DNA of 41,275 nucleotides. Origin: Candidatus Latescibacterota bacterium. Its GTDB lineage: Bacteria; Latescibacterota; UBA2968. Shown in pieces: positions 1 to 41,275 of this stretch. The stretch is taken from NCBI GenBank assembly GCA_022823725.1, contig JAJEHL010000028.1, forward strand, positions 1-41,275, written 5' to 3'. The notes under the pieces are model-generated. The model was not told where the DNA came from. It searched no databases and saw nothing but the letters and a program-made list of their open reading frames with translations. Made by a program: the position numbers and the translations under genes. The stretch's first letter is position 1. Each line of letters starts with the position of its first letter.

Positions 1-153
1 TCGACATCAGCGCCGATACTTGGGGATTTACAACGACCTTGTCCTGATCATTTACATCTAAAAGATAATCTGCCCTATCTGCGATGGTATTGGGAGTTTT
101 TACACACTCTCGCGCCCAAAAAAATGAAGTCGCCGAAGGCAGAACAAAGATAA
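1..153 (+). CDS. Possible 3' end of a truncated gene
   Basis: Frame 1 is open from the window edge to a TAA at 151-153, giving about 50 residues ending in a basic tail. The segment LRWYWEFLHTLAPKK looks protein-like, but I recognise no family. It would converge on the minus-strand amidohydrolase that ends at 226. The opposite strand is also open over 1-225 but has no ATG, GTG or TTG start, so either frame or neither could be real. Low confidence. Confidence 0.3.
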   Translation, partial: STSAPILGDLQRPCPDHLHLKDNLPYLRWYWEFLHTLAPKKMKSPKAEQR

Positions 154-225
154 AAAAGGTGGAATTATCACCAACACTTTCGACAAGATTCTCAGTTTTT
201 TCGCAGGCGTGCGTAAGGTCAGTTA

Positions 226-1086
226 TTAACCTTCACTCAATAGTTTCTGAGCATTTTGATATGTGATTTTGTCAAATGCCTCTTTTGGTAAGTTCAGGCG
301 TTGTAGATAATCCATCAGGCGCGTGTCGAAATAATCCCTTCCAAATAACAGGCTATCCTGAAAATCGATCAGGAATTGCCTGCCAAATGCTTCGTCTCGG
401 CTGATTGCGGTCAGTCCCGATCCTGCGGAGAGGTCGGCGTAGAGATTGTCGTATTTTTTGAGCATCTGGGGTACTTTGCCGCCGGGTTCAACCGGACCTG
501 TGGGATAGGCTTCTTTGTCGAATTTGCCGTCGCCGGAAATGTGTGCCCAGAATCCCGGGGCGTGGCCGATGAAATTGGTCTCGGGACATGCGATAATCGC
601 CCGTTCAAATGCTTCGATGCTGCCGCCATACCACCAGTTTGGTCGCGGGTAATCCCCTCGCCCGTGATCGATGGGATAGTCGAGATGGATTGTGATCGGC
701 AGGCCCATGTCACCGCAGACGTGGTAGAGTCTGATGGCGTCCGGATCGTCGAATACCACCCGAACTTTTAGTTCGCTGGCTATCCGTATCCCGTGAATTT
801 CTACGGCTGCTTTCAAGCGGTCAATCGCGTCGGGACGCTTTGGGTGTGGCATATATCCCAGTACAAATCGGTCGGGGGCTGTGCGTCCCACCTGTATCAC
901 GTCTTCGAGGGGGATGCACACGCCTGTTGGGGGCAATACTTTGTGATAGCTGGGGCTGTATTCGTCTTCTGGCGCTTCCCAGGAAAAGAGCCACATCTGG
1001 TCGATGTTCTGCTCGTCCATGTTTTTCAATATTTTTTCGGCGTTGAATCCGTGCCAGTTTGGGTGGTTGTGCGCGTCGATTAACAT
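226..1086 (-). CDS. Amidohydrolase-family metal-dependent hydrolase
   Basis: A 286-residue TIM-barrel hydrolase of the amidohydrolase 2 type (relatives of ACMS decarboxylase and resorcylate decarboxylase). The N-terminus MLIDAHNH carries the metal-binding HxH pair. Further likely metal or catalytic positions are the His in PITIHLDYP, the His in NFIGHAPGFW and the Asp in LLFGRDYFDTR near the C-terminus. It is probably cytoplasmic, since no signal peptide is visible. It is the last gene of a three-gene minus-strand operon, 12 bases after the aminopeptidase-like gene and preceded by an AGGAG-like ribosome site. The neighbours suggest breakdown of a small carboxylic or sugar-derived substrate. 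The exact substrate cannot be read from the sequence. Confidence 0.85.
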   Translation of the reverse strand: MLIDAHNHPNWHGFNAEKILKNMDEQNIDQMWLFSWEAPEDEYSPSYHKVLPPTGVCIPLEDVIQVGRTAPDRFVLGYMPHPKRPDAIDRLKAAVEIHGIRIASELKVRVVFDDPDAIRLYHVCGDMGLPITIHLDYPIDHGRGDYPRPNWWYGGSIEAFERAIIACPETNFIGHAPGFWAHISGDGKFDKEAYPTGPVEPGGKVPQMLKKYDNLYADLSAGSGLTAISRDEAFGRQFLIDFQDSLLFGRDYFDTRLMDYLQRLNLPKEAFDKITYQNAQKLLSEG

Positions 1087-1098
1087 GTGAGGCTCCTT

Positions 1099-2172
1099 TT
1101 AAACCAGATATGCGCCATCTCGAATGATTTCGCGTGTCTTCCCGTCGGCTGAAATCAACAGGAGTGACGCCACTTGTATCGGGCTGTCTTTGGCATAGAC
1201 GATGTCTTGGTGAACAATATGTGCGGGGGACTTGAAATGTTCTGGCCCAATTGTGCCGCCGAGGTGTTCGCTGCGCCCATAAGCCCAGTGAAAGCCCGCT
1301 TTTTCATCTTCTAAGACATTGCCCCAGACAACGGCTTTTGGATTGCAGCCCAGGGCGAGTTCGGCGATGTTGCCGCGTGTCGGGTCTTCGTCGAAATAGG
1401 CTTTGAAGCTCGCGGCTTGTGTTGTTTCTCCCGCGACATCTACTATCCGATTGTTTTCGACCCGAAATACGATGACGTCGCCATTATCACTGACGGGTAT
1501 TTCGCCTTCTGTGCGGCTCGGTTCGCCGTTTCTTTCTCCTTCATAAGGTACCTGGAAACTTTCGCCACTCGGCAAGTTGATAATGGGAAATGCCGTGTTT
1601 GCCTTTTCTCGGGGCAGTTGTCCATCGTCTTTGTGGGCTTCGCGGAAGCGCAGGTCAACGGTCCATTTGTGGCCGGTTGAGAAAATAACCCGTGCGTATT
1701 CTGCTTCGGAGAGTGCGTCCATTAATATCTGGCAGCGTCGCGCTACTTCGGTATAATCCGCAGAGAGCGCGGTTTCTTCCATGCGTCGGACAACGCCTGG
1801 CAATGATGCGGCGCGAAAGTCTTTGTGTGAACGCGCCCAGGCAGATAGTGGCGCGGTGGCGGAGAATTGCGTGAGGGCATTTGCTATTGTCGCTCTCGCC
1901 AGGCCGTCGCGCAAGGGAAAGGGGACGCCTTCGTCGAGGGGCAGATTGCCATTGTGAGCACCGGTCGCGGGAAAGGTGATGAGGGGCAGGACGTCAAAGC
2001 CAATTTGTTCGCCGAGCGATACCCAGGCCGCACGCCATTCGGCGGCCATTTCTCTGCGCTCGCGCCAGGTCTCGCTATCGCGCAGTTCACCGTGCGGGAT
2101 GTCGGCAATGACGGCTATTGTTTCGTCGGGTTCGGGATGAAATACATCTGTGAATAATTTGTGTAAGTCCAT
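1099..2172 (-). CDS. M29-like aminopeptidase-family protein
   Basis: A 357-residue protein resembling the aminopeptidase T / M29 (AmpS) family. The C-terminal half has the family layout: an acidic NIAELALGCNP segment (about 270-280), then an ERA-like glycine-rich stretch with SEHLGGTIGPEH (about 308-320) and AHIVHQDIVY (about 326-335), which would supply Glu, His and Asp metal ligands. The N-terminal half is less typical, so it may act on a non-peptide substrate. The start codon is one base after the stop of the upstream isomerase gene, so translation is probably coupled. No signal peptide is visible. The family assignment rests on motif layout and the reaction is uncertain. Confidence 0.65.
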   Translation of the reverse strand: MDLHKLFTDVFHPEPDETIAVIADIPHGELRDSETWRERREMAAEWRAAWVSLGEQIGFDVLPLITFPATGAHNGNLPLDEGVPFPLRDGLARATIANALTQFSATAPLSAWARSHKDFRAASLPGVVRRMEETALSADYTEVARRCQILMDALSEAEYARVIFSTGHKWTVDLRFREAHKDDGQLPREKANTAFPIINLPSGESFQVPYEGERNGEPSRTEGEIPVSDNGDVIVFRVENNRIVDVAGETTQAASFKAYFDEDPTRGNIAELALGCNPKAVVWGNVLEDEKAGFHWAYGRSEHLGGTIGPEHFKSPAHIVHQDIVYAKDSPIQVASLLLISADGKTREIIRDGAYLV

Positions 2173-2173
2173 T

Positions 2174-2986
2174 TTACAAGTTGTCCAGTACAGCGCGCAG
2201 TTGCCGCACGCCTTTTAGCATTAGCTCTGGGGAGCCCCAGTGTTCGATGCTCACATTGCCCGTATAACCGTCTGATAGGACCATTTTGAGCAGGTCTTCG
2301 TATTTTATATTGCTGTCGCGAATGGGGTCCAGTTCTTTGTCGGGGTTGGGCTTGACGTGCAGATGGGTGATCCGTCCCTTGATTTGTTCGTATCCATCGG
2401 GGATGGCTTGTTCGCCGCATCCGATGCCGTTGTTCACGTCCCAGCAGAAGCTGAATCCCGATGTGTCGCCGAGGGCGTCGGCAACCATTCTCGCTTCGGC
2501 GCAACTGCCGGCAATGGTCGCGCCTTCGTTTTCCATTGATAGGGTGACGCCTTCGCGTTCGGCTGTTTTGGCTATGGGTTCGAGAAATGGCACGATGACG
2601 TCGAGATAATTCTCAACGCCGGGTCGATTTGCCCGGTCTCCTTTTCGCCGATTGGGATTCCACAGGGAAAATCCGCGGATGACGGTTGTATCAAATGCTT
2701 TTGCGAGTTCGATCATGCGGTCAAACATGCGCTGGTGTTCGGCTTTTTCTGCGTCGCTGTCGTGCGCGCATTTGCCCACGGGCGAGCCGACGGACATGAC
2801 GGTTACATTGTACTTTGCCAGTACGTCCTGGACGCGCTGCAGTTCGTCGTTGTCGATTTCCTGGACGCGTTTGCCCCAGATGCCGCCGCGCAGTTCAATG
2901 CCCGTTGCACCCGCTTCTACGCCCAGGCGCACAGATTTATCAAAATCGGCTTTGTCGATTTCATCTGCAAAATAACACAGTTCCAT
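2174..2986 (-). CDS. Sugar phosphate isomerase/epimerase-like TIM-barrel protein
   Basis: A 270-residue xylose-isomerase-like TIM barrel (AP endonuclease 2 superfamily). Likely metal ligands follow the family pattern: Glu in LSMENEG, Asp and Asn in CWDVNNG, His in ITHLHVKP and Glu in VSIEHWG. The frame extends 17 codons upstream to 3037. The ATG at 2986 is preferred because an AGGAG box (plus-strand CTCCT at 2993-2997) sits 7 bases before it. It is the first gene of the minus-strand operon with the M29-like and amidohydrolase genes, downstream of a good sigma-70-type promoter. Known relatives isomerise or epimerise sugars or hydroxypyruvate. The substrate here is not determined. Confidence 0.85.
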   Translation of the reverse strand: MELCYFADEIDKADFDKSVRLGVEAGATGIELRGGIWGKRVQEIDNDELQRVQDVLAKYNVTVMSVGSPVGKCAHDSDAEKAEHQRMFDRMIELAKAFDTTVIRGFSLWNPNRRKGDRANRPGVENYLDVIVPFLEPIAKTAEREGVTLSMENEGATIAGSCAEARMVADALGDTSGFSFCWDVNNGIGCGEQAIPDGYEQIKGRITHLHVKPNPDKELDPIRDSNIKYEDLLKMVLSDGYTGNVSIEHWGSPELMLKGVRQLRAVLDNL

Positions 2987-3025
2987 TCGTTTCTCCTGTA
3001 AAGGGTTAAAATGACTTGATGCCAT

Positions 3026-3053
3026 ATCATATAACATCTTTTTGAACAGTCAA
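3026..3053 (-). promoter_or_regulatory. Sigma-70-type promoter of the isomerase operon
   Basis: On the minus strand TTGACT (3048-3053) is followed after 16 bases by TATGAT (3026-3031), about 40 bases before the chosen ATG at 2986. Both boxes match the consensus at five of six positions. Confidence 0.65.
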
Positions 3054-3120
3054 AGAAAAACGCGACCCACGCAAGTTTATTTTTCGTTTTTCATTTTTTA
3101 TTTTTCATTATCATGAACGT

Positions 3121-3444
3121 ATGAATGAACAGACGCGAAAGAAAATTCTGCAATCCACGCCGCATCCGAAGGGGATTCGCAAGGTGGATAGAAAACGCCT
3201 GCTGGCACAATTATCCCAGGCTGATCCGCCGCCCGATTACGACCGTTATATGCGCTCCAAATCATGGCAGATTAAGAGGCAGAAGTTTCTCGCGCATTAT
3301 AATTGCCAGTGCGTTTTGTGTGGGAGTAAGGAGCATTTGCATGTGCATCACTTGCACTACAAGACGCTGGGGAATGAGGGTGTGGAGGATGTGATTGTTT
3401 GTTGCAGGCGCTGTCATTTTATTGAGCACTTTAAAAAAAGTTAG
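3121..3444 (+). CDS. Small HNH endonuclease-domain protein
   Basis: A 107-residue basic protein with one HNH/McrA-like zinc finger nuclease fold in its C-terminal half. A first Cys pair lies in CQCVLCG (about 62-68), the HNH core in LHVHHLHYKTLGNEG (about 73-87) and a second Cys pair in VCCRRCH (about 93-99). The N-terminal 50 residues are polar, with no recognised domain. It stands alone between two divergent blocks, has no clear Shine-Dalgarno box and is followed by a REP-like palindrome. Such orphan HNH genes occur in restriction systems, phage remnants and as solitary genes, and nothing here identifies the role. Confidence 0.8.
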   Translation: MNEQTRKKILQSTPHPKGIRKVDRKRLLAQLSQADPPPDYDRYMRSKSWQIKRQKFLAHYNCQCVLCGSKEHLHVHHLHYKTLGNEGVEDVIVCCRRCHFIEHFKKS

Positions 3445-3490
3445 AAGTAAAATACAAAAAGTGGGTAGTGATAGCACTCATCAACAAAGC

Positions 3491-3551
3491 CGTCATCGCG
3501 GTATGGTCCCCGTATAGAATCACTACGGGGCATGCTTGAGCCGCAATCCAG
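3491..3551 (+). repeat. REP-like nested palindrome, copy A
   Basis: An inner hairpin CCCCGTA (3508-3514) / TACGGGG (3524-3530) is enclosed by an outer GCGG...CCGC arm ending in GAGCCGCAATCCAG (3538-3551). Related copies lie at 16621-16668 (inverted) and 27767-27798, all intergenic. Confidence 0.6.
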
Positions 3552-3596
3552 CTTTGGGAGGTGTTGGGTGGTCCTTTTAAATTTCCGGAGATTTAT

Positions 3597-4877
3597 ATGC
3601 CGAATATTATCATTATCACAACGCACGATACAGGACGACATTTTGGGTGTTATGGTGTCGATACGGTACACACACCCGCGATTGACGCGATTGCCGACGA
3701 TGGGTTCAAGTTTACCAATTATTTCACGACGAGTCCGGTGTGTAGTCCCAGTCGAGGGGCTATGCTTACGGGGCGCTATCCACAGAGCAATGGGTTGGTT
3801 GGTCTGACGCATTCGCCGTGGGATTGGTGCTTTAATGAGGGCGAGCGACATCTTTCGCATATTTTGCGGGATGCGGGCTATTATACGGCTCTTTTTGGTT
3901 TGCAACACGAGGCGTCCAATACTGAGGATCTGGGTTTTGAAGCGACTTTTGCACAGCGCGATGAAAATGGTCGCCGTGCAAACGCGCTTGTGGTTGCCCA
4001 TGCTCTGGCGGATTTTCTCAGGGCAGACGCGGGTTCCAGGACGCCGTTCTACGCGCAAGTCGGTTTTTTTGAGACGCATCGTCCGCACGATTTTGGCGAT
4101 GTGGGGCCTGATGATAGGAAGGGTGTTGATGTGCCGCCTTATCTAATTGATGACGAGACATCGCGCCGGGAACTCGCTCTGCAACAGGGTGCGATCCGCC
4201 GCGTTGATGAGGCTGTTCAGATTATTACCGATGCGTTGAGAGAAAGTGGGTTGGAAGACGATACGCTGCTGGTGTTTACGGTTGATCACGGTATTGAGTT
4301 TCCCAGGGCGAAGTGGTTTTGCTATGATGCGGGTATTGGCGTTGCATTGCTTATGCGCTGGCCCGGCGGTGGTGTTCGGGGTGGACAGTCCTGCGATCAT
4401 CTGCTCAGCAATGTCGATTTTTTGCCTACGCTTATGGATCTCATAGGCCATCCCATTCCGGATAATGTGGAGGGTTTGAGTTTTGCCAGTGTGTTCAAAG
4501 ATCCCGATGCGGAACCCACACGCGATGCGGCTTTTTCCATTTTTCAGGGTAGCGATAGTCGCAGTGTTCGCACCGATCGCTACAAGTTTATTCGCAATTT
4601 CAGTCCGCGGCGTTTGATAGATGTGCCCGTGGATATGACCGATCCTCCCAGGCCGCGTATCAAACAACCCGTGGCGCAACTCTACGATCTGGAAAAAGAT
4701 CCCGATGAATTTGAGGATGTAGCCCATAAACCCGAATATCGGGATGTTTATAATGCGTTGAGCCAGCGCCTTTGGCAATGGATGGAAGATGTGAATGATC
4801 CGTCGCTCAAGAGTCCGATTCCCACGCCGTATTATTGGGAGGCGATGGCAGACTATCACCAGAGAAAGGAAAATTGA
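3597..4877 (+). CDS. Type I sulfatase
   Basis: A 426-residue sulfatase of the alkaline-phosphatase superfamily. The formylglycine site CSPSR is at residues 49-53, so Cys49 would need an anaerobic or FGE-type maturase encoded elsewhere. The N-terminal metal site is THDTGRH (about 9-15). A second conserved block, VDHGIEFPRAKW, supplies Asp and His ligands and the catalytic Lys. The start is placed at 3597 because CCGGAG lies 8 bases upstream and the sulfatase fold begins at MPNIIIIT. No signal peptide is visible, so it may act on imported sulfated sugars. The stop overlaps the ATG of the following oxidoreductase (TGATG), indicating coupled translation. Confidence 0.9.
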   Translation: MPNIIIITTHDTGRHFGCYGVDTVHTPAIDAIADDGFKFTNYFTTSPVCSPSRGAMLTGRYPQSNGLVGLTHSPWDWCFNEGERHLSHILRDAGYYTALFGLQHEASNTEDLGFEATFAQRDENGRRANALVVAHALADFLRADAGSRTPFYAQVGFFETHRPHDFGDVGPDDRKGVDVPPYLIDDETSRRELALQQGAIRRVDEAVQIITDALRESGLEDDTLLVFTVDHGIEFPRAKWFCYDAGIGVALLMRWPGGGVRGGQSCDHLLSNVDFLPTLMDLIGHPIPDNVEGLSFASVFKDPDAEPTRDAAFSIFQGSDSRSVRTDRYKFIRNFSPRRLIDVPVDMTDPPRPRIKQPVAQLYDLEKDPDEFEDVAHKPEYRDVYNALSQRLWQWMEDVNDPSLKSPIPTPYYWEAMADYHQRKEN

Positions 4878-6082
4878 TGTCCAGAGGAAAAATTGTAAAT
4901 CTCGCGCTCATTGGCTGTGGCGGTATTGCCGGTGGGCATCTTCGGCGGTATGGAGAGCTTATTGATAAGGGCGAAGACCGCTTTCGCATTGTGGCTGCGG
5001 TTGATAGCGATATCAGTCGCGCGCAGGCTTATGCCGATCAGATCAATGGGAAGACCGGATGGGAGGTTAAAAGCTATCCCTCGGTTGAGGATTTGCTCAG
5101 TTCAGAGTCCAATCTCGATGGGGCCGATATATGCAGTCCTCACGGTTTGCATCATGTGCTCGCTTGCGAATTGCTCGAAGGCGGTGTGAATATTCTGTGC
5201 GAAAAACCCATTGGTATAACGGTTAAAGCCACGCAAAAAATTATCGATACAGCCAAACGCCATCAGAAGATCGCCGCGAATGCGGAACAGTGTCGTCGCA
5301 GTGTTGGGCAGCGCACAATTCACTGGGCGTTTAACGGTGGTCCGCTCGGCGAACCCAGATTGTGGTACGCTATCAGGTCGGGATGGCAGGATCCCGCGAA
5401 TTATCCCGATTGGCACTGGCGCGTGGATCGCAAACTCGGCGGTTGCGGGATGGTTATGGATAGCGGCGCGCACTGGGTGGATACGATGCGTTACTGGTTT
5501 GGGGAAGTGGAGAGTGTTTATGCGCGCGTGGAGCAGATGGAACAGCGTCCCCACAAAAAAGGCGATGATCTGGTTGATGATAGTCGCGAGGATTTTTGGA
5601 CCAGTATTTTCAATTTTGAAAGTGGCGTGATCGGCACGTGGTCGTGGACGGTTAGCGCGCCTGGCAAGGGTTTTACGCAACTCAATCTCACCGGGAGCAA
5701 GGGCACGATTGTCGAGAGCGATATTTTTCATCCTGCGGCGTCTCAGGCGCGCGGTGAATGCAATTTTATAGATGGCACGACTTATGGCGTGTCCCAGCTT
5801 CAGGATATGTTTCTCGATTCATTGAGTCAGGGTGAAAAGGATCGTCTCTTTCCCTATGGGCTAACCGATGGCATGGCGATTGAGTTGTGGGATTTTATCG
5901 ATGCGCTGAGTATTGGGCGCGATGTGGAAATCGATGCGGAAGAGGGGCTTAAGAGCAAAGCCGTGAGCGAAGCGATTTACGAGTCTGGAAAAAGCGGAGA
6001 GGTCGTCAAGGTGAGCGATGTGGTATCCGGCGAGGTTTGTGCTTATCAGGAGGATGTTGATGAGATGTGGGGGTTGGTGTGA
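4877..6082 (+). CDS. Gfo/Idh/MocA-family oxidoreductase
   Basis: A 401-residue NAD(P)-dependent sugar dehydrogenase-like protein. The Rossmann motif GCGGIAGGH is at about 12-20, and the family signature CEKPIG follows at about 105. The central and C-terminal part is the alpha/beta substrate-binding domain, with a GGCGMVMDSGAHWVD segment carrying the expected His. The ATG at 4877 overlaps the sulfatase stop. The pair probably forms a two-gene operon that desulfates and then oxidises or reduces a sugar. A strong terminator follows at 6101-6142. Confidence 0.9.
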   Translation: MSRGKIVNLALIGCGGIAGGHLRRYGELIDKGEDRFRIVAAVDSDISRAQAYADQINGKTGWEVKSYPSVEDLLSSESNLDGADICSPHGLHHVLACELLEGGVNILCEKPIGITVKATQKIIDTAKRHQKIAANAEQCRRSVGQRTIHWAFNGGPLGEPRLWYAIRSGWQDPANYPDWHWRVDRKLGGCGMVMDSGAHWVDTMRYWFGEVESVYARVEQMEQRPHKKGDDLVDDSREDFWTSIFNFESGVIGTWSWTVSAPGKGFTQLNLTGSKGTIVESDIFHPAASQARGECNFIDGTTYGVSQLQDMFLDSLSQGEKDRLFPYGLTDGMAIELWDFIDALSIGRDVEIDAEEGLKSKAVSEAIYESGKSGEVVKVSDVVSGEVCAYQEDVDEMWGLV

Positions 6083-6100
6083 GGTGTTGGCGTGTTGAGT

Positions 6101-6142
6101 AAAAACGGGTCGCTATCTCGAAGGATAGCGACCCGTTTTTTT
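6101..6142. terminator. Bidirectional Rho-independent terminator
   Basis: The arms are 6101-6117 and 6124-6140, a perfect 17-bp stem (A5 + ACGGGTCGCTATC-type core) with a 6-base TCGAAG loop. It has A and T tracts on both sides and serves the plus-strand oxidoreductase gene and the minus-strand VOC gene, whose stop codon abuts it. Confidence 0.93.
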
Positions 6143-6533
6143 ACGTATTTCCCGGGCGGCCGATTTCGATGAGGTTGCCATCCGGGTCGTGTACGAAGAC
6201 ATAGCGCGTGCCGTCGTGTGGGCGCACGCCGGGACCGGAGGCAACGCGCACGCGTTCGCGGTCGAGCGAGGTGATGACGCGATCGAAGTCGGCGACTTCA
6301 AAGGCGATGTGGCGGCGCGAGGGACGGGGGTATTCCTCGGCGAGGATCAGATGGATTTCGATGTCGCCACAGCGATACCAGGCACCAGCAAAGTCGTAAT
6401 CTGGTCGGGGAATGGGTTGCAGCCCCAGGGTCTTTTCGTAAAATGCCGATGCGCGCTCGAGGTTACCTGTAACCAATGTGATGTGGCTGACGCGGGTGAT
6501 GCCCAGGCCAGCCGAGTCCGTGCGATTGGCCAC
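6141..6533 (-). CDS. VOC/glyoxalase-like domain protein
   Basis: A 130-residue single vicinal-oxygen-chelate module. It has a paired beta-alpha-beta-beta-beta layout with metal-ligand-like positions: His in VSHITLVTGN (about 16), Glu/His in IEIHLIL and HIAFEVADFD, and Glu in GNLIEIGRP near the end. It lies 4 bases after the sigma-factor stop, so the two genes are probably cotranscribed and end at the shared terminator. Such proteins act as isomerases, dioxygenases or thiol-transfer resistance enzymes. The substrate cannot be inferred. Confidence 0.85.
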   Translation of the reverse strand: MANRTDSAGLGITRVSHITLVTGNLERASAFYEKTLGLQPIPRPDYDFAGAWYRCGDIEIHLILAEEYPRPSRRHIAFEVADFDRVITSLDRERVRVASGPGVRPHDGTRYVFVHDPDGNLIEIGRPGNT

Positions 6534-6537
6534 CGGA

Positions 6538-7419
6538 TCAATTCTCCATCAGTAAGGTTCTCATTTTTCGCATACGAGAAGGATGTTTGAGTGCCGCCAG
6601 GGCTTTGTCGCGTATCTGGCGCACCCGCTCTTTGGTCAGGTTGAGGATGTTGCCAATTTGCTCCAGCGTCATTGTTTCACCGCTGTTAATGCCAAAATAG
6701 AGGCGCAATACGCGAGCGTCGCGCGGTGCCAATGTGTTGAGCGCGGTGTGTATTTCCTCTGCCATAGAGTTTTCGAGCATGGCCTCTTCAGGGGTTTCCT
6801 GGTCGTTATCTGACAATATTTCCAGCAAGCTGGTGTCAGGACCGTCTTCAAGGGGCATGTCATAAGAAATATGCCACCGCGAAGCACTGAGGAGATCTTG
6901 CACTTGCTTGGGGTGCAATTCGGCTTGTGCGGCAATTTCTTCGATACGCGGTTCGCGCCCCAGCGATTGTTTGAGCTCCGAGGATATGCGTTCCAATTTG
7001 CTCAAGTGTTTGATTTTGTTGACGGGCAGTCGTACCATGCGGGCTTTTTCTGCCAATGCCGATAAGATGCCCTGCCGGATCCACCAGACTGCATACGTGG
7101 TGAATTTGACGCCAACGGTTTCGTCATAGCGGGTGGCTGCGCGAACAAGACCCATGTTGCCTTCGGCAATGAGGTCTTCCAGGAGCAAGCCGCGTCCCTG
7201 ATATTCTTTGGCTATGGTAATGACAAATCGCAAATTGGATTCGATCATTTTATTGAGGCTTTTGCGGTCTCCTGTGCGGATGCGCTTGGCCAGATCAATC
7301 TCTTCTTGTGGTGTGAGCAATTCGCTAAAGGCGATATCTTTGAAATAGAGTTCCAGTGCAGAACTACTGCCTCCATTTGTTCTGGTTGAGGTGCTGGAAC
7401 TCACGAGTGCGGCAGACAT
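6538..7419 (-). CDS. RpoD-like sigma-70 factor (RpoD/group 2)
   Basis: A 293-residue sigma-70 protein with a short variable N-terminus rich in Ser and Thr. Region 1.2 is at about 20-52 (ALELYFKDIA...LAKRIRTGD). Region 2 is at about 60-130 (NLRFVITIAKEYQGRG, then FTTYAVWWIRQGI for -10 recognition and melting). Region 3 is central, and region 4 near the end has the helix-turn-helix MTLEQIGNILNLTKERVRQI. It lacks the long region 1.1 of proteobacterial RpoD and in size resembles the short primary sigma of Bacteroidetes. It could be the primary factor or a group 2 paralogue. The 500-bp upstream region is unusually long and carries repeated G-runs. The VOC gene follows closely. Confidence 0.92.
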   Translation of the reverse strand: MSAALVSSSTSTRTNGGSSSALELYFKDIAFSELLTPQEEIDLAKRIRTGDRKSLNKMIESNLRFVITIAKEYQGRGLLLEDLIAEGNMGLVRAATRYDETVGVKFTTYAVWWIRQGILSALAEKARMVRLPVNKIKHLSKLERISSELKQSLGREPRIEEIAAQAELHPKQVQDLLSASRWHISYDMPLEDGPDTSLLEILSDNDQETPEEAMLENSMAEEIHTALNTLAPRDARVLRLYFGINSGETMTLEQIGNILNLTKERVRQIRDKALAALKHPSRMRKMRTLLMEN

Positions 7420-7921
7420 GTATTTCCCCCGTGACTGAGAAAACGACTCTCTTGATCAAGTGTCTTGTGTTTCAACTCGTCAAAGGTGTACAATTAAAAA
7501 ACTCAAATATTGTGACACCTTCCGACTCTTGTATGGGAGAGAATCGGTTGTTGCCAGAATATATGGGACATTGATTTTGGGGAAACCAATGGCCTCATTA
7601 TGTGACAACCTAATTTCGGGGAGTGTTACTTTGGGGAGTCGATCTGGGGGGATACGATCACAAGCCGCAGGGGAGCGGTGTGCTCGTCCAAATCATAGTG
7701 TGTGGGGCAAGTATTGGGGAAAAGTAATACTTGGGCAGACAAGATAGCGGATTCAATTTTAGAATGCAACTCTTTTTCTATGCCATTCTCCTGATATTTT
7801 GAAACTCAAGGCCGTATTTTTGGTTTTTTTTAATGAAATACTTATTGGCATGTTGAGAGAAAATAATAAATAGAGTTTTATTTGTCAATAAATAACTCTT
7901 GTTTAACAAGTTACAGGCTTG
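7420..7921. other. Long intergenic region with repeated G-runs
   Basis: Between the sigma-factor start and the ferritin end I see no convincing gene. Plus-strand open frames of 60-95 codons have no ribosome site and no family resemblance. Seven runs of four or more G lie between about 7579 and 7719, several in the context TTGGGGA. I found no promoter I would defend for the sigma gene. An AT-rich hairpin near the ferritin end is listed separately. Confidence 0.5.
7861..7910 (-). terminator. Weak AT-rich terminator after ferritin
   Basis: On the minus strand a short CTTGT/ACAAG hairpin is followed by AGAGT + TTTATT pairing with AATAAA + ACTCT (two-base bulge, plus-strand 7872-7899) and then an AT-rich run. 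No clean U-tract is present, so confidence is modest. Confidence 0.35.
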
Positions 7922-8440
7922 CTACTGGCCCTCGGTAGTGTCTGTGCCATTGAGTCCTCTCTGGGCGAGGTCGCGGTCGAGCAAAAACAAGCCGTTGCCC
8001 TCTATGCCGACCAGCTTGATCGTGTCGATCAATTCTCTGACAACGGCTTCTTCTTCGACTTGTTCGGCAATAAACCACTGTAGAAAGGTGTGGGTGGCGT
8101 GGTCGCGTTCGGACAGGGCGAGGTCGGCGATGTTGTAGATGCTTTGAGAGACTTTTTGCTCCTGGGCAAGACTATCTTCAAATACTTCTAATGGGCTGTC
8201 CCAACTTTGTTTGGGGGTCTCAATGGTACTAAAGCGTATATCGGCCTCGCGGTCGTCGAGAAAATCGTATATTTTCATGCCATGGGTGAGTTCTTCCTGG
8301 GCTTGAACGCGCATCCAATGGGCAAAGCCATTGAGATTTTGCGTGAGAAAATACGCGGACATTGCCAGATAACTATACGCCGAGTAGTATTCCATATTGA
8401 GTTGCTCATTGAGCGCGGCAGCTATTTTTGTGTTGATAAT
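7922..8440 (-). CDS. ftnA: Ferritin with apparent ATT start codon
   Basis: A 172-residue bacterial non-haem ferritin that stores iron as ferrihydrite in a 24-mer. Ferroxidase residues are in place: Glu and Tyr in NEQLNMEYYSAYSY, the EExxH set in AQEELTHGM, the Glu of AQEQ and the EQVEEE segment. Family N-termini begin a few residues before ALNEQ. Here a perfect AGGAGG (plus 8446-8451) sits 5 bases before an ATT at 8440-8438, giving (M)INTKIAAALNEQ. The only upstream ATG (8518) would add 26 unrelated residues, would read through the Shine-Dalgarno and sits on the -35 box. A consensus promoter is upstream. It is divergent from a second ferritin, and the C-terminus has a short extra tail. Confidence 0.9.
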   Translation of the reverse strand: MINTKIAAALNEQLNMEYYSAYSYLAMSAYFLTQNLNGFAHWMRVQAQEELTHGMKIYDFLDDREADIRFSTIETPKQSWDSPLEVFEDSLAQEQKVSQSIYNIADLALSERDHATHTFLQWFIAEQVEEEAVVRELIDTIKLVGIEGNGLFLLDRDLAQRGLNGTDTTEGQ

Positions 8441-8490
8441 GGTATCCTCCTGTTGCGATAGGGGGGAAACAATATCCAAAAGGGGAGATA

Positions 8491-8518
8491 AGTATAAGGA
8501 AAATATGGGGTTTGTCAA
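8491..8518 (-). promoter_or_regulatory. Consensus sigma-70 promoter of ferritin
   Basis: On the minus strand a perfect TTGACA (8513-8518) is followed after 16 bases by TATACT (8491-8496), about 50 bases before the proposed ATT start. The transcript would begin downstream of the only in-frame ATG at 8518, which supports the non-ATG start. Confidence 0.75.
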
Positions 8519-8589
8519 CCTGTTAAAATAATTAGTTGATTATACTTTGGTTATAGAAGAAGTTCCCAAGGGCGTGGTGAATTTTTCTA

Positions 8590-8618
8590 TTGATTCTTTT
8601 TGCGAAATTGCGTAAAAC
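8590..8618 (+). promoter_or_regulatory. Candidate promoter of the second ferritin
   Basis: TTGATT (8590-8595), 17 bases, then TAAAAC (8613-8618), about 80 bases before the ATG. Between promoter and gene lies a perfect inverted repeat GTGGCT-CATA-AGCCAC (8658-8673) that could be an operator or a leader hairpin. No convincing Fur box was seen. Confidence 0.4.
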
Positions 8619-8696
8619 TTTATGGTATCCAAACGCGGAGTTTATGACTACCCCAGTGTGGCTCATAAGCCACCCGATAGGAGGTCTGTTTTTATT

Positions 8697-9176
8697 ATGA
8701 TTCCCGAAAAGGTCCTCATGGCCTTGAACGAGCAACTCAATTTTGAGTTTCATTCGGCATTTCACTATCTCGCCATGGAGACGTATTTTCACCAGGTAAA
8801 TCTACACGGGTTCGCCCATTATATGCGCGAGCAATACAAAGAAGAACGACAGCACGCGCTCAAGATCGTGGATTATATCAATTCGCGGAATTGTCGGGCT
8901 TTGCTCAAGCAGATCGCCGAACCCCCCTCTGAATGGGCATCACCTCTGGAGGTTTTTGAAGATGCGCATCAGCAAGAGCAGAAATCCAGCGGGATGATCA
9001 ATGATCTGGTCGATCTCGCACTGAATGAGCGCGACCATGCAACGGATATTTTCTTGAAGTGGTTTATCGAGAAACAGGTAGAAGAGGAGGCGCAAATCAG
9101 CAGTATTGTGCAAAAGTTGAAGCTGGTGGGCGATGACGCTTATGGTTTGTTTTTGCTGGATCGAGATATGGGATGA
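8697..9176 (+). CDS. Ferritin, second paralogue
   Basis: A 159-residue ferritin. It keeps the ferroxidase pattern: Glu and the +7 Tyr in NEQLNFEFHSAFHYL, EExxH in YKEERQHAL, AQEQ-like HQQEQ and EKQVEEE. The start is placed at ATG 8697, because the longer frame from 8622 adds residues unlike any ferritin. AGGAGGT (8679-8685) is 11 bases upstream, a rather long spacer. It differs clearly from the divergent ferritin at 7922-8440, so the two are old paralogues. They may form mixed or separately regulated iron stores. A strong terminator follows. Confidence 0.92.
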   Translation: MIPEKVLMALNEQLNFEFHSAFHYLAMETYFHQVNLHGFAHYMREQYKEERQHALKIVDYINSRNCRALLKQIAEPPSEWASPLEVFEDAHQQEQKSSGMINDLVDLALNERDHATDIFLKWFIEKQVEEEAQISSIVQKLKLVGDDAYGLFLLDRDMG

Positions 9177-9197
9177 GAGATAAAGCGATGTAAACAG

Positions 9198-9231
9198 AAA
9201 GTGCCCTCAGATCCTGAGGGCACTTTTTTTT
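9198..9231 (+). terminator. Rho-independent terminator after ferritin
   Basis: A perfect 13-bp stem, AAAGTGCCCTCAG (9198-9210) / CTGAGGGCACTTT (9214-9226), with a 3-base loop followed by a T-run to 9231. Confidence 0.95.
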
Positions 9232-9328
9232 CTGCGATTTAAATTTCTCAGACTGAAAAGGGTTGAATTTTTGAGACAAGTACCTATTATAGCGCAGTGT
9301 TTTTGGATCTCAATGCGAGGAGAGTAAA

Positions 9329-10306
9329 ATGCCTGATAGATTAAAAGTCGCTGTGGTTGGTGCGAGTGGTATTGGGCAGCACCACGCGCGATGGCACCAT
9401 TTGTCGGGGTCCCGGGTGGTGGCATTTGTGGGTACTTCGGAAGAATCGTGTGCAAAGACCCGGGCGCAATTGCAGGCGTATTTTGGATTTGATGGGCGCG
9501 CTTATACAGATGTGATGCACATGCTGGCGGCTGAACAGCCCGATGTGGTCGATGTTTCAAGTCCTTTTGATCTACACAGAGAGCATGCGATTATGGCTCT
9601 GGAAAGCGGGTGCCATGTGGTGTGTGAGAAACCCCTGTGTTGGGATGTGGATAGGGATTTGGACGATATTTTGGCCGATGGACAGGCTGTGGTGCAGGCG
9701 GCGGAACAGGCGGGCAAGTCGCTGGTGATGTCTGCACAATATCCCGCGGGGATTTCAGTTTATCGCGATTTTTACACGCGGGTGCGAGGGGCGTGGGATA
9801 AGGTTGAATCGCTTGAGATGGAGATGGAGGTGAAGGGGCGCGGGGGACCAAAGGCGCGGGAAGATATCTGGATTGATGTGGCTTCCCATCCGTTGAGTTT
9901 GGTTCTGGGGTTTTTGCCTGGGGGAGAAATTGATTGGGCAACGGCTTCGTGTGAGATAGGCCAGCGGGAGAATCGCGCGGGTTTTGAGGTGGTTACGCCC
10001 AATGGACGGTGCGATGTGCGGTTTGTTTTGCGCGATATCGATGAGGGGGTGCCCGTGCGGCAATTTGGCGTGAATGGCTTTTTGGTGAATTGGGAGGGGT
10101 TTGCCGATGATGAGGGTATTTATCGCGCGCGATTGGTTCACGGAGACGAGGCTGTGATTTGTCGCGATTTTATGCATATTTTAATCGATGAATTTGGCAA
10201 ACATATACGAGGGGAAGGTGGGCAGGTTGTTGTTTCTGGCGCAGATGCGTTGAAGAATTTGCAGTATCAAATTGCCCTGTTAAAGCAGGCGGATTGGTCT
10301 GTATGA
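9329..10306 (+). CDS. Gfo/Idh/MocA-family oxidoreductase
   Basis: A 325-residue Rossmann oxidoreductase. The nucleotide-binding motif VVGASGIGQHH is at about 9-19 and the CEKPLCWD signature at about 99-106. The C-terminal domain is shorter than usual. GAGGAGAG lies 8 bases before the ATG. The stop overlaps the ATG of a glycosyltransferase gene (ATGA), so the pair is one transcript, and the enzyme may make or modify a sugar for surface glycan assembly. The substrate is unknown. Confidence 0.87.
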   Translation: MPDRLKVAVVGASGIGQHHARWHHLSGSRVVAFVGTSEESCAKTRAQLQAYFGFDGRAYTDVMHMLAAEQPDVVDVSSPFDLHREHAIMALESGCHVVCEKPLCWDVDRDLDDILADGQAVVQAAEQAGKSLVMSAQYPAGISVYRDFYTRVRGAWDKVESLEMEMEVKGRGGPKAREDIWIDVASHPLSLVLGFLPGGEIDWATASCEIGQRENRAGFEVVTPNGRCDVRFVLRDIDEGVPVRQFGVNGFLVNWEGFADDEGIYRARLVHGDEAVICRDFMHILIDEFGKHIRGEGGQVVVSGADALKNLQYQIALLKQADWSV

Positions 10307-11052
10307 GTGCGCGGGCAGACATTGGGGTGGTGATTACTACGCACAATTACGGGCATTATCTCGCCGCGTGTTTGGAATCGGTTTTGTCACAGACGCTTTT
10401 GCCCCGCCAGGTGGTGGTGGTTGACGATGCCAGTGAAGACAATGCGGCAGATGTTGTCGCATCATTTTCCGATGTACAGTATTGCCGCGTCGATTTTCGC
10501 AATGGCAATCGCGCCCGAAATTTTGGTTTTTTGAAGGTTTCGACTTCTTATGTCGCGTTTTTTGATGCCGATAATGTGATGATGCCGCGCTTTTTAGAGG
10601 TGCTCTACAGCGCATTGGAAGAGGTTCCCCACGCGACTTATGCTTATGGCGATCGCATTGTGTTTGCCGATGGCGATTTACAACAGGGCGACCGCGAGGT
10701 GTCTGGCCCGTTTGATGTGCGGCGATTGCGCGCGGGAAATTATATCGATCTGGCTGCGTTGATTCGCGCTGATAGTTTTCCCGGGTTTGATCCCGCTGTG
10801 CGCCGATATCAGGATTGGGATTTGTGGCTGAATATCGCGCTGAAACAGGGGGGGGTTGGGCAGTATGTGCCCGAGGCATTATATTATTATCGGGTGCATC
10901 CGCACAGTGTAAGCCAGCGCGAAGATAGGGATAGAGCTATGTGGGGTATTCGAAGAAAATATCGTCTTGGATGGGGTGCGCTGCCCCTGCTACGCGATTC
11001 TTTCAGGCTCTATCAATTCGCGCGGAAGACAAAGTCGTTGTGGGCGGGATGA
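10303..11052 (+). CDS. Family 2 glycosyltransferase
   Basis: A 249-residue GT-A fold glycosyltransferase. The N-terminus IGVVITTHNYGHYL begins the nucleotide-sugar fold, VVVDDASED is the first acidic motif and AFFDADNVMMP holds the DxD metal motif. QDWDLWLNIAL (about 170-180) fits the catalytic base region. No membrane segment is visible, so it is probably peripheral or cytoplasmic. The ATG at 10303 overlaps the stop of the oxidoreductase. It probably adds a sugar to a surface polysaccharide or lipid carrier. The acceptor is unknown. Confidence 0.9.
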   Translation: MSARADIGVVITTHNYGHYLAACLESVLSQTLLPRQVVVVDDASEDNAADVVASFSDVQYCRVDFRNGNRARNFGFLKVSTSYVAFFDADNVMMPRFLEVLYSALEEVPHATYAYGDRIVFADGDLQQGDREVSGPFDVRRLRAGNYIDLAALIRADSFPGFDPAVRRYQDWDLWLNIALKQGGVGQYVPEALYYYRVHPHSVSQREDRDRAMWGIRRKYRLGWGALPLLRDSFRLYQFARKTKSLWAG

Positions 11053-11063
11053 GTGGTGCTATC

Positions 11064-11092
11064 TTGACATGATGCGGTGTAGGCGTTACTTT
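11064..11092 (+). promoter_or_regulatory. Sigma-70-type promoter of the sucAB-lpd operon
   Basis: A perfect TTGACA (11064-11069), a 17-base spacer and TACTTT (11087-11092), about 56 bases before the sucA ATG. Confidence 0.7.
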
Positions 11093-11147
11093 TTCCGAGT
11101 GTGTACGATACACCTCTTGTAAAGGCTACAGAAAGGCGGGGATTGTT

Positions 11148-13946
11148 ATGTCATTCGATATTGCTGCGATTGCCAATGCCGATTACATTGATGCGATGTA
11201 TGAGAAATACAAACAAGACCCAGATCTGGTGGATGAAAGATGGCATATATTTTTTGCGGGTTTTGATTTGGGGATGCAACGCGATGGTGCTGAAATGGCG
11301 CAAGATACGTCAAGCGAGACGCAGATGGAGAAAGATGCGATGGCGTTTCTCGATGCTTATGACACGTTGGAGGAATATACCCGTATGGATGCGAATAGGC
11401 AACAGGGGGCTATGGCTCTGGTCAATGCCTATCGCACATGGGGGCACCTGGTCGCTGATATCGCGCCGATGAGTTATACGCGCCCACCGTATCCACTATT
11501 GGAGTTGTCTGAATACGGCTTTACAGAAGAGGACCTGGATCAAATTGTCGGCAATGGCGGGTTCCTCGGTCCCACGGACGGTACGTTGCGCGATCTCGTT
11601 GCAAAGCTCAGGCAAACATACTGCGGTCCTGTGGCGATAGAATACACCGATATTCCGTATAAGAGCCAGCACGAGTGGCTGGAACAGCACATGGAGCCAA
11701 TATTAAATCGGCCAAAATTCAGCGCAGAACAATGCCGAGACCTGCTGAGAAAATTGATCGAGGCCCAGGAGTTTGAACAATTTTTGCATGTTAAATATAT
11801 CGGGAAAAAGCGATTTTCTATTGAAGGCGGCGAAGCACTGATCCCGATGTTGCACGCGCTTATTGAAACGGGGGCTGCGTTAAATGTCCAGGAAATGGTG
11901 ATGGGGATGGCGCATCGAGGCAGGCTCAATGTGCTTTCGCATATTATGCAAAAACCCTATCCGGAGATACTCAGCGAATTTGAGGGCGTTGAGGCGGGAC
12001 ACTCCGAGGGGTCGGGCGATGTAAAATACCACATGGGGTTCGCCCATGAGTATGTCACGCGCGATGGTCACACGGTGCATTTGGGTCTGACGCCCAATCC
12101 GAGTCACCTCGAATTGGTCAATCCCGTAATTGAGGGCATTGTTTGCACGAAGCAAGAGACAAAAGGCGATATTCAGCACGAGCATATCGTACCGCTGATC
12201 ATTCACGGCGATGCCGCTTTTGCGGGACAGGGCATTGTGCCAGAGACGATTTGCTTGTCCCATCTGGATGGCTATGATAATGGGGGTACGATTCACATTG
12301 TTGTGAACAACCAGATCGGTTTTACCGCACTGCCCCGGGAATCTCGTTTTACAGCGTATCCAACAGATGTTGCGAAGATTGTTAAGATGCCCATTTTTCA
12401 CGTCAACGCCGATGATCCCGAAGCTGTGGTACACGCGGCGCGTATGGCGATGGCTTATCGCCAGGCGGTTAAAAACGATGTGATTATCGACCTGTGGTGC
12501 TATCGCCGATACGGCCACAATGAATCCGACGATCCAGCTTTTACACAGCCTCTGCAATCTGCTGAAATTGCCGGGCATCCAACGGTTGTCGATCTGTATT
12601 CGATGCGTTTGATTGAGCAAAATATCGCAACAGAAGATGATGTCGATGCGATGAAGCAGGCTGTGCGCGAGAAACTCGAGGCGGCATTTGTCGATGCGAA
12701 AAATCAAAAGACAAAATCGCGAGAGCCAACATTTGGGGGTGCGTGGAAGGGGTTTGGGAAGGCGGGCGCAGATCGCGCGGCAAAAACCGCGGTGAGCAGA
12801 GAAATATTGATTGATATTGCCGAAAAGGCGACGACTGTGCCCGAGGGATTTAATGCCTATCGCAAATTGGTGCGCCAACTCGATTACCGCATGCAAATGG
12901 TCCAGGGTGAGGTGGGTATGGACTGGGGTTGTGCGGAGATGCTCGCGTTTGGCAGTTTGTTAGTTGATGGGTTTCCGGTGCGATTGGCCGGGCAAGATTC
13001 TCAGCGGGGTACATTTAGCCACAGGCAAGCGGTGTGGCACGATATTGAAAATGGCTCGATTTATTCACCGCTGAATCATCTATCGGATGGTCAGGGGGGA
13101 TTCAGGGTTTATAATACGATGCTTTCGGAATTGGCGGTGCTGGGCTTTGAGTTTGGCGTGAGTTATGCCAATCCCAATAAATTGACGATCTGGGAAGCCC
13201 AGTTTGGCGATTTTGCCAATGGCGCGCAGATGATTATCGATCAGTTTATTTCCAGTTCTGAGGCCAAATGGCAAAAGATGAGCGGGCTGGTGATGCTGTT
13301 GCCACACGGGTTTGAAGGTCAGGGACCAGAGCATTCGAGCGCGCGGTTAGAACGTTTTCAGGCGCTGTGTGCCGAAGACAATATGCAGGTGGGATGCCCT
13401 ACGTTGCCCGCGCAGTATTTTCATTTGCTGCGTCGCCAGATGCTGCGCGCATTTCGCAAGCCTCTCGTTTTGATGATGCCAAAGAGTTTGTTGCGGCTCA
13501 AAGAATCGACCTCGGCGCTCGAGGATTTGTCCGCGGGGGCGTTTTACCCCGTTTTAGACGATCCCGCACAGCCCGATCCCAGCGGGGTGAAGCGCGTTGT
13601 TTTCTGTACGGGAAAGGTTTTTTTTGATCTCAAAGAAGGACGGGACAAAAAGGGCGAAGAGCGGCTTGCGCTGGTGCGGATTGAGGAGCACTATCCCTTT
13701 CCCTGGGATGAGGTGGGTGCTATACTTGAAAAATACGGCGATGCGGATATTTTTTGGGGACAAGAAGAGCCGCAAAATATGGGTAGTTGGGATTTTATGG
13801 AGCCAAAACTTCGTCGATTGCTCGATAACAAAGAGCCGGTGCGCTATCTGGGACGAAAGCCCACGGCTGCAACGGCCACGGGTATTCAGTCGGTGCATTT
13901 GGCCGAACAGCAAGAGATCGTGGAGACGGCTCTGGATTTTTTTTAG
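11148..13946 (+). CDS. sucA: 2-oxoglutarate dehydrogenase E1 component
   Basis: A 932-residue thiamine-diphosphate E1 that decarboxylates 2-oxoglutarate and passes succinyl to the E2 lipoyl arm in the citric acid cycle. The N-terminal E2-binding segment (ANADYIDAMYEKYKQDPDLVD) is at about 9-30. The AHRGRLNVL block is near 260, the GHNESDDPAFTQP metal/ThDP block is near 455, and the C-terminal transketolase-like domain includes GQDSQRGTFSHRQAV and EAQFGDFANGAQ. The length matches the SucA family. It is the first gene of sucA-sucB-lpd, 12 bases before sucB. An AGGCGGGG-like ribosome site precedes the ATG. Confidence 0.97.
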   Translation: MSFDIAAIANADYIDAMYEKYKQDPDLVDERWHIFFAGFDLGMQRDGAEMAQDTSSETQMEKDAMAFLDAYDTLEEYTRMDANRQQGAMALVNAYRTWGHLVADIAPMSYTRPPYPLLELSEYGFTEEDLDQIVGNGGFLGPTDGTLRDLVAKLRQTYCGPVAIEYTDIPYKSQHEWLEQHMEPILNRPKFSAEQCRDLLRKLIEAQEFEQFLHVKYIGKKRFSIEGGEALIPMLHALIETGAALNVQEMVMGMAHRGRLNVLSHIMQKPYPEILSEFEGVEAGHSEGSGDVKYHMGFAHEYVTRDGHTVHLGLTPNPSHLELVNPVIEGIVCTKQETKGDIQHEHIVPLIIHGDAAFAGQGIVPETICLSHLDGYDNGGTIHIVVNNQIGFTALPRESRFTAYPTDVAKIVKMPIFHVNADDPEAVVHAARMAMAYRQAVKNDVIIDLWCYRRYGHNESDDPAFTQPLQSAEIAGHPTVVDLYSMRLIEQNIATEDDVDAMKQAVREKLEAAFVDAKNQKTKSREPTFGGAWKGFGKAGADRAAKTAVSREILIDIAEKATTVPEGFNAYRKLVRQLDYRMQMVQGEVGMDWGCAEMLAFGSLLVDGFPVRLAGQDSQRGTFSHRQAVWHDIENGSIYSPLNHLSDGQGGFRVYNTMLSELAVLGFEFGVSYANPNKLTIWEAQFGDFANGAQMIIDQFISSSEAKWQKMSGLVMLLPHGFEGQGPEHSSARLERFQALCAEDNMQVGCPTLPAQYFHLLRRQMLRAFRKPLVLMMPKSLLRLKESTSALEDLSAGAFYPVLDDPAQPDPSGVKRVVFCTGKVFFDLKEGRDKKGEERLALVRIEEHYPFPWDEVGAILEKYGDADIFWGQEEPQNMGSWDFMEPKLRRLLDNKEPVRYLGRKPTAATATGIQSVHLAEQQEIVETALDFF

Positions 13947-13958
13947 GGAGGCGCGTAT

Positions 13959-15128
13959 ATGCCTGTTGATGTGGTTTTGCCCGAATTGGGAGAGTCAGTT
14001 ACCGATGCCATTCTGGTCGAGTGGTTGAAATCAGATGGCGAGGCCGTGACGGTGGATGAACCCCTTGCGGTTATTGAAACGGATAAAGCCGATGTCGAAT
14101 TGCCAGCGCCTTCGGCGGGTGTGCTGCATACGCTGAAGGCAGATGGCGATACGATTGAGGTCGGCGAGACGATTGCCACTATTGATGAGGATGGCGAAGT
14201 TGTTTCAAAGGCCGAAGTCCCGGTTCCCGAGAAGGCCGATGGTTTGAGTCCGGCAGTGCGCCGGTTGGTGACCGAGCACGACCTCGATCCCGCGGCGATT
14301 ACGGGTACGGGAAAAGATGGGCGATTGACCAAAGAAGATGTGTTGGCGCACCTCGAAGCTGCCGCGTCCGATCCGCCCGTTTCTGAACCCGAAGTTCCTG
14401 CACCCCCTCCTGCTCCCGCTGTTTCGAGCGATGGCGAGCGGCGCGAACCCATGAGCCAGATTCGCACGCGCATTGCCGAGCGGCTGGTTTCTGCACAGCA
14501 GACAGCGGCGATGTTGACGACGTTTAATGAAGTAGATATGAGCGGTATTTTTGATTTGCGCGCGAAATACAAAGAGATGTTCGCAGATGTACACGGCATA
14601 TCTCTGGGTTTGATGTCCTTTTTTGTTCGCGCCAGTGTTATTGCTTTGCAGGAATATCCCGATGTAAATGCCAGTATTGATGGTTCTGATATTGTCTATC
14701 GCGATTATGTCAATATGGGCATTGCAGTGGGTACTGAGCGCGGTCTTGTCGTGCCGGTTTTGAAGTCGGCAGAGCGCATGTCTTTTGCTACTATTGAGTC
14801 TGAAATTAAGCGCGTGGCTCTTTCTGCGCGAGAGGGCAAGCTGGGGTTGGATGAGCTGAGCGGGGGCACGTTTACTATTACCAATGGCGGGGTGTTTGGG
14901 TCGCTGTTGTCAACGCCTATTCTCAATTCGCCTCAGACGGGGATTTTGGGCATGCACGCGATTCAGAATCGGCCCATCGCGGTGGGGGATGAGGTGGTTG
15001 TTCGCCCGATGATGTATCTGGCATTGACTTATGATCACCGCCTGATTGACGGACAGACTTCGGTCACGTTTCTGGTTCGCGTAAAAGATTTGCTCGAAGA
15101 TCCCGCACGTATGATGCTGGAAGTTTAA
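13959..15128 (+). CDS. sucB: Dihydrolipoyllysine succinyltransferase E2
   Basis: A 389-residue E2. One lipoyl domain is at about 1-75, with the modified Lys in ETDKADVEL. The E1/E3-binding domain is at about 90-130 ([19 protein letters not shown]). A Pro/Ala/Glu linker follows, then the catalytic acyltransferase domain ending with YDHRLIDGQ, which holds the active-site His and Asp. The length and single lipoyl domain fit SucB. It lies between sucA and lpd with short gaps (12 bases each side), so the complex is made from one transcript. Confidence 0.97.
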
Positions 15129-15140
15129 AGGGGGTATCTC

Positions 15141-16526
15141 GTGGCAGATAATACATTCGATCTCATTGTTATCGGTGCCGGTCCGGGGGGATATGTCGCG
15201 GCGATTCGGGCGGCGCAGTTGGGCATGCGCGTGGCCTGTGTTGAGAAACAGGCATTGGGAGGTACATGTCTGAATGTGGGCTGTATTCCGAGTAAAGCCC
15301 TTTTGGAATCGAGTGAGTTGTTTCATCAGGCAGAGTCTTCGTTGGGGGTTCACGGTGTGAAGACCGGTGGTGTGGAACTGGATTTGAAGGGTATGATGAA
15401 GCGCAAGTCCAGTATTGTGCGAAGAATGACGGGTGGTATTCGCGGTCTGTTTCGCAAGAATAAGGTGACGCATATTTCGGGGCTGGGGCGGTTGGTTGGG
15501 GATGGAAAGGTCGATGTTGACGGGGATGTTTATTCGGCGGAGCGCATTTTGATCGCTACGGGTAGTTCTGCTATTGAGTTGCCCAATTTGCCTTATGACG
15601 GTGAGTATGTGATTAGTTCTACCGAGGCGTTGGCACTGGATGAGGTGCCCGAGGAGATGATTGTCATCGGCGCAGGTGCGATCGGTCTCGAATTGGGGTC
15701 GGTGTGGCGTCGCCTGGGTGCAGAGGTGCATGTGGTTGAATTTTTGGATGGGATTACGCCAACTATGGACCGCGAATTGTCCCTCGGTTTGCAGAAGGTG
15801 CTGGAGAAGCAGGGGCTGAGGTTTTCGTTTGAAACGCGCGCAGAGTCGGCTGAGGTTCGCGACGGGAAGGTGATAGTGACACTCGCACAGGGCGATGAGA
15901 CGACTTCTGAGACGTGTGACCGGTTGTTGGTCGCTGTGGGGCGAAGACCAAATACCGATGGGCTGGGTGGCGAAGATGTGGGATTGGAGATGGATGACCA
16001 GGGTCGCATTCTGGTCAATGAGGCGTTTGAGACAAATTTGCCCGGTGTCTATGCGATTGGCGATGTGATTCCCGGTCCGATGCTGGCGCACAAGGCAGAG
16101 GAAGAGGGTGTGGCTGCGGTGGAATATATGGCGGGTAAGGCGGGGCATGTGAATTATGACGCGATTCCCAATGTGGTGTACACGCATCCAGAACTGGCAT
16201 CGGTGGGGCTGACTGAGGAGCAGGTTGTGGTGGATGGCATTCCCTATAAGGTGGGTAAGTTTCCAATAGCTGCCAATGGCCGCGCCCATACGCTACAGGC
16301 GGTGGATGGACAGGTGAAGATTATTGCTCACGAGAAGACGGATCGCGTTTTGGGCATTCACATTTTGTCCGCACGCGCGTCCGATATGCTCGCCGAAGGG
16401 GTTCTGGCAATGGAATTTTCCGCAAGTGCAGAGGATATTGCGCGGACGATGCACGCACATCCCACGCTTCCAGAGGCTCTGAAGGAGGCCGCGTTGAATG
16501 TGGAGGATGAGGCGATTCACATATAA
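15141..16526 (+). CDS. lpd: Dihydrolipoamide dehydrogenase E3
   Basis: A 461-residue flavoprotein disulfide reductase that reoxidises the lipoyl arm. FAD motif GAGPGGYVAA is near the N-terminus. The redox disulfide is in GGTCLNVGCIPSK (about 40-52), the NAD motif GAGAIGLELG at about 176-185, the second FAD motif GVYAIGDV, and the C-terminal His-Glu pair in HAHPTLPEA. It starts with GTG, preceded by AAAGGGGG. As the last gene of the operon it is followed by a terminator. In many bacteria this E3 also serves other 2-oxoacid dehydrogenases. Confidence 0.97.
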   Translation: MADNTFDLIVIGAGPGGYVAAIRAAQLGMRVACVEKQALGGTCLNVGCIPSKALLESSELFHQAESSLGVHGVKTGGVELDLKGMMKRKSSIVRRMTGGIRGLFRKNKVTHISGLGRLVGDGKVDVDGDVYSAERILIATGSSAIELPNLPYDGEYVISSTEALALDEVPEEMIVIGAGAIGLELGSVWRRLGAEVHVVEFLDGITPTMDRELSLGLQKVLEKQGLRFSFETRAESAEVRDGKVIVTLAQGDETTSETCDRLLVAVGRRPNTDGLGGEDVGLEMDDQGRILVNEAFETNLPGVYAIGDVIPGPMLAHKAEEEGVAAVEYMAGKAGHVNYDAIPNVVYTHPELASVGLTEEQVVVDGIPYKVGKFPIAANGRAHTLQAVDGQVKIIAHEKTDRVLGIHILSARASDMLAEGVLAMEFSASAEDIARTMHAHPTLPEALKEAALNVEDEAIHI

Positions 16527-16555
16527 AAAAGTCGTACCACCGATTGCCAAAACAA

Positions 16556-16589
16556 AAAAACACCGCGGCGGATTTGCTGCGGTGTTTTT
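16556..16589 (+). terminator. Rho-independent terminator of the suc operon
   Basis: Arms AAAAACACCGCGGC (16556-16569) and GCTGCGGTGTTTTT (16576-16589), one G-T pair, with a 6-base loop and a T-run at the 3' side. Confidence 0.88.
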
Positions 16590-16620
16590 GCTTTTCATCT
16601 GCGTTCATCCCTGCTTACCC

Positions 16621-16668
16621 CCGCAGAGCCTGCCCCGTAGTGTTTTTATACGGGGGACATGCCTGCGG
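16621..16668 (-). repeat. REP-like nested palindrome, copy C
   Basis: Read on the minus strand, the inner hairpin CCCCGTA/TACGGGG (plus 16633-16639 and 16649-16655) sits in an outer CCGCAG/CTGCGG stem (16621-16626 and 16663-16668). The core matches copy A at 3491-3551 closely, including the CACTACGGGGCA segment. It lies directly after the HU gene and may help end its transcript. Confidence 0.6.
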
Positions 16669-16669
16669 A

Positions 16670-16978
16670 TTATTTTTCCAGATCTTTGAGGGGTATTGAT
16701 AGGGCGTCTCGAAGGATTTTGCCGGGTTTGAATCCGACTTTGCGTCGTGCGGGCACATAGACTTCCTCGCCCGTTCGGGGATTGCGTGCGCGGGGACGGG
16801 CATTGGTGCGTTTGACTTCCCAGCTTCCAAAGCCTCGAATTTCGATTCGCTCACCTCCGACAATGGCATCTGCAAGGGTTTCAAAGAGTACATCTACGGC
16901 CTGTTTCGCCATCGTGTTTTTGCAATCAATTTCATCTGCAAGTATTTTTGCCAGGTCTGCTTTGGTGATGGTTTGCAC
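16670..16978 (-). CDS. HU/IHF-family DNA-binding protein
   Basis: A 102-residue nucleoid protein. The N-terminal helices (ITKADLAKILADEI) form the dimer core. The beta-arm has the signature RGFGSWEVKRTNARPRARNPRTGEEVYVPARR, with the Pro that intercalates into DNA in RNPRTG. The final FKPGKILRDAL matches HU and IHF. It is a few residues longer than E. coli HU. Sequence alone does not separate HU from IHF-alpha-like proteins. It is monocistronic, with a REP-like palindrome immediately downstream. Confidence 0.93.
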   Translation of the reverse strand: MQTITKADLAKILADEIDCKNTMAKQAVDVLFETLADAIVGGERIEIRGFGSWEVKRTNARPRARNPRTGEEVYVPARRKVGFKPGKILRDALSIPLKDLEK

Positions 16979-17075
16979 TCGCTACCCTCCACAAAAAATA
17001 CCAAACGCATTGGACAATTCTATAAAATAAGGCGTTTCAGACGATTATCCAGAAAATAATGAAGCGATTTTTCAC

Positions 17076-17107
17076 AAAAAAACGGCGACCTCGCTGGATG
17101 GTCACCG
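17076..17107 (-). terminator. Terminator of the tRNA gene
   Basis: On the minus strand CGGTGACC (17100-17107) pairs with GGTCGCCG (17083-17090) with one G-U pair, followed by seven T. It begins 10 bases after the tRNA CCA end. Confidence 0.8.
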
Positions 17108-17117
17108 CGATGATTTA

Positions 17118-17194
17118 TGGTGGGCGCACAGGGACTCGAACCCCGGACCAACGGATTATGAGTCCGTCGCTCTAACCAACTGAGCTATGCGCCC
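17118..17194 (-). tRNA. tRNA with CAU anticodon (Met, or Ile2)
   Basis: A 77-nt cloverleaf with encoded CCA. The acceptor stem GGGCGCA/TGCGCCC is perfect, the D-arm is AGCTCAGTTGGTTAGAGC, the anticodon loop CTCATAA has CAU (plus ATG at 17158-17160), and the T-loop is GGTTCGAGTCC. The acceptor stem is fully paired, so it is not an initiator tRNA. Elongator Met is the default call, but the lysidine-modified Ile2 tRNA has the same anticodon and cannot be excluded by eye. Confidence 0.93.
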
Positions 17195-17282
17195 CAAATT
17201 TAGTTTTGCTAATCCAACGCGAAAAACAAAGATAAGGAACAGAGGTCAGTTATGCAACCGAAAATTAGATACCTTATGAAAG

Positions 17283-19055
17283 TTATTTTGGTTCAACCAT
17301 CGCTTTGCGCTGGGCCGTAAGGTGGCGGTGTTTTTCCAGTGTGGTGCGCAGTTCGTCGGGAGAAAGCGGTTGGCGCAATTGCTTTTCGATTCGTTCGATT
17401 TCGCTTTCGAGACTTTTGAGCTGGAACTTGTGAATATAATCTTGAATGGGAACATCGATATTGGGGTTCTCAATGCCAATTTCCAGAGATAGGTGGGTCA
17501 ATATGCGGCACAAGCGATCATCGTTGCACTGATTGATGAGGTGTGCGATCTCGATGGGTTGTTTCTCCTGTCGGTTGCGGGCAATCATGGTGGCGATTTG
17601 CCGGTAGGTACTATTTGTAAAATTGTCGGGAGAAATTTGATTGAATACGCTATCGGCAGTTTCGGGGTGCTGCATCAGGAAGGTGAGCAATTCGCGCTCG
17701 GAACGGGGCCGCGTATCATAAGGTTCTGGTTCTGGTTGTCCATTTTGCGGTCTTGTGGTGCGGCGCTGTGTTTGGGAAATGCTGATGAGGGTTTCTTCAT
17801 CTATCCCGATTTTTTCGGCGATGTCTTTGATGACAAGTTGTTTGAGCGCGTTGTCTTTGATGCGTCCAACGAGTTCGGCCAATGCGTTTGCTGTTCGGGT
17901 TTTGCCATCTATGGTTGAGAGGTCGTCGCGTTGGGCAAATTGTTCCATGAGAAAGTCGATGGCGGGTGCGGCGTTTTCGGTGAGGCGCAGAAGGCCATCG
18001 GATCCCTGGGCGCGCACGTAACTGTCGGGGTCGTGATTTTCGGGCAGGGTGACAACGCGGACTTCGAGGCCCACTTCAAAGAGCGATCCGATACCGCGCA
18101 TTGCAGCGGTTGCACCAGCGGTGTCGCCGTCAAAGATGAGTATGGTTTTGGGTGCGTAACGCCTGAGCAGGCGCGCCTGGTCGGTTGTGAGTGCTGTGCC
18201 AGAGGATGCGACCGCGTTTTCAATATTATATTGTGCAAGGGCAATGAGGTCCATATACCCTTCAACAACGAGTGCGACACCTGCATCGCGGATGGCATCT
18301 CTATTGCGCCACAAGCCGTACAGGGTGGCACTTTTGTTGTACACAGGGGTTTCCGGAGAGTTGATGTATTTGGCCTGTTCGTCGGGATCGAGGGCGCGCG
18401 CGCCAAAAGCGACGGGGCGACCTGTGGCGGCGTGTATGGGGAAGGTGATGCGATTGCGAAAGCGGTCGTAAAAACCGGTTCCTTTTTGGTTGGCTAAGAC
18501 GAGACCAGCGCGTTCGAGTATTTGCGGAGAGAATTTCCGACGGGTGGCAACTTGCAAGAAGCCATGCCACTGATCGGGCGCATAACCGAGAGAAAAGGCG
18601 TCGATTACGTCGCGGTTTATGCCTCGTTTTTCGAGGTATGCCATTGCATCTGCGGCTTTCTCGTCCTGTGTGAGCAGGTGATGAAAATATTTGACTGCGA
18701 GTTCATTGGCGCGATAGAGTTGGTCAAAGACTTCCTGCTGGTCCGGGTCTGCCGGCTTTGCATCGGGCAGGGCTATGCCCGCGCGGTCGGCGAGTTGGCG
18801 AACGGCTTCGATAAAGCTGATGTTTTCTATGTCGCGCAGAAATGTAAAGCTGTTGCCGCCCGCGCCGCAGGCGAAACACTTGTAGATTTGTTTTTCCTGC
18901 GAGACGTTTAGGGAGGGTGTGGAATCGTCGTGGAAGGGACACAGGCCGACAAAGCTTTTGCCCCGGCGGGTCAGCGCAACGTGATCGCCCACAACATCGA
19001 CAATGTCGATAGACAGGCGCACTTGATCGATGACAGTTTCTGGAATGCGCGGCAT
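17283..19055 (-). CDS. dnaG: DNA primase
   Basis: A 590-residue primase that makes RNA primers for replication. The N-terminal zinc-binding domain has Cys39-His42 and Cys60-Cys63 (LCPFHDDSTPSLN ... CFACGAGG). The RNA polymerase core follows. The Toprim segment has VVEGYMDLIAL and LIFDGDTAGATAA, with the metal-binding acidic residues. The C-terminal region (about 440-590) is the helical DnaB-interaction domain. The start at 19055 is supported by GGGAG upstream. It follows ispG at 53 bases on the same strand and ends shortly before the tRNA. Confidence 0.96.
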   Translation of the reverse strand: MPRIPETVIDQVRLSIDIVDVVGDHVALTRRGKSFVGLCPFHDDSTPSLNVSQEKQIYKCFACGAGGNSFTFLRDIENISFIEAVRQLADRAGIALPDAKPADPDQQEVFDQLYRANELAVKYFHHLLTQDEKAADAMAYLEKRGINRDVIDAFSLGYAPDQWHGFLQVATRRKFSPQILERAGLVLANQKGTGFYDRFRNRITFPIHAATGRPVAFGARALDPDEQAKYINSPETPVYNKSATLYGLWRNRDAIRDAGVALVVEGYMDLIALAQYNIENAVASSGTALTTDQARLLRRYAPKTILIFDGDTAGATAAMRGIGSLFEVGLEVRVVTLPENHDPDSYVRAQGSDGLLRLTENAAPAIDFLMEQFAQRDDLSTIDGKTRTANALAELVGRIKDNALKQLVIKDIAEKIGIDEETLISISQTQRRTTRPQNGQPEPEPYDTRPRSERELLTFLMQHPETADSVFNQISPDNFTNSTYRQIATMIARNRQEKQPIEIAHLINQCNDDRLCRILTHLSLEIGIENPNIDVPIQDYIHKFQLKSLESEIERIEKQLRQPLSPDELRTTLEKHRHLTAQRKAMVEPK

Positions 19056-19108
19056 GTAAGGAACTCCCTGGGGAGAGGGAGGTTGTAAATAGGTGTTGTA
19101 AGCTAATT

Positions 19109-21058
19109 TTAAGCTGGATCAACCCAGTCGCCACTGGCGCGTATCAGGTCAATCAGTTCGTCAACCGCGCCTTCTGTGGGGATATTGCGTTTGACGATGT
19201 CTTTGCCCTTGTAGAGCGTGATTTTGCCAGGCCCACTGCCTACATAACCGTAATCGGCGTCGGCCATTTCACCGGGACCGTTGACAATGCAGCCCATAAT
19301 GCCAATTTTGACGCCTTTGAGGTGGTTGGTGTGGCTTCGAATCAGGGCGGTGGTTTCCTGCAGGTCAAACAGGGTGCGCCCGCACGAAGGACAGGATATG
19401 TATTCGGTTTTGGATATGCGGATGCGCGTGGCTTGCAAGATGCCGAAGGCCGTGCGGGTGAGGGTGTGATGGTCTATTTGATCGGATGCTTCGAGCCACA
19501 GGCCATCGCCGAGGCCATCGACGAGTAGTCCGCCGCAGTCGGTGGCGGCGTAGAGCATGAAGGCATCATTGGCTGAGTACATTGTTGCGCCATACGTTCG
19601 GCGGATGACTACGGGTATGTCGCAATGCCAATCTGCAAGCAGACAGAATGCGCGGCGCAGTTCGGGCATGGCGTGGGTGTTGTGGGTTTGCAGGACGAGT
19701 ACTGCACGGGGGTCGTCCTCGACCGCGCGGATAAGCGGTTCGTCGAGTTCGTCGAGTTCGGCACATATAAAGGCGATGCGGTCGGCTGTGTGATTGGATT
19801 GCAGGTATGCCGTTGCAGAAAAAATCGGGTATGCGGTGGAGGCGGGCGACCAGGCCCGGGCATTTTGAATGACGCCGAGTGTGCCCGGCAGTTCAAAATT
19901 GAGGGTGCGATTGCCAGCGTAGATAAAGTCAACGGCCATGTCGGCAATGTGCCATTTGTCGAGCACCGCATCGTACGTATAGCCAAAGGGATGCAGGGAT
20001 TCGGGGGTGATGGTGCCCTGTGGGGTGGCGATGACGATTGGGACACTCGGTTTGCCGATTTTTTCAACCTGTCGCGTTTTGCGACGCGTGTACGAAAATG
20101 GATCGATATGGGATGTTTGAATTTCCGGTATTGGCGCGTGATCGCTGCGGTTGCGATAGCGGGCGACCAGTGTTTGCGCCACGGGGATTTCAGCTTCGGG
20201 TTCTTCTGTGAGGGAGACGCGAATGGTATCGCCCAGGCCGTCTTCGAGCAGCGCGCCTATGCCCACGGCCGATTTGATGCGCCCGTCTTCGCCATCGCCG
20301 GCTTCTGTGACGCCCAGATGGAGCGGATAGTTCATGTCTTCGGCCATCATTTTGTGTACGAGGAGACGGTAGGCTTGAACCATAATTTGCGGATTGCTGG
20401 CTTTCATGGAAAATACGATGTCGTGATAGTCGAGGTCACTGCATATTCGCGCAAATTCGAGTGCGGATTCGACCATGCCGAGCGGGGTGTCGCCAAACCT
20501 GCTCATAATGCGGTCTGAGAGCGATCCGTGGTTGGTGCCAATCCGCATGGCTGTGCCGTATTCTTTGCAAATTTTGACCAGTGGTGTGAATCTGTCGCGG
20601 ATGCGCTGCAATTCTTCGGCGTATTGGGCATCGGTGTATTCGATGATCTGGAATTTTTTTTTGTCGGCATAATTGCCGGGGTTCACGCGCACTTTTTCCA
20701 CAATTCGAGCGGCGATTTCCGCGGCATTGGGGGTGTAGTGAATATCGGCTACTAATGGGGTGTGGTAGCCCGCGGCTCTGAGTTTTTTTTGGATGTTTTC
20801 GAGGTTGCGGGCTTCGTTCTGGCTGGGTGCTGTTATGCGCACGTATTCACATCCGGCGCGGATCATGCGGATGGACTGGGCGACCGTGCCATCGGTGTCC
20901 ATGGTATCGGTTGTGGTCATCGACTGCACGCGGATGGGATTGTCGCCGCCGAGTGGCACACCCCCGATATCGACTTCGCGGGTTTTGAAGCGGGCGTATT
21001 CCGTGAGCGAATTGCAGTATTTGCCCTGGGAAACGAGCAGGTCACTGGTTATGGACAT
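19109..21058 (-). CDS. ispG: HMBPP synthase IspG (GcpE), long form
   Basis: A 649-residue IspG, which converts methylerythritol cyclodiphosphate to HMBPP in the MEP isoprenoid pathway. The N-terminal TIM barrel starts with the VQSMTTTDTMDTDGT block. A central insert of about 250 residues separates it from the [4Fe-4S] domain. That domain holds Cys556 and Cys559 (CPSCGR), Cys590 (MGCIVNGPGE) and the conserved Glu. This long form is known from Bacteroidetes, Chlamydiae and plants, while proteobacterial IspG is about 370 residues. The ATG at 21058 is chosen because the barrel begins there. The 34-residue upstream extension is low-complexity basic sequence overlapping the cvpA gene end. Confidence 0.95.
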   Translation of the reverse strand: MSITSDLLVSQGKYCNSLTEYARFKTREVDIGGVPLGGDNPIRVQSMTTTDTMDTDGTVAQSIRMIRAGCEYVRITAPSQNEARNLENIQKKLRAAGYHTPLVADIHYTPNAAEIAARIVEKVRVNPGNYADKKKFQIIEYTDAQYAEELQRIRDRFTPLVKICKEYGTAMRIGTNHGSLSDRIMSRFGDTPLGMVESALEFARICSDLDYHDIVFSMKASNPQIMVQAYRLLVHKMMAEDMNYPLHLGVTEAGDGEDGRIKSAVGIGALLEDGLGDTIRVSLTEEPEAEIPVAQTLVARYRNRSDHAPIPEIQTSHIDPFSYTRRKTRQVEKIGKPSVPIVIATPQGTITPESLHPFGYTYDAVLDKWHIADMAVDFIYAGNRTLNFELPGTLGVIQNARAWSPASTAYPIFSATAYLQSNHTADRIAFICAELDELDEPLIRAVEDDPRAVLVLQTHNTHAMPELRRAFCLLADWHCDIPVVIRRTYGATMYSANDAFMLYAATDCGGLLVDGLGDGLWLEASDQIDHHTLTRTAFGILQATRIRISKTEYISCPSCGRTLFDLQETTALIRSHTNHLKGVKIGIMGCIVNGPGEMADADYGYVGSGPGKITLYKGKDIVKRNIPTEGAVDELIDLIRASGDWVDPA

Positions 21059-21143
21059 TGGTCGTCTCTGTGGATGGTGGATAGTAGGGGCGCGTTTTGG
21101 GCGATGTACAACTGGTCGTTTCTCAGACCAGTTCGACCCGCAC

Positions 21144-21752
21144 CTACTTAGATTCCTCAATTATTTCGTTGATTTTTTTTCGCGCTTTACCGGCTTCTTC
21201 GTTGAGCTTTTCAATCAGAGGAGGCTTTTTTTCGATCTGAATGCCCAATGTTTCGAGCAGGGTTTTTACGTTGGGAAACATGGCCTGTACACCATCGGCA
21301 ATCACCCGAGCGGATTTTTGAAGCGGTGCGCCTAAGGTAGAATTGTCGATGAGTTCGGGCACGCGGCTGTGGATGGGCTTTGCATGTAAAAATATGGCGA
21401 TCAGACCCAAAATCAATGCGCCTTGAGCCAGCCCCAGAGCAATGCCACCAAATGCGTCAATCGCGCCGAGGGGCGAGGCACGCAACATTCCGTGAAGGGT
21501 GCGCCCGAGAAAATAGCAGGCGGCCAGGACACCAGCAAATGCCACAAAGAACCCGATTAGTGCGGTGCCCGTGCCGAGGTCTTCTGTTGTATCGAACAAA
21601 GCGCGCGCAGTCGTTTCGCCATAAGTGAGGGCAGAACCATAAGCCAATATCACGCTGAGTAGCATGATGAGGCTTTGTACCAGCCCAATTTGCCATCCTT
21701 TTCGAGCGAACCAGAAGAGGCCGAGGGCAAAAATGAGATCGACGATGTTCAT
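21144..21752 (-). CDS. CvpA-family membrane protein
   Basis: A 202-residue inner-membrane protein. About four hydrophobic helices are visible: residues 3-15, 24-45, 62-85 and 100-122. They are followed by a soluble tail rich in Lys and Glu, predicted coiled-coil near the end (IEKLNEEAGKARKKINEIIEE). The N-terminus NIVDLIFALGLFWFARKGWQIG is typical of CvpA (colicin V production family), a family of unclear molecular function. It is upstream of ispG on the same strand with an 85-base gap, and downstream of the rpsU terminator. Confidence 0.85.
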   Translation of the reverse strand: MNIVDLIFALGLFWFARKGWQIGLVQSLIMLLSVILAYGSALTYGETTARALFDTTEDLGTGTALIGFFVAFAGVLAACYFLGRTLHGMLRASPLGAIDAFGGIALGLAQGALILGLIAIFLHAKPIHSRVPELIDNSTLGAPLQKSARVIADGVQAMFPNVKTLLETLGIQIEKKPPLIEKLNEEAGKARKKINEIIEESK

Positions 21753-21775
21753 TTGAAGTGCAAAATGGGAATGGG

Positions 21776-21814
21776 TAAAAAAAAAGCGATAGCCACCCTG
21801 AGTGATTATCGCTT
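21776..21814 (-). terminator. Terminator of rpsU
   Basis: On the minus strand AAGCGATA (21807-21814) pairs with TATCGCTT (21784-21791), extended by an inner GTG/CAC pairing, and is followed by a run of eight T. Confidence 0.85.
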
Positions 21815-21836
21815 AATTCGAATAATTGCGAAAGAC

Positions 21837-22034
21837 TTAGCGGGTGTATTGCTGGTCCAATTTGATCCGCTTGCGTCTTGCTGCGGCAATTTTGCGTTTC
21901 CGACGTTCACTCGGTTTTTCAAAGTGCTGATTTTTCTTCATGTCGGAAATAACACCGGCTTTTTCGCAGGCCTTTTTGAACCGTTTGAGTGCTCTTTCGA
22001 ACGGCTCGTCGTCGCGTACGAGGACACCAGGCAT
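21837..22034 (-). CDS. rpsU: 30S ribosomal protein S21
   Basis: A 65-residue basic protein. MPGVLVRDDEPFERALKRFKK matches the S21 N-terminus, and the C-terminal half (KPSERRKRKIAAARRKRIK) is the usual basic helix. S21 sits near the anti-Shine-Dalgarno end of 16S rRNA in the small subunit. The start is ATG 22034, since the longer frame to 22148 adds non-family residues. GGGGTGAG lies upstream. It is a single-gene unit with its own promoter and terminator. Confidence 0.95.
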   Translation of the reverse strand: MPGVLVRDDEPFERALKRFKKACEKAGVISDMKKNQHFEKPSERRKRKIAAARRKRIKLDQQYTR

Positions 22035-22093
22035 GCCGGGACTCACCCCTTTCTTTGGAGAATGTGATGAATAACCAAAACGAATTTCAATAT

Positions 22094-22122
22094 AACATAT
22101 AAAATGTCCCGCACTTTTGCAA
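22094..22122 (-). promoter_or_regulatory. Candidate rpsU promoter
   Basis: On the minus strand TTGCAA (22117-22122), a 17-base spacer and TATGTT (22094-22099), about 60 bases before the rpsU ATG. Confidence 0.5.
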
Positions 22123-22298
22123 CCCGTTTTTCCCATGTCGCCCAACACAGAATTTGCTCGCTACAAAAAACGTCTTTGTTCATTTCAAGGTGTTTTTTAT
22201 TTTTATTGCGGGATTGTGGGACTTTGGTTTTGAATGGGAACTCAAAAAAGTGTCGGGCGTTTTGGATGAGGAGGAAGGAACACCAGACGGAGGGGTGA

Positions 22299-23579
22299 AT
22301 GCAGTTAATAAATAAAAATAAGATCGATGACAGGCGCAAGGATTTACACTTACGCCTGTCCAGCCAGAGTTTTTTAACGGCTTATTTTTTTCTTTTGGCG
22401 GTTATTATTGTCGCCGCTTTTCTCATTTATACCCAGCTTTACGTGGTGCAACCCATGCGGCAAGAAGCCAGGCGTATGGGAGAGTTCTACGCTTTTATGC
22501 ACAGTGTGGTTACGTTGGATACAATTGAGGTTAAGGGATTTTATAAGGATGTCATTTATCACACGGTCCAGAATCCCAATTTTCCAGTCGTAATCACAGA
22601 TGAACAGGGTCTTCCCCGATACTGGAAAGCGATTGATATTCCCCCCTTTGGTGACCGTACCCCCGAAACTCTGGGCAAAGTGATGGATAAGGCTTACGCG
22701 CTCGATGGGGAAAAAGATCCGTTGCCGTTTGAATGGCCCGTCAACAAGGATCCGGAAATCTGGCATTTACACTGGGGTGCGTCCGCGCTGGAGAAGCGTT
22801 TGAATTGGTTGCCCTGGGTTGCTTTTGGGGTGACAATTTTATTTACTGGGGGTGGATATCTCGGATTTCGGTATATTAAGAACAGAGAACAGAGATCTAT
22901 CTGGGTGGGGATGGCTCGGGAAACAGCCCATCAGTTGGGAACGCCGCTGTCTTCGCTGTACGGTTGGTTGGCATTGTTGAAGGACGAGTTGGATGCAGGG
23001 GGTGATAGAGAGGGCAGTCAGAGGCTAAAAAATATCCTGGGAGAAATGGATCGGGATACGAGTCGGTTGGACAAGATCGCTTCTCGCTTTAGCCTGATTG
23101 GTTCCACGCCCGAATTGCGATTGGATCAAGTGCGCGATGTGGTGGCTGAGACAGCGGGTTATCTGCGCGCGCGCTTGCCGGAGAACGTGCAAATTGTAGA
23201 GGAATTAGACGATGTGCCGGTTGTTCCGATCAATCGGGAACTTTTGGGATGGGCGTTTGAAAATCTTTTCAGGAATGCCGCCGATGCGATGGAGGGGAGA
23301 GGGGGCCGCATTGATGTATCGTCGCGCCTGGAGGAACATCGGGTGGTTATTGAAGTGCGCGATACGGGAAAGGGCATGCCTTCGCATATGTTTAAGCAAG
23401 TTTTTTTGCCGGGTACCAGCACTAAGAAACGCGGGTGGGGACTCGGCCTGGCATTTGTGAAACGCATTGTGGAAGACTATCACAGTGGAAAAGTATATAT
23501 CAAAGAAAGTGTGCCAGATCGGGGTACGACATTTGTCGTCTTGCTGCCTTTGTCTCCGGCAGATTTAGATGACTCCTAA
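22299..23579 (+). CDS. PorY-like sensor histidine kinase
   Basis: A 426-residue membrane kinase. Membrane helices lie at about 25-48 and 170-192, flanking a periplasmic sensor of about 120 residues. The H-box ETAHQLGTPLSSL contains the phospho-acceptor His211. The ATPase domain has the N-box ENLFRNAADAM (321-331), G1 DTGKGM (355-360) and G2 GWGLGLAFVKRI (379-390). The AHQLGTPLSSL form of the H-box is the one I associate with PorY-type kinases of Bacteroidetes. GGAGGGG precedes the ATG. The next gene, 29 bases on, encodes the matching PorX-like regulator, so the two form a two-component system. Confidence 0.88.
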   Translation: MQLINKNKIDDRRKDLHLRLSSQSFLTAYFFLLAVIIVAAFLIYTQLYVVQPMRQEARRMGEFYAFMHSVVTLDTIEVKGFYKDVIYHTVQNPNFPVVITDEQGLPRYWKAIDIPPFGDRTPETLGKVMDKAYALDGEKDPLPFEWPVNKDPEIWHLHWGASALEKRLNWLPWVAFGVTILFTGGGYLGFRYIKNREQRSIWVGMARETAHQLGTPLSSLYGWLALLKDELDAGGDREGSQRLKNILGEMDRDTSRLDKIASRFSLIGSTPELRLDQVRDVVAETAGYLRARLPENVQIVEELDDVPVVPINRELLGWAFENLFRNAADAMEGRGGRIDVSSRLEEHRVVIEVRDTGKGMPSHMFKQVFLPGTSTKKRGWGLGLAFVKRIVEDYHSGKVYIKESVPDRGTTFVVLLPLSPADLDDS

Positions 23580-23608
23580 TCCTTTATCAATGAACAAAAG
23601 AGGTGCAT

Positions 23609-25177
23609 GTGAATCAAACACAAGAAGCCAAGCAGATTTTGTGGGCGGATGACGAGATCGATTTGTTGCGACCCCATCAAATTTTTCTCAAAGATCGGGG
23701 GTATGATATAACCCCTGTGACCAATGGCGACGATGCTATTGCCCTGGTTCAGAAGCGCGGATTTGATGCGGTATTGCTCGATGAGATGATGGCTGGACGA
23801 GATGGGTTGTCAACCCTGGCGGCGATTAAGGATATCAATCCGCATATTCCGGTTATTATGATTACGAAAAACGAAGAAGAGCGGTTGATGGAACAGGCTA
23901 TTGGACAGCGGATTGACGACTATTTGACCAAGCCCGTGAATCCGAGTCAGATTTTGCTGGCGTGCAAAAAATTGCTCGACGCACGTCAAATTCAAAAAGA
24001 CCGCATGGGTCTGGACTATGCGGCTGCATCCAACAGGTTGCGCGAATCTCTCATATTGGCGGAGTCCTGGCGAGATTGGATCGATCTTCATGTGCGCCTG
24101 TCCGAGTGGGATTTGGAATTGGACCGCTTTTACGATCCGGGCTTGCGCACCATGCACGACGATTTGCGCCGTGCATGCAATTTGGGGTTTGGCAAGTTTG
24201 TAGAGGACAATTACAGCCAATGGGTGCAAGATGAAGAGGATTCACCCACGCTTTCTGTGGATATTGTATCCGAATTTGTCGCGCCCTGTGTGCAAGATGG
24301 GCAACAGGTATTTTTTGTAGTGGTCGATTGTATGCGATTGGATCACTGGCTTGCCATTTTGCCGTTGTTGTCCGATATTTTTGATATTGAGCAACACTAC
24401 CATTACTCTATTTTGCCCACTGCGACGCCGTATTCTCGCAATGCCATTTTTAGCGGCCTTTTTCCCATTGATCTCGCGGTTTTGTATCCAGATGAGTGGC
24501 AGGTGGCGCGTGACGACGACATGAGTCGCAACCGACATGAACACCAATTGCTCGATCAACAACTCGCAGAAATTGATCCAGAATTGAATTTGGATACGCG
24601 CTATGTCAAAATACTGGATATTGCTGAGGGCAACCGGCTGGCGAAGAAGGTGCATTCGTACCGATCTTTTCCGCTTATGGCCGTTGTTGTCAATTTTTTG
24701 GATATGCTCACACATGGTCGTTCCGAATCCGAATTGTTGCAAGAAATGGCGCCCAATGAGTCTGCTTATCGGTCTTTGACGCGGTCCTGGTTCTCGCATT
24801 CTTCTCTTTTTGAGATGTTGCGCAAGCTGTCTGAGACCGATTCGACAGTGGTGTTGACGACAGATCACGGCTGTATGCTGAGTGCGCGGGCTTCTCTGGC
24901 TTATGGCAATCGGGATACTTCGACGGGGATTCGCTTCAAGTACGGCAAGAATTTGCGATGCGATAACCGCCACGCGATACATATTCGAGATCCCGAGGCT
25001 TTTGGGCTGCCGAGTGTGGGGCAAGGGACCAATTACATTATTTGTAGAGAAGATTACTTTTTTGTGTATCCCACCAATTTCAACGAGTACCAGGCCAAAT
25101 ACGCCAATAGTTTTCAACACGGGGGGATTTCTCTCGAAGAGTGTATTTTGCCGGTTGCTATTATGCGCGGGAAATAA
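23609..25177 (+). CDS. porX: PorX-like response regulator with PglZ domain
   Basis: A 522-residue two-domain regulator. The receiver domain (about 1-120) has acidic residues in WADDEID, the phospho-acceptor Asp58 in AVLLDEMM and the Lys in YLTKPVN. A helical linker follows. The PglZ alkaline-phosphatase-like domain (about 215-520) has Asp in VVVDCMRLDHW, Thr in LPTATPYSRNAIFSG and Asp-His in TTDHG, as in PorX, which in Bacteroidetes controls type IX secretion genes and cleaves nucleotide substrates. GTG 23609 is chosen over GTG 23603 because AGAGGT (23599-23604) overlaps the earlier one. Whether type IX secretion exists in this organism cannot be seen here. Confidence 0.88.
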   Translation: MNQTQEAKQILWADDEIDLLRPHQIFLKDRGYDITPVTNGDDAIALVQKRGFDAVLLDEMMAGRDGLSTLAAIKDINPHIPVIMITKNEEERLMEQAIGQRIDDYLTKPVNPSQILLACKKLLDARQIQKDRMGLDYAAASNRLRESLILAESWRDWIDLHVRLSEWDLELDRFYDPGLRTMHDDLRRACNLGFGKFVEDNYSQWVQDEEDSPTLSVDIVSEFVAPCVQDGQQVFFVVVDCMRLDHWLAILPLLSDIFDIEQHYHYSILPTATPYSRNAIFSGLFPIDLAVLYPDEWQVARDDDMSRNRHEHQLLDQQLAEIDPELNLDTRYVKILDIAEGNRLAKKVHSYRSFPLMAVVVNFLDMLTHGRSESELLQEMAPNESAYRSLTRSWFSHSSLFEMLRKLSETDSTVVLTTDHGCMLSARASLAYGNRDTSTGIRFKYGKNLRCDNRHAIHIRDPEAFGLPSVGQGTNYIICREDYFFVYPTNFNEYQAKYANSFQHGGISLEECILPVAIMRGK

Positions 25178-25186
25178 TCGGATACG

Positions 25187-25660
25187 ATGTCAAATAGAAA
25201 GATTACACGGGTGTCTTCGTCGCCTGATCAAACACATCGGTTTGGCCGCGATCTCGCGGCCCGGCTCAAGCCGGGCGATTGCGTTGCTCTTACAGGAGAT
25301 TTGGGTAGTGGTAAAACCTGTTTTGCACAGGGTATTTGCGCGGGCTTGAATGTGACCGATTATGTGACGAGTCCAACTTTTGTAATCGTCAATGAATATG
25401 CGGGGGTCTCGCCCGATGGAAAGCAGATGCCGGTGTATCATTTTGATCTTTATCGGTTGGGCAGTCCCGACGAACTCTATGAGATTGGGTGTGATGATTT
25501 ATTTTACGGCGAGGGTGTGTGTTTGATTGAGTGGGCAGATTTGGGGGGCGATTTGATTCCCGATCATGCTATTGATGTGCATTTTGCCCATGCGGGGGAG
25601 ATGGTTCGGAACCTGACGATCTCTACCAGGACGAGGTTGTACACCGCTTCAGAGGGGTGA
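25187..25660 (+). CDS. tsaE: tRNA threonylcarbamoyl-adenosine ATPase TsaE
   Basis: A 157-residue P-loop ATPase that drives the TsaB-TsaD-TsaE complex making t6A37 in ANN-decoding tRNAs. The Walker A motif GDLGSGKT is at about 37-44. SPTFVIVNEY carries the switch-like Thr, and HFDLYRL and IEWAD (Walker B-like) are diagnostic of the family. It starts 9 bases after the porX stop, so the housekeeping gene is embedded in the signalling operon. The C-terminal coding region contains one copy of a 20-bp repeat also found at the start of the next gene. Confidence 0.93.
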   Translation: MSNRKITRVSSSPDQTHRFGRDLAARLKPGDCVALTGDLGSGKTCFAQGICAGLNVTDYVTSPTFVIVNEYAGVSPDGKQMPVYHFDLYRLGSPDELYEIGCDDLFYGEGVCLIEWADLGGDLIPDHAIDVHFAHAGEMVRNLTISTRTRLYTASEG

Positions 25661-25661
25661 C

Positions 25662-26462
25662 GTGTTAAAAAAAAGATATAATTGCAGACCTTTTTGGGTT
25701 CGACCAGGACGAGATTGTACACTACTTGCCATGTGTGTTTACTTTATGGCGTTTGCACCGGTTTGGGCACAGCAAGACTCACAGCCGTTGCACCTGATTG
25801 AAAGCCCTACGGCGGGTTTGTTGCCCGCGCGCAGTTTGGGGTTGGATTTGCAGTTTTATGGCGGCGATGGAATTTTGGGCAATGTTTTGGTCGGCTTGTT
25901 TAGCCGAGGTATGGTTGGGGTGTCTTTTGGCGGCCAAAATCTGTTGGGCAATGGCGCGATGCACTGGAACCCACACATTGAGTTTTCAGCGCGTGTGCGG
26001 GTCATTGAAGAGGGGTATTCGATCCCCGGTCTGGCATTGGGCTATACCTCTCAGGGATATGGCGATTATGATGAGACCCTGAAGCGTTATGCCAGCAAGT
26101 CCAAAGGGCTATATCTCGTTGCCAGCAAAAATTTCAAGGTGCTGGTAGGCCAGTTGGGGATCCATCTCGGCGCGAGCCGAAGTTTTGAAGATGGCGATGG
26201 CGATGATGATTTCACGGGCTATATCGGGTTCGATATGGGACTTGCGAACAGGATTTCGGCCGTGGCGGAATACGATTTGAGATTGGACGACAACGACGAT
26301 AATTCTCCTATTTCGGGAAAGGGGCATCTCAATGCCGGCATTCGATGGGCAGTGTCGAATACATTTACTCTGGAATTTGATTTAAAAAATATCTTCAGCA
26401 GTGGCGCGCACAACCCACACCCGGACCGTGAAATCGGCATTGTGTATTTTGCCAGGTTTTAA
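25662..26462 (+). CDS. Predicted outer-membrane beta-barrel protein
   Basis: A 266-residue protein starting with GTG. Residues about 19-36 (CTLLAMCVYFMAFAPVWA) look like a signal peptide with cleavage before QQDSQ. The mature part has alternating hydrophobic strands rich in Gly and aromatic residues (LDLQFYGGDGILGNVLVG, IGFDMGLANRIS, AVAEYDLRLDDND) and ends in an aromatic (FARF), typical of outer-membrane barrels. It resembles YjbH-domain or DUF-type barrels but I cannot name the family. It is adjacent to tsaE (one-base gap) at the end of the PorXY-like operon, so it may be a regulated envelope component. Confidence 0.7.
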   Translation: MLKKRYNCRPFWVRPGRDCTLLAMCVYFMAFAPVWAQQDSQPLHLIESPTAGLLPARSLGLDLQFYGGDGILGNVLVGLFSRGMVGVSFGGQNLLGNGAMHWNPHIEFSARVRVIEEGYSIPGLALGYTSQGYGDYDETLKRYASKSKGLYLVASKNFKVLVGQLGIHLGASRSFEDGDGDDDFTGYIGFDMGLANRISAVAEYDLRLDDNDDNSPISGKGHLNAGIRWAVSNTFTLEFDLKNIFSSGAHNPHPDREIGIVYFARF

Positions 26463-26476
26463 TGTTACGGACTCAT

Positions 26477-26935
26477 TTACCATCCCTCTCTCATCCACTC
26501 AAATAATTTGTAGTGGTTGCCATCCATTCCCATTGCGTTATAAGTTTGTTGCGCGCGTTCGTTTTCCCGTTCGACGTAAAGCCTGAGTCCGCGCAGGTCG
26601 GCTGATTGTTCGACTGTGGTTTTTAAGTTTTCATACATCATCCGAAAAATACCGCGCCGTCGCGCTCTGGGAATCACATAGACCGAGTGGATCCACAAGA
26701 CTGTTCCGTTGCGCCAGTCACTCCATTCGGGGACGGTGAGCAGGCAGCCAGCGACTTCGCCGTCTAATTCAGCAATCCAATACGCTCCTTTGTGGGGATC
26801 GTCAAAGACGGCCTGTACGCCTTTTTCAACGGTTGGCCGATCCAGTGAAAGATCTTCTGCTTCTTTTGCCATTCGGATTTGAAAATCTACAATATAGGGT
26901 GCATCCTGTCGTCGCCCCCGACGAATCTCTATCAT
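26477..26935 (-). CDS. GNAT-family N-acetyltransferase
   Basis: A 152-residue acetyltransferase. The N-terminal IEIRRGRRQDAPYI strand starts the GNAT fold, and the acetyl-CoA site is IHSVYVIPRARRRGIFRMMY (about 90-109), fitting the V-x-x-x-x-R/Q-x-x-G/A pattern. ERENERAQQTYNAMGM is the usual C-terminal motif. The start ATG at 26935 overlaps the RraA-like stop (ATGA). The longer frame from 26950 would run further into that gene. It is probably translationally coupled to the RraA-like gene. The substrate is unknown. Confidence 0.88.
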   Translation of the reverse strand: MIEIRRGRRQDAPYIVDFQIRMAKEAEDLSLDRPTVEKGVQAVFDDPHKGAYWIAELDGEVAGCLLTVPEWSDWRNGTVLWIHSVYVIPRARRRGIFRMMYENLKTTVEQSADLRGLRLYVERENERAQQTYNAMGMDGNHYKLFEWMREGW

Positions 26936-27669
26936 AATCCCTTCTTCCATTTGCGATACAGCTCAAATGTTTCTTCATCTGGCGGATAGTATTTGCCCGG
27001 GGAGAGATTCTCCGTGTCCAGGCGTCTTCTGATCCATTCTTCGAGGTCGTCGTATTCTATCGCTTTTTGAGCCATTTCCGGCGCGACTTTGCGCGGGATG
27101 ACGACCACGCCGTCGTCGTCGGCTACGATGTAGTCTCCCGGTCTGACGAGGACGCCATCGACCTGTACCCAATCATTGGTCGAATAAGGCGTTCCAACGC
27201 GGGTGCCGAGGTTTGATGTTTTGCCATATCCCCACAACATGACGCCGTAGTCTTTGACGGTGTGCATGTCGCGGATGCCGCCATCGCAGATCAGGCCATC
27301 TACTTCCCTCTGTTTTAAGCGAAGAAATTTGATGTCTCCGCCAATGGACATCAGTTTGGTGCGCATGGATTCCATGACGATGACGTCGCCCGGACCGGCG
27401 AGTTCAAAGGCGGCGTATTCAGGGGATTCTTCGCCGCCCGGTTTTTCTTCGTCGGCATCGGGGCGTGAGGGCACAAAGCGCACGGTGATTGCTCTGGCGA
27501 CCAATCGCTTCCCGGGGTTCATGGTTTGCAGATTGGGCATGTATGTGTACCGCGCGTCGTAGCCATTGCGAGCGAGTACATCGACCACAGCGGTTGTGTT
27601 CACGCGCTTGAGTGCTTCTCGCGTTGCTTTGTCCAGTACGTGGTCAGGGGTGGGTTGTACAATTGCCAT
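26932..27669 (-). CDS. RraA-like aldolase/decarboxylase
   Basis: A 245-residue member of the RraA family, which includes class II HMG aldolase and oxaloacetate decarboxylase. The signature VDGLICDGGIRDMHTVKDYGVMLWG (about 128-152) carries the metal-binding Asp and substrate-binding Arg of the G-G-x-R-D motif, and VQVDGVLVRPGDYIVADDDGVVVIP follows. It is longer than RraA proper (about 160), as in catabolic homologues. AGGAG precedes the ATG. It probably cleaves or decarboxylates a 2-oxo acid made by neighbouring sugar-acid enzymes. The regulator role of E. coli RraA is unlikely. Confidence 0.85.
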   Translation of the reverse strand: MAIVQPTPDHVLDKATREALKRVNTTAVVDVLARNGYDARYTYMPNLQTMNPGKRLVARAITVRFVPSRPDADEEKPGGEESPEYAAFELAGPGDVIVMESMRTKLMSIGGDIKFLRLKQREVDGLICDGGIRDMHTVKDYGVMLWGYGKTSNLGTRVGTPYSTNDWVQVDGVLVRPGDYIVADDDGVVVIPRKVAPEMAQKAIEYDDLEEWIRRRLDTENLSPGKYYPPDEETFELYRKWKKGL

Positions 27670-27766
27670 ATGTTCTCCTGTGTATGAATCAGCGGAACGG
27701 GGTACAACTGCGTCAGCAGTTCATCAACGGTCAGTGGTCAAAAATTAGCGATCAATCCCATCCATC

Positions 27767-27798
27767 GTCATTGCGGCAGGGTGTAAGCCGCAATCCAG
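27767..27798 (+). repeat. REP-like palindrome, copy B (short)
   Basis: A perfect 8-bp stem, ATTGCGGC (27771-27778) / GCCGCAAT (27787-27794), with an 8-base loop. CGTCATYGCGG and AGCCGCAATCCAG are shared with copy A at 3491-3551, while the inner hairpin is missing. Confidence 0.55.
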
Positions 27799-27821
27799 AG
27801 GTTTTGGGTGGTGGGGAGGGG

Positions 27822-27857
27822 TTCGTCTATTCGTCTATTCGTCTATTCGTCTATTCG
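27822..27857 (+). repeat. 8-bp tandem repeat, 4.5 copies
   Basis: The unit TTCGTCTA is repeated exactly four times from 27822, followed by TTCG. It begins 40 bases beyond the stop of the UxuA-like gene (minus strand) and ends 4 bases before it. Confidence 0.9.
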
Positions 27858-27861
27858 CGTT

Positions 27862-28842
27862 CTATTCACTCTCGTTTTCGACTGCCTGGATCAATGCGAT
27901 GATGTACCCAAACTGAAATGCCCATGCCTGAGTCACGCGGCTTGAGACGCCTTCGGGGGCTGTGTCGTCGGGATGGCGGGGGGCGTGGTCGGGCATGAGC
28001 ATGTAGGGATAGCCAGCCTGGTGTAGAACTTTTACAATTTCGTACATGTTGACGTCGCCTTCATCCGGCCAGGTTTCGCAAAAGTCGTGCAGGCCTCCGC
28101 GGATGTTTCTGAAGTGTACGTTGAAGATTTTTTTTCTTTCTGCGAAATATTTGATGATGGGCGGGAGTTCTTCGGCTGGGTTTTCCAGTCCTTCGGAGGC
28201 TACGCCGCAGCAGAAATTGAATCCGTGATAGGGGCTGTCAACCAGTTCGCTGAATCGCTTCAGGCCTTCAAATACGGGATAATTCCATTTTTCTACGCCG
28301 TTTAGCACGGGTGCTGGCGGGTCGTTGAGGTGGCATGCTATTTGGATTTTGTATTCTTCGGCAACGGGTATTACGCGTTCGAGAAAATATGCGGCCCGTT
28401 CGAACGCCTCTTCTCGGCTCACGCGGCCGGCTTCGGTGAGGGTGTCGTTGTCGTATTCGGAGAGGACAAAGGAGCTGTATGTTGTCCCGCCGCGCCCCGG
28501 TCTGCGTCCAGTGCGTTGTACAAGACCACCCGAGGGTGCGCGCAAGACGCAGAAGTTGTAGTTCAGACCGCGCAGTCCGGCTTTGTGCGCGTTTTCGATA
28601 TATTGACAGAACAGGTCGATGTCTCTGTCGCGTTGCGGGTCTTTTGCCATGGGGATGCTGTCCATTGGAGGGACGTGAATCATTTCGAGTTCGACCCCAT
28701 AAGCGGCGGCGTCTTCTCTGTGCCGCGTGAGGGTGCTGGCATCCATGTCATCTACTGTGGCATCAAAATGGGTGACGCCATGGCGGGATAGAAATTCCAT
28801 TTCTATTTTTGATGTGCCAAAATACTGTGTGCCTACGTACAT
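27862..28842 (-). CDS. Mannonate dehydratase (UxuA)-like TIM-barrel protein
   Basis: A 326-residue TIM barrel most like mannonate dehydratase. Family-like positions are the His/Asp in CHLNDPPAPVLNG, the Cys in FNFCCGVASEG, the His in NVHFRNIRGG, the acidic GDVNMYEIVKVLHQAGY segment and MPDHAP near the end. The start ATG 28842 has AAAGGA upstream. The long N-terminal extension to 29163 overlaps the aminotransferase gene and is discarded. True UxuA is about 350-390 residues, so this may be a relative acting on another sugar acid. It follows the class V aminotransferase at 11 bases. An 8-bp repeat tract lies just past its stop. Confidence 0.75.
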   Translation of the reverse strand: MYVGTQYFGTSKIEMEFLSRHGVTHFDATVDDMDASTLTRHREDAAAYGVELEMIHVPPMDSIPMAKDPQRDRDIDLFCQYIENAHKAGLRGLNYNFCVLRAPSGGLVQRTGRRPGRGGTTYSSFVLSEYDNDTLTEAGRVSREEAFERAAYFLERVIPVAEEYKIQIACHLNDPPAPVLNGVEKWNYPVFEGLKRFSELVDSPYHGFNFCCGVASEGLENPAEELPPIIKYFAERKKIFNVHFRNIRGGLHDFCETWPDEGDVNMYEIVKVLHQAGYPYMLMPDHAPRHPDDTAPEGVSSRVTQAWAFQFGYIIALIQAVENESE

Positions 28843-28853
28843 GGTTTGTCCTT

Positions 28854-29972
28854 TCAAGGGATGATTTGGGATAGGGCGTCGTCGAGCTTTTGGACGGTGC
28901 GGTCGATGTTCTGGAGTTTGTCCAGGCCGAATAGGCCCAGGCGAAAGGTCTGAAAATCTTCTGGTTCGTCGCATTGCAATGGTACGCCAGCGGCGATTTG
29001 GAGGCCCACATCCATGAATTTTTTTCCCGTTTGTATGTCGGGGTCTTCCGTGTAGCTGACTACTACTCCCGGTGCCTGGAAGCCTTCTGCTGCCACGCTT
29101 TTTATGCCTTTGCTGCCCAGGAGTGCGCGAACTTTGTCGCCGAGTTCGCGTTGTTGCGTGCATATTTTATCAAGGCCGTAATTTTCTGTTTCTTTCATTG
29201 CGTTGCGAAATACGGTGAGGGCATCCGTGGGCATGGTTGCGTGATATGCATGGCCGCCACCTTCATAGGCTTCCATAATTTGAAGCCATTTGTGCAGGTC
29301 GCAGGCAAAACTGGTGCTGGTTGTAGATTCAATTCTTTCCAGCGCAGCGGAACTGAGCATGACCAGGCCGCAACACGCAGCGGCGCTCCAGCCCTTTTGT
29401 GGGGCGCTGATCAGGACATCGACATCGCAGGCTTTCATATCGACCCAGATTGTTCCCGAAGCTATGCAGTCCAATATCAGGAGGCCGCCAACAGCGTGTA
29501 CGGCATCTGCTACGGAACGGATGTAGTCGTCGGGGAGTATGATCCCGGATGCGGTTTCGACGTGTGGCGCAAAGACAAAGTCCGGTTTTTCCGATGCGAT
29601 TGTCTCTGTGACTTCTTCGATGGGCGCAGGGGCATAAGGGGCGTGTTTGTCATTGCCCGTGCGCCGCGCTTTGAGGACAATGGATTGGGATGGGATGTCG
29701 CCCATTTCGAAGATTTGGGTCCAGCGATAGCTGAACCATCCATTGCGAATGACGAGGCATTTTTTGTCTGTGGCAAATTGTCGCGCTACGGCTTCCATGC
29801 CATAAGTGCCACTGCCGGGTACGACGATGACTGCGCTGGCGCCATACACTTTTTTCAGTGTGGTGGAGATATCGCGCATGATGCTCTGGAAGGGTTGCGA
29901 CATGTGATTGAGTGCGCGGTCTGTATAGACGACGGAGTATTCCAGGAGTTTATCGGGGTGTAAATCTGACAT
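28854..29972 (-). CDS. Class V aminotransferase, alanine-glyoxylate type
   Basis: A 372-residue PLP enzyme of the alanine-glyoxylate/serine-pyruvate aminotransferase group. The phosphate-binding glycine segment VVPGSGTYGMEAVARQF is at about 50-66, the Asp that pairs with the PLP nitrogen is in LLILDCIASG, and the Schiff-base Lys is in SAPQKGWSAAACCG. The start ATG at 29972 is preferred, with GAGGAC upstream. It sits between the glycosidase-like and UxuA-like genes on one strand. It may supply or remove the amino group of a glyoxylate- or pyruvate-linked intermediate. Confidence 0.88.
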   Translation of the reverse strand: MSDLHPDKLLEYSVVYTDRALNHMSQPFQSIMRDISTTLKKVYGASAVIVVPGSGTYGMEAVARQFATDKKCLVIRNGWFSYRWTQIFEMGDIPSQSIVLKARRTGNDKHAPYAPAPIEEVTETIASEKPDFVFAPHVETASGIILPDDYIRSVADAVHAVGGLLILDCIASGTIWVDMKACDVDVLISAPQKGWSAAACCGLVMLSSAALERIESTTSTSFACDLHKWLQIMEAYEGGGHAYHATMPTDALTVFRNAMKETENYGLDKICTQQRELGDKVRALLGSKGIKSVAAEGFQAPGVVVSYTEDPDIQTGKKFMDVGLQIAAGVPLQCDEPEDFQTFRLGLFGLDKLQNIDRTVQKLDDALSQIIP

Positions 29973-30003
29973 TATTGTCCTCACAGTGAATAGATGGTTT
30001 GGT

Positions 30004-30972
30004 CTATAGTTCCACTTCGGCGATGGCTATGCCGCTTTCTCCTGCGACGGCATATAGCAAATAGATGTGGCCGTTTTCTTCATAGATTGCCGGGTCGCGC
30101 AACTGGTTGACGTGTCCATAAGCCACGCTGCGAATAGAGGGTTCCAGAGGTGCGTCCGCGCCTTCCCATGGATGTTCCGGGCGCAGGATTTCTATGCTTT
30201 CTGTTTCGCGCCAATTTTGCCAGTCACCTGAGATGTCAATGGTGCTTAGCAATATGCTTTCGGGCACGTCTCCGACCTGTGTCCAGAATACGTACAGGGT
30301 GTTTTCGCGCTTTAACAAAGCCGCGTGGCGCATGTTTTTGTTGAATAGCAATGGGCCTTCTTCAAAGTGGGAGAATCCATCAGCCGACCGATAAAATTGG
30401 CCCGGCATTGCCATGCCATAGACATAACCCGCGTGTTGAAAGATTCTGAGATAGCTTTTGGCAAAGGTTTCCGGGCGCGCCGTGAAATTGATGCCATCGG
30501 GGGATGTGGCGACGCGGCTGATTTGATGTGCGAGGTTTTCGAGTCCGTGATAGTACATGACAATGGTTCGATCGGCGTGGTTGACGTGTACATCCGGTGA
30601 CGCAATATGCGGTGTGGTGGCTTCCGTCAGGAGGTCGTGGGACAATTTTTGAGGGCCTTTTTCCGCGTGCCAGCGTGCTTTGATTCGCGCTATGTCTTTT
30701 TCTGATGCGGCGAGGGGCTGTGTGGGGAAATAGGAGTCGGCGAGTTGCAGGGTGCCCGGTGGATGTATTTTCCATGGTCCGCGCAGGTTATTTGCATAAG
30801 CGAGGCGGATGTACCTGCCTTTGTGGTCGGCAAAGTAGAGGTAGTACGATCCGAGCGGTTCGGGTACCCAGTCGGGTACGCGGATTAGCGAGGGTCCCTG
30901 GATGTTGTGTCCGATGCTCGGGTGCAAATCCGGGGTGATGATGGGGGCATTGTGAAGCCGCGTGACGCGCAT
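30004..30972 (-). CDS. Beta-propeller glycosidase-like protein
   Basis: A 322-residue protein with a five-bladed propeller look. Repeated strand motifs include SYYLYFADHKGRYIRLAYA, IVMYYHGLENLAHQISRVATS, LYVFWTQVGD and HIYLLYAVAGESGIAIAEV. Spacing and the acidic positions (Asp in IASPDVHVNH, Glu/Asp in LRDPAIYEENG) suggest the GH43/GH117/GH130 fold type. I see no signal peptide. It starts the minus-strand cluster with the aminotransferase and UxuA-like genes. The exact glycoside is unknown, and it could also be a non-catalytic propeller. Confidence 0.7.
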   Translation of the reverse strand: MRVTRLHNAPIITPDLHPSIGHNIQGPSLIRVPDWVPEPLGSYYLYFADHKGRYIRLAYANNLRGPWKIHPPGTLQLADSYFPTQPLAASEKDIARIKARWHAEKGPQKLSHDLLTEATTPHIASPDVHVNHADRTIVMYYHGLENLAHQISRVATSPDGINFTARPETFAKSYLRIFQHAGYVYGMAMPGQFYRSADGFSHFEEGPLLFNKNMRHAALLKRENTLYVFWTQVGDVPESILLSTIDISGDWQNWRETESIEILRPEHPWEGADAPLEPSIRSVAYGHVNQLRDPAIYEENGHIYLLYAVAGESGIAIAEVEL

Positions 30973-31079
30973 GTTATTTCCTCGTATGGTTTATTGAGAC
31001 CCCAAAGTTGGGGAACAGACACAGAGACACTGCCCCTACACGGCCTGTCTTTTGTGTCTTTTGTGCTTTTTGTGGCTAC

Positions 31080-32072
31080 CTATACCAGTCCCGGTGTGAA
31101 GAGTACCATGTCATCTTCGAAGTTTCTCAATGGCGCAATGCCGAGTTTTTTGAGTGCGTTGTGATAGATTTTGACCCCTTCTTCCGGGTTGACAAGGCCA
31201 TCTGCGATATCGCGCAAGACTTCGACAAATGCTCTGGGATTTTCGGCGCCTTTGATGCGGCGACCAAAGAGGGCGACGCGCGCGCCGTGTTTTTTTGCTT
31301 CAGATATGAGCTTAAATGAATCGTAAGTGGTGCTCGTTGGTCCGCCGAGAATGCCGACGACGACTGTGGAATCGTAATTGACGAGGCTCTCCATAGCTTC
31401 TGGACCATTGTAGGCGATTTTCAGAAATTCGGGGCGCGATGACCGGGGTATGCCAGCGAGCATCCGGGCGATCTGGTCATTTACGTATGTGGGGATGTCT
31501 TCTGGGCGCAACCCGCAGTCGGCTACATTGGGGTTAAATACTTCGAGGAAGTATCGAAATCCTTTGCGTATGGCTTGTGTTCTGAAGGATTTAAACTCTG
31601 TTAGTGTGCGCCAGTCTGCGTCCAGATTGTTGTTGAATGTGACGGAGTACAGGCCGAGGTCGATGTCTGGCTTCTGGTCGGGTTGGGGCAAGAGTGTGCC
31701 GTATTGCGCTTCTTCTATTGTGGGCGAGGCAAAGGGGCGGGATGGCAAAGAGGTGTATTCTGCGCCTGTTGCATCCCACAGGTCGGTTGTGTCATTGGCG
31801 CGTACGGCAGGGGTTACGGGCGATGTGCCAAAAAGCCGTTTTTCTCGTGCCAGGACGTCCATGGTGGAGACAGAGGTCAGTAACACATCGATTTTTGCTT
31901 GTTCAGTGATATCTACAAGGTCATCGTAATAGGCTTGTATGGATGGTGTGGCATCTGTGAGTGTTGCAAGTCCTTTCGACATGTCGGGGTCAGCGGCATA
32001 CGCGATGATGAATGCATCGCTGTTGGAGTTGCTGCGTATGTCGGCGAGTTTTACGTCTAATGATTTTTCCAT
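31080..32072 (-). CDS. Class I aldolase-like TIM-barrel protein (DeoC/LacD type)
   Basis: A 330-residue predicted TIM barrel of the DeoC/LacD/FbaB group. The Schiff-base Lys is likely in EFLKIAYNGPEAM. It is followed by the VVGILGGPTSTTYDSFKLISEAKKHGARVALFGRRI block, which resembles the phosphate-binding C-terminal strands of class I aldolases. SNSDAFIIAYAADPD near the N-terminus fits the first strand. It overlaps the upstream methyltransferase gene by 16 bases. The likely reaction is retro-aldol cleavage of a sugar or keto-acid phosphate, as inferred from family resemblance only. Confidence 0.7.
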   Translation of the reverse strand: MEKSLDVKLADIRSNSNSDAFIIAYAADPDMSKGLATLTDATPSIQAYYDDLVDITEQAKIDVLLTSVSTMDVLAREKRLFGTSPVTPAVRANDTTDLWDATGAEYTSLPSRPFASPTIEEAQYGTLLPQPDQKPDIDLGLYSVTFNNNLDADWRTLTEFKSFRTQAIRKGFRYFLEVFNPNVADCGLRPEDIPTYVNDQIARMLAGIPRSSRPEFLKIAYNGPEAMESLVNYDSTVVVGILGGPTSTTYDSFKLISEAKKHGARVALFGRRIKGAENPRAFVEVLRDIADGLVNPEEGVKIYHNALKKLGIAPLRNFEDDMVLFTPGLV

Positions 32073-32734
32073 CTGTGTCCTTTTCCTGTTTTGTGAATTA
32101 GAATTACATCGGCTCCGATGAATTCGATTTCTGATTCATAGGTTTTTCCCAACCATTCAAATGTGGTTTTTGAAAAAAAACAGATGTGTGTTGGGTCTCT
32201 TTTGTAATGCCAATTTTCAAATGCGGGTTTGTCGATTGCGAGTTTGGTCATGATGCCGAGTATGCCACCGGGTTTTACAAGGCGATAAAGTTTTTGCAAT
32301 TCGCGTTTGGGGTTTTTCAGGTGTTCGACGACTTCTGTCGCGGTTATAAAGTCGTATTTGCGCTGGAAGACTTCGGGGTTGTGTGCGTAAAATTTGTCGT
32401 ATATTTCGACGGTATGTCCATGCTCTTGAAGCATAAGAGATAGTGTGGGTCCGGGACCGCATCCAAAATCCAGGCCGTGCGCGCGTTTGGACAGGCGCGC
32501 TTTCAAGGGGTTGCAAATTCGCGATAAAAATGCTCTGTATTGTAGGTCTGTGGGGTCATTTCTGTGCAGGTCGTAGCGTTGTTTTTCCTCTTTTTCAGAT
32601 AGGTGAAAAGTTTTGGGGACAAAGATCAGGGAACAATCCGTACAGGTCAGATATTCTCTGAGTGCGTCGCGGAGATAGTGGGTTGTGTTCTGGCTTTTGC
32701 AAAGCGGACAGAGATCCGCTGGAGAGTTGGGCAT
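32057..32734 (-). CDS. Class I SAM-dependent methyltransferase with zinc ribbon
   Basis: A 225-residue methyltransferase. The N-terminal ribbon has CPLCKS and CTDCS (about 9-14 and 31-36). The SAM-binding core has GLDFGCGPGPTLSLM (about 87-101) and ITATEVVEHLKNPKRELQKLYRLVKPGG (about 130-157), as in UbiE/BioC-type enzymes. The C-terminal part contains HICFFSKTTFEWLGK, typical of the 2-polyprenyl-like group. Its 3' end overlaps the aldolase start. The substrate is not indicated. Confidence 0.88.
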   Translation of the reverse strand: MPNSPADLCPLCKSQNTTHYLRDALREYLTCTDCSLIFVPKTFHLSEKEEKQRYDLHRNDPTDLQYRAFLSRICNPLKARLSKRAHGLDFGCGPGPTLSLMLQEHGHTVEIYDKFYAHNPEVFQRKYDFITATEVVEHLKNPKRELQKLYRLVKPGGILGIMTKLAIDKPAFENWHYKRDPTHICFFSKTTFEWLGKTYESEIEFIGADVILIHKTGKGHRWKNH

Positions 32735-32857
32735 GGTTAATGATATGGCGTCTCAAAATCCCATTGTATTATTCGCGCAATCAGAATATCTTTGGCTCCG
32801 ACCCTGCATAAGGTAACAATTTATCCATTTTTCACAATACACAAAACGGAGATTTTC

Positions 32858-34486
32858 ATGACTGGTTACGATGCTATGGCGCGTGTGCTCAAGGCAGAAG
32901 GCGTTGAGTTTCTGGTGGCTTTTCCCCATCAACACCTCATTGAGTCCGCGGCCAAGGTGGGTATTACCCCTATTATTTGTCGTCAGGAGCGCGCGGGTGT
33001 CAATATGGCCGATGGTTTTAGCCGCGTGTCTAACGGAAAAAGGTTTGGCGTTTTTACGATGCAGCAAGGTCCCGGCGCGGAAAATGCGTTTGGGGGCGTG
33101 GCGCAGGCGTTTGCAGATTCGGTGCCTGTGTTGCACTTGCCCGGCGGGGAATCGCTGTTGCGCCAGGGTATTCATCCCACGTTTGAAGCGGTGCGGAATT
33201 ACCGTCATATTACGAAGTGGGCGGCTCAAATATACGCGGTGGAGGATATTCCGGTTATGGTGCGTCGCGCGGTTGTGCAGATGAAGAGCGGGCGTTTGGG
33301 TCCTGTGTTGTTGGAGATGCCCAGAGAGGCTATGGCTGCCGAATATCCAGGAGAGGATATCGCTTATACGCCGGTTCAGACCCGGCGCTCTGCCGCTGCG
33401 TCTGAGGATGTACGGGATATGATTACAGATCTTCTCCGCGCTCACCGTCCAGTTATTATTGCGGGGCAGGGGGTGTTGTATGCAGAGGCGACAGAAGAAC
33501 TGATTGAGTTTGCGGAGTTGACGCATATTCCCGTGATGACGACGCTTGCTGGCAAGAGTGTGTTTCCAGAGACGCATCCGCTGTCACTGGGCACTGGCGG
33601 GCATACATACACGTTGATGGTTAAGCGGTTTTTAGAGTCGATGGATTTTGGGCTGGGGATCGGTACGAGTTTTACGCGCAATACATTTACCACGCCGATG
33701 CCCGAGGGGGTTCCCCTGGCTCAGGTGACGAATTGCGCCGAGGATATGGGTAAGGATTACGAGATTGTATTGGGCGCGCTGGGAGATGCGAAGATAGTGT
33801 TGAGGCAGATGATTGAAGAGGTGAAGCGACAGGTTGGCGAGGGTGGGCGCGAGAATGATGCCGAGGATCGGGTTGCGGCTGTGACCCGGGAGTTTGCCGA
33901 TCTGTGGGAGCCGCATTTTACGTCCGATGAGATTCCGATTAGTCCTTATCGGGTGATTCGAGAACTGGAGAATGCGGTCGATGTGGGCAATACGATTATT
34001 ACCCACGATTCGGGGTATCCGCGCGATCAACTCGTTCCGACGTGGAAGCCCGTGTCTCCGCGCGGGTACCTGGGGTGGGGCAAGTCCACGCAGTTGGGCT
34101 ATGGTCTGGGGCTGGCATTGGGTGCGAAGTTGGCGGCGCCGGAGAAGCAGGTGATCAATTTGATGGGCGATGCGGCGTTTGGGATGGCGGGGCTGGATCT
34201 GGAGACGGGTGTTCGGGCAGAGATTCCGATTTTTACAGTTGTGCTCAATAATGGTGTGATGACGAAGTACGATTCGCATATGCCGTATGCGTCAGATCGC
34301 TTTGGGAGCAATGAGATGAGCGGGAATTACACTCAGGTGAGCGCGGGATTGGGCACACATGCCGAGCGCGTGGATACGCCCGACGAACTCGCCCCCGCGA
34401 TCCACCGCGCACTCGCCGCGAATAGAGAGGGCAAAACCGCCGTGCTGGAGGTTATGACCAAGGCTGAGCCGAATGTCCCGACGTGA
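32858..34486 (+). CDS. Thiamine diphosphate-dependent acetolactate synthase-like enzyme
   Basis: A 542-residue ThDP enzyme with the three-domain layout of the acetolactate synthase/benzoylformate decarboxylase family. The Pyr domain has the ICRQERAGVNMADGFSR segment with the catalytic Glu. The middle domain is at about 185-330, and the PP domain has LMGDAAFGMAGLDLETGVRAEIPIFTVVLNN, the Mg-ThDP motif. The start ATG at 32858 has ACGGAG upstream. It stands opposite the methyltransferase and ends 5 bases before a NYN-domain gene remnant. Substrates in this family are 2-oxo acids. Which one is used here is not clear. Confidence 0.88.
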   Translation: MTGYDAMARVLKAEGVEFLVAFPHQHLIESAAKVGITPIICRQERAGVNMADGFSRVSNGKRFGVFTMQQGPGAENAFGGVAQAFADSVPVLHLPGGESLLRQGIHPTFEAVRNYRHITKWAAQIYAVEDIPVMVRRAVVQMKSGRLGPVLLEMPREAMAAEYPGEDIAYTPVQTRRSAAASEDVRDMITDLLRAHRPVIIAGQGVLYAEATEELIEFAELTHIPVMTTLAGKSVFPETHPLSLGTGGHTYTLMVKRFLESMDFGLGIGTSFTRNTFTTPMPEGVPLAQVTNCAEDMGKDYEIVLGALGDAKIVLRQMIEEVKRQVGEGGRENDAEDRVAAVTREFADLWEPHFTSDEIPISPYRVIRELENAVDVGNTIITHDSGYPRDQLVPTWKPVSPRGYLGWGKSTQLGYGLGLALGAKLAAPEKQVINLMGDAAFGMAGLDLETGVRAEIPIFTVVLNNGVMTKYDSHMPYASDRFGSNEMSGNYTQVSAGLGTHAERVDTPDELAPAIHRALAANREGKTAVLEVMTKAEPNVPT

Positions 34487-34491
34487 TGTAG

Positions 34492-34584
34492 CTGGAAGAT
34501 GCGTTGGATTATAACGGCAATCCGGGTATTGTGGTGTTGTTGACGGGTGATGGCGCGGGTTATCTCGAAGGTGCTGGTTTTCAC
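34492..34584 (+). pseudogene. NYN-domain protein remnant, 5' part
   Basis: An open segment of 31 codons reads LEDALDYNGNPGIVVLLTGD then GAGYLEGAGFH, a form I recognise from NYN/LabA-like PIN-type ribonuclease domains. There is an in-frame TAG immediately upstream (34489-34491), and the first 70 or so residues of the domain are missing. The frame stops at the IS left end at 34584 and resumes at 35904. The remnant starts 5 bases after the ThDP enzyme stop, so its 5' half was probably lost in a rearrangement. Confidence 0.75.
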
Positions 34585-34603
34585 CCAAACAGCGCGTGAA
34601 GCC

Positions 34604-34669
34604 CACTCGCAGAGAGCTTCAGCGTTGGGTCGCATAGGCGGAGGGCTTAGATTTTGGTCTCTGCGAGTG
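34604..34669 (+). repeat. 12-bp inverted repeat in the IS left end
   Basis: CACTCGCAGAGA (34604-34615) and TCTCTGCGAGTG (34658-34669) are perfect reverse complements separated by 42 bases, within the left end of the IS and upstream of tnpB. It could be part of the folded left end or a transcript hairpin. Confidence 0.8.
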
Positions 34670-34721
34670 CTTGAGCATTTTGAGCCTTGACAACACCCGT
34701 TACCCTGACTATTCATTCAAT

Positions 34722-35816
34722 ATGAAACTCACACTTCAAATACAGTTGCTACCAGATACTGGCACAGCACAGAAGTTAAAAGCCACTATTGAGTGGTTCA
34801 ACGAAGCCGCCAACTGGCTTGCACAGAAAGCCTTTGAGCGTAAACTGTCAAACAAGTTTGCACTACAAAAGCTGTATTATTCAAAGTTGCGCAACCTGTT
34901 TGGGCTGTCTGCACAAATGGCTATTCGCTGCATTGCCCAGGCAGTAGAGGCATATAAGCGTGATAAGTCTGTGCAACCTTCGTTTCGCCCAACTGCTGCT
35001 GTGCCCTATGACCAGCGTCTGTATAGCTTTAAGGGCATAGACCGCGTATCTTTGCTGACGCTGGAAGGGCGTGTGCTTGTGCCAATGATTATGGGCGATT
35101 ACCAGCGCGAACAGTTCGGCTATGCCAAAGGGCAAGCCGACCTTGTGCTTCGCAAAGACGGTAAGTGGTTCTTGCTGGTCTGTGTCGATATTCCTGATGG
35201 CACGCCCATACCTGTTACAGACTTCATCGGTGTTGACTTGGGCACTGCCAACCTTGCTGTGACAGACGACGGCGAGACCTTCTCCGGCAACACGGTTGAA
35301 AACATCCGCCAGAAGATGAGCAACCTGAGAAAGTCGCTCCAGCAGAAAGCATCCAAACTTGCCAGGCAAGGCAAGAGACCAAAGAATGTTCGTAGAAAAC
35401 TCTCCCTACGCTCTGGCAAAGAGAGTAGATTTCGTAGAAACACCAACCATATCATATCCAAACGCATTGTTGAGAAGGCTAAAGACACTGGCAAAGCGAT
35501 TGCCCTTGAAAACCTCGACGGCATACGCAAAAACCAGAAAAAACGGTTTCGCAAGCCTCAACGTGCTAAACTGTCTGGGTGGTCTTTCTTTCAACTTCGC
35601 ACCTTCATCGAATACAAAGCCAAGCGTGCTGGTATCCACGTAGAACCTGTTGACCCCAAATATACCAGCCAGGCGTGTGCCGAATGCGGACATTGTGAGA
35701 AATCCAATAGACAAACTCAGGCATCTTTCCTGTGCAAAGTGTGTGGTCATAAAGACCATGCTGACCGCAACGCTGCTCGGAATATCCGAGCAAAGGCTTT
35801 GTGTCAACAAGCCTAA
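34722..35816 (+). CDS. tnpB: RNA-guided nuclease TnpB
   Basis: A 364-residue TnpB, the IS-borne ancestor of Cas12 nucleases. The start is M18 of the longer frame (MKLTLQIQLLPDTG, typical N-terminus). RuvC residues are intact: Asp172 in GVDLGTANLAV, Glu263 in IALENLDGI and Asp348 in DHADRNAARNI. A zinc-finger set CAECG ... CKVCG lies at about 319-341. The N-terminal part has the helical WED/REC-like region and the middle is Lys/Arg rich. It is full length and no frameshift is visible, so it may be active although the host element lacks tnpA. Confidence 0.95.
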   Translation: MKLTLQIQLLPDTGTAQKLKATIEWFNEAANWLAQKAFERKLSNKFALQKLYYSKLRNLFGLSAQMAIRCIAQAVEAYKRDKSVQPSFRPTAAVPYDQRLYSFKGIDRVSLLTLEGRVLVPMIMGDYQREQFGYAKGQADLVLRKDGKWFLLVCVDIPDGTPIPVTDFIGVDLGTANLAVTDDGETFSGNTVENIRQKMSNLRKSLQQKASKLARQGKRPKNVRRKLSLRSGKESRFRRNTNHIISKRIVEKAKDTGKAIALENLDGIRKNQKKRFRKPQRAKLSGWSFFQLRTFIEYKAKRAGIHVEPVDPKYTSQACAECGHCEKSNRQTQASFLCKVCGHKDHADRNAARNIRAKALCQQA

Positions 35817-35903
35817 AGTCTCGCCGTGCCCCAATGGTGGTTCAGCCAGCGGGGCGTGACGCGGTAGGGACAAGCCCACAGGATTTAGCCCTGGGTGGTT
35901 GAC
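35700..35903 (+). ncRNA. Putative omega RNA region (tnpB 3' end to right end)
   Basis: In this family the guide scaffold overlaps the 3' end of tnpB and runs to the right end, and the guide is taken from the flanking DNA. Here the guide would begin with AGTACATTGGAGCG at 35904. The location is inferred from family knowledge. The 5' border is a guess, and no covariance search was possible. Confidence 0.4.
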
Positions 35904-36131
35904 AGTACATTGGAGCGCTTGCACAAGTGAGGTTGGCGGGTGGAAATTCTTTCTTGGGCGCATTCCTGTAATCAGCGGATGCGAAGGTGGGCACGAGAAA
36001 ACGGTGTGTTTGTCGCGTTAGACGACTTCTACGAGGCCATTACGTTCATGGAGCCGTCCAGACCAGGGGCTGAACTTGCGTCTCCACGCGATTCCGCGGA
36101 ACTGGACTTGTCGAAAAGGTCAATGGCTTGA
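35904..36131 (+). pseudogene. NYN-domain protein remnant, 3' part
   Basis: Continuing in the frame of the 5' part, it reads STLERLHK, then an in-frame TGA (35928-35930), then GWRVEILSWAHSCNQRMRRW and ARENGVFVALDDFYEAITFM. This is the C-terminal half of the same NYN/LabA-like domain. The TGA sits where relatives have a residue between K and GW (a CGA to TGA change would explain it). It ends at TGA 36129-36131. The gene therefore carries a 5' truncation, an IS insertion and a nonsense codon. Confidence 0.75.
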
Positions 36132-36140
36132 TTGGGAAAT

Positions 36141-36296
36141 TTATTCACGGTAAATTGCCGATTTGTAGTGAATGGATAGGTTAAGATGGATTCTATTCAC
36201 GGTAAATCGTCAAATTCCCGTGAATAGACAGGTAAAAATGGGTTCTATTCACGGTATATTGTCAAATTTTAGTGAATTGATAGGTCAAAATGGGTG
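36141..36296 (+). repeat. Three 52-bp tandem repeats with internal palindromes
   Basis: Units start at 36141, 36193 and 36245. In the second unit TCTATTCACGG (36192-36202) pairs perfectly with CCGTGAATAGA (36218-36228). Units 1 and 3 keep an ATTCAC/GTGAAT core. Each unit ends with an AGG-TNAAAATGG-like segment, and the ATG of the third copy is the start of the gene at 36290. Confidence 0.85.
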
Positions 36297-36661
36297 CGCT
36301 TGATAAATTCCACAATAAAGCTATGGAAGTGGCGTTTTTCGCTGAACAAGAACGGCGGCGGGGTAATGAGAAACAGGCGACAAAGTTGTTTGAGCAGGCA
36401 CTGGAGTTGGAGCTTAAGGCCCTTGATGAGATAACCGAGCCTGTGGAACCGAGGTACTCAGTATTGCACCGCAGTGCCGGATGGCTGGCTTTGGACTGCA
36501 ATAAACCACGCTTGGCAGAGAAATTGGCCTGCAAAGCTCTTGCTGGAGAACCTTATCCGAAAATCGCGAAGGAATTGCGCGACCTGCTGGCAGAAACCTA
36601 CGCACGGATGCAAGGCAAACCCAGGGATGACGCTGTGACCGAAACCGCTGATGATGACTAA
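36290..36661 (+). CDS. Hypothetical helical-repeat (TPR-like) protein
   Basis: A 123-residue protein, not assigned to a named family. It looks all-helical, with TPR-like periodicity: AMEVAFFAEQERRRGNEKQATKLFEQALELELKAL followed by a second helical hairpin SAGWLALDCNKPRLAEKLACKAL. A charged Asp-rich tail ends the protein. Its ATG lies in the last of three 52-bp repeats, with a weak AGG 5 bases upstream. No membrane segment or signal peptide is visible. The repeats upstream suggest special control. It lies between the NYN remnant and the higA remnant. Confidence 0.7.
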   Translation: MGALDKFHNKAMEVAFFAEQERRRGNEKQATKLFEQALELELKALDEITEPVEPRYSVLHRSAGWLALDCNKPRLAEKLACKALAGEPYPKIAKELRDLLAETYARMQGKPRDDAVTETADDD

Positions 36662-36720
36662 CTGCCCTTACAAGCGAGTCTCTTGAGCGTGTATTCAGAT
36701 TTCTATAAAGATGACGAAAA

Positions 36721-36812
36721 ATGCCGATGAAGAATCCACCCCATCTGGGGTTGTCAGTACGTTACGATTGCCTGGAACCACTCGGGCTGAGTGTGGCTGT
36801 AGTCGCGCGAAA
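36721..36812 (+). pseudogene. higA: HigA antitoxin gene, 5' part (interrupted)
   Basis: The frame starts MPMKNPPHLGLSVRYDCLEP and continues LGLSVAVVAR, the typical N-terminus of HigA-family Xre antitoxins. It then runs into the terminal repeat of a 674-bp element and stops at TAG 36823-36825. The rest of the gene resumes at 37493. No HigB toxin gene is visible upstream, where 36662-36720 holds nothing recognisable. Confidence 0.85.
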
Positions 36813-36945
36813 GGGGATTATGTAGGAGAGTGACCAAAGCAATCAAAATCCCTAGAATAACATAGCAAATTCGTCTGAGTACAGTCGGAACTTAGTTTTG
36901 GGTTAAAACAAACTTGTGGCTGTACAGAATTGTCAGCAGAAAAGC

Positions 36946-36975
36946 AAATGCCGTGCAGTTGAGCACGGCATTTTT
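36946..36975. terminator. Terminator-like hairpin at the hicA end
   Basis: AAATGCCGTGC (36946-36956) pairs perfectly with GCACGGCATTT (36963-36973) around a 6-base loop, with a T-run on the plus strand and TTTGCTTTT on the minus strand. It lies 12 bases past the hicA stop. Confidence 0.75.
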
Positions 36976-36987
36976 GTGCATTAAAAA

Positions 36988-37167
36988 TTATTCGCTTTGC
37001 ATTTTTTTGAGAATGTGTTTGGCTAATGGCTCCTTGATTTCTTTGTGGCGAGGAACAGGCTGTGATTCACCTGTGATAGTATTGTGCCACCATTCGTGTT
37101 TTTTGCCCTCCCGAACCTGTATGCATCCCATATTTTTCAGTTGGCGTACTAAGTCTCTCTTTTTCAT
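36988..37167 (-). CDS. hicA: HicA-family mRNA interferase toxin
   Basis: A 59-residue protein, MKKRDLVRQLKNMGCIQVRE ... KHEWWHNTITGESQPVPRHK. It has the double-stranded RNA-binding fold of HicA/YcfA toxins, which cleave mRNA. The catalytic His is likely His24 in GKKHEWW, and PRHKEIKEPLAKHILKKM is the usual C-terminal helix. It starts 3 bases after the hicB stop, so the two are translated together. The gene is intact. It is the downstream member in hicB-hicA order, the reverse of the more common hicA-hicB arrangement. Confidence 0.88.
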   Translation of the reverse strand: MKKRDLVRQLKNMGCIQVREGKKHEWWHNTITGESQPVPRHKEIKEPLAKHILKKMQSE

Positions 37168-37170
37168 ATC

Positions 37171-37356
37171 TTATGCCAGTTGCAGTTCGCCAACTTTACG
37201 TATATATGGAATGTCACCACTTTTCATATCGGAAAGAAGATCACATAGATTTGTTTCCAATTCTTCTATGGTGTCTCCTTGTGTCCAGTAATCAGGGTAA
37301 TCTTCTATATATCCTAAAAATCCGCTATCGACTTCCCAATACATGTACCGCACCAT
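37171..37356 (-). CDS. hicB: HicB-family antitoxin (short form)
   Basis: A 61-residue partial RNase H-like HicB domain. MYWEVDSGFLGYIEDYPDYW and TQGDTIEELETNLCDLLSDM match the UPF0150-type fold that binds and masks HicA. There is no C-terminal helix-turn-helix or ribbon-helix-helix, so DNA-binding autorepression is not obvious. GGAGGT lies 5 bases before the ATG, and a consensus-like promoter is upstream. With hicA it forms a complete toxin-antitoxin operon inside the terminal-repeat element. Confidence 0.85.
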   Translation of the reverse strand: MVRYMYWEVDSGFLGYIEDYPDYWTQGDTIEELETNLCDLLSDMKSGDIPYIRKVGELQLA

Positions 37357-37413
37357 GGTCTACCTCCAGTTTATGCGCCCTGACGCGCGTGGCCTCCTTT
37401 TTGTGGTGACGAA

Positions 37414-37442
37414 AAGATAACATAAGGTCACAGGCGCGTCAA
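37414..37442 (-). promoter_or_regulatory. Promoter of hicBA
   Basis: On the minus strand TTGACG (37437-37442), a 17-base spacer and TATCTT (37414-37419), about 58 bases before the hicB ATG. It lies inside the element, so the cassette carries its own expression signals. Confidence 0.7.
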
Positions 37443-37486
37443 TAGGGTTCGTTTGGACAGATTGGTCACTACTCTACATAAGCCCC

Positions 37487-37700
37487 GCAAAAACTCGGCA
37501 TTGACTACGAGGAACTATCGGATATCGTGAATGGCCGAGTTGGCATATCGCCCGAGATGGCGATTCGCCTGGACAAAGCCTTCGGCGGAGGCGCAATCAC
37601 ATGGTATCGAATGCAGGCGGCCTACGACCTGGCACAGGCTATGTAAAAGGCTGATGAGATTCAGGTTGAGCGCGTCGTAACCGATGCGCCATCTGACTGA
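37487..37700 (+). pseudogene. higA: HigA antitoxin gene, 3' part
   Basis: From 37491 the frame reads KLGIDYEELSDIVNGRVGIS then PEMAIRLDKAFGGGAITWYR and MQAAYDLAQAM, the Xre helix-turn-helix and C-terminal part of HigA. An in-frame TAA at 37644-37646 is followed by an open 17-codon tail, KADEIQVERVVTDAPSD and TGA, that looks like the natural end. A CAA to TAA change is a likely second lesion. Confidence 0.85.
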
Positions 37701-37836
37701 TTTATACCTGTCCACTCTACCCGTATCTTTCCTTCTATACACTCCTTTTATCAAGCAATTGCTACTTGAGTCCATGATTTTCGTCTTGATACTTCATATC
37801 GGAGTTCATTGGACTTTGACTTGATAATTTCTTTGG

Positions 37837-37867
37837 TTGACTTCTTTGCGTTTTCCTATCATTTTAT
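37837..37867 (+). promoter_or_regulatory. Candidate promoter of the retron RNA
   Basis: TTGACT (37837-37842) with AT-rich -10 candidates 18-19 bases downstream (ATTTTA or TTTTAT around 37861-37867). Transcription would begin near the start of the a1 repeat at 37873. The -10 match is poor. Confidence 0.35.
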
Positions 37868-37872
37868 TTTTT

Positions 37873-38014
37873 GGCTTACAGGCAGAACTGTATCGCGTAT
37901 CGCGATAAAAGATAAAATGTTAGGATGTGTTGTTGCTTCATCCAATTCTTTAATGCGGCATTTTCGGTGTTGTTGTGTTTTTGTGTATGTTTCGCATAGG
38001 AGTGCCTGTAAGCC
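37873..38014 (+). ncRNA. Retron msr-msd non-coding RNA (Ec67/Eco2-like)
   Basis: A 142-nt RNA bounded by a perfect 12-bp inverted repeat, a1 GGCTTACAGGCA (37873-37884) and a2 TGCCTGTAAGCC (38003-38014), ending 20 bases before the reverse transcriptase ATG. A candidate branching G (37885) follows a1 directly. In the msr part there is a perfect TATCGCG/CGCGATA hairpin (37891-37907) and a GGATG/CATCC hairpin (37923-37943). The msd candidate is a long hairpin with an ATGCG/CGCAT base (37953-37957 and 37993-37997). AGGAGTGCCTG before and in a2 matches, from memory, the same position in retron Ec67. Reverse transcription would start near 37997-38000. Confidence 0.85.
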
Positions 38015-38034
38015 GTTTTCTTGAGAATTGATCC

Positions 38035-39798
38035 ATGACCTATTTAGAAAAGATTCGAGAGGCTAAAACACTTAAGGACATCGCACATATCTTGGGGGTA
38101 CAACCTAAAACAGTTTCATTTCTGCTGTATATCCTACCAGAAGAGGAAAAATACCGCTCCTTCGAAATCCCAAAGCGTAACGGTGGTAAGCGGCTAATTA
38201 ACGCACCTATATCTCAATTGAAAATGGTACAGAGACGGTTAGCGAATGTACTCTATGGATGCGTCGCTGAAGCTGAGAAATGTGCCCCATCACGCCGTCC
38301 GCTCGCTCACGGTTTTGCACGTCCTCGTTTAATCGGCACCGATGCTTCAAAAAATAAAAAACGTCGCTATGCGCTGGGCATCTTCTCCAATGCTTCCTTA
38401 CATAAAAACCGCCGCTATGTCCTAAACTTAGACCTCGAAGATTTTTTTCCTTCTCTCAATTTCGGACGAGTTCGAGGTTTTTTTATTAAGGATAAGCGTT
38501 TTGAGTTAAATGAAAAAGTAGCGACAGTTATCGCGCAAATTGCATGTCATAAGAACGAGTTACCGCAGGGCAGTCCTTGTTCTCCTATTATCTCAAATTT
38601 GCTTGGACATCTACTTGATGTACGCCTCGTTCGATTTGCTCGGAAATACAACTGCACCTATTCGCGCTATGCCGATGATATCACTTTTTCTACGAATCTC
38701 AAGGACTTTCCCGATGCTTTAGCGAAACCAATTTCGGGAAAAGTTTCGTATTGGCAACTTGGTTCATCTTTAGTGAAACAGATACAACGTGCTGGTTTTA
38801 AAGTAAATAATGACAAGACACGGATGCAGTGGCGTGGATCACGACAGATGACAACCGGTTTGATAGTCAACAAAAAAGTCAACATCAGGTCCGAATACTA
38901 TCGGACCACACGCGCGATTTGCAATAGGCTGTTCTCGACTGGCAAGTATTACATATCCGATCCCGAAAATCCCTTGGATGGCTTAAACAAAATTGAGGGC
39001 ATTCTCAGCCACATACATTACATAAAAGATCGAGCTGATTTTAGAGAAGAAACAGAAAAAAAAACAAAACCGCTCGCGATACGGAAATTGTATAGAAGGT
39101 TTCTGTTCTACAAGCATTTTGTGGCATTAGAAAAACCATTGATCCTGACAGAAGGAAAAACTGACCCTATCTATTTACGTGCGGCAATCAAAAAACTAAC
39201 GGATTACCATCCACGATTAGGTAAGTTTGCTGACGACAAGTTTTTTAGTGCAGTTCGTTTTATGAGATATTCGGACACGATTAACAAAGTACTTCAGCTT
39301 GGTGGTGGCACTGGCGATTTCAACTACTTGATCCAGACCTATAAGAAGAATATCGAGTCGTTCAAATTCAAACGACTTATTTATCCAGTAATTGTTCTGA
39401 TCGATAACGATGAAGGAGCAAATACAGTCTTTAACACGATAAACGCGATAAAAAAGAGTTTCGAGATTAAAATTACACATAAAACCGCTAAACAATTCTA
39501 TCATATTCACAAAAATCTTTATCTGGTAAAGACTCCAGAGAACGGCACGGATCCAAAATCCTGTATAGAGGATTTGTTCTACCCAGAGTTGCGCGAAACA
39601 CTTATAGAAGGAAAGAAATTTGACCCCTCGAAGAAACATAACACGGACAATACGTACGGAAAGACTGTTTTTGCTGAAAAGGTAGTCAGAACAAAGGCTG
39701 ACCAAATTAAATTTTCGAGATTCAAAAAATTGTTAGATCGTATTATAGCGGTCTTGGACCATTATGAGGGACAAAAACAGTCTCTTGAGGACTTTTAG
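38035..39798 (+). CDS. Retron reverse transcriptase fused to a Toprim domain
   Basis: A 587-residue protein, very close in length and layout to the Ec67 (Eco2) retron enzyme. Residues about 1-330 are a retron RT: NAxxH at 119-123, LDLEDFFPS at 132-140, LPQGSPCSPIISN at 176-188, catalytic YADD at 212-215 and the VTG-type motif TTG at 273-275. Residues about 360-587 are a Toprim-like domain, with the Glu in LILTEGKTD (369-377), GGGTGDF at 423-429 and the acidic LIDNDEG at 455-461. The RT makes msDNA from the adjacent RNA, and the fused Toprim is the presumed effector of an antiphage two-part system. All key residues are present. The gene is visibly richer in A and T than the chromosomal core, suggesting transfer. 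Confidence 0.93.
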   Translation: MTYLEKIREAKTLKDIAHILGVQPKTVSFLLYILPEEEKYRSFEIPKRNGGKRLINAPISQLKMVQRRLANVLYGCVAEAEKCAPSRRPLAHGFARPRLIGTDASKNKKRRYALGIFSNASLHKNRRYVLNLDLEDFFPSLNFGRVRGFFIKDKRFELNEKVATVIAQIACHKNELPQGSPCSPIISNLLGHLLDVRLVRFARKYNCTYSRYADDITFSTNLKDFPDALAKPISGKVSYWQLGSSLVKQIQRAGFKVNNDKTRMQWRGSRQMTTGLIVNKKVNIRSEYYRTTRAICNRLFSTGKYYISDPENPLDGLNKIEGILSHIHYIKDRADFREETEKKTKPLAIRKLYRRFLFYKHFVALEKPLILTEGKTDPIYLRAAIKKLTDYHPRLGKFADDKFFSAVRFMRYSDTINKVLQLGGGTGDFNYLIQTYKKNIESFKFKRLIYPVIVLIDNDEGANTVFNTINAIKKSFEIKITHKTAKQFYHIHKNLYLVKTPENGTDPKSCIEDLFYPELRETLIEGKKFDPSKKHNTDNTYGKTVFAEKVVRTKADQIKFSRFKKLLDRIIAVLDHYEGQKQSLEDF

Positions 39799-39999
39799 TC
39801 ATCTTTACCAGCTTTCTTGAAATGTTTCGGTTTTGAAATTAGCCTGTCCTTTTGTTTTATCCTCTCCCCACCTCCACTCCACCGCATCCCATATCTTCTT
39901 AAATCGCTTGATCAATTTGCGGTTGGTGGAAAACGGGCATCTGTTGATATGACTACACGCTGATATGCACCGCCAACTAGGAAAACGGGTCTTACGGCC

Positions 40000-40028
40000 T
40001 TGACAAATTGTCAATCTCAATCTAATTA
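40000..40028 (+). promoter_or_regulatory. Promoter with palindromic operator, methyltransferase gene
   Basis: TTGACA (40000-40005) is the -35, with TAATTA (40023-40028) after 17 bases. The -35 is one arm of a palindrome TTGACA-AAT-TGTCAA (40000-40014), and a third TGTCAA half-site lies at 40033-40038. It resembles an operator that could block the polymerase. Confidence 0.6.
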
Positions 40029-40066
40029 TATATGTCAACCTTTAATTGTACATTGGAGGTGGTTGC

Positions 40067-41254
40067 ATGAGTAAATCTCTTCATCAAGAGGTGTACAACC
40101 GCGATAGCAGTCCATTCAATGCACAAGTGTTTGATCTGTTTTGCAGTATTGGAGGTTTGACTTATGGGCTAAAAAGGGCTGGAATCGCGGTCAACGCCGG
40201 TTTGGATATTGATGGTTCGTGCCGTTATGCTTATGAAAATAACTGCAAAGCGGATTTTATTGAAGCGGATATTAGGGAAATCTCTTTTTCAGATATTTCA
40301 AGGTATTTTAATGATGCGGAATATCGCGTGCTTGTCGGTTGCGCGCCCTGTCAACCGTTCTCCAGCCATACGGCCAAAATGAAGTCTGGTGAGTCGGATT
40401 CGCGGTGGAATCTGATTGGTGAATTTCTGAGAATAATTCTTGAGGGCATGCCAGAGATTATCTCAATGGAAAATGTGCCTCAACTCATGGATAAGCCGAT
40501 TTACAATAATTTTAAGCGCGAATTAGCCGATGCAGGGTATAGTATTTCTGATGGGGTTATATCCTGTGCCGACTTTGGGGTTCCGCAAAGCCGAAGCCGT
40601 TTGGTTATGCTGGCATCCTTATTGGGCAGGATTGATATGCCGAAACCCGAACCTCAAAAGTCCAAAACGGTTAGGCAAGCAATTGGGCACCTCGCCCCTC
40701 TTGATCAGGGACAATCAAACGAGGATGATTTTCTACATGTTTGTTCTCGATTGGAGCCAATCAACCTGAAACGCATCCGGGCTTCTAAGCCCGGTGGGAC
40801 TTGGCGAGATTGGCCTGCTGAATTATTGCCAGATTGCTACAAGAAAGCCAGCGGTTTAAGCTATGGGAGCGTTTACGGGCGTATGAAGTGGGATAAGCCA
40901 GCACCTACGCTGACCACGCAATTTTATCGTTATGGAACCGGACGCTATGGGCATCCAGAACAGGACCGTGCTCTGAGCTTGAGAGAAGGTGCAATTCTCC
41001 AAACTTTCCCCGAGGAGTATCAGTTTGTTGCGCCCGGTGAAAAAGCGTCATTTTCGAGAATTGGCCGTCAAATCGGCAATGCTGTTCCGCCATCTTTGGC
41101 TTATGCTATCGGGAAAGCAATTACAGGTCATTTGAGGAGATATTGTCAAATGTTGTGGATGGGTTTAGAACGCATCCTTTATGATTATGCAGCGATTTTG
41201 CGTTCACCATCTACGAATTTCACCCCGTCAATGACGAGGGGTATGAGCTTGTAA
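40067..41254 (+). CDS. DNA (cytosine-5) methyltransferase
   Basis: A 395-residue C5 methyltransferase. Motif I is FCSIGGLTYGL, motif IV GCAPCQPFSSH with the catalytic Cys, motif VI ENVPQL, motif VIII QSRSRLV, then a variable target-recognition region and motif X GNAVPPSLAYAIGKAI. The length fits type II modification enzymes. The start ATG 40067 has GGAGGT 6 bases upstream. No restriction endonuclease is visible before it, and the window ends 21 bases after its stop, so a partner could lie beyond. A short tail follows motif X. Confidence 0.94.
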   Translation: MSKSLHQEVYNRDSSPFNAQVFDLFCSIGGLTYGLKRAGIAVNAGLDIDGSCRYAYENNCKADFIEADIREISFSDISRYFNDAEYRVLVGCAPCQPFSSHTAKMKSGESDSRWNLIGEFLRIILEGMPEIISMENVPQLMDKPIYNNFKRELADAGYSISDGVISCADFGVPQSRSRLVMLASLLGRIDMPKPEPQKSKTVRQAIGHLAPLDQGQSNEDDFLHVCSRLEPINLKRIRASKPGGTWRDWPAELLPDCYKKASGLSYGSVYGRMKWDKPAPTLTTQFYRYGTGRYGHPEQDRALSLREGAILQTFPEEYQFVAPGEKASFSRIGRQIGNAVPPSLAYAIGKAITGHLRRYCQMLWMGLERILYDYAAILRSPSTNFTPSMTRGMSL

Positions 41255-41275
41255 CCGCGTAATCTGACCCATGTT

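Follow-up and report, generated by a model that had tools for sequence, protein, structure and literature searches.

The locus described here is a cluster of four genes at positions 22299-26462 of the + strand, in a window of 41,275 nucleotides, the whole stretch of DNA analysed, from a Candidatus Latescibacterota genome. All four reading frames are open, and they encode in order a PorY-type histidine kinase, PorX, TsaE and a small outer-membrane barrel, each found at the place and on the strand given in the original prediction. The placement of these genes outside Bacteroidetes holds as well, as the closest named relatives include Candidatus Latescibacterota MAGs with 96-100% identity (the 100% match being over residues 1-447). 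The gaps within the cluster are 23, 9 and 1 nt, and the nearest long reading frames on both sides lie on the - strand. Promoter-like sites across the cluster are about as frequent as by chance (8 versus 5.8 ± 2.4 in shuffled sequences), and so are terminator-like sites (7 versus 5.9 ± 2.6). The proposal that the genes form one operon is thus favoured by the short gaps, the common strand and the conservation, but gains nothing from the promoter and terminator scans.

The first gene (22299..23579, + strand) encodes a sensor histidine kinase of 426 aa, which is assigned to the PorY type on its Pfam matches, H-box, hydropathy, predicted model and alignment. The phospho-acceptor H211 lies within RETAHQLGTPLSSL, and the H-box AHQLGTPLSSL reads as it had been reported. 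In Pfam, HATPase_c is matched at E 1.1e-19 and HisKA at 25.1 bits, slightly below the cut-off of 26.9. A first transmembrane segment at about residues 24-45 is clear (hydropathy 2.8); a second at about 169-191 is weaker yet likely (1.29) and falls within a long helix, 171-232, of the predicted model; the periplasmic alpha/beta loop has about 120 aa. The kinase therefore has the layout by which PorY is recognized, namely two transmembrane segments, a periplasmic loop of about 115 aa and the histidine about 20 residues after the second segment. This is alike to Porphyromonas gingivalis PorY, for which PMC5005315 describes segments 14-36 and 149-173, a loop of about 115 aa and H193. A Parabacteroides distasonis kinase with KETAHQLGTPISSL shares the same H-box and layout, with 34.7% identity over 392 aligned columns (34.8% over 90%); it is the only record of the plasmid collection at E<=1e-20 for the kinase query, and we infer that it is the PorY of that species. 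Judged by sequence, the Latescibacterota kinase is orthologous with a Bacteroidia PorY, the comparison being with the Parabacteroides distasonis kinase. No PorY model is among the best 25 of 78 NCBIfam matches to the kinase, which are other kinases, every one far below its own cut-off.

The second gene (23603..25177, + strand) encodes PorX, a response regulator of 524 aa with a receiver, a linker and a PglZ alkaline-phosphatase-like domain; an equally likely start is the GTG at 23609, shortly 3' of AGAGGTG. The NCBIfam equivalog T9SS_RR_PorX matches residues 11-524 with 654.7 bits against a cut-off of 300 (E 1e-196), far beyond chance. On the + strand, the receiver domain occupies 23636..23962 (Pfam Response_reg, residues 12-120, E 5.9e-23), with the phospho-acceptor D60 at 23780-23782, and the core of the PglZ domain occupies 24305..24877 (Pfam PglZ, residues 235-425, E 2.1e-16); PorX gives the only PglZ match reported in its own genome. 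Five solved full-length relatives match at 437-450 bits, residues 11-523 align with solved PorX-type chains, and Prevotella PorX has 38.8% identity over 98%. In an alignment of 11 sequences, D17, E18, D60, T88, K110, D242, T275, D367, H371, D421, H422 and H506 are invariant. When mapped by hand to PorXFj, with the chain numbering taken as that of the paper plus 3, the first five correspond to D11, E12, D54, T82 and K104, the receiver acidic pocket and phospho-acceptor, and the other seven to D237, T271, D360, H364, D414, H415 and H499, so that the two-zinc phosphodiesterase site is kept in all 7 residues. By analogy with the published P. gingivalis and Flavobacterium johnsoniae work, this PorX would be phosphorylated by PorY and would have phosphodiesterase activity.

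The third gene (25187..25660, + strand) is tsaE, coding for the 157-aa ATPase of the t6A tRNA-modification complex (TIGR00150, 115 bits with a cut-off of 60.1; Pfam TsaE, E 4.1e-40). It lies downstream of PorX in all 30 other Latescibacterota loci, in 75 of 77 named loci with room, and in 26 of the best-scoring 30 of 155 Bacteroidota loci. Our literature search found no paper joining PorX with TsaE or with yjeE, and this widespread porX-tsaE neighbourhood provides a further lead.

PorY and PorX are linked beyond this locus. Each of the 30 other Latescibacterota loci examined has PorY immediately 5' of PorX, and PorY lies within 600 bp upstream in 45 of the 76 named loci that offer room; the two sets overlap in several same or near-same genomes. 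By label, the named loci with PorY upstream include 12 of 13 Latescibacterota, 14 of 15 Zixibacteria, 4 of 4 Eisenbacteria and 8 of 8 labelled 'Gemmatimonadota'. PorY is away from PorX in KSB1, Calditrichota, Ignavibacteria and Bacteroidota. Among the 31 named genomes with no adjacent PorY, we searched 26 (all except L098, L099, L114, L119 and L120), and 19 of these have a full-length PorY orthologue elsewhere at 431-513 bits, with the second-best kinase in searched genomes at 121 bits or less; five PorX genomes have only a short soluble PorY-like kinase. The view that the two genes are usually unlinked in Bacteroidetes is borne out, with PorY missing from the 1.5-kb flanks of all 30 Bacteroidota PorX loci that score highest among 155, and porX and porY are termed orphan genes in passages of PMC4800418 and PMC11320123.

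To place both proteins, the PorX tree was built from 69 of 141 extracted sequences, hand-picked to thin near-copies, and a first PorY tree from 64 PorY rows and 9 outgroup rows; a careful PorY tree omits L006, L014, L091, L110, L096, L097, L116, L102, L100 and L111, contains none of the five soluble kinases and drops five of the nine outgroup rows. The PorX and PorY trees agree and both split by linkage, and the distances of the two proteins correlate over 59 pairs (r 0.875, reached in 0 of 2000 permutations), as shared descent alone would also yield. Each of the two proteins falls with its PorX or PorY counterparts; an unrelated receiver-PglZ protein or NtrY-like kinase is ruled out by the PorX equivalog score, the solved-chain matches, the kinase search and both trees.

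The original prediction also saw here an ancestral, linked form of the system, and this is partly supported. Linked orthologues do exist, and when the PorY tree is rooted on other kinases the unlinked rows (99/98) are nested inside the linked ones on a 97/80 branch, which speaks for ancestral linkage. However, the AU test does not reject the opposite rooting on PorY (p = 0.065, with L071 counted as linked); a p of 0.001 was set aside, in which L071, unlinked and placed within Latescibacterota, had been counted outside the linked group. That linkage is instead derived, with PorY and PorX apart in the FCB ancestor and joined once before the split of Latescibacterota, Zixibacteria and Eisenbacteria, is a real possibility, somewhat on the doubtful side. 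It agrees with this AU result and with the unrooted PorX tree, where the linked rows form one clan (support 100) with the unlinked L071 inside, i.e. one clan and one separation. Rooting the PorX tree on the archaeal PglZ of Halorarius also points that way, since the root then falls among unlinked KSB1/Calditrichota rows, but the branch to the outgroup has a length of 10 changes per column and nearby supports are 68-69, so we regard this rooting as uninformative.

Type IX secretion genes are present in the same genome. The SprA/Sov translocon is found with TIGR04189 at 500 bits (634 with neighbouring pieces, cut-off 200), PorV with 18 matches of the NF033709 family (best 231.6 bits, cut-off 90), and C-terminal sorting domains with 14 TIGR04183 matches at E<=10, 11 of them over the cut-off, a model that likewise exceeds its cut-off in one of the 14 control genomes. 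The PorU sortase stays below its cut-off (best 255.7 versus 420 bits, in a 1895-aa frame). In the phylum, PorU is over cut-off in 37 of 64 genomes and under it in all 22 of families f1-f3, including our genome. Among the same 64 genomes, ours included, PorX is over cut-off in 59, SprA is present in 61 and the PorV family in all, with none of the three in the 14 controls. Of 80 PorX-bearing named MAGs, 50 were tested for SprA and 46 have it over cut-off; the remaining 4 may be incomplete. The published motor partner of PorX is PorL, called GldL in the F. johnsoniae nomenclature. Neither GldL nor GldM (PorL/PorM) is matched in our genome at E<=0.01 by TIGR03517 or TIGR03513; none of the 26 Latescibacterota and none of the 40 further named MAGs tested reaches the GldL cut-off, and GldM is found in 0 of 64 Latescibacterota and 0 of 51 non-control genomes. 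These gliding-family profiles detect GldL in 8 of 12 PorX-bearing Bacteroidota controls and GldM in 2 of 3, hence missing 4 and 1 respectively. Since orthologous PorX and PorY and type IX genes are all present, the original prediction survives at the point where it had offered itself to refutation. Our literature search found no paper on type IX secretion in Latescibacter, nor, by title among the matches listed, any on T9SS in these phyla.

Taken together, we propose that the locus encodes an orthologous PorXY two-component system, linked, which controls the core type IX secretion genes of this Latescibacterota bacterium, with a probability of roughly three in four. What we observe is that both proteins are orthologous, that their active sites are conserved, that the genes are linked in three named phyla and that SprA, PorV and cargo domains are present. 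Sitting in the inner membrane, with a small sensor loop facing the periplasm, PorY would autophosphorylate on H211 and pass the phosphate to D60 of PorX; phosphorylated PorX would dimerise and, using its PglZ domain (a zinc phosphodiesterase), a partner protein or both, may adjust how the type IX system (SprA, PorV and sorting-domain cargo) is expressed or how active it is. These steps of phosphotransfer, phosphodiesterase activity and secretion control are modelled on what has been published for P. gingivalis and F. johnsoniae. In one passage, PMC11320123 doubts that PorY is the sole PorX kinase, because deletion of porY does not abolish T9SS function and deletion of porX does.

A more tentative and rather unlikely extension is that PorXY originated as the control module of a type IX-like system with no GldLM rotary motor, with zinc phosphodiesterase activity, perhaps directed at a nucleotide signal, as the conserved output of PorX, and that the motor, the motor binding and the separation of porX and porY came later on the Bacteroidota side. 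If so, PorX of the older form could not work by CheY-like motor binding. Also improbable is a true PorXY pair that in these phyla serves not type IX secretion but another envelope or nucleotide-signalling process, with the PorX phosphodiesterase acting on a nucleotide and the T9SS link being a later specialisation of Bacteroidota. The failure to detect GldL in the tested MAGs, the fully conserved PglZ site and tsaE beside PorX in nearly all examined loci would suit such an output, but the co-occurrence of SprA with PorX, in the named MAGs as in the phylum, is unexpected for an unrelated role.

As for the fourth gene (25662..26462, + strand), it encodes a protein of 266 aa with a hydrophobic N-terminus, predicted by AlphaFold2 as a small outer-membrane beta-barrel (pLDDT 76.5). 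No family is matched in Pfam at E<=0.01, in NCBIfam at E<=0.1 or in PHROGs at E<=1, and Pfam YjbH is matched weakly (12.6 bits, and 18.5 in a homologue, with a cut-off of 24). Against the PDB, the model resembles generic barrels, with FapF the best (E 9.7e-7, TM 0.43); the T9SS translocon chains 8gl6_F and 6h3i_F, which we take to be PorV, rank 26 and 36 among them (E 2.3e-4 and 9.2e-4), and a PorV- or PorP-like T9SS part was dropped on this low rank. The barrel had been put forward as a possible envelope target, and this is not upheld. Although the model is of outer-membrane type and a homologue follows tsaE in 23 of 30 other Latescibacterota loci, matches are confined to Latescibacterota-type loci: Zixibacteria and Eisenbacteria loci that keep PorY-PorX-TsaE have none, nor do the Latescibacterota loci L064, L071 and L072 with at least 3 kb of room, and a TsaB-like gene follows tsaE in many of the loci of those two phyla and in 51 of 80 named loci altogether, none labelled Latescibacterota. 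A regulated or sensing partner of PorXY is thus very improbable here. A generic two-component system with a merely PorX-like PglZ regulator, as in BREX or archaeal PglZ proteins, is hardly credible: BREX_PglZ_3 does match the protein and the kinase's listed NCBIfam matches are to other kinases, but the PorX model scores at twice its own cut-off, the solved chains and Prevotella PorX align almost throughout, in 19 genomes every other kinase scores at least about 310 bits below the PorY orthologue, and the PorX tree contradicts it too.

Our results suggest that the PorXY control pair has a wider distribution, and perhaps a greater age, than has been described. As late as 2024, T9SS is presented as a Bacteroidota system, and PorX/PorY as orphans with debated pairing, in statements of PMC10951265, PMC10994853 and PMC11320123. 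The linked PorY-PorX in three named phyla is independent genomic evidence for a cognate pair, and bacteria having PorXY and SprA (in Latescibacterota also PorV) with no motor detected allow PorX roles beyond motor contact to be directly addressed. Among known systems, BREX PglZ proteins share the PglZ domain with the Latescibacterota PorX, which differs in starting with a receiver domain and in reaching only 99.6 bits against the BREX_PglZ_3 cut-off of 250. The Bacteroidota T9SS has its SprA translocon, PorV family and TIGR04183 cargo domains in Latescibacterota too, while GldL/GldM were not detected there with the profiles used and PorU is under cut-off in the 22 genomes of f1-f3. The same two differences set our genome apart from P. 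gingivalis and F. johnsoniae. With PorX/PorY of P. gingivalis (PGN_1019/PGN_2001) and PorX of F. johnsoniae, the Latescibacterota pair has in common the domains, the catalytic residues, the kinase layout and the co-occurrence with SprA, PorV and sorting domains; the genes are separate in those two organisms, whereas in Latescibacterota, another phylum, they are adjacent.

The original prediction placed four genes at 22299-26462, a PorY-type kinase, a PorX-like receiver-PglZ protein, tsaE and a predicted outer-membrane barrel, and their reading frames, on the forward strand, are correctly positioned. The second gene is PorX, with a score more than twice the cut-off of the curated NCBI model. 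Its nearest solved structures are 7pv7, 7pvk, 8p6f, 8ted and 8thp (437-450 bits), which we take to be PorX, the depositors' names saying response regulator only. Receiver-pocket and zinc/catalytic residues of Flavobacterium johnsoniae PorX (PorXFj) were taken from PMC10951265 and transferred by hand via an alignment with solved relatives. By this mapping the window PorX keeps 5 of 5 receiver-pocket and 7 of 7 zinc/catalytic residues, and all 12 are invariant in an alignment of 11 sequences from the same phylum. The kinase has a strong first transmembrane helix and a weaker second one, and its AlphaFold2 model (pLDDT 80.6, pTM 0.55) shows an alpha/beta periplasmic loop and a long helix running on to the kinase core; in structure comparison the fold matches ordinary kinases. 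This layout is the one published for P. gingivalis PorY in PMC5005315.

The source genome (5.34 Mb, 98% complete), of which the window is contig C44, has Candidatus Latescibacterota MAGs as its closest labelled relatives. The original prediction pointed to type IX secretion (T9SS), which PorX and PorY control in Bacteroidetes; in this genome SprA (500 bits, 634 with neighbours), PorV and 11 sorting domains are found over cut-off, while PorU is not. Across the phylum, SprA is over cut-off in 61 of 64 genomes, PorV in all 64 and PorU in 37. These 37 all lie among the 42 genomes of families f4-f10, and none of the 22 genomes of f1-f3, the source genome included, has PorU over cut-off. Among 14 control genomes, none has SprA, PorV or PorU over cut-off, and one has the sorting-domain model TIGR04183. 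One neighbour of the best PorV in the source genome encodes a 999-aa protein bearing a sorting domain, and none of the genes next to this PorV gives a full PorU-like match. Most f1-f3 genomes keep a long PorU-like frame of about 1800-2000 aa, which we take to be C25-type; that of the source genome (G000:C46:184040-188989, L197) ends in a sorting-domain match. In more distant families, several genomes combine such a frame with PorU over cut-off. The source genome carries 18 PorV-family matches, genomes of its genus 13-29 and the other genomes of the phylum 4-19, possibly an expansion of cargo shuttles.

PorX itself is over cut-off in 59 of the 64 genomes, the source genome included, and in none of the 14 controls; the five exceptions are G011 (57% complete), G013 (80%), G015 (61%), G039 (73%) and G061 (96%). 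In all 30 best-scoring loci from the phylum, PorY adjoins PorX. A wider scan gave at least 80 loci with organism labels; among the best 80, 45 of the 76 with room upstream are linked, PorY lying within 600 bp; the two counts are not independent, since the sets partly overlap. By label, linkage is found in 12 of 13 Latescibacterota, 14 of 15 Zixibacteria, 4 of 4 Eisenbacteria and 8 of 8 Gemmatimonadota loci, and in 7 of 14 loci having no phylum label. Among the same best 80, no PorY is found within 600 bp upstream in Bacteroidota (0/3), Ignavibacteriota (0/4), Calditrichota (0/5), KSB1 (0/8) or LCP-89 (0/2). Of the eight Gemmatimonadota-labelled loci, L055 has a PorX 98% identical to that of the window, and L052, L056, L057, L061, L062 and L069 score equally or nearly equally to loci of this phylum. 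These seven are probably mislabelled MAGs with PorX loci matching Latescibacterota ones; the eighth, L091, clusters with an Eisenbacteria row in the PorX tree. Of 198 genomes that share a phylum with G109, a MAG labelled Bacteroidetes, 155 have PorX over cut-off, and the 30 best-scoring of these loci contain no PorY within 1.5 kb. The Parabacteroides distasonis kinase gene is followed by DUF177, rpmF, fabH and era, with no PorX annotation in a 4.3 kb span starting just upstream of the kinase.

A PorY profile was run against 26 PorX genomes lacking an adjacent PorY. In 19 of them it detects a single clear orthologue (431-513 bits), while two hold fragments (201 and 110 bits) and five show a short soluble kinase alone (224-284 aa, 160-198 bits); the next-best kinases reach at most 121 bits. 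PorX of the latter five genomes forms one clade with support 100. The soluble PorY-like kinases (L149-L153, apparently soluble) carry two LCP-89 labels, one Calditrichota, one Zixibacteria and one no label. The PorX and PorY trees agree, and their distances correlate at 0.875 over 59 pairs (0.435 over 64 with the soluble kinases), which supports long co-inheritance and not binding, because vertical inheritance alone would suffice. In the PorX tree, linkage takes two changes, one separating a linked clan from the rest and one at L071. The original prediction further proposed an ancestral linked form. The PorY tree rooted on other kinases, with long outgroup branches, nests all 17 remaining unlinked rows as one clade (99/98) within linked rows. 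Against this, an alternative PorY tree with the linked rows as one clade is only 5.3 log-units worse, at an AU p of 0.065, and rooting the PorX tree on one archaeal PglZ gives the opposite direction with poor support. Judged from these trees, ancestral linkage would be somewhat the likelier history.

TsaE follows PorX in all 30 phylum loci, in 75 of the 77 best-80 loci that leave 700 bp or more downstream (exceptions L083 and L085), in 26 of the 30 best-scoring Bacteroidota loci (no match in L165, L168, L179 and L187), and also in a Prevotella record. In 51 of the best 80 loci, none of them labelled Latescibacterota, tsaE is followed in turn by a TsaB-like gene of the same strand. The porX-tsaE-tsaB order (L060-L127) spans several FCB phyla, a T9SS regulator heading a t6A gene pair. 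A link between the PorX phosphodiesterase and tRNA modification is speculation; a gene order frozen near an essential gene would account for the neighbourhood. No family is assigned to the barrel over cut-off. Of the 30 phylum loci, 23 contain a match to it, and some of the remaining seven leave little space for one; loci labelled Zixibacteria, Eisenbacteria, KSB1, Calditrichota, Ignavibacteriota or Bacteroidota contain none. The divergent neighbours (17283-22148, reverse strand) include cvpA by Pfam Colicin_V; the others, judged from translations, presumably correspond to rpsU, dnaG and an ispG-like gene with a long frame of 683 aa.

PMC10951265, PMC5005315, PMC10994853 and PMC7463736 present T9SS as a Bacteroidota system, PMC11320123 discusses it for the wider FCB superphylum, and PMC3909097 (2014) reports Poribacteria with sorting domains but no structural Por genes. 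The tree study of T9SS components PMC7323717 describes Bacteroidetes classes and lacks the words Latescibacter, Gemmatimonad and Fibrobacter. Among the open-access papers searched, none was found pairing "type IX secretion" with "Latescibacter" or naming both PorX and TsaE.

As for the motor, GldM is over cut-off in none of the 64 phylum genomes (one weak match, 15 bits); in a 54-genome set it is found in 2 of 3 Bacteroidota controls and in none of the 51 others, the source genome included. GldL is over cut-off in 8 of 12 PorX-bearing Bacteroidota. Neither of two Bacteroidota lacking a listed PorX match has it over cut-off, nor does any of 26 Latescibacterota (a single weak match, at 17.4 bits) or of 40 other labelled MAGs (likewise one, at 18.5 bits). 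The GldM and GldL counts do not prove absence, because the profiles were made for gliding Bacteroidota and missed some controls. In F. johnsoniae, according to PMC10994853, the motor powers cargo release from the translocon, so that another energy source, or a divergent motor escaping detection, would be expected in the motor-negative genomes.

Follow-up and report, generated by a model that had tools for sequence, protein, structure and literature searches.

The window, the whole 41,275-nt stretch of DNA analyzed here, makes up one contig in the 5.3-Mb genome of a Candidatus Latescibacterota bacterium. A 1,319-bp element at positions 34585–35903 carries tnpB, lacks tnpA among its open reading frames, and is flanked by two remnants of an NYN-domain gene. 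The features of the locus are as follows.

34492–34584, + strand: left remnant of the NYN-domain gene, whose 5′ part is deleted; 97% amino acid identity to intact NYN orthologues.
34581–34584, + strand: left cleavage and target motif (CL), TCAC inside TTTTCAC, in host DNA, and predicted target-adjacent motif (TAM) of TnpB; TCAC or TCAT is found at 14 insertion junctions.
34585–35903, + strand: TnpB-only element assigned to IS200/IS605; empty site in four congeners, further copies.
34598–34601, + strand: left guide (GL), GAAG, directly 5′ of the left hairpin; pairing to TCAC under the rule seen in IS608 (N1-g2, N2-g1, N4-g4), covariation test.
34602–34629, + strand: imperfect left-end hairpin, CCCACTCGCAGAGAGCTTCAGCGTTGGG; sequence, with 94–100% matches across the genus.
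34722–35816, + strand: tnpB, 364 aa, homologue of RNA-guided nucleases; Pfam, similarity to solved structures, alignment, dN/dS.
35805–35903, + strand: right end, predicted to supply the 3′ scaffold of an omega (right-end) RNA; alignment of 14 copies, folding.
35871–35874, + strand: right guide (GR), CAAG, 5′ of the right hairpin (35875–35898); sampled right ends, distant relatives.
35899–35903, + strand: right cleavage site (CR), (T)TGAC, the final bases of the element; TTGAC in 16 of 17 right ends.
35904–35923, + strand: predicted TnpB guide within host NYN sequence, AGTACATTGGAGCGCTTGCA; right flank, read by the known TnpB mechanism (PMC8612924), and empty-allele comparison.
35904–36131, + strand: right NYN remnant, with TGA at 35928–35930; 99% amino acid identity over the aligned part.

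A first-pass annotation, made from the window alone, had proposed an insertion into an NYN gene and had suggested looking for relatives in which that gene is uninterrupted. Such orthologues are present in four congeners (G002, G003, G004, and G007), where the junction reads TTTCAC|AGTAC; the intact gene of G004 matches the NYN family PF01936 above the curated cut-off (E = 1.2e-8). The empty sites in these four genomes bear out the earlier reading that no target sequence was duplicated. They also fix both ends of the element apart from a 2-nt ambiguity in placement from sequence alone, which arises because AC is common to the left flank (TTCAC) and the right end (TTGAC). Comparison of occupied and empty alleles thus shows the insertion of a unit with fixed ends, 3′ of TTCAC in an NYN-domain gene and without duplication. 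Among the congeners searched, the insertion was found in the window genome alone.

The same annotation held that removing 34585–35903 restores a continuous NYN reading frame, which proved true only locally. Joining 34584 to 35904 places GAGFH and STLERLHK in phase, but TGA follows immediately after LHK, eight codons past the junction, at a position where the relatives carry CGC (Arg). Moreover, the distance from the upstream gene to the first matching NYN codon is 439–531 bp in the relatives whereas there is none in the window, and the missing ∼0.44–0.53 kb includes the NYN start. Because it combines the insertion, the stop codon at 35928, and the 5′ deletion relative to the whole genes of congeners, the window NYN gene is, judged by its sequence, a multiply damaged pseudogene with at least three lesions.

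Two minor features of this neighborhood deserve mention. The NYN orthologue of G005 (L063, G005:C49) contains one extra G, 2–3 nt past the insertion point of the element, which shifts its frame; an origin as an excision or cleavage scar was considered but set aside, since TnpB cuts 15–21 bp from the TAM (PMC8612924) and little weight can be placed on one base of a draft assembly. Just downstream of the right remnant, positions 36139–36293 of the window hold short repeated stretches in near copies (attcacggtaaattg...tagtgaat.gataggt), for which an Rfam search returned chance-level matches only.

The genome contains four further full copies, 81–86% identical to the window copy in DNA, so the latter is not a fresh duplicate within this genome. 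The element type and both ends proposed in the first-pass annotation hold against these four copies, against copies in sister species, and against the orthologous empty sites. Empty sites were sought across the genus with the flanks alone as queries, and 14 insertions, including the window copy, could be compared in this way, extending the earlier suggestion that other copies be examined for their ends and left-flank motif. All 14 follow TCAC (10 insertions) or TCAT (four). Six are known from right ends only, mostly at contig ends, and their motif was unseen beforehand. The TTCAC-like motif first proposed is right in substance; the part in common is the tetranucleotide, and the fifth base varies, the left flanks of complete main-group copies reading TTCAC, ATCAC, GTCAC, or CTCAC.

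Individually, the empty alleles of C51, C49, L030, and L032 carry TCAC ahead of the right flank, and those of the right-end-only copies L034, L036, L041, L042, and L048 do so in all or some cases; for L048, TCAC is found in two of four empty alleles, the remaining two having TTAT and TTAC. TCAT is present in the empty allele of the right-end-only copy L047 and in those of C25, L031, and C16, which are members of a subgroup with this motif. Initial boundaries for the last three (TTTTAC, ATTTTC) were rejected once the empty alleles placed their ends after TCAT. Copy L039 was left out, as host similarity continues beyond its presumed left boundary. At L032 (G003:C63) and C25 (L021), relatives have the left and right flanks separated by ∼1.06 kb and ∼7 kb, and TCAC or TCAT stands before each flank; these gaps probably reflect a deletion between two insertions or an adjacent deletion made by the transposase.

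In IS608, guide tetranucleotides 5′ of the end hairpins pair with the cleavage sites, TTAC with AAAG on the left and TCAA with GAAT on the right (PMC5934647), and these published pairs obey the rule N1-g2, N2-g1, N4-g4. Applied here, the rule pairs a left guide GAAG or GATG with TCAC, and the right guide CAAG with TGAC. The right end is nearly constant: TTGAC terminates 16 of 17 copies and TTGGC one, and CAAG occurs in every sampled right end except that of L049 (TAAG). A second TnpB family in the genus, with proteins of 377–379 aa and right ends combining TCAC with GAAG, provides further variation on the left, where its targets shift with the guide (TTAT with AAAA or AACA, TTAC with AAAG, TTAA with AAGT); empty alleles back these targets for L044, L046, L050, L051, and L053. 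Across 17 left ends from the two TnpB families and distant relatives, 48 of 51 tested pairs are Watson–Crick. None of 200,000 shuffles paired as well, a figure somewhat inflated by relatedness, as left ends that belong to the same lineage depend in part on one another. The exceptions are C25 (TCAT with GAAC), which deviates at position 4 only, and L031 and L050, which need G-T pairs; C16, with an ambiguous left hairpin, was excluded. The left hairpin of the window element is 94–100% identical to end hairpins of the second family, and this identity suggests that end modules have been exchanged between the two.

Taken together, these observations favor, with a probability of about 0.9, a non-autonomous, TnpB-only IS200/IS605 element of the IS1341 type, which entered the NYN-domain gene as a unit, 3′ of TTCAC, using GAAG and CAAG guide pairing and a Y1 TnpA acting in trans. 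The tested defining features of the IS1341-type group are all found here at the level of sequence. A single Y1 TnpA was found in the genome, in an IS605-type element on C37 with its own tnpB (L023, G000:C37); at the right end of that element, the hairpin stands between GAAT on its 5′ side and TCAA on the other, a combination also seen in IS608. According to the model, such a transposase would excise the element as a single-stranded circle, and insertion would proceed through pairing between GAAG, the left guide, and the TCAC target, while CAAG pairs with TGAC at the right end. Of the 11 genomes in the genus, five, G007 among them, yielded no TnpA. Near-identical right ends of this element type nevertheless lie at four contig ends in G007 (C15, C73, C175, and C260), each at a different site, which suggests that these copies moved recently without an evident transposase. 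This gap in G007, and the fact that the TnpA of the window genome belongs to another element, speak against the model.

Alternatively, the locus could be a domesticated or immobile tnpB that interrupts NYN by chance, with ends of historical significance and a TnpB employed otherwise, for example, in regulation or defense. The lack of an adjacent tnpA is compatible with this idea, as is the divergence of the five genome copies, none of which is a recent duplicate there. It is at odds, however, with the presence of the NYN insertion in this genome but in none of the congeners searched, with the several near-identical right ends at different sites in G007, and with the intact RuvC residues and purifying selection in all five copies, and we consider it improbable. 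Membership in the IS607 group, in which a serine recombinase inserts elements between short matching dinucleotides, is least credible of all: many TnpB-only elements are not assignable from TnpB alone, but insertion 3′ of a fixed tetranucleotide, subterminal hairpins, and guide–cleavage-site pairing at both ends are the anatomy of IS200/IS605 (PMC5934647).

The protein encoded by the IS200/IS605 element contains the Pfam domains Cas12f1-like_TNB and OrfB_IS605 and resembles solved TnpB and Cas12f proteins in sequence. The three RuvC acids and the zinc-finger cysteines noted in the first-pass annotation stand up to comparison: D172, E263, and D348 and cysteines 319, 322, 338, and 341 (CxxC...CxxC) do not vary among the genome's five copies. 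Ratios of dN/dS among these tnpB copies are 0.08–0.15, indicating purifying selection, as expected for a protein that is kept functional. The right end is conserved in an alignment of 14 copies and is structured, positions 35700–35923 folding at −90.7 kcal/mol (z = −4.33 against shuffles). No Rfam family matched the right end at E values up to 1, the only two hits being chance-level microRNA matches outside the element.

By analogy with IS200/IS605 biology (PMC8612924), the omega RNA would take its guide from the right flank, here reading AGTACATTGGAGCG.... With this guide, TnpB would cleave a chromosome whose site is still empty, reading TTCAC followed by AGTACATTGG, but not one whose site is occupied and has TTGAC in front of the same guide sequence. 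Since these contexts differ by one base, sparing of the element would rest on that base. It is plausible that the guide would direct TnpB to cut the NYN site when empty, because the catalytic and zinc-binding residues are kept and the copies are under purifying selection. Compared with the 20-nt guide, the empty alleles are mismatched at position 16 in G004, 6 and 16 in G003, 6, 7, and 16 in G002, and 15 and 16 in G007; in the viral contigs, no sequence is identical to guide positions 1–18. In a Sulfolobus study, a TnpB with the TAM TTTAA left DNA uncut beside the right-end motif of its own element (PMC11043419), a result that fits the idea of one-base sparing yet warns against assuming that the TAM equals the target motif.

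More generally, TnpB elements within one genus may have switched their target motif naturally (TCAC, TCAT, TTAT, TTAC, and TTAA) through changes in the left guide. Closely related TnpBs, 77–85% identical within the second family, would then have to follow with a matching TAM and rely on a single base to distinguish an empty site (TTCAC) from an occupied one (TTGAC). We advance this proposal tentatively, giving it somewhat less than an even chance. If true, the motif-switching set is a natural series for the coevolution of TnpA target choice and TnpB TAM recognition. The natural variation in two TnpB families supplies ready pairs for testing how transposase target and nuclease TAM are matched, and the same pairs bear on how TnpB avoids cutting the locus that encodes it.

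The element is of an unremarkable type; its value lies in the empty sites of sister genomes, which establish as fact what had been predicted of its ends and target motif. It shares with IS1341-type members of IS200/IS605 a lone tnpB between subterminal hairpins and insertion 3′ of a short motif without duplication, and there is no categorical difference from them; what sets this lineage apart is its TCAC/TCAT target together with the form of its left-end hairpin. IS608 of Helicobacter pylori follows the same pairing pattern (TTAC/AAAG and TCAA/GAAT there, TCAC/GAAG and TGAC/CAAG here) but has its own tnpA and another target. ISDra2 TnpB of Deinococcus radiodurans is likewise a RuvC and zinc-finger protein, with a guide from the right flank and a TAM equal to the target motif (PMC8612924), both of which are predictions here; it differs in its TAM, TTGAT, and in belonging to an element with tnpA, and the window TnpB aligns with it by sequence over residues 155–361 only. 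Relatives occur in hosts from other phyla: elements of Tepidiphilus succinatimandens, Tepidimonas charontis, and an Anaerolineae metagenome-assembled genome (MAG) encode TnpBs with 64–66% amino acid identity and have GAAG as left guide and a CAAG...TTGAC right end, with a TTCAC left flank in two of the three (Tepidiphilus and the Anaerolineae MAG). A literature search for Latescibacter and TnpB together found nothing.

A single-hairpin form of the window's element type was sought and none was found. For the second TnpB family, sixteen single-hairpin mini elements (L213–L228, in G000, G001, G002, G004, G006, G008, and G009) with cores of 40–48 nt join its outer left end to its outer right end, and may be solo remnants of recombination between the two end hairpins. 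Their 5′ flanks, TTAT, TTAC, or TTAA, match their own left guides, and for one of them, L218, G006 carries the corresponding empty allele (L167).
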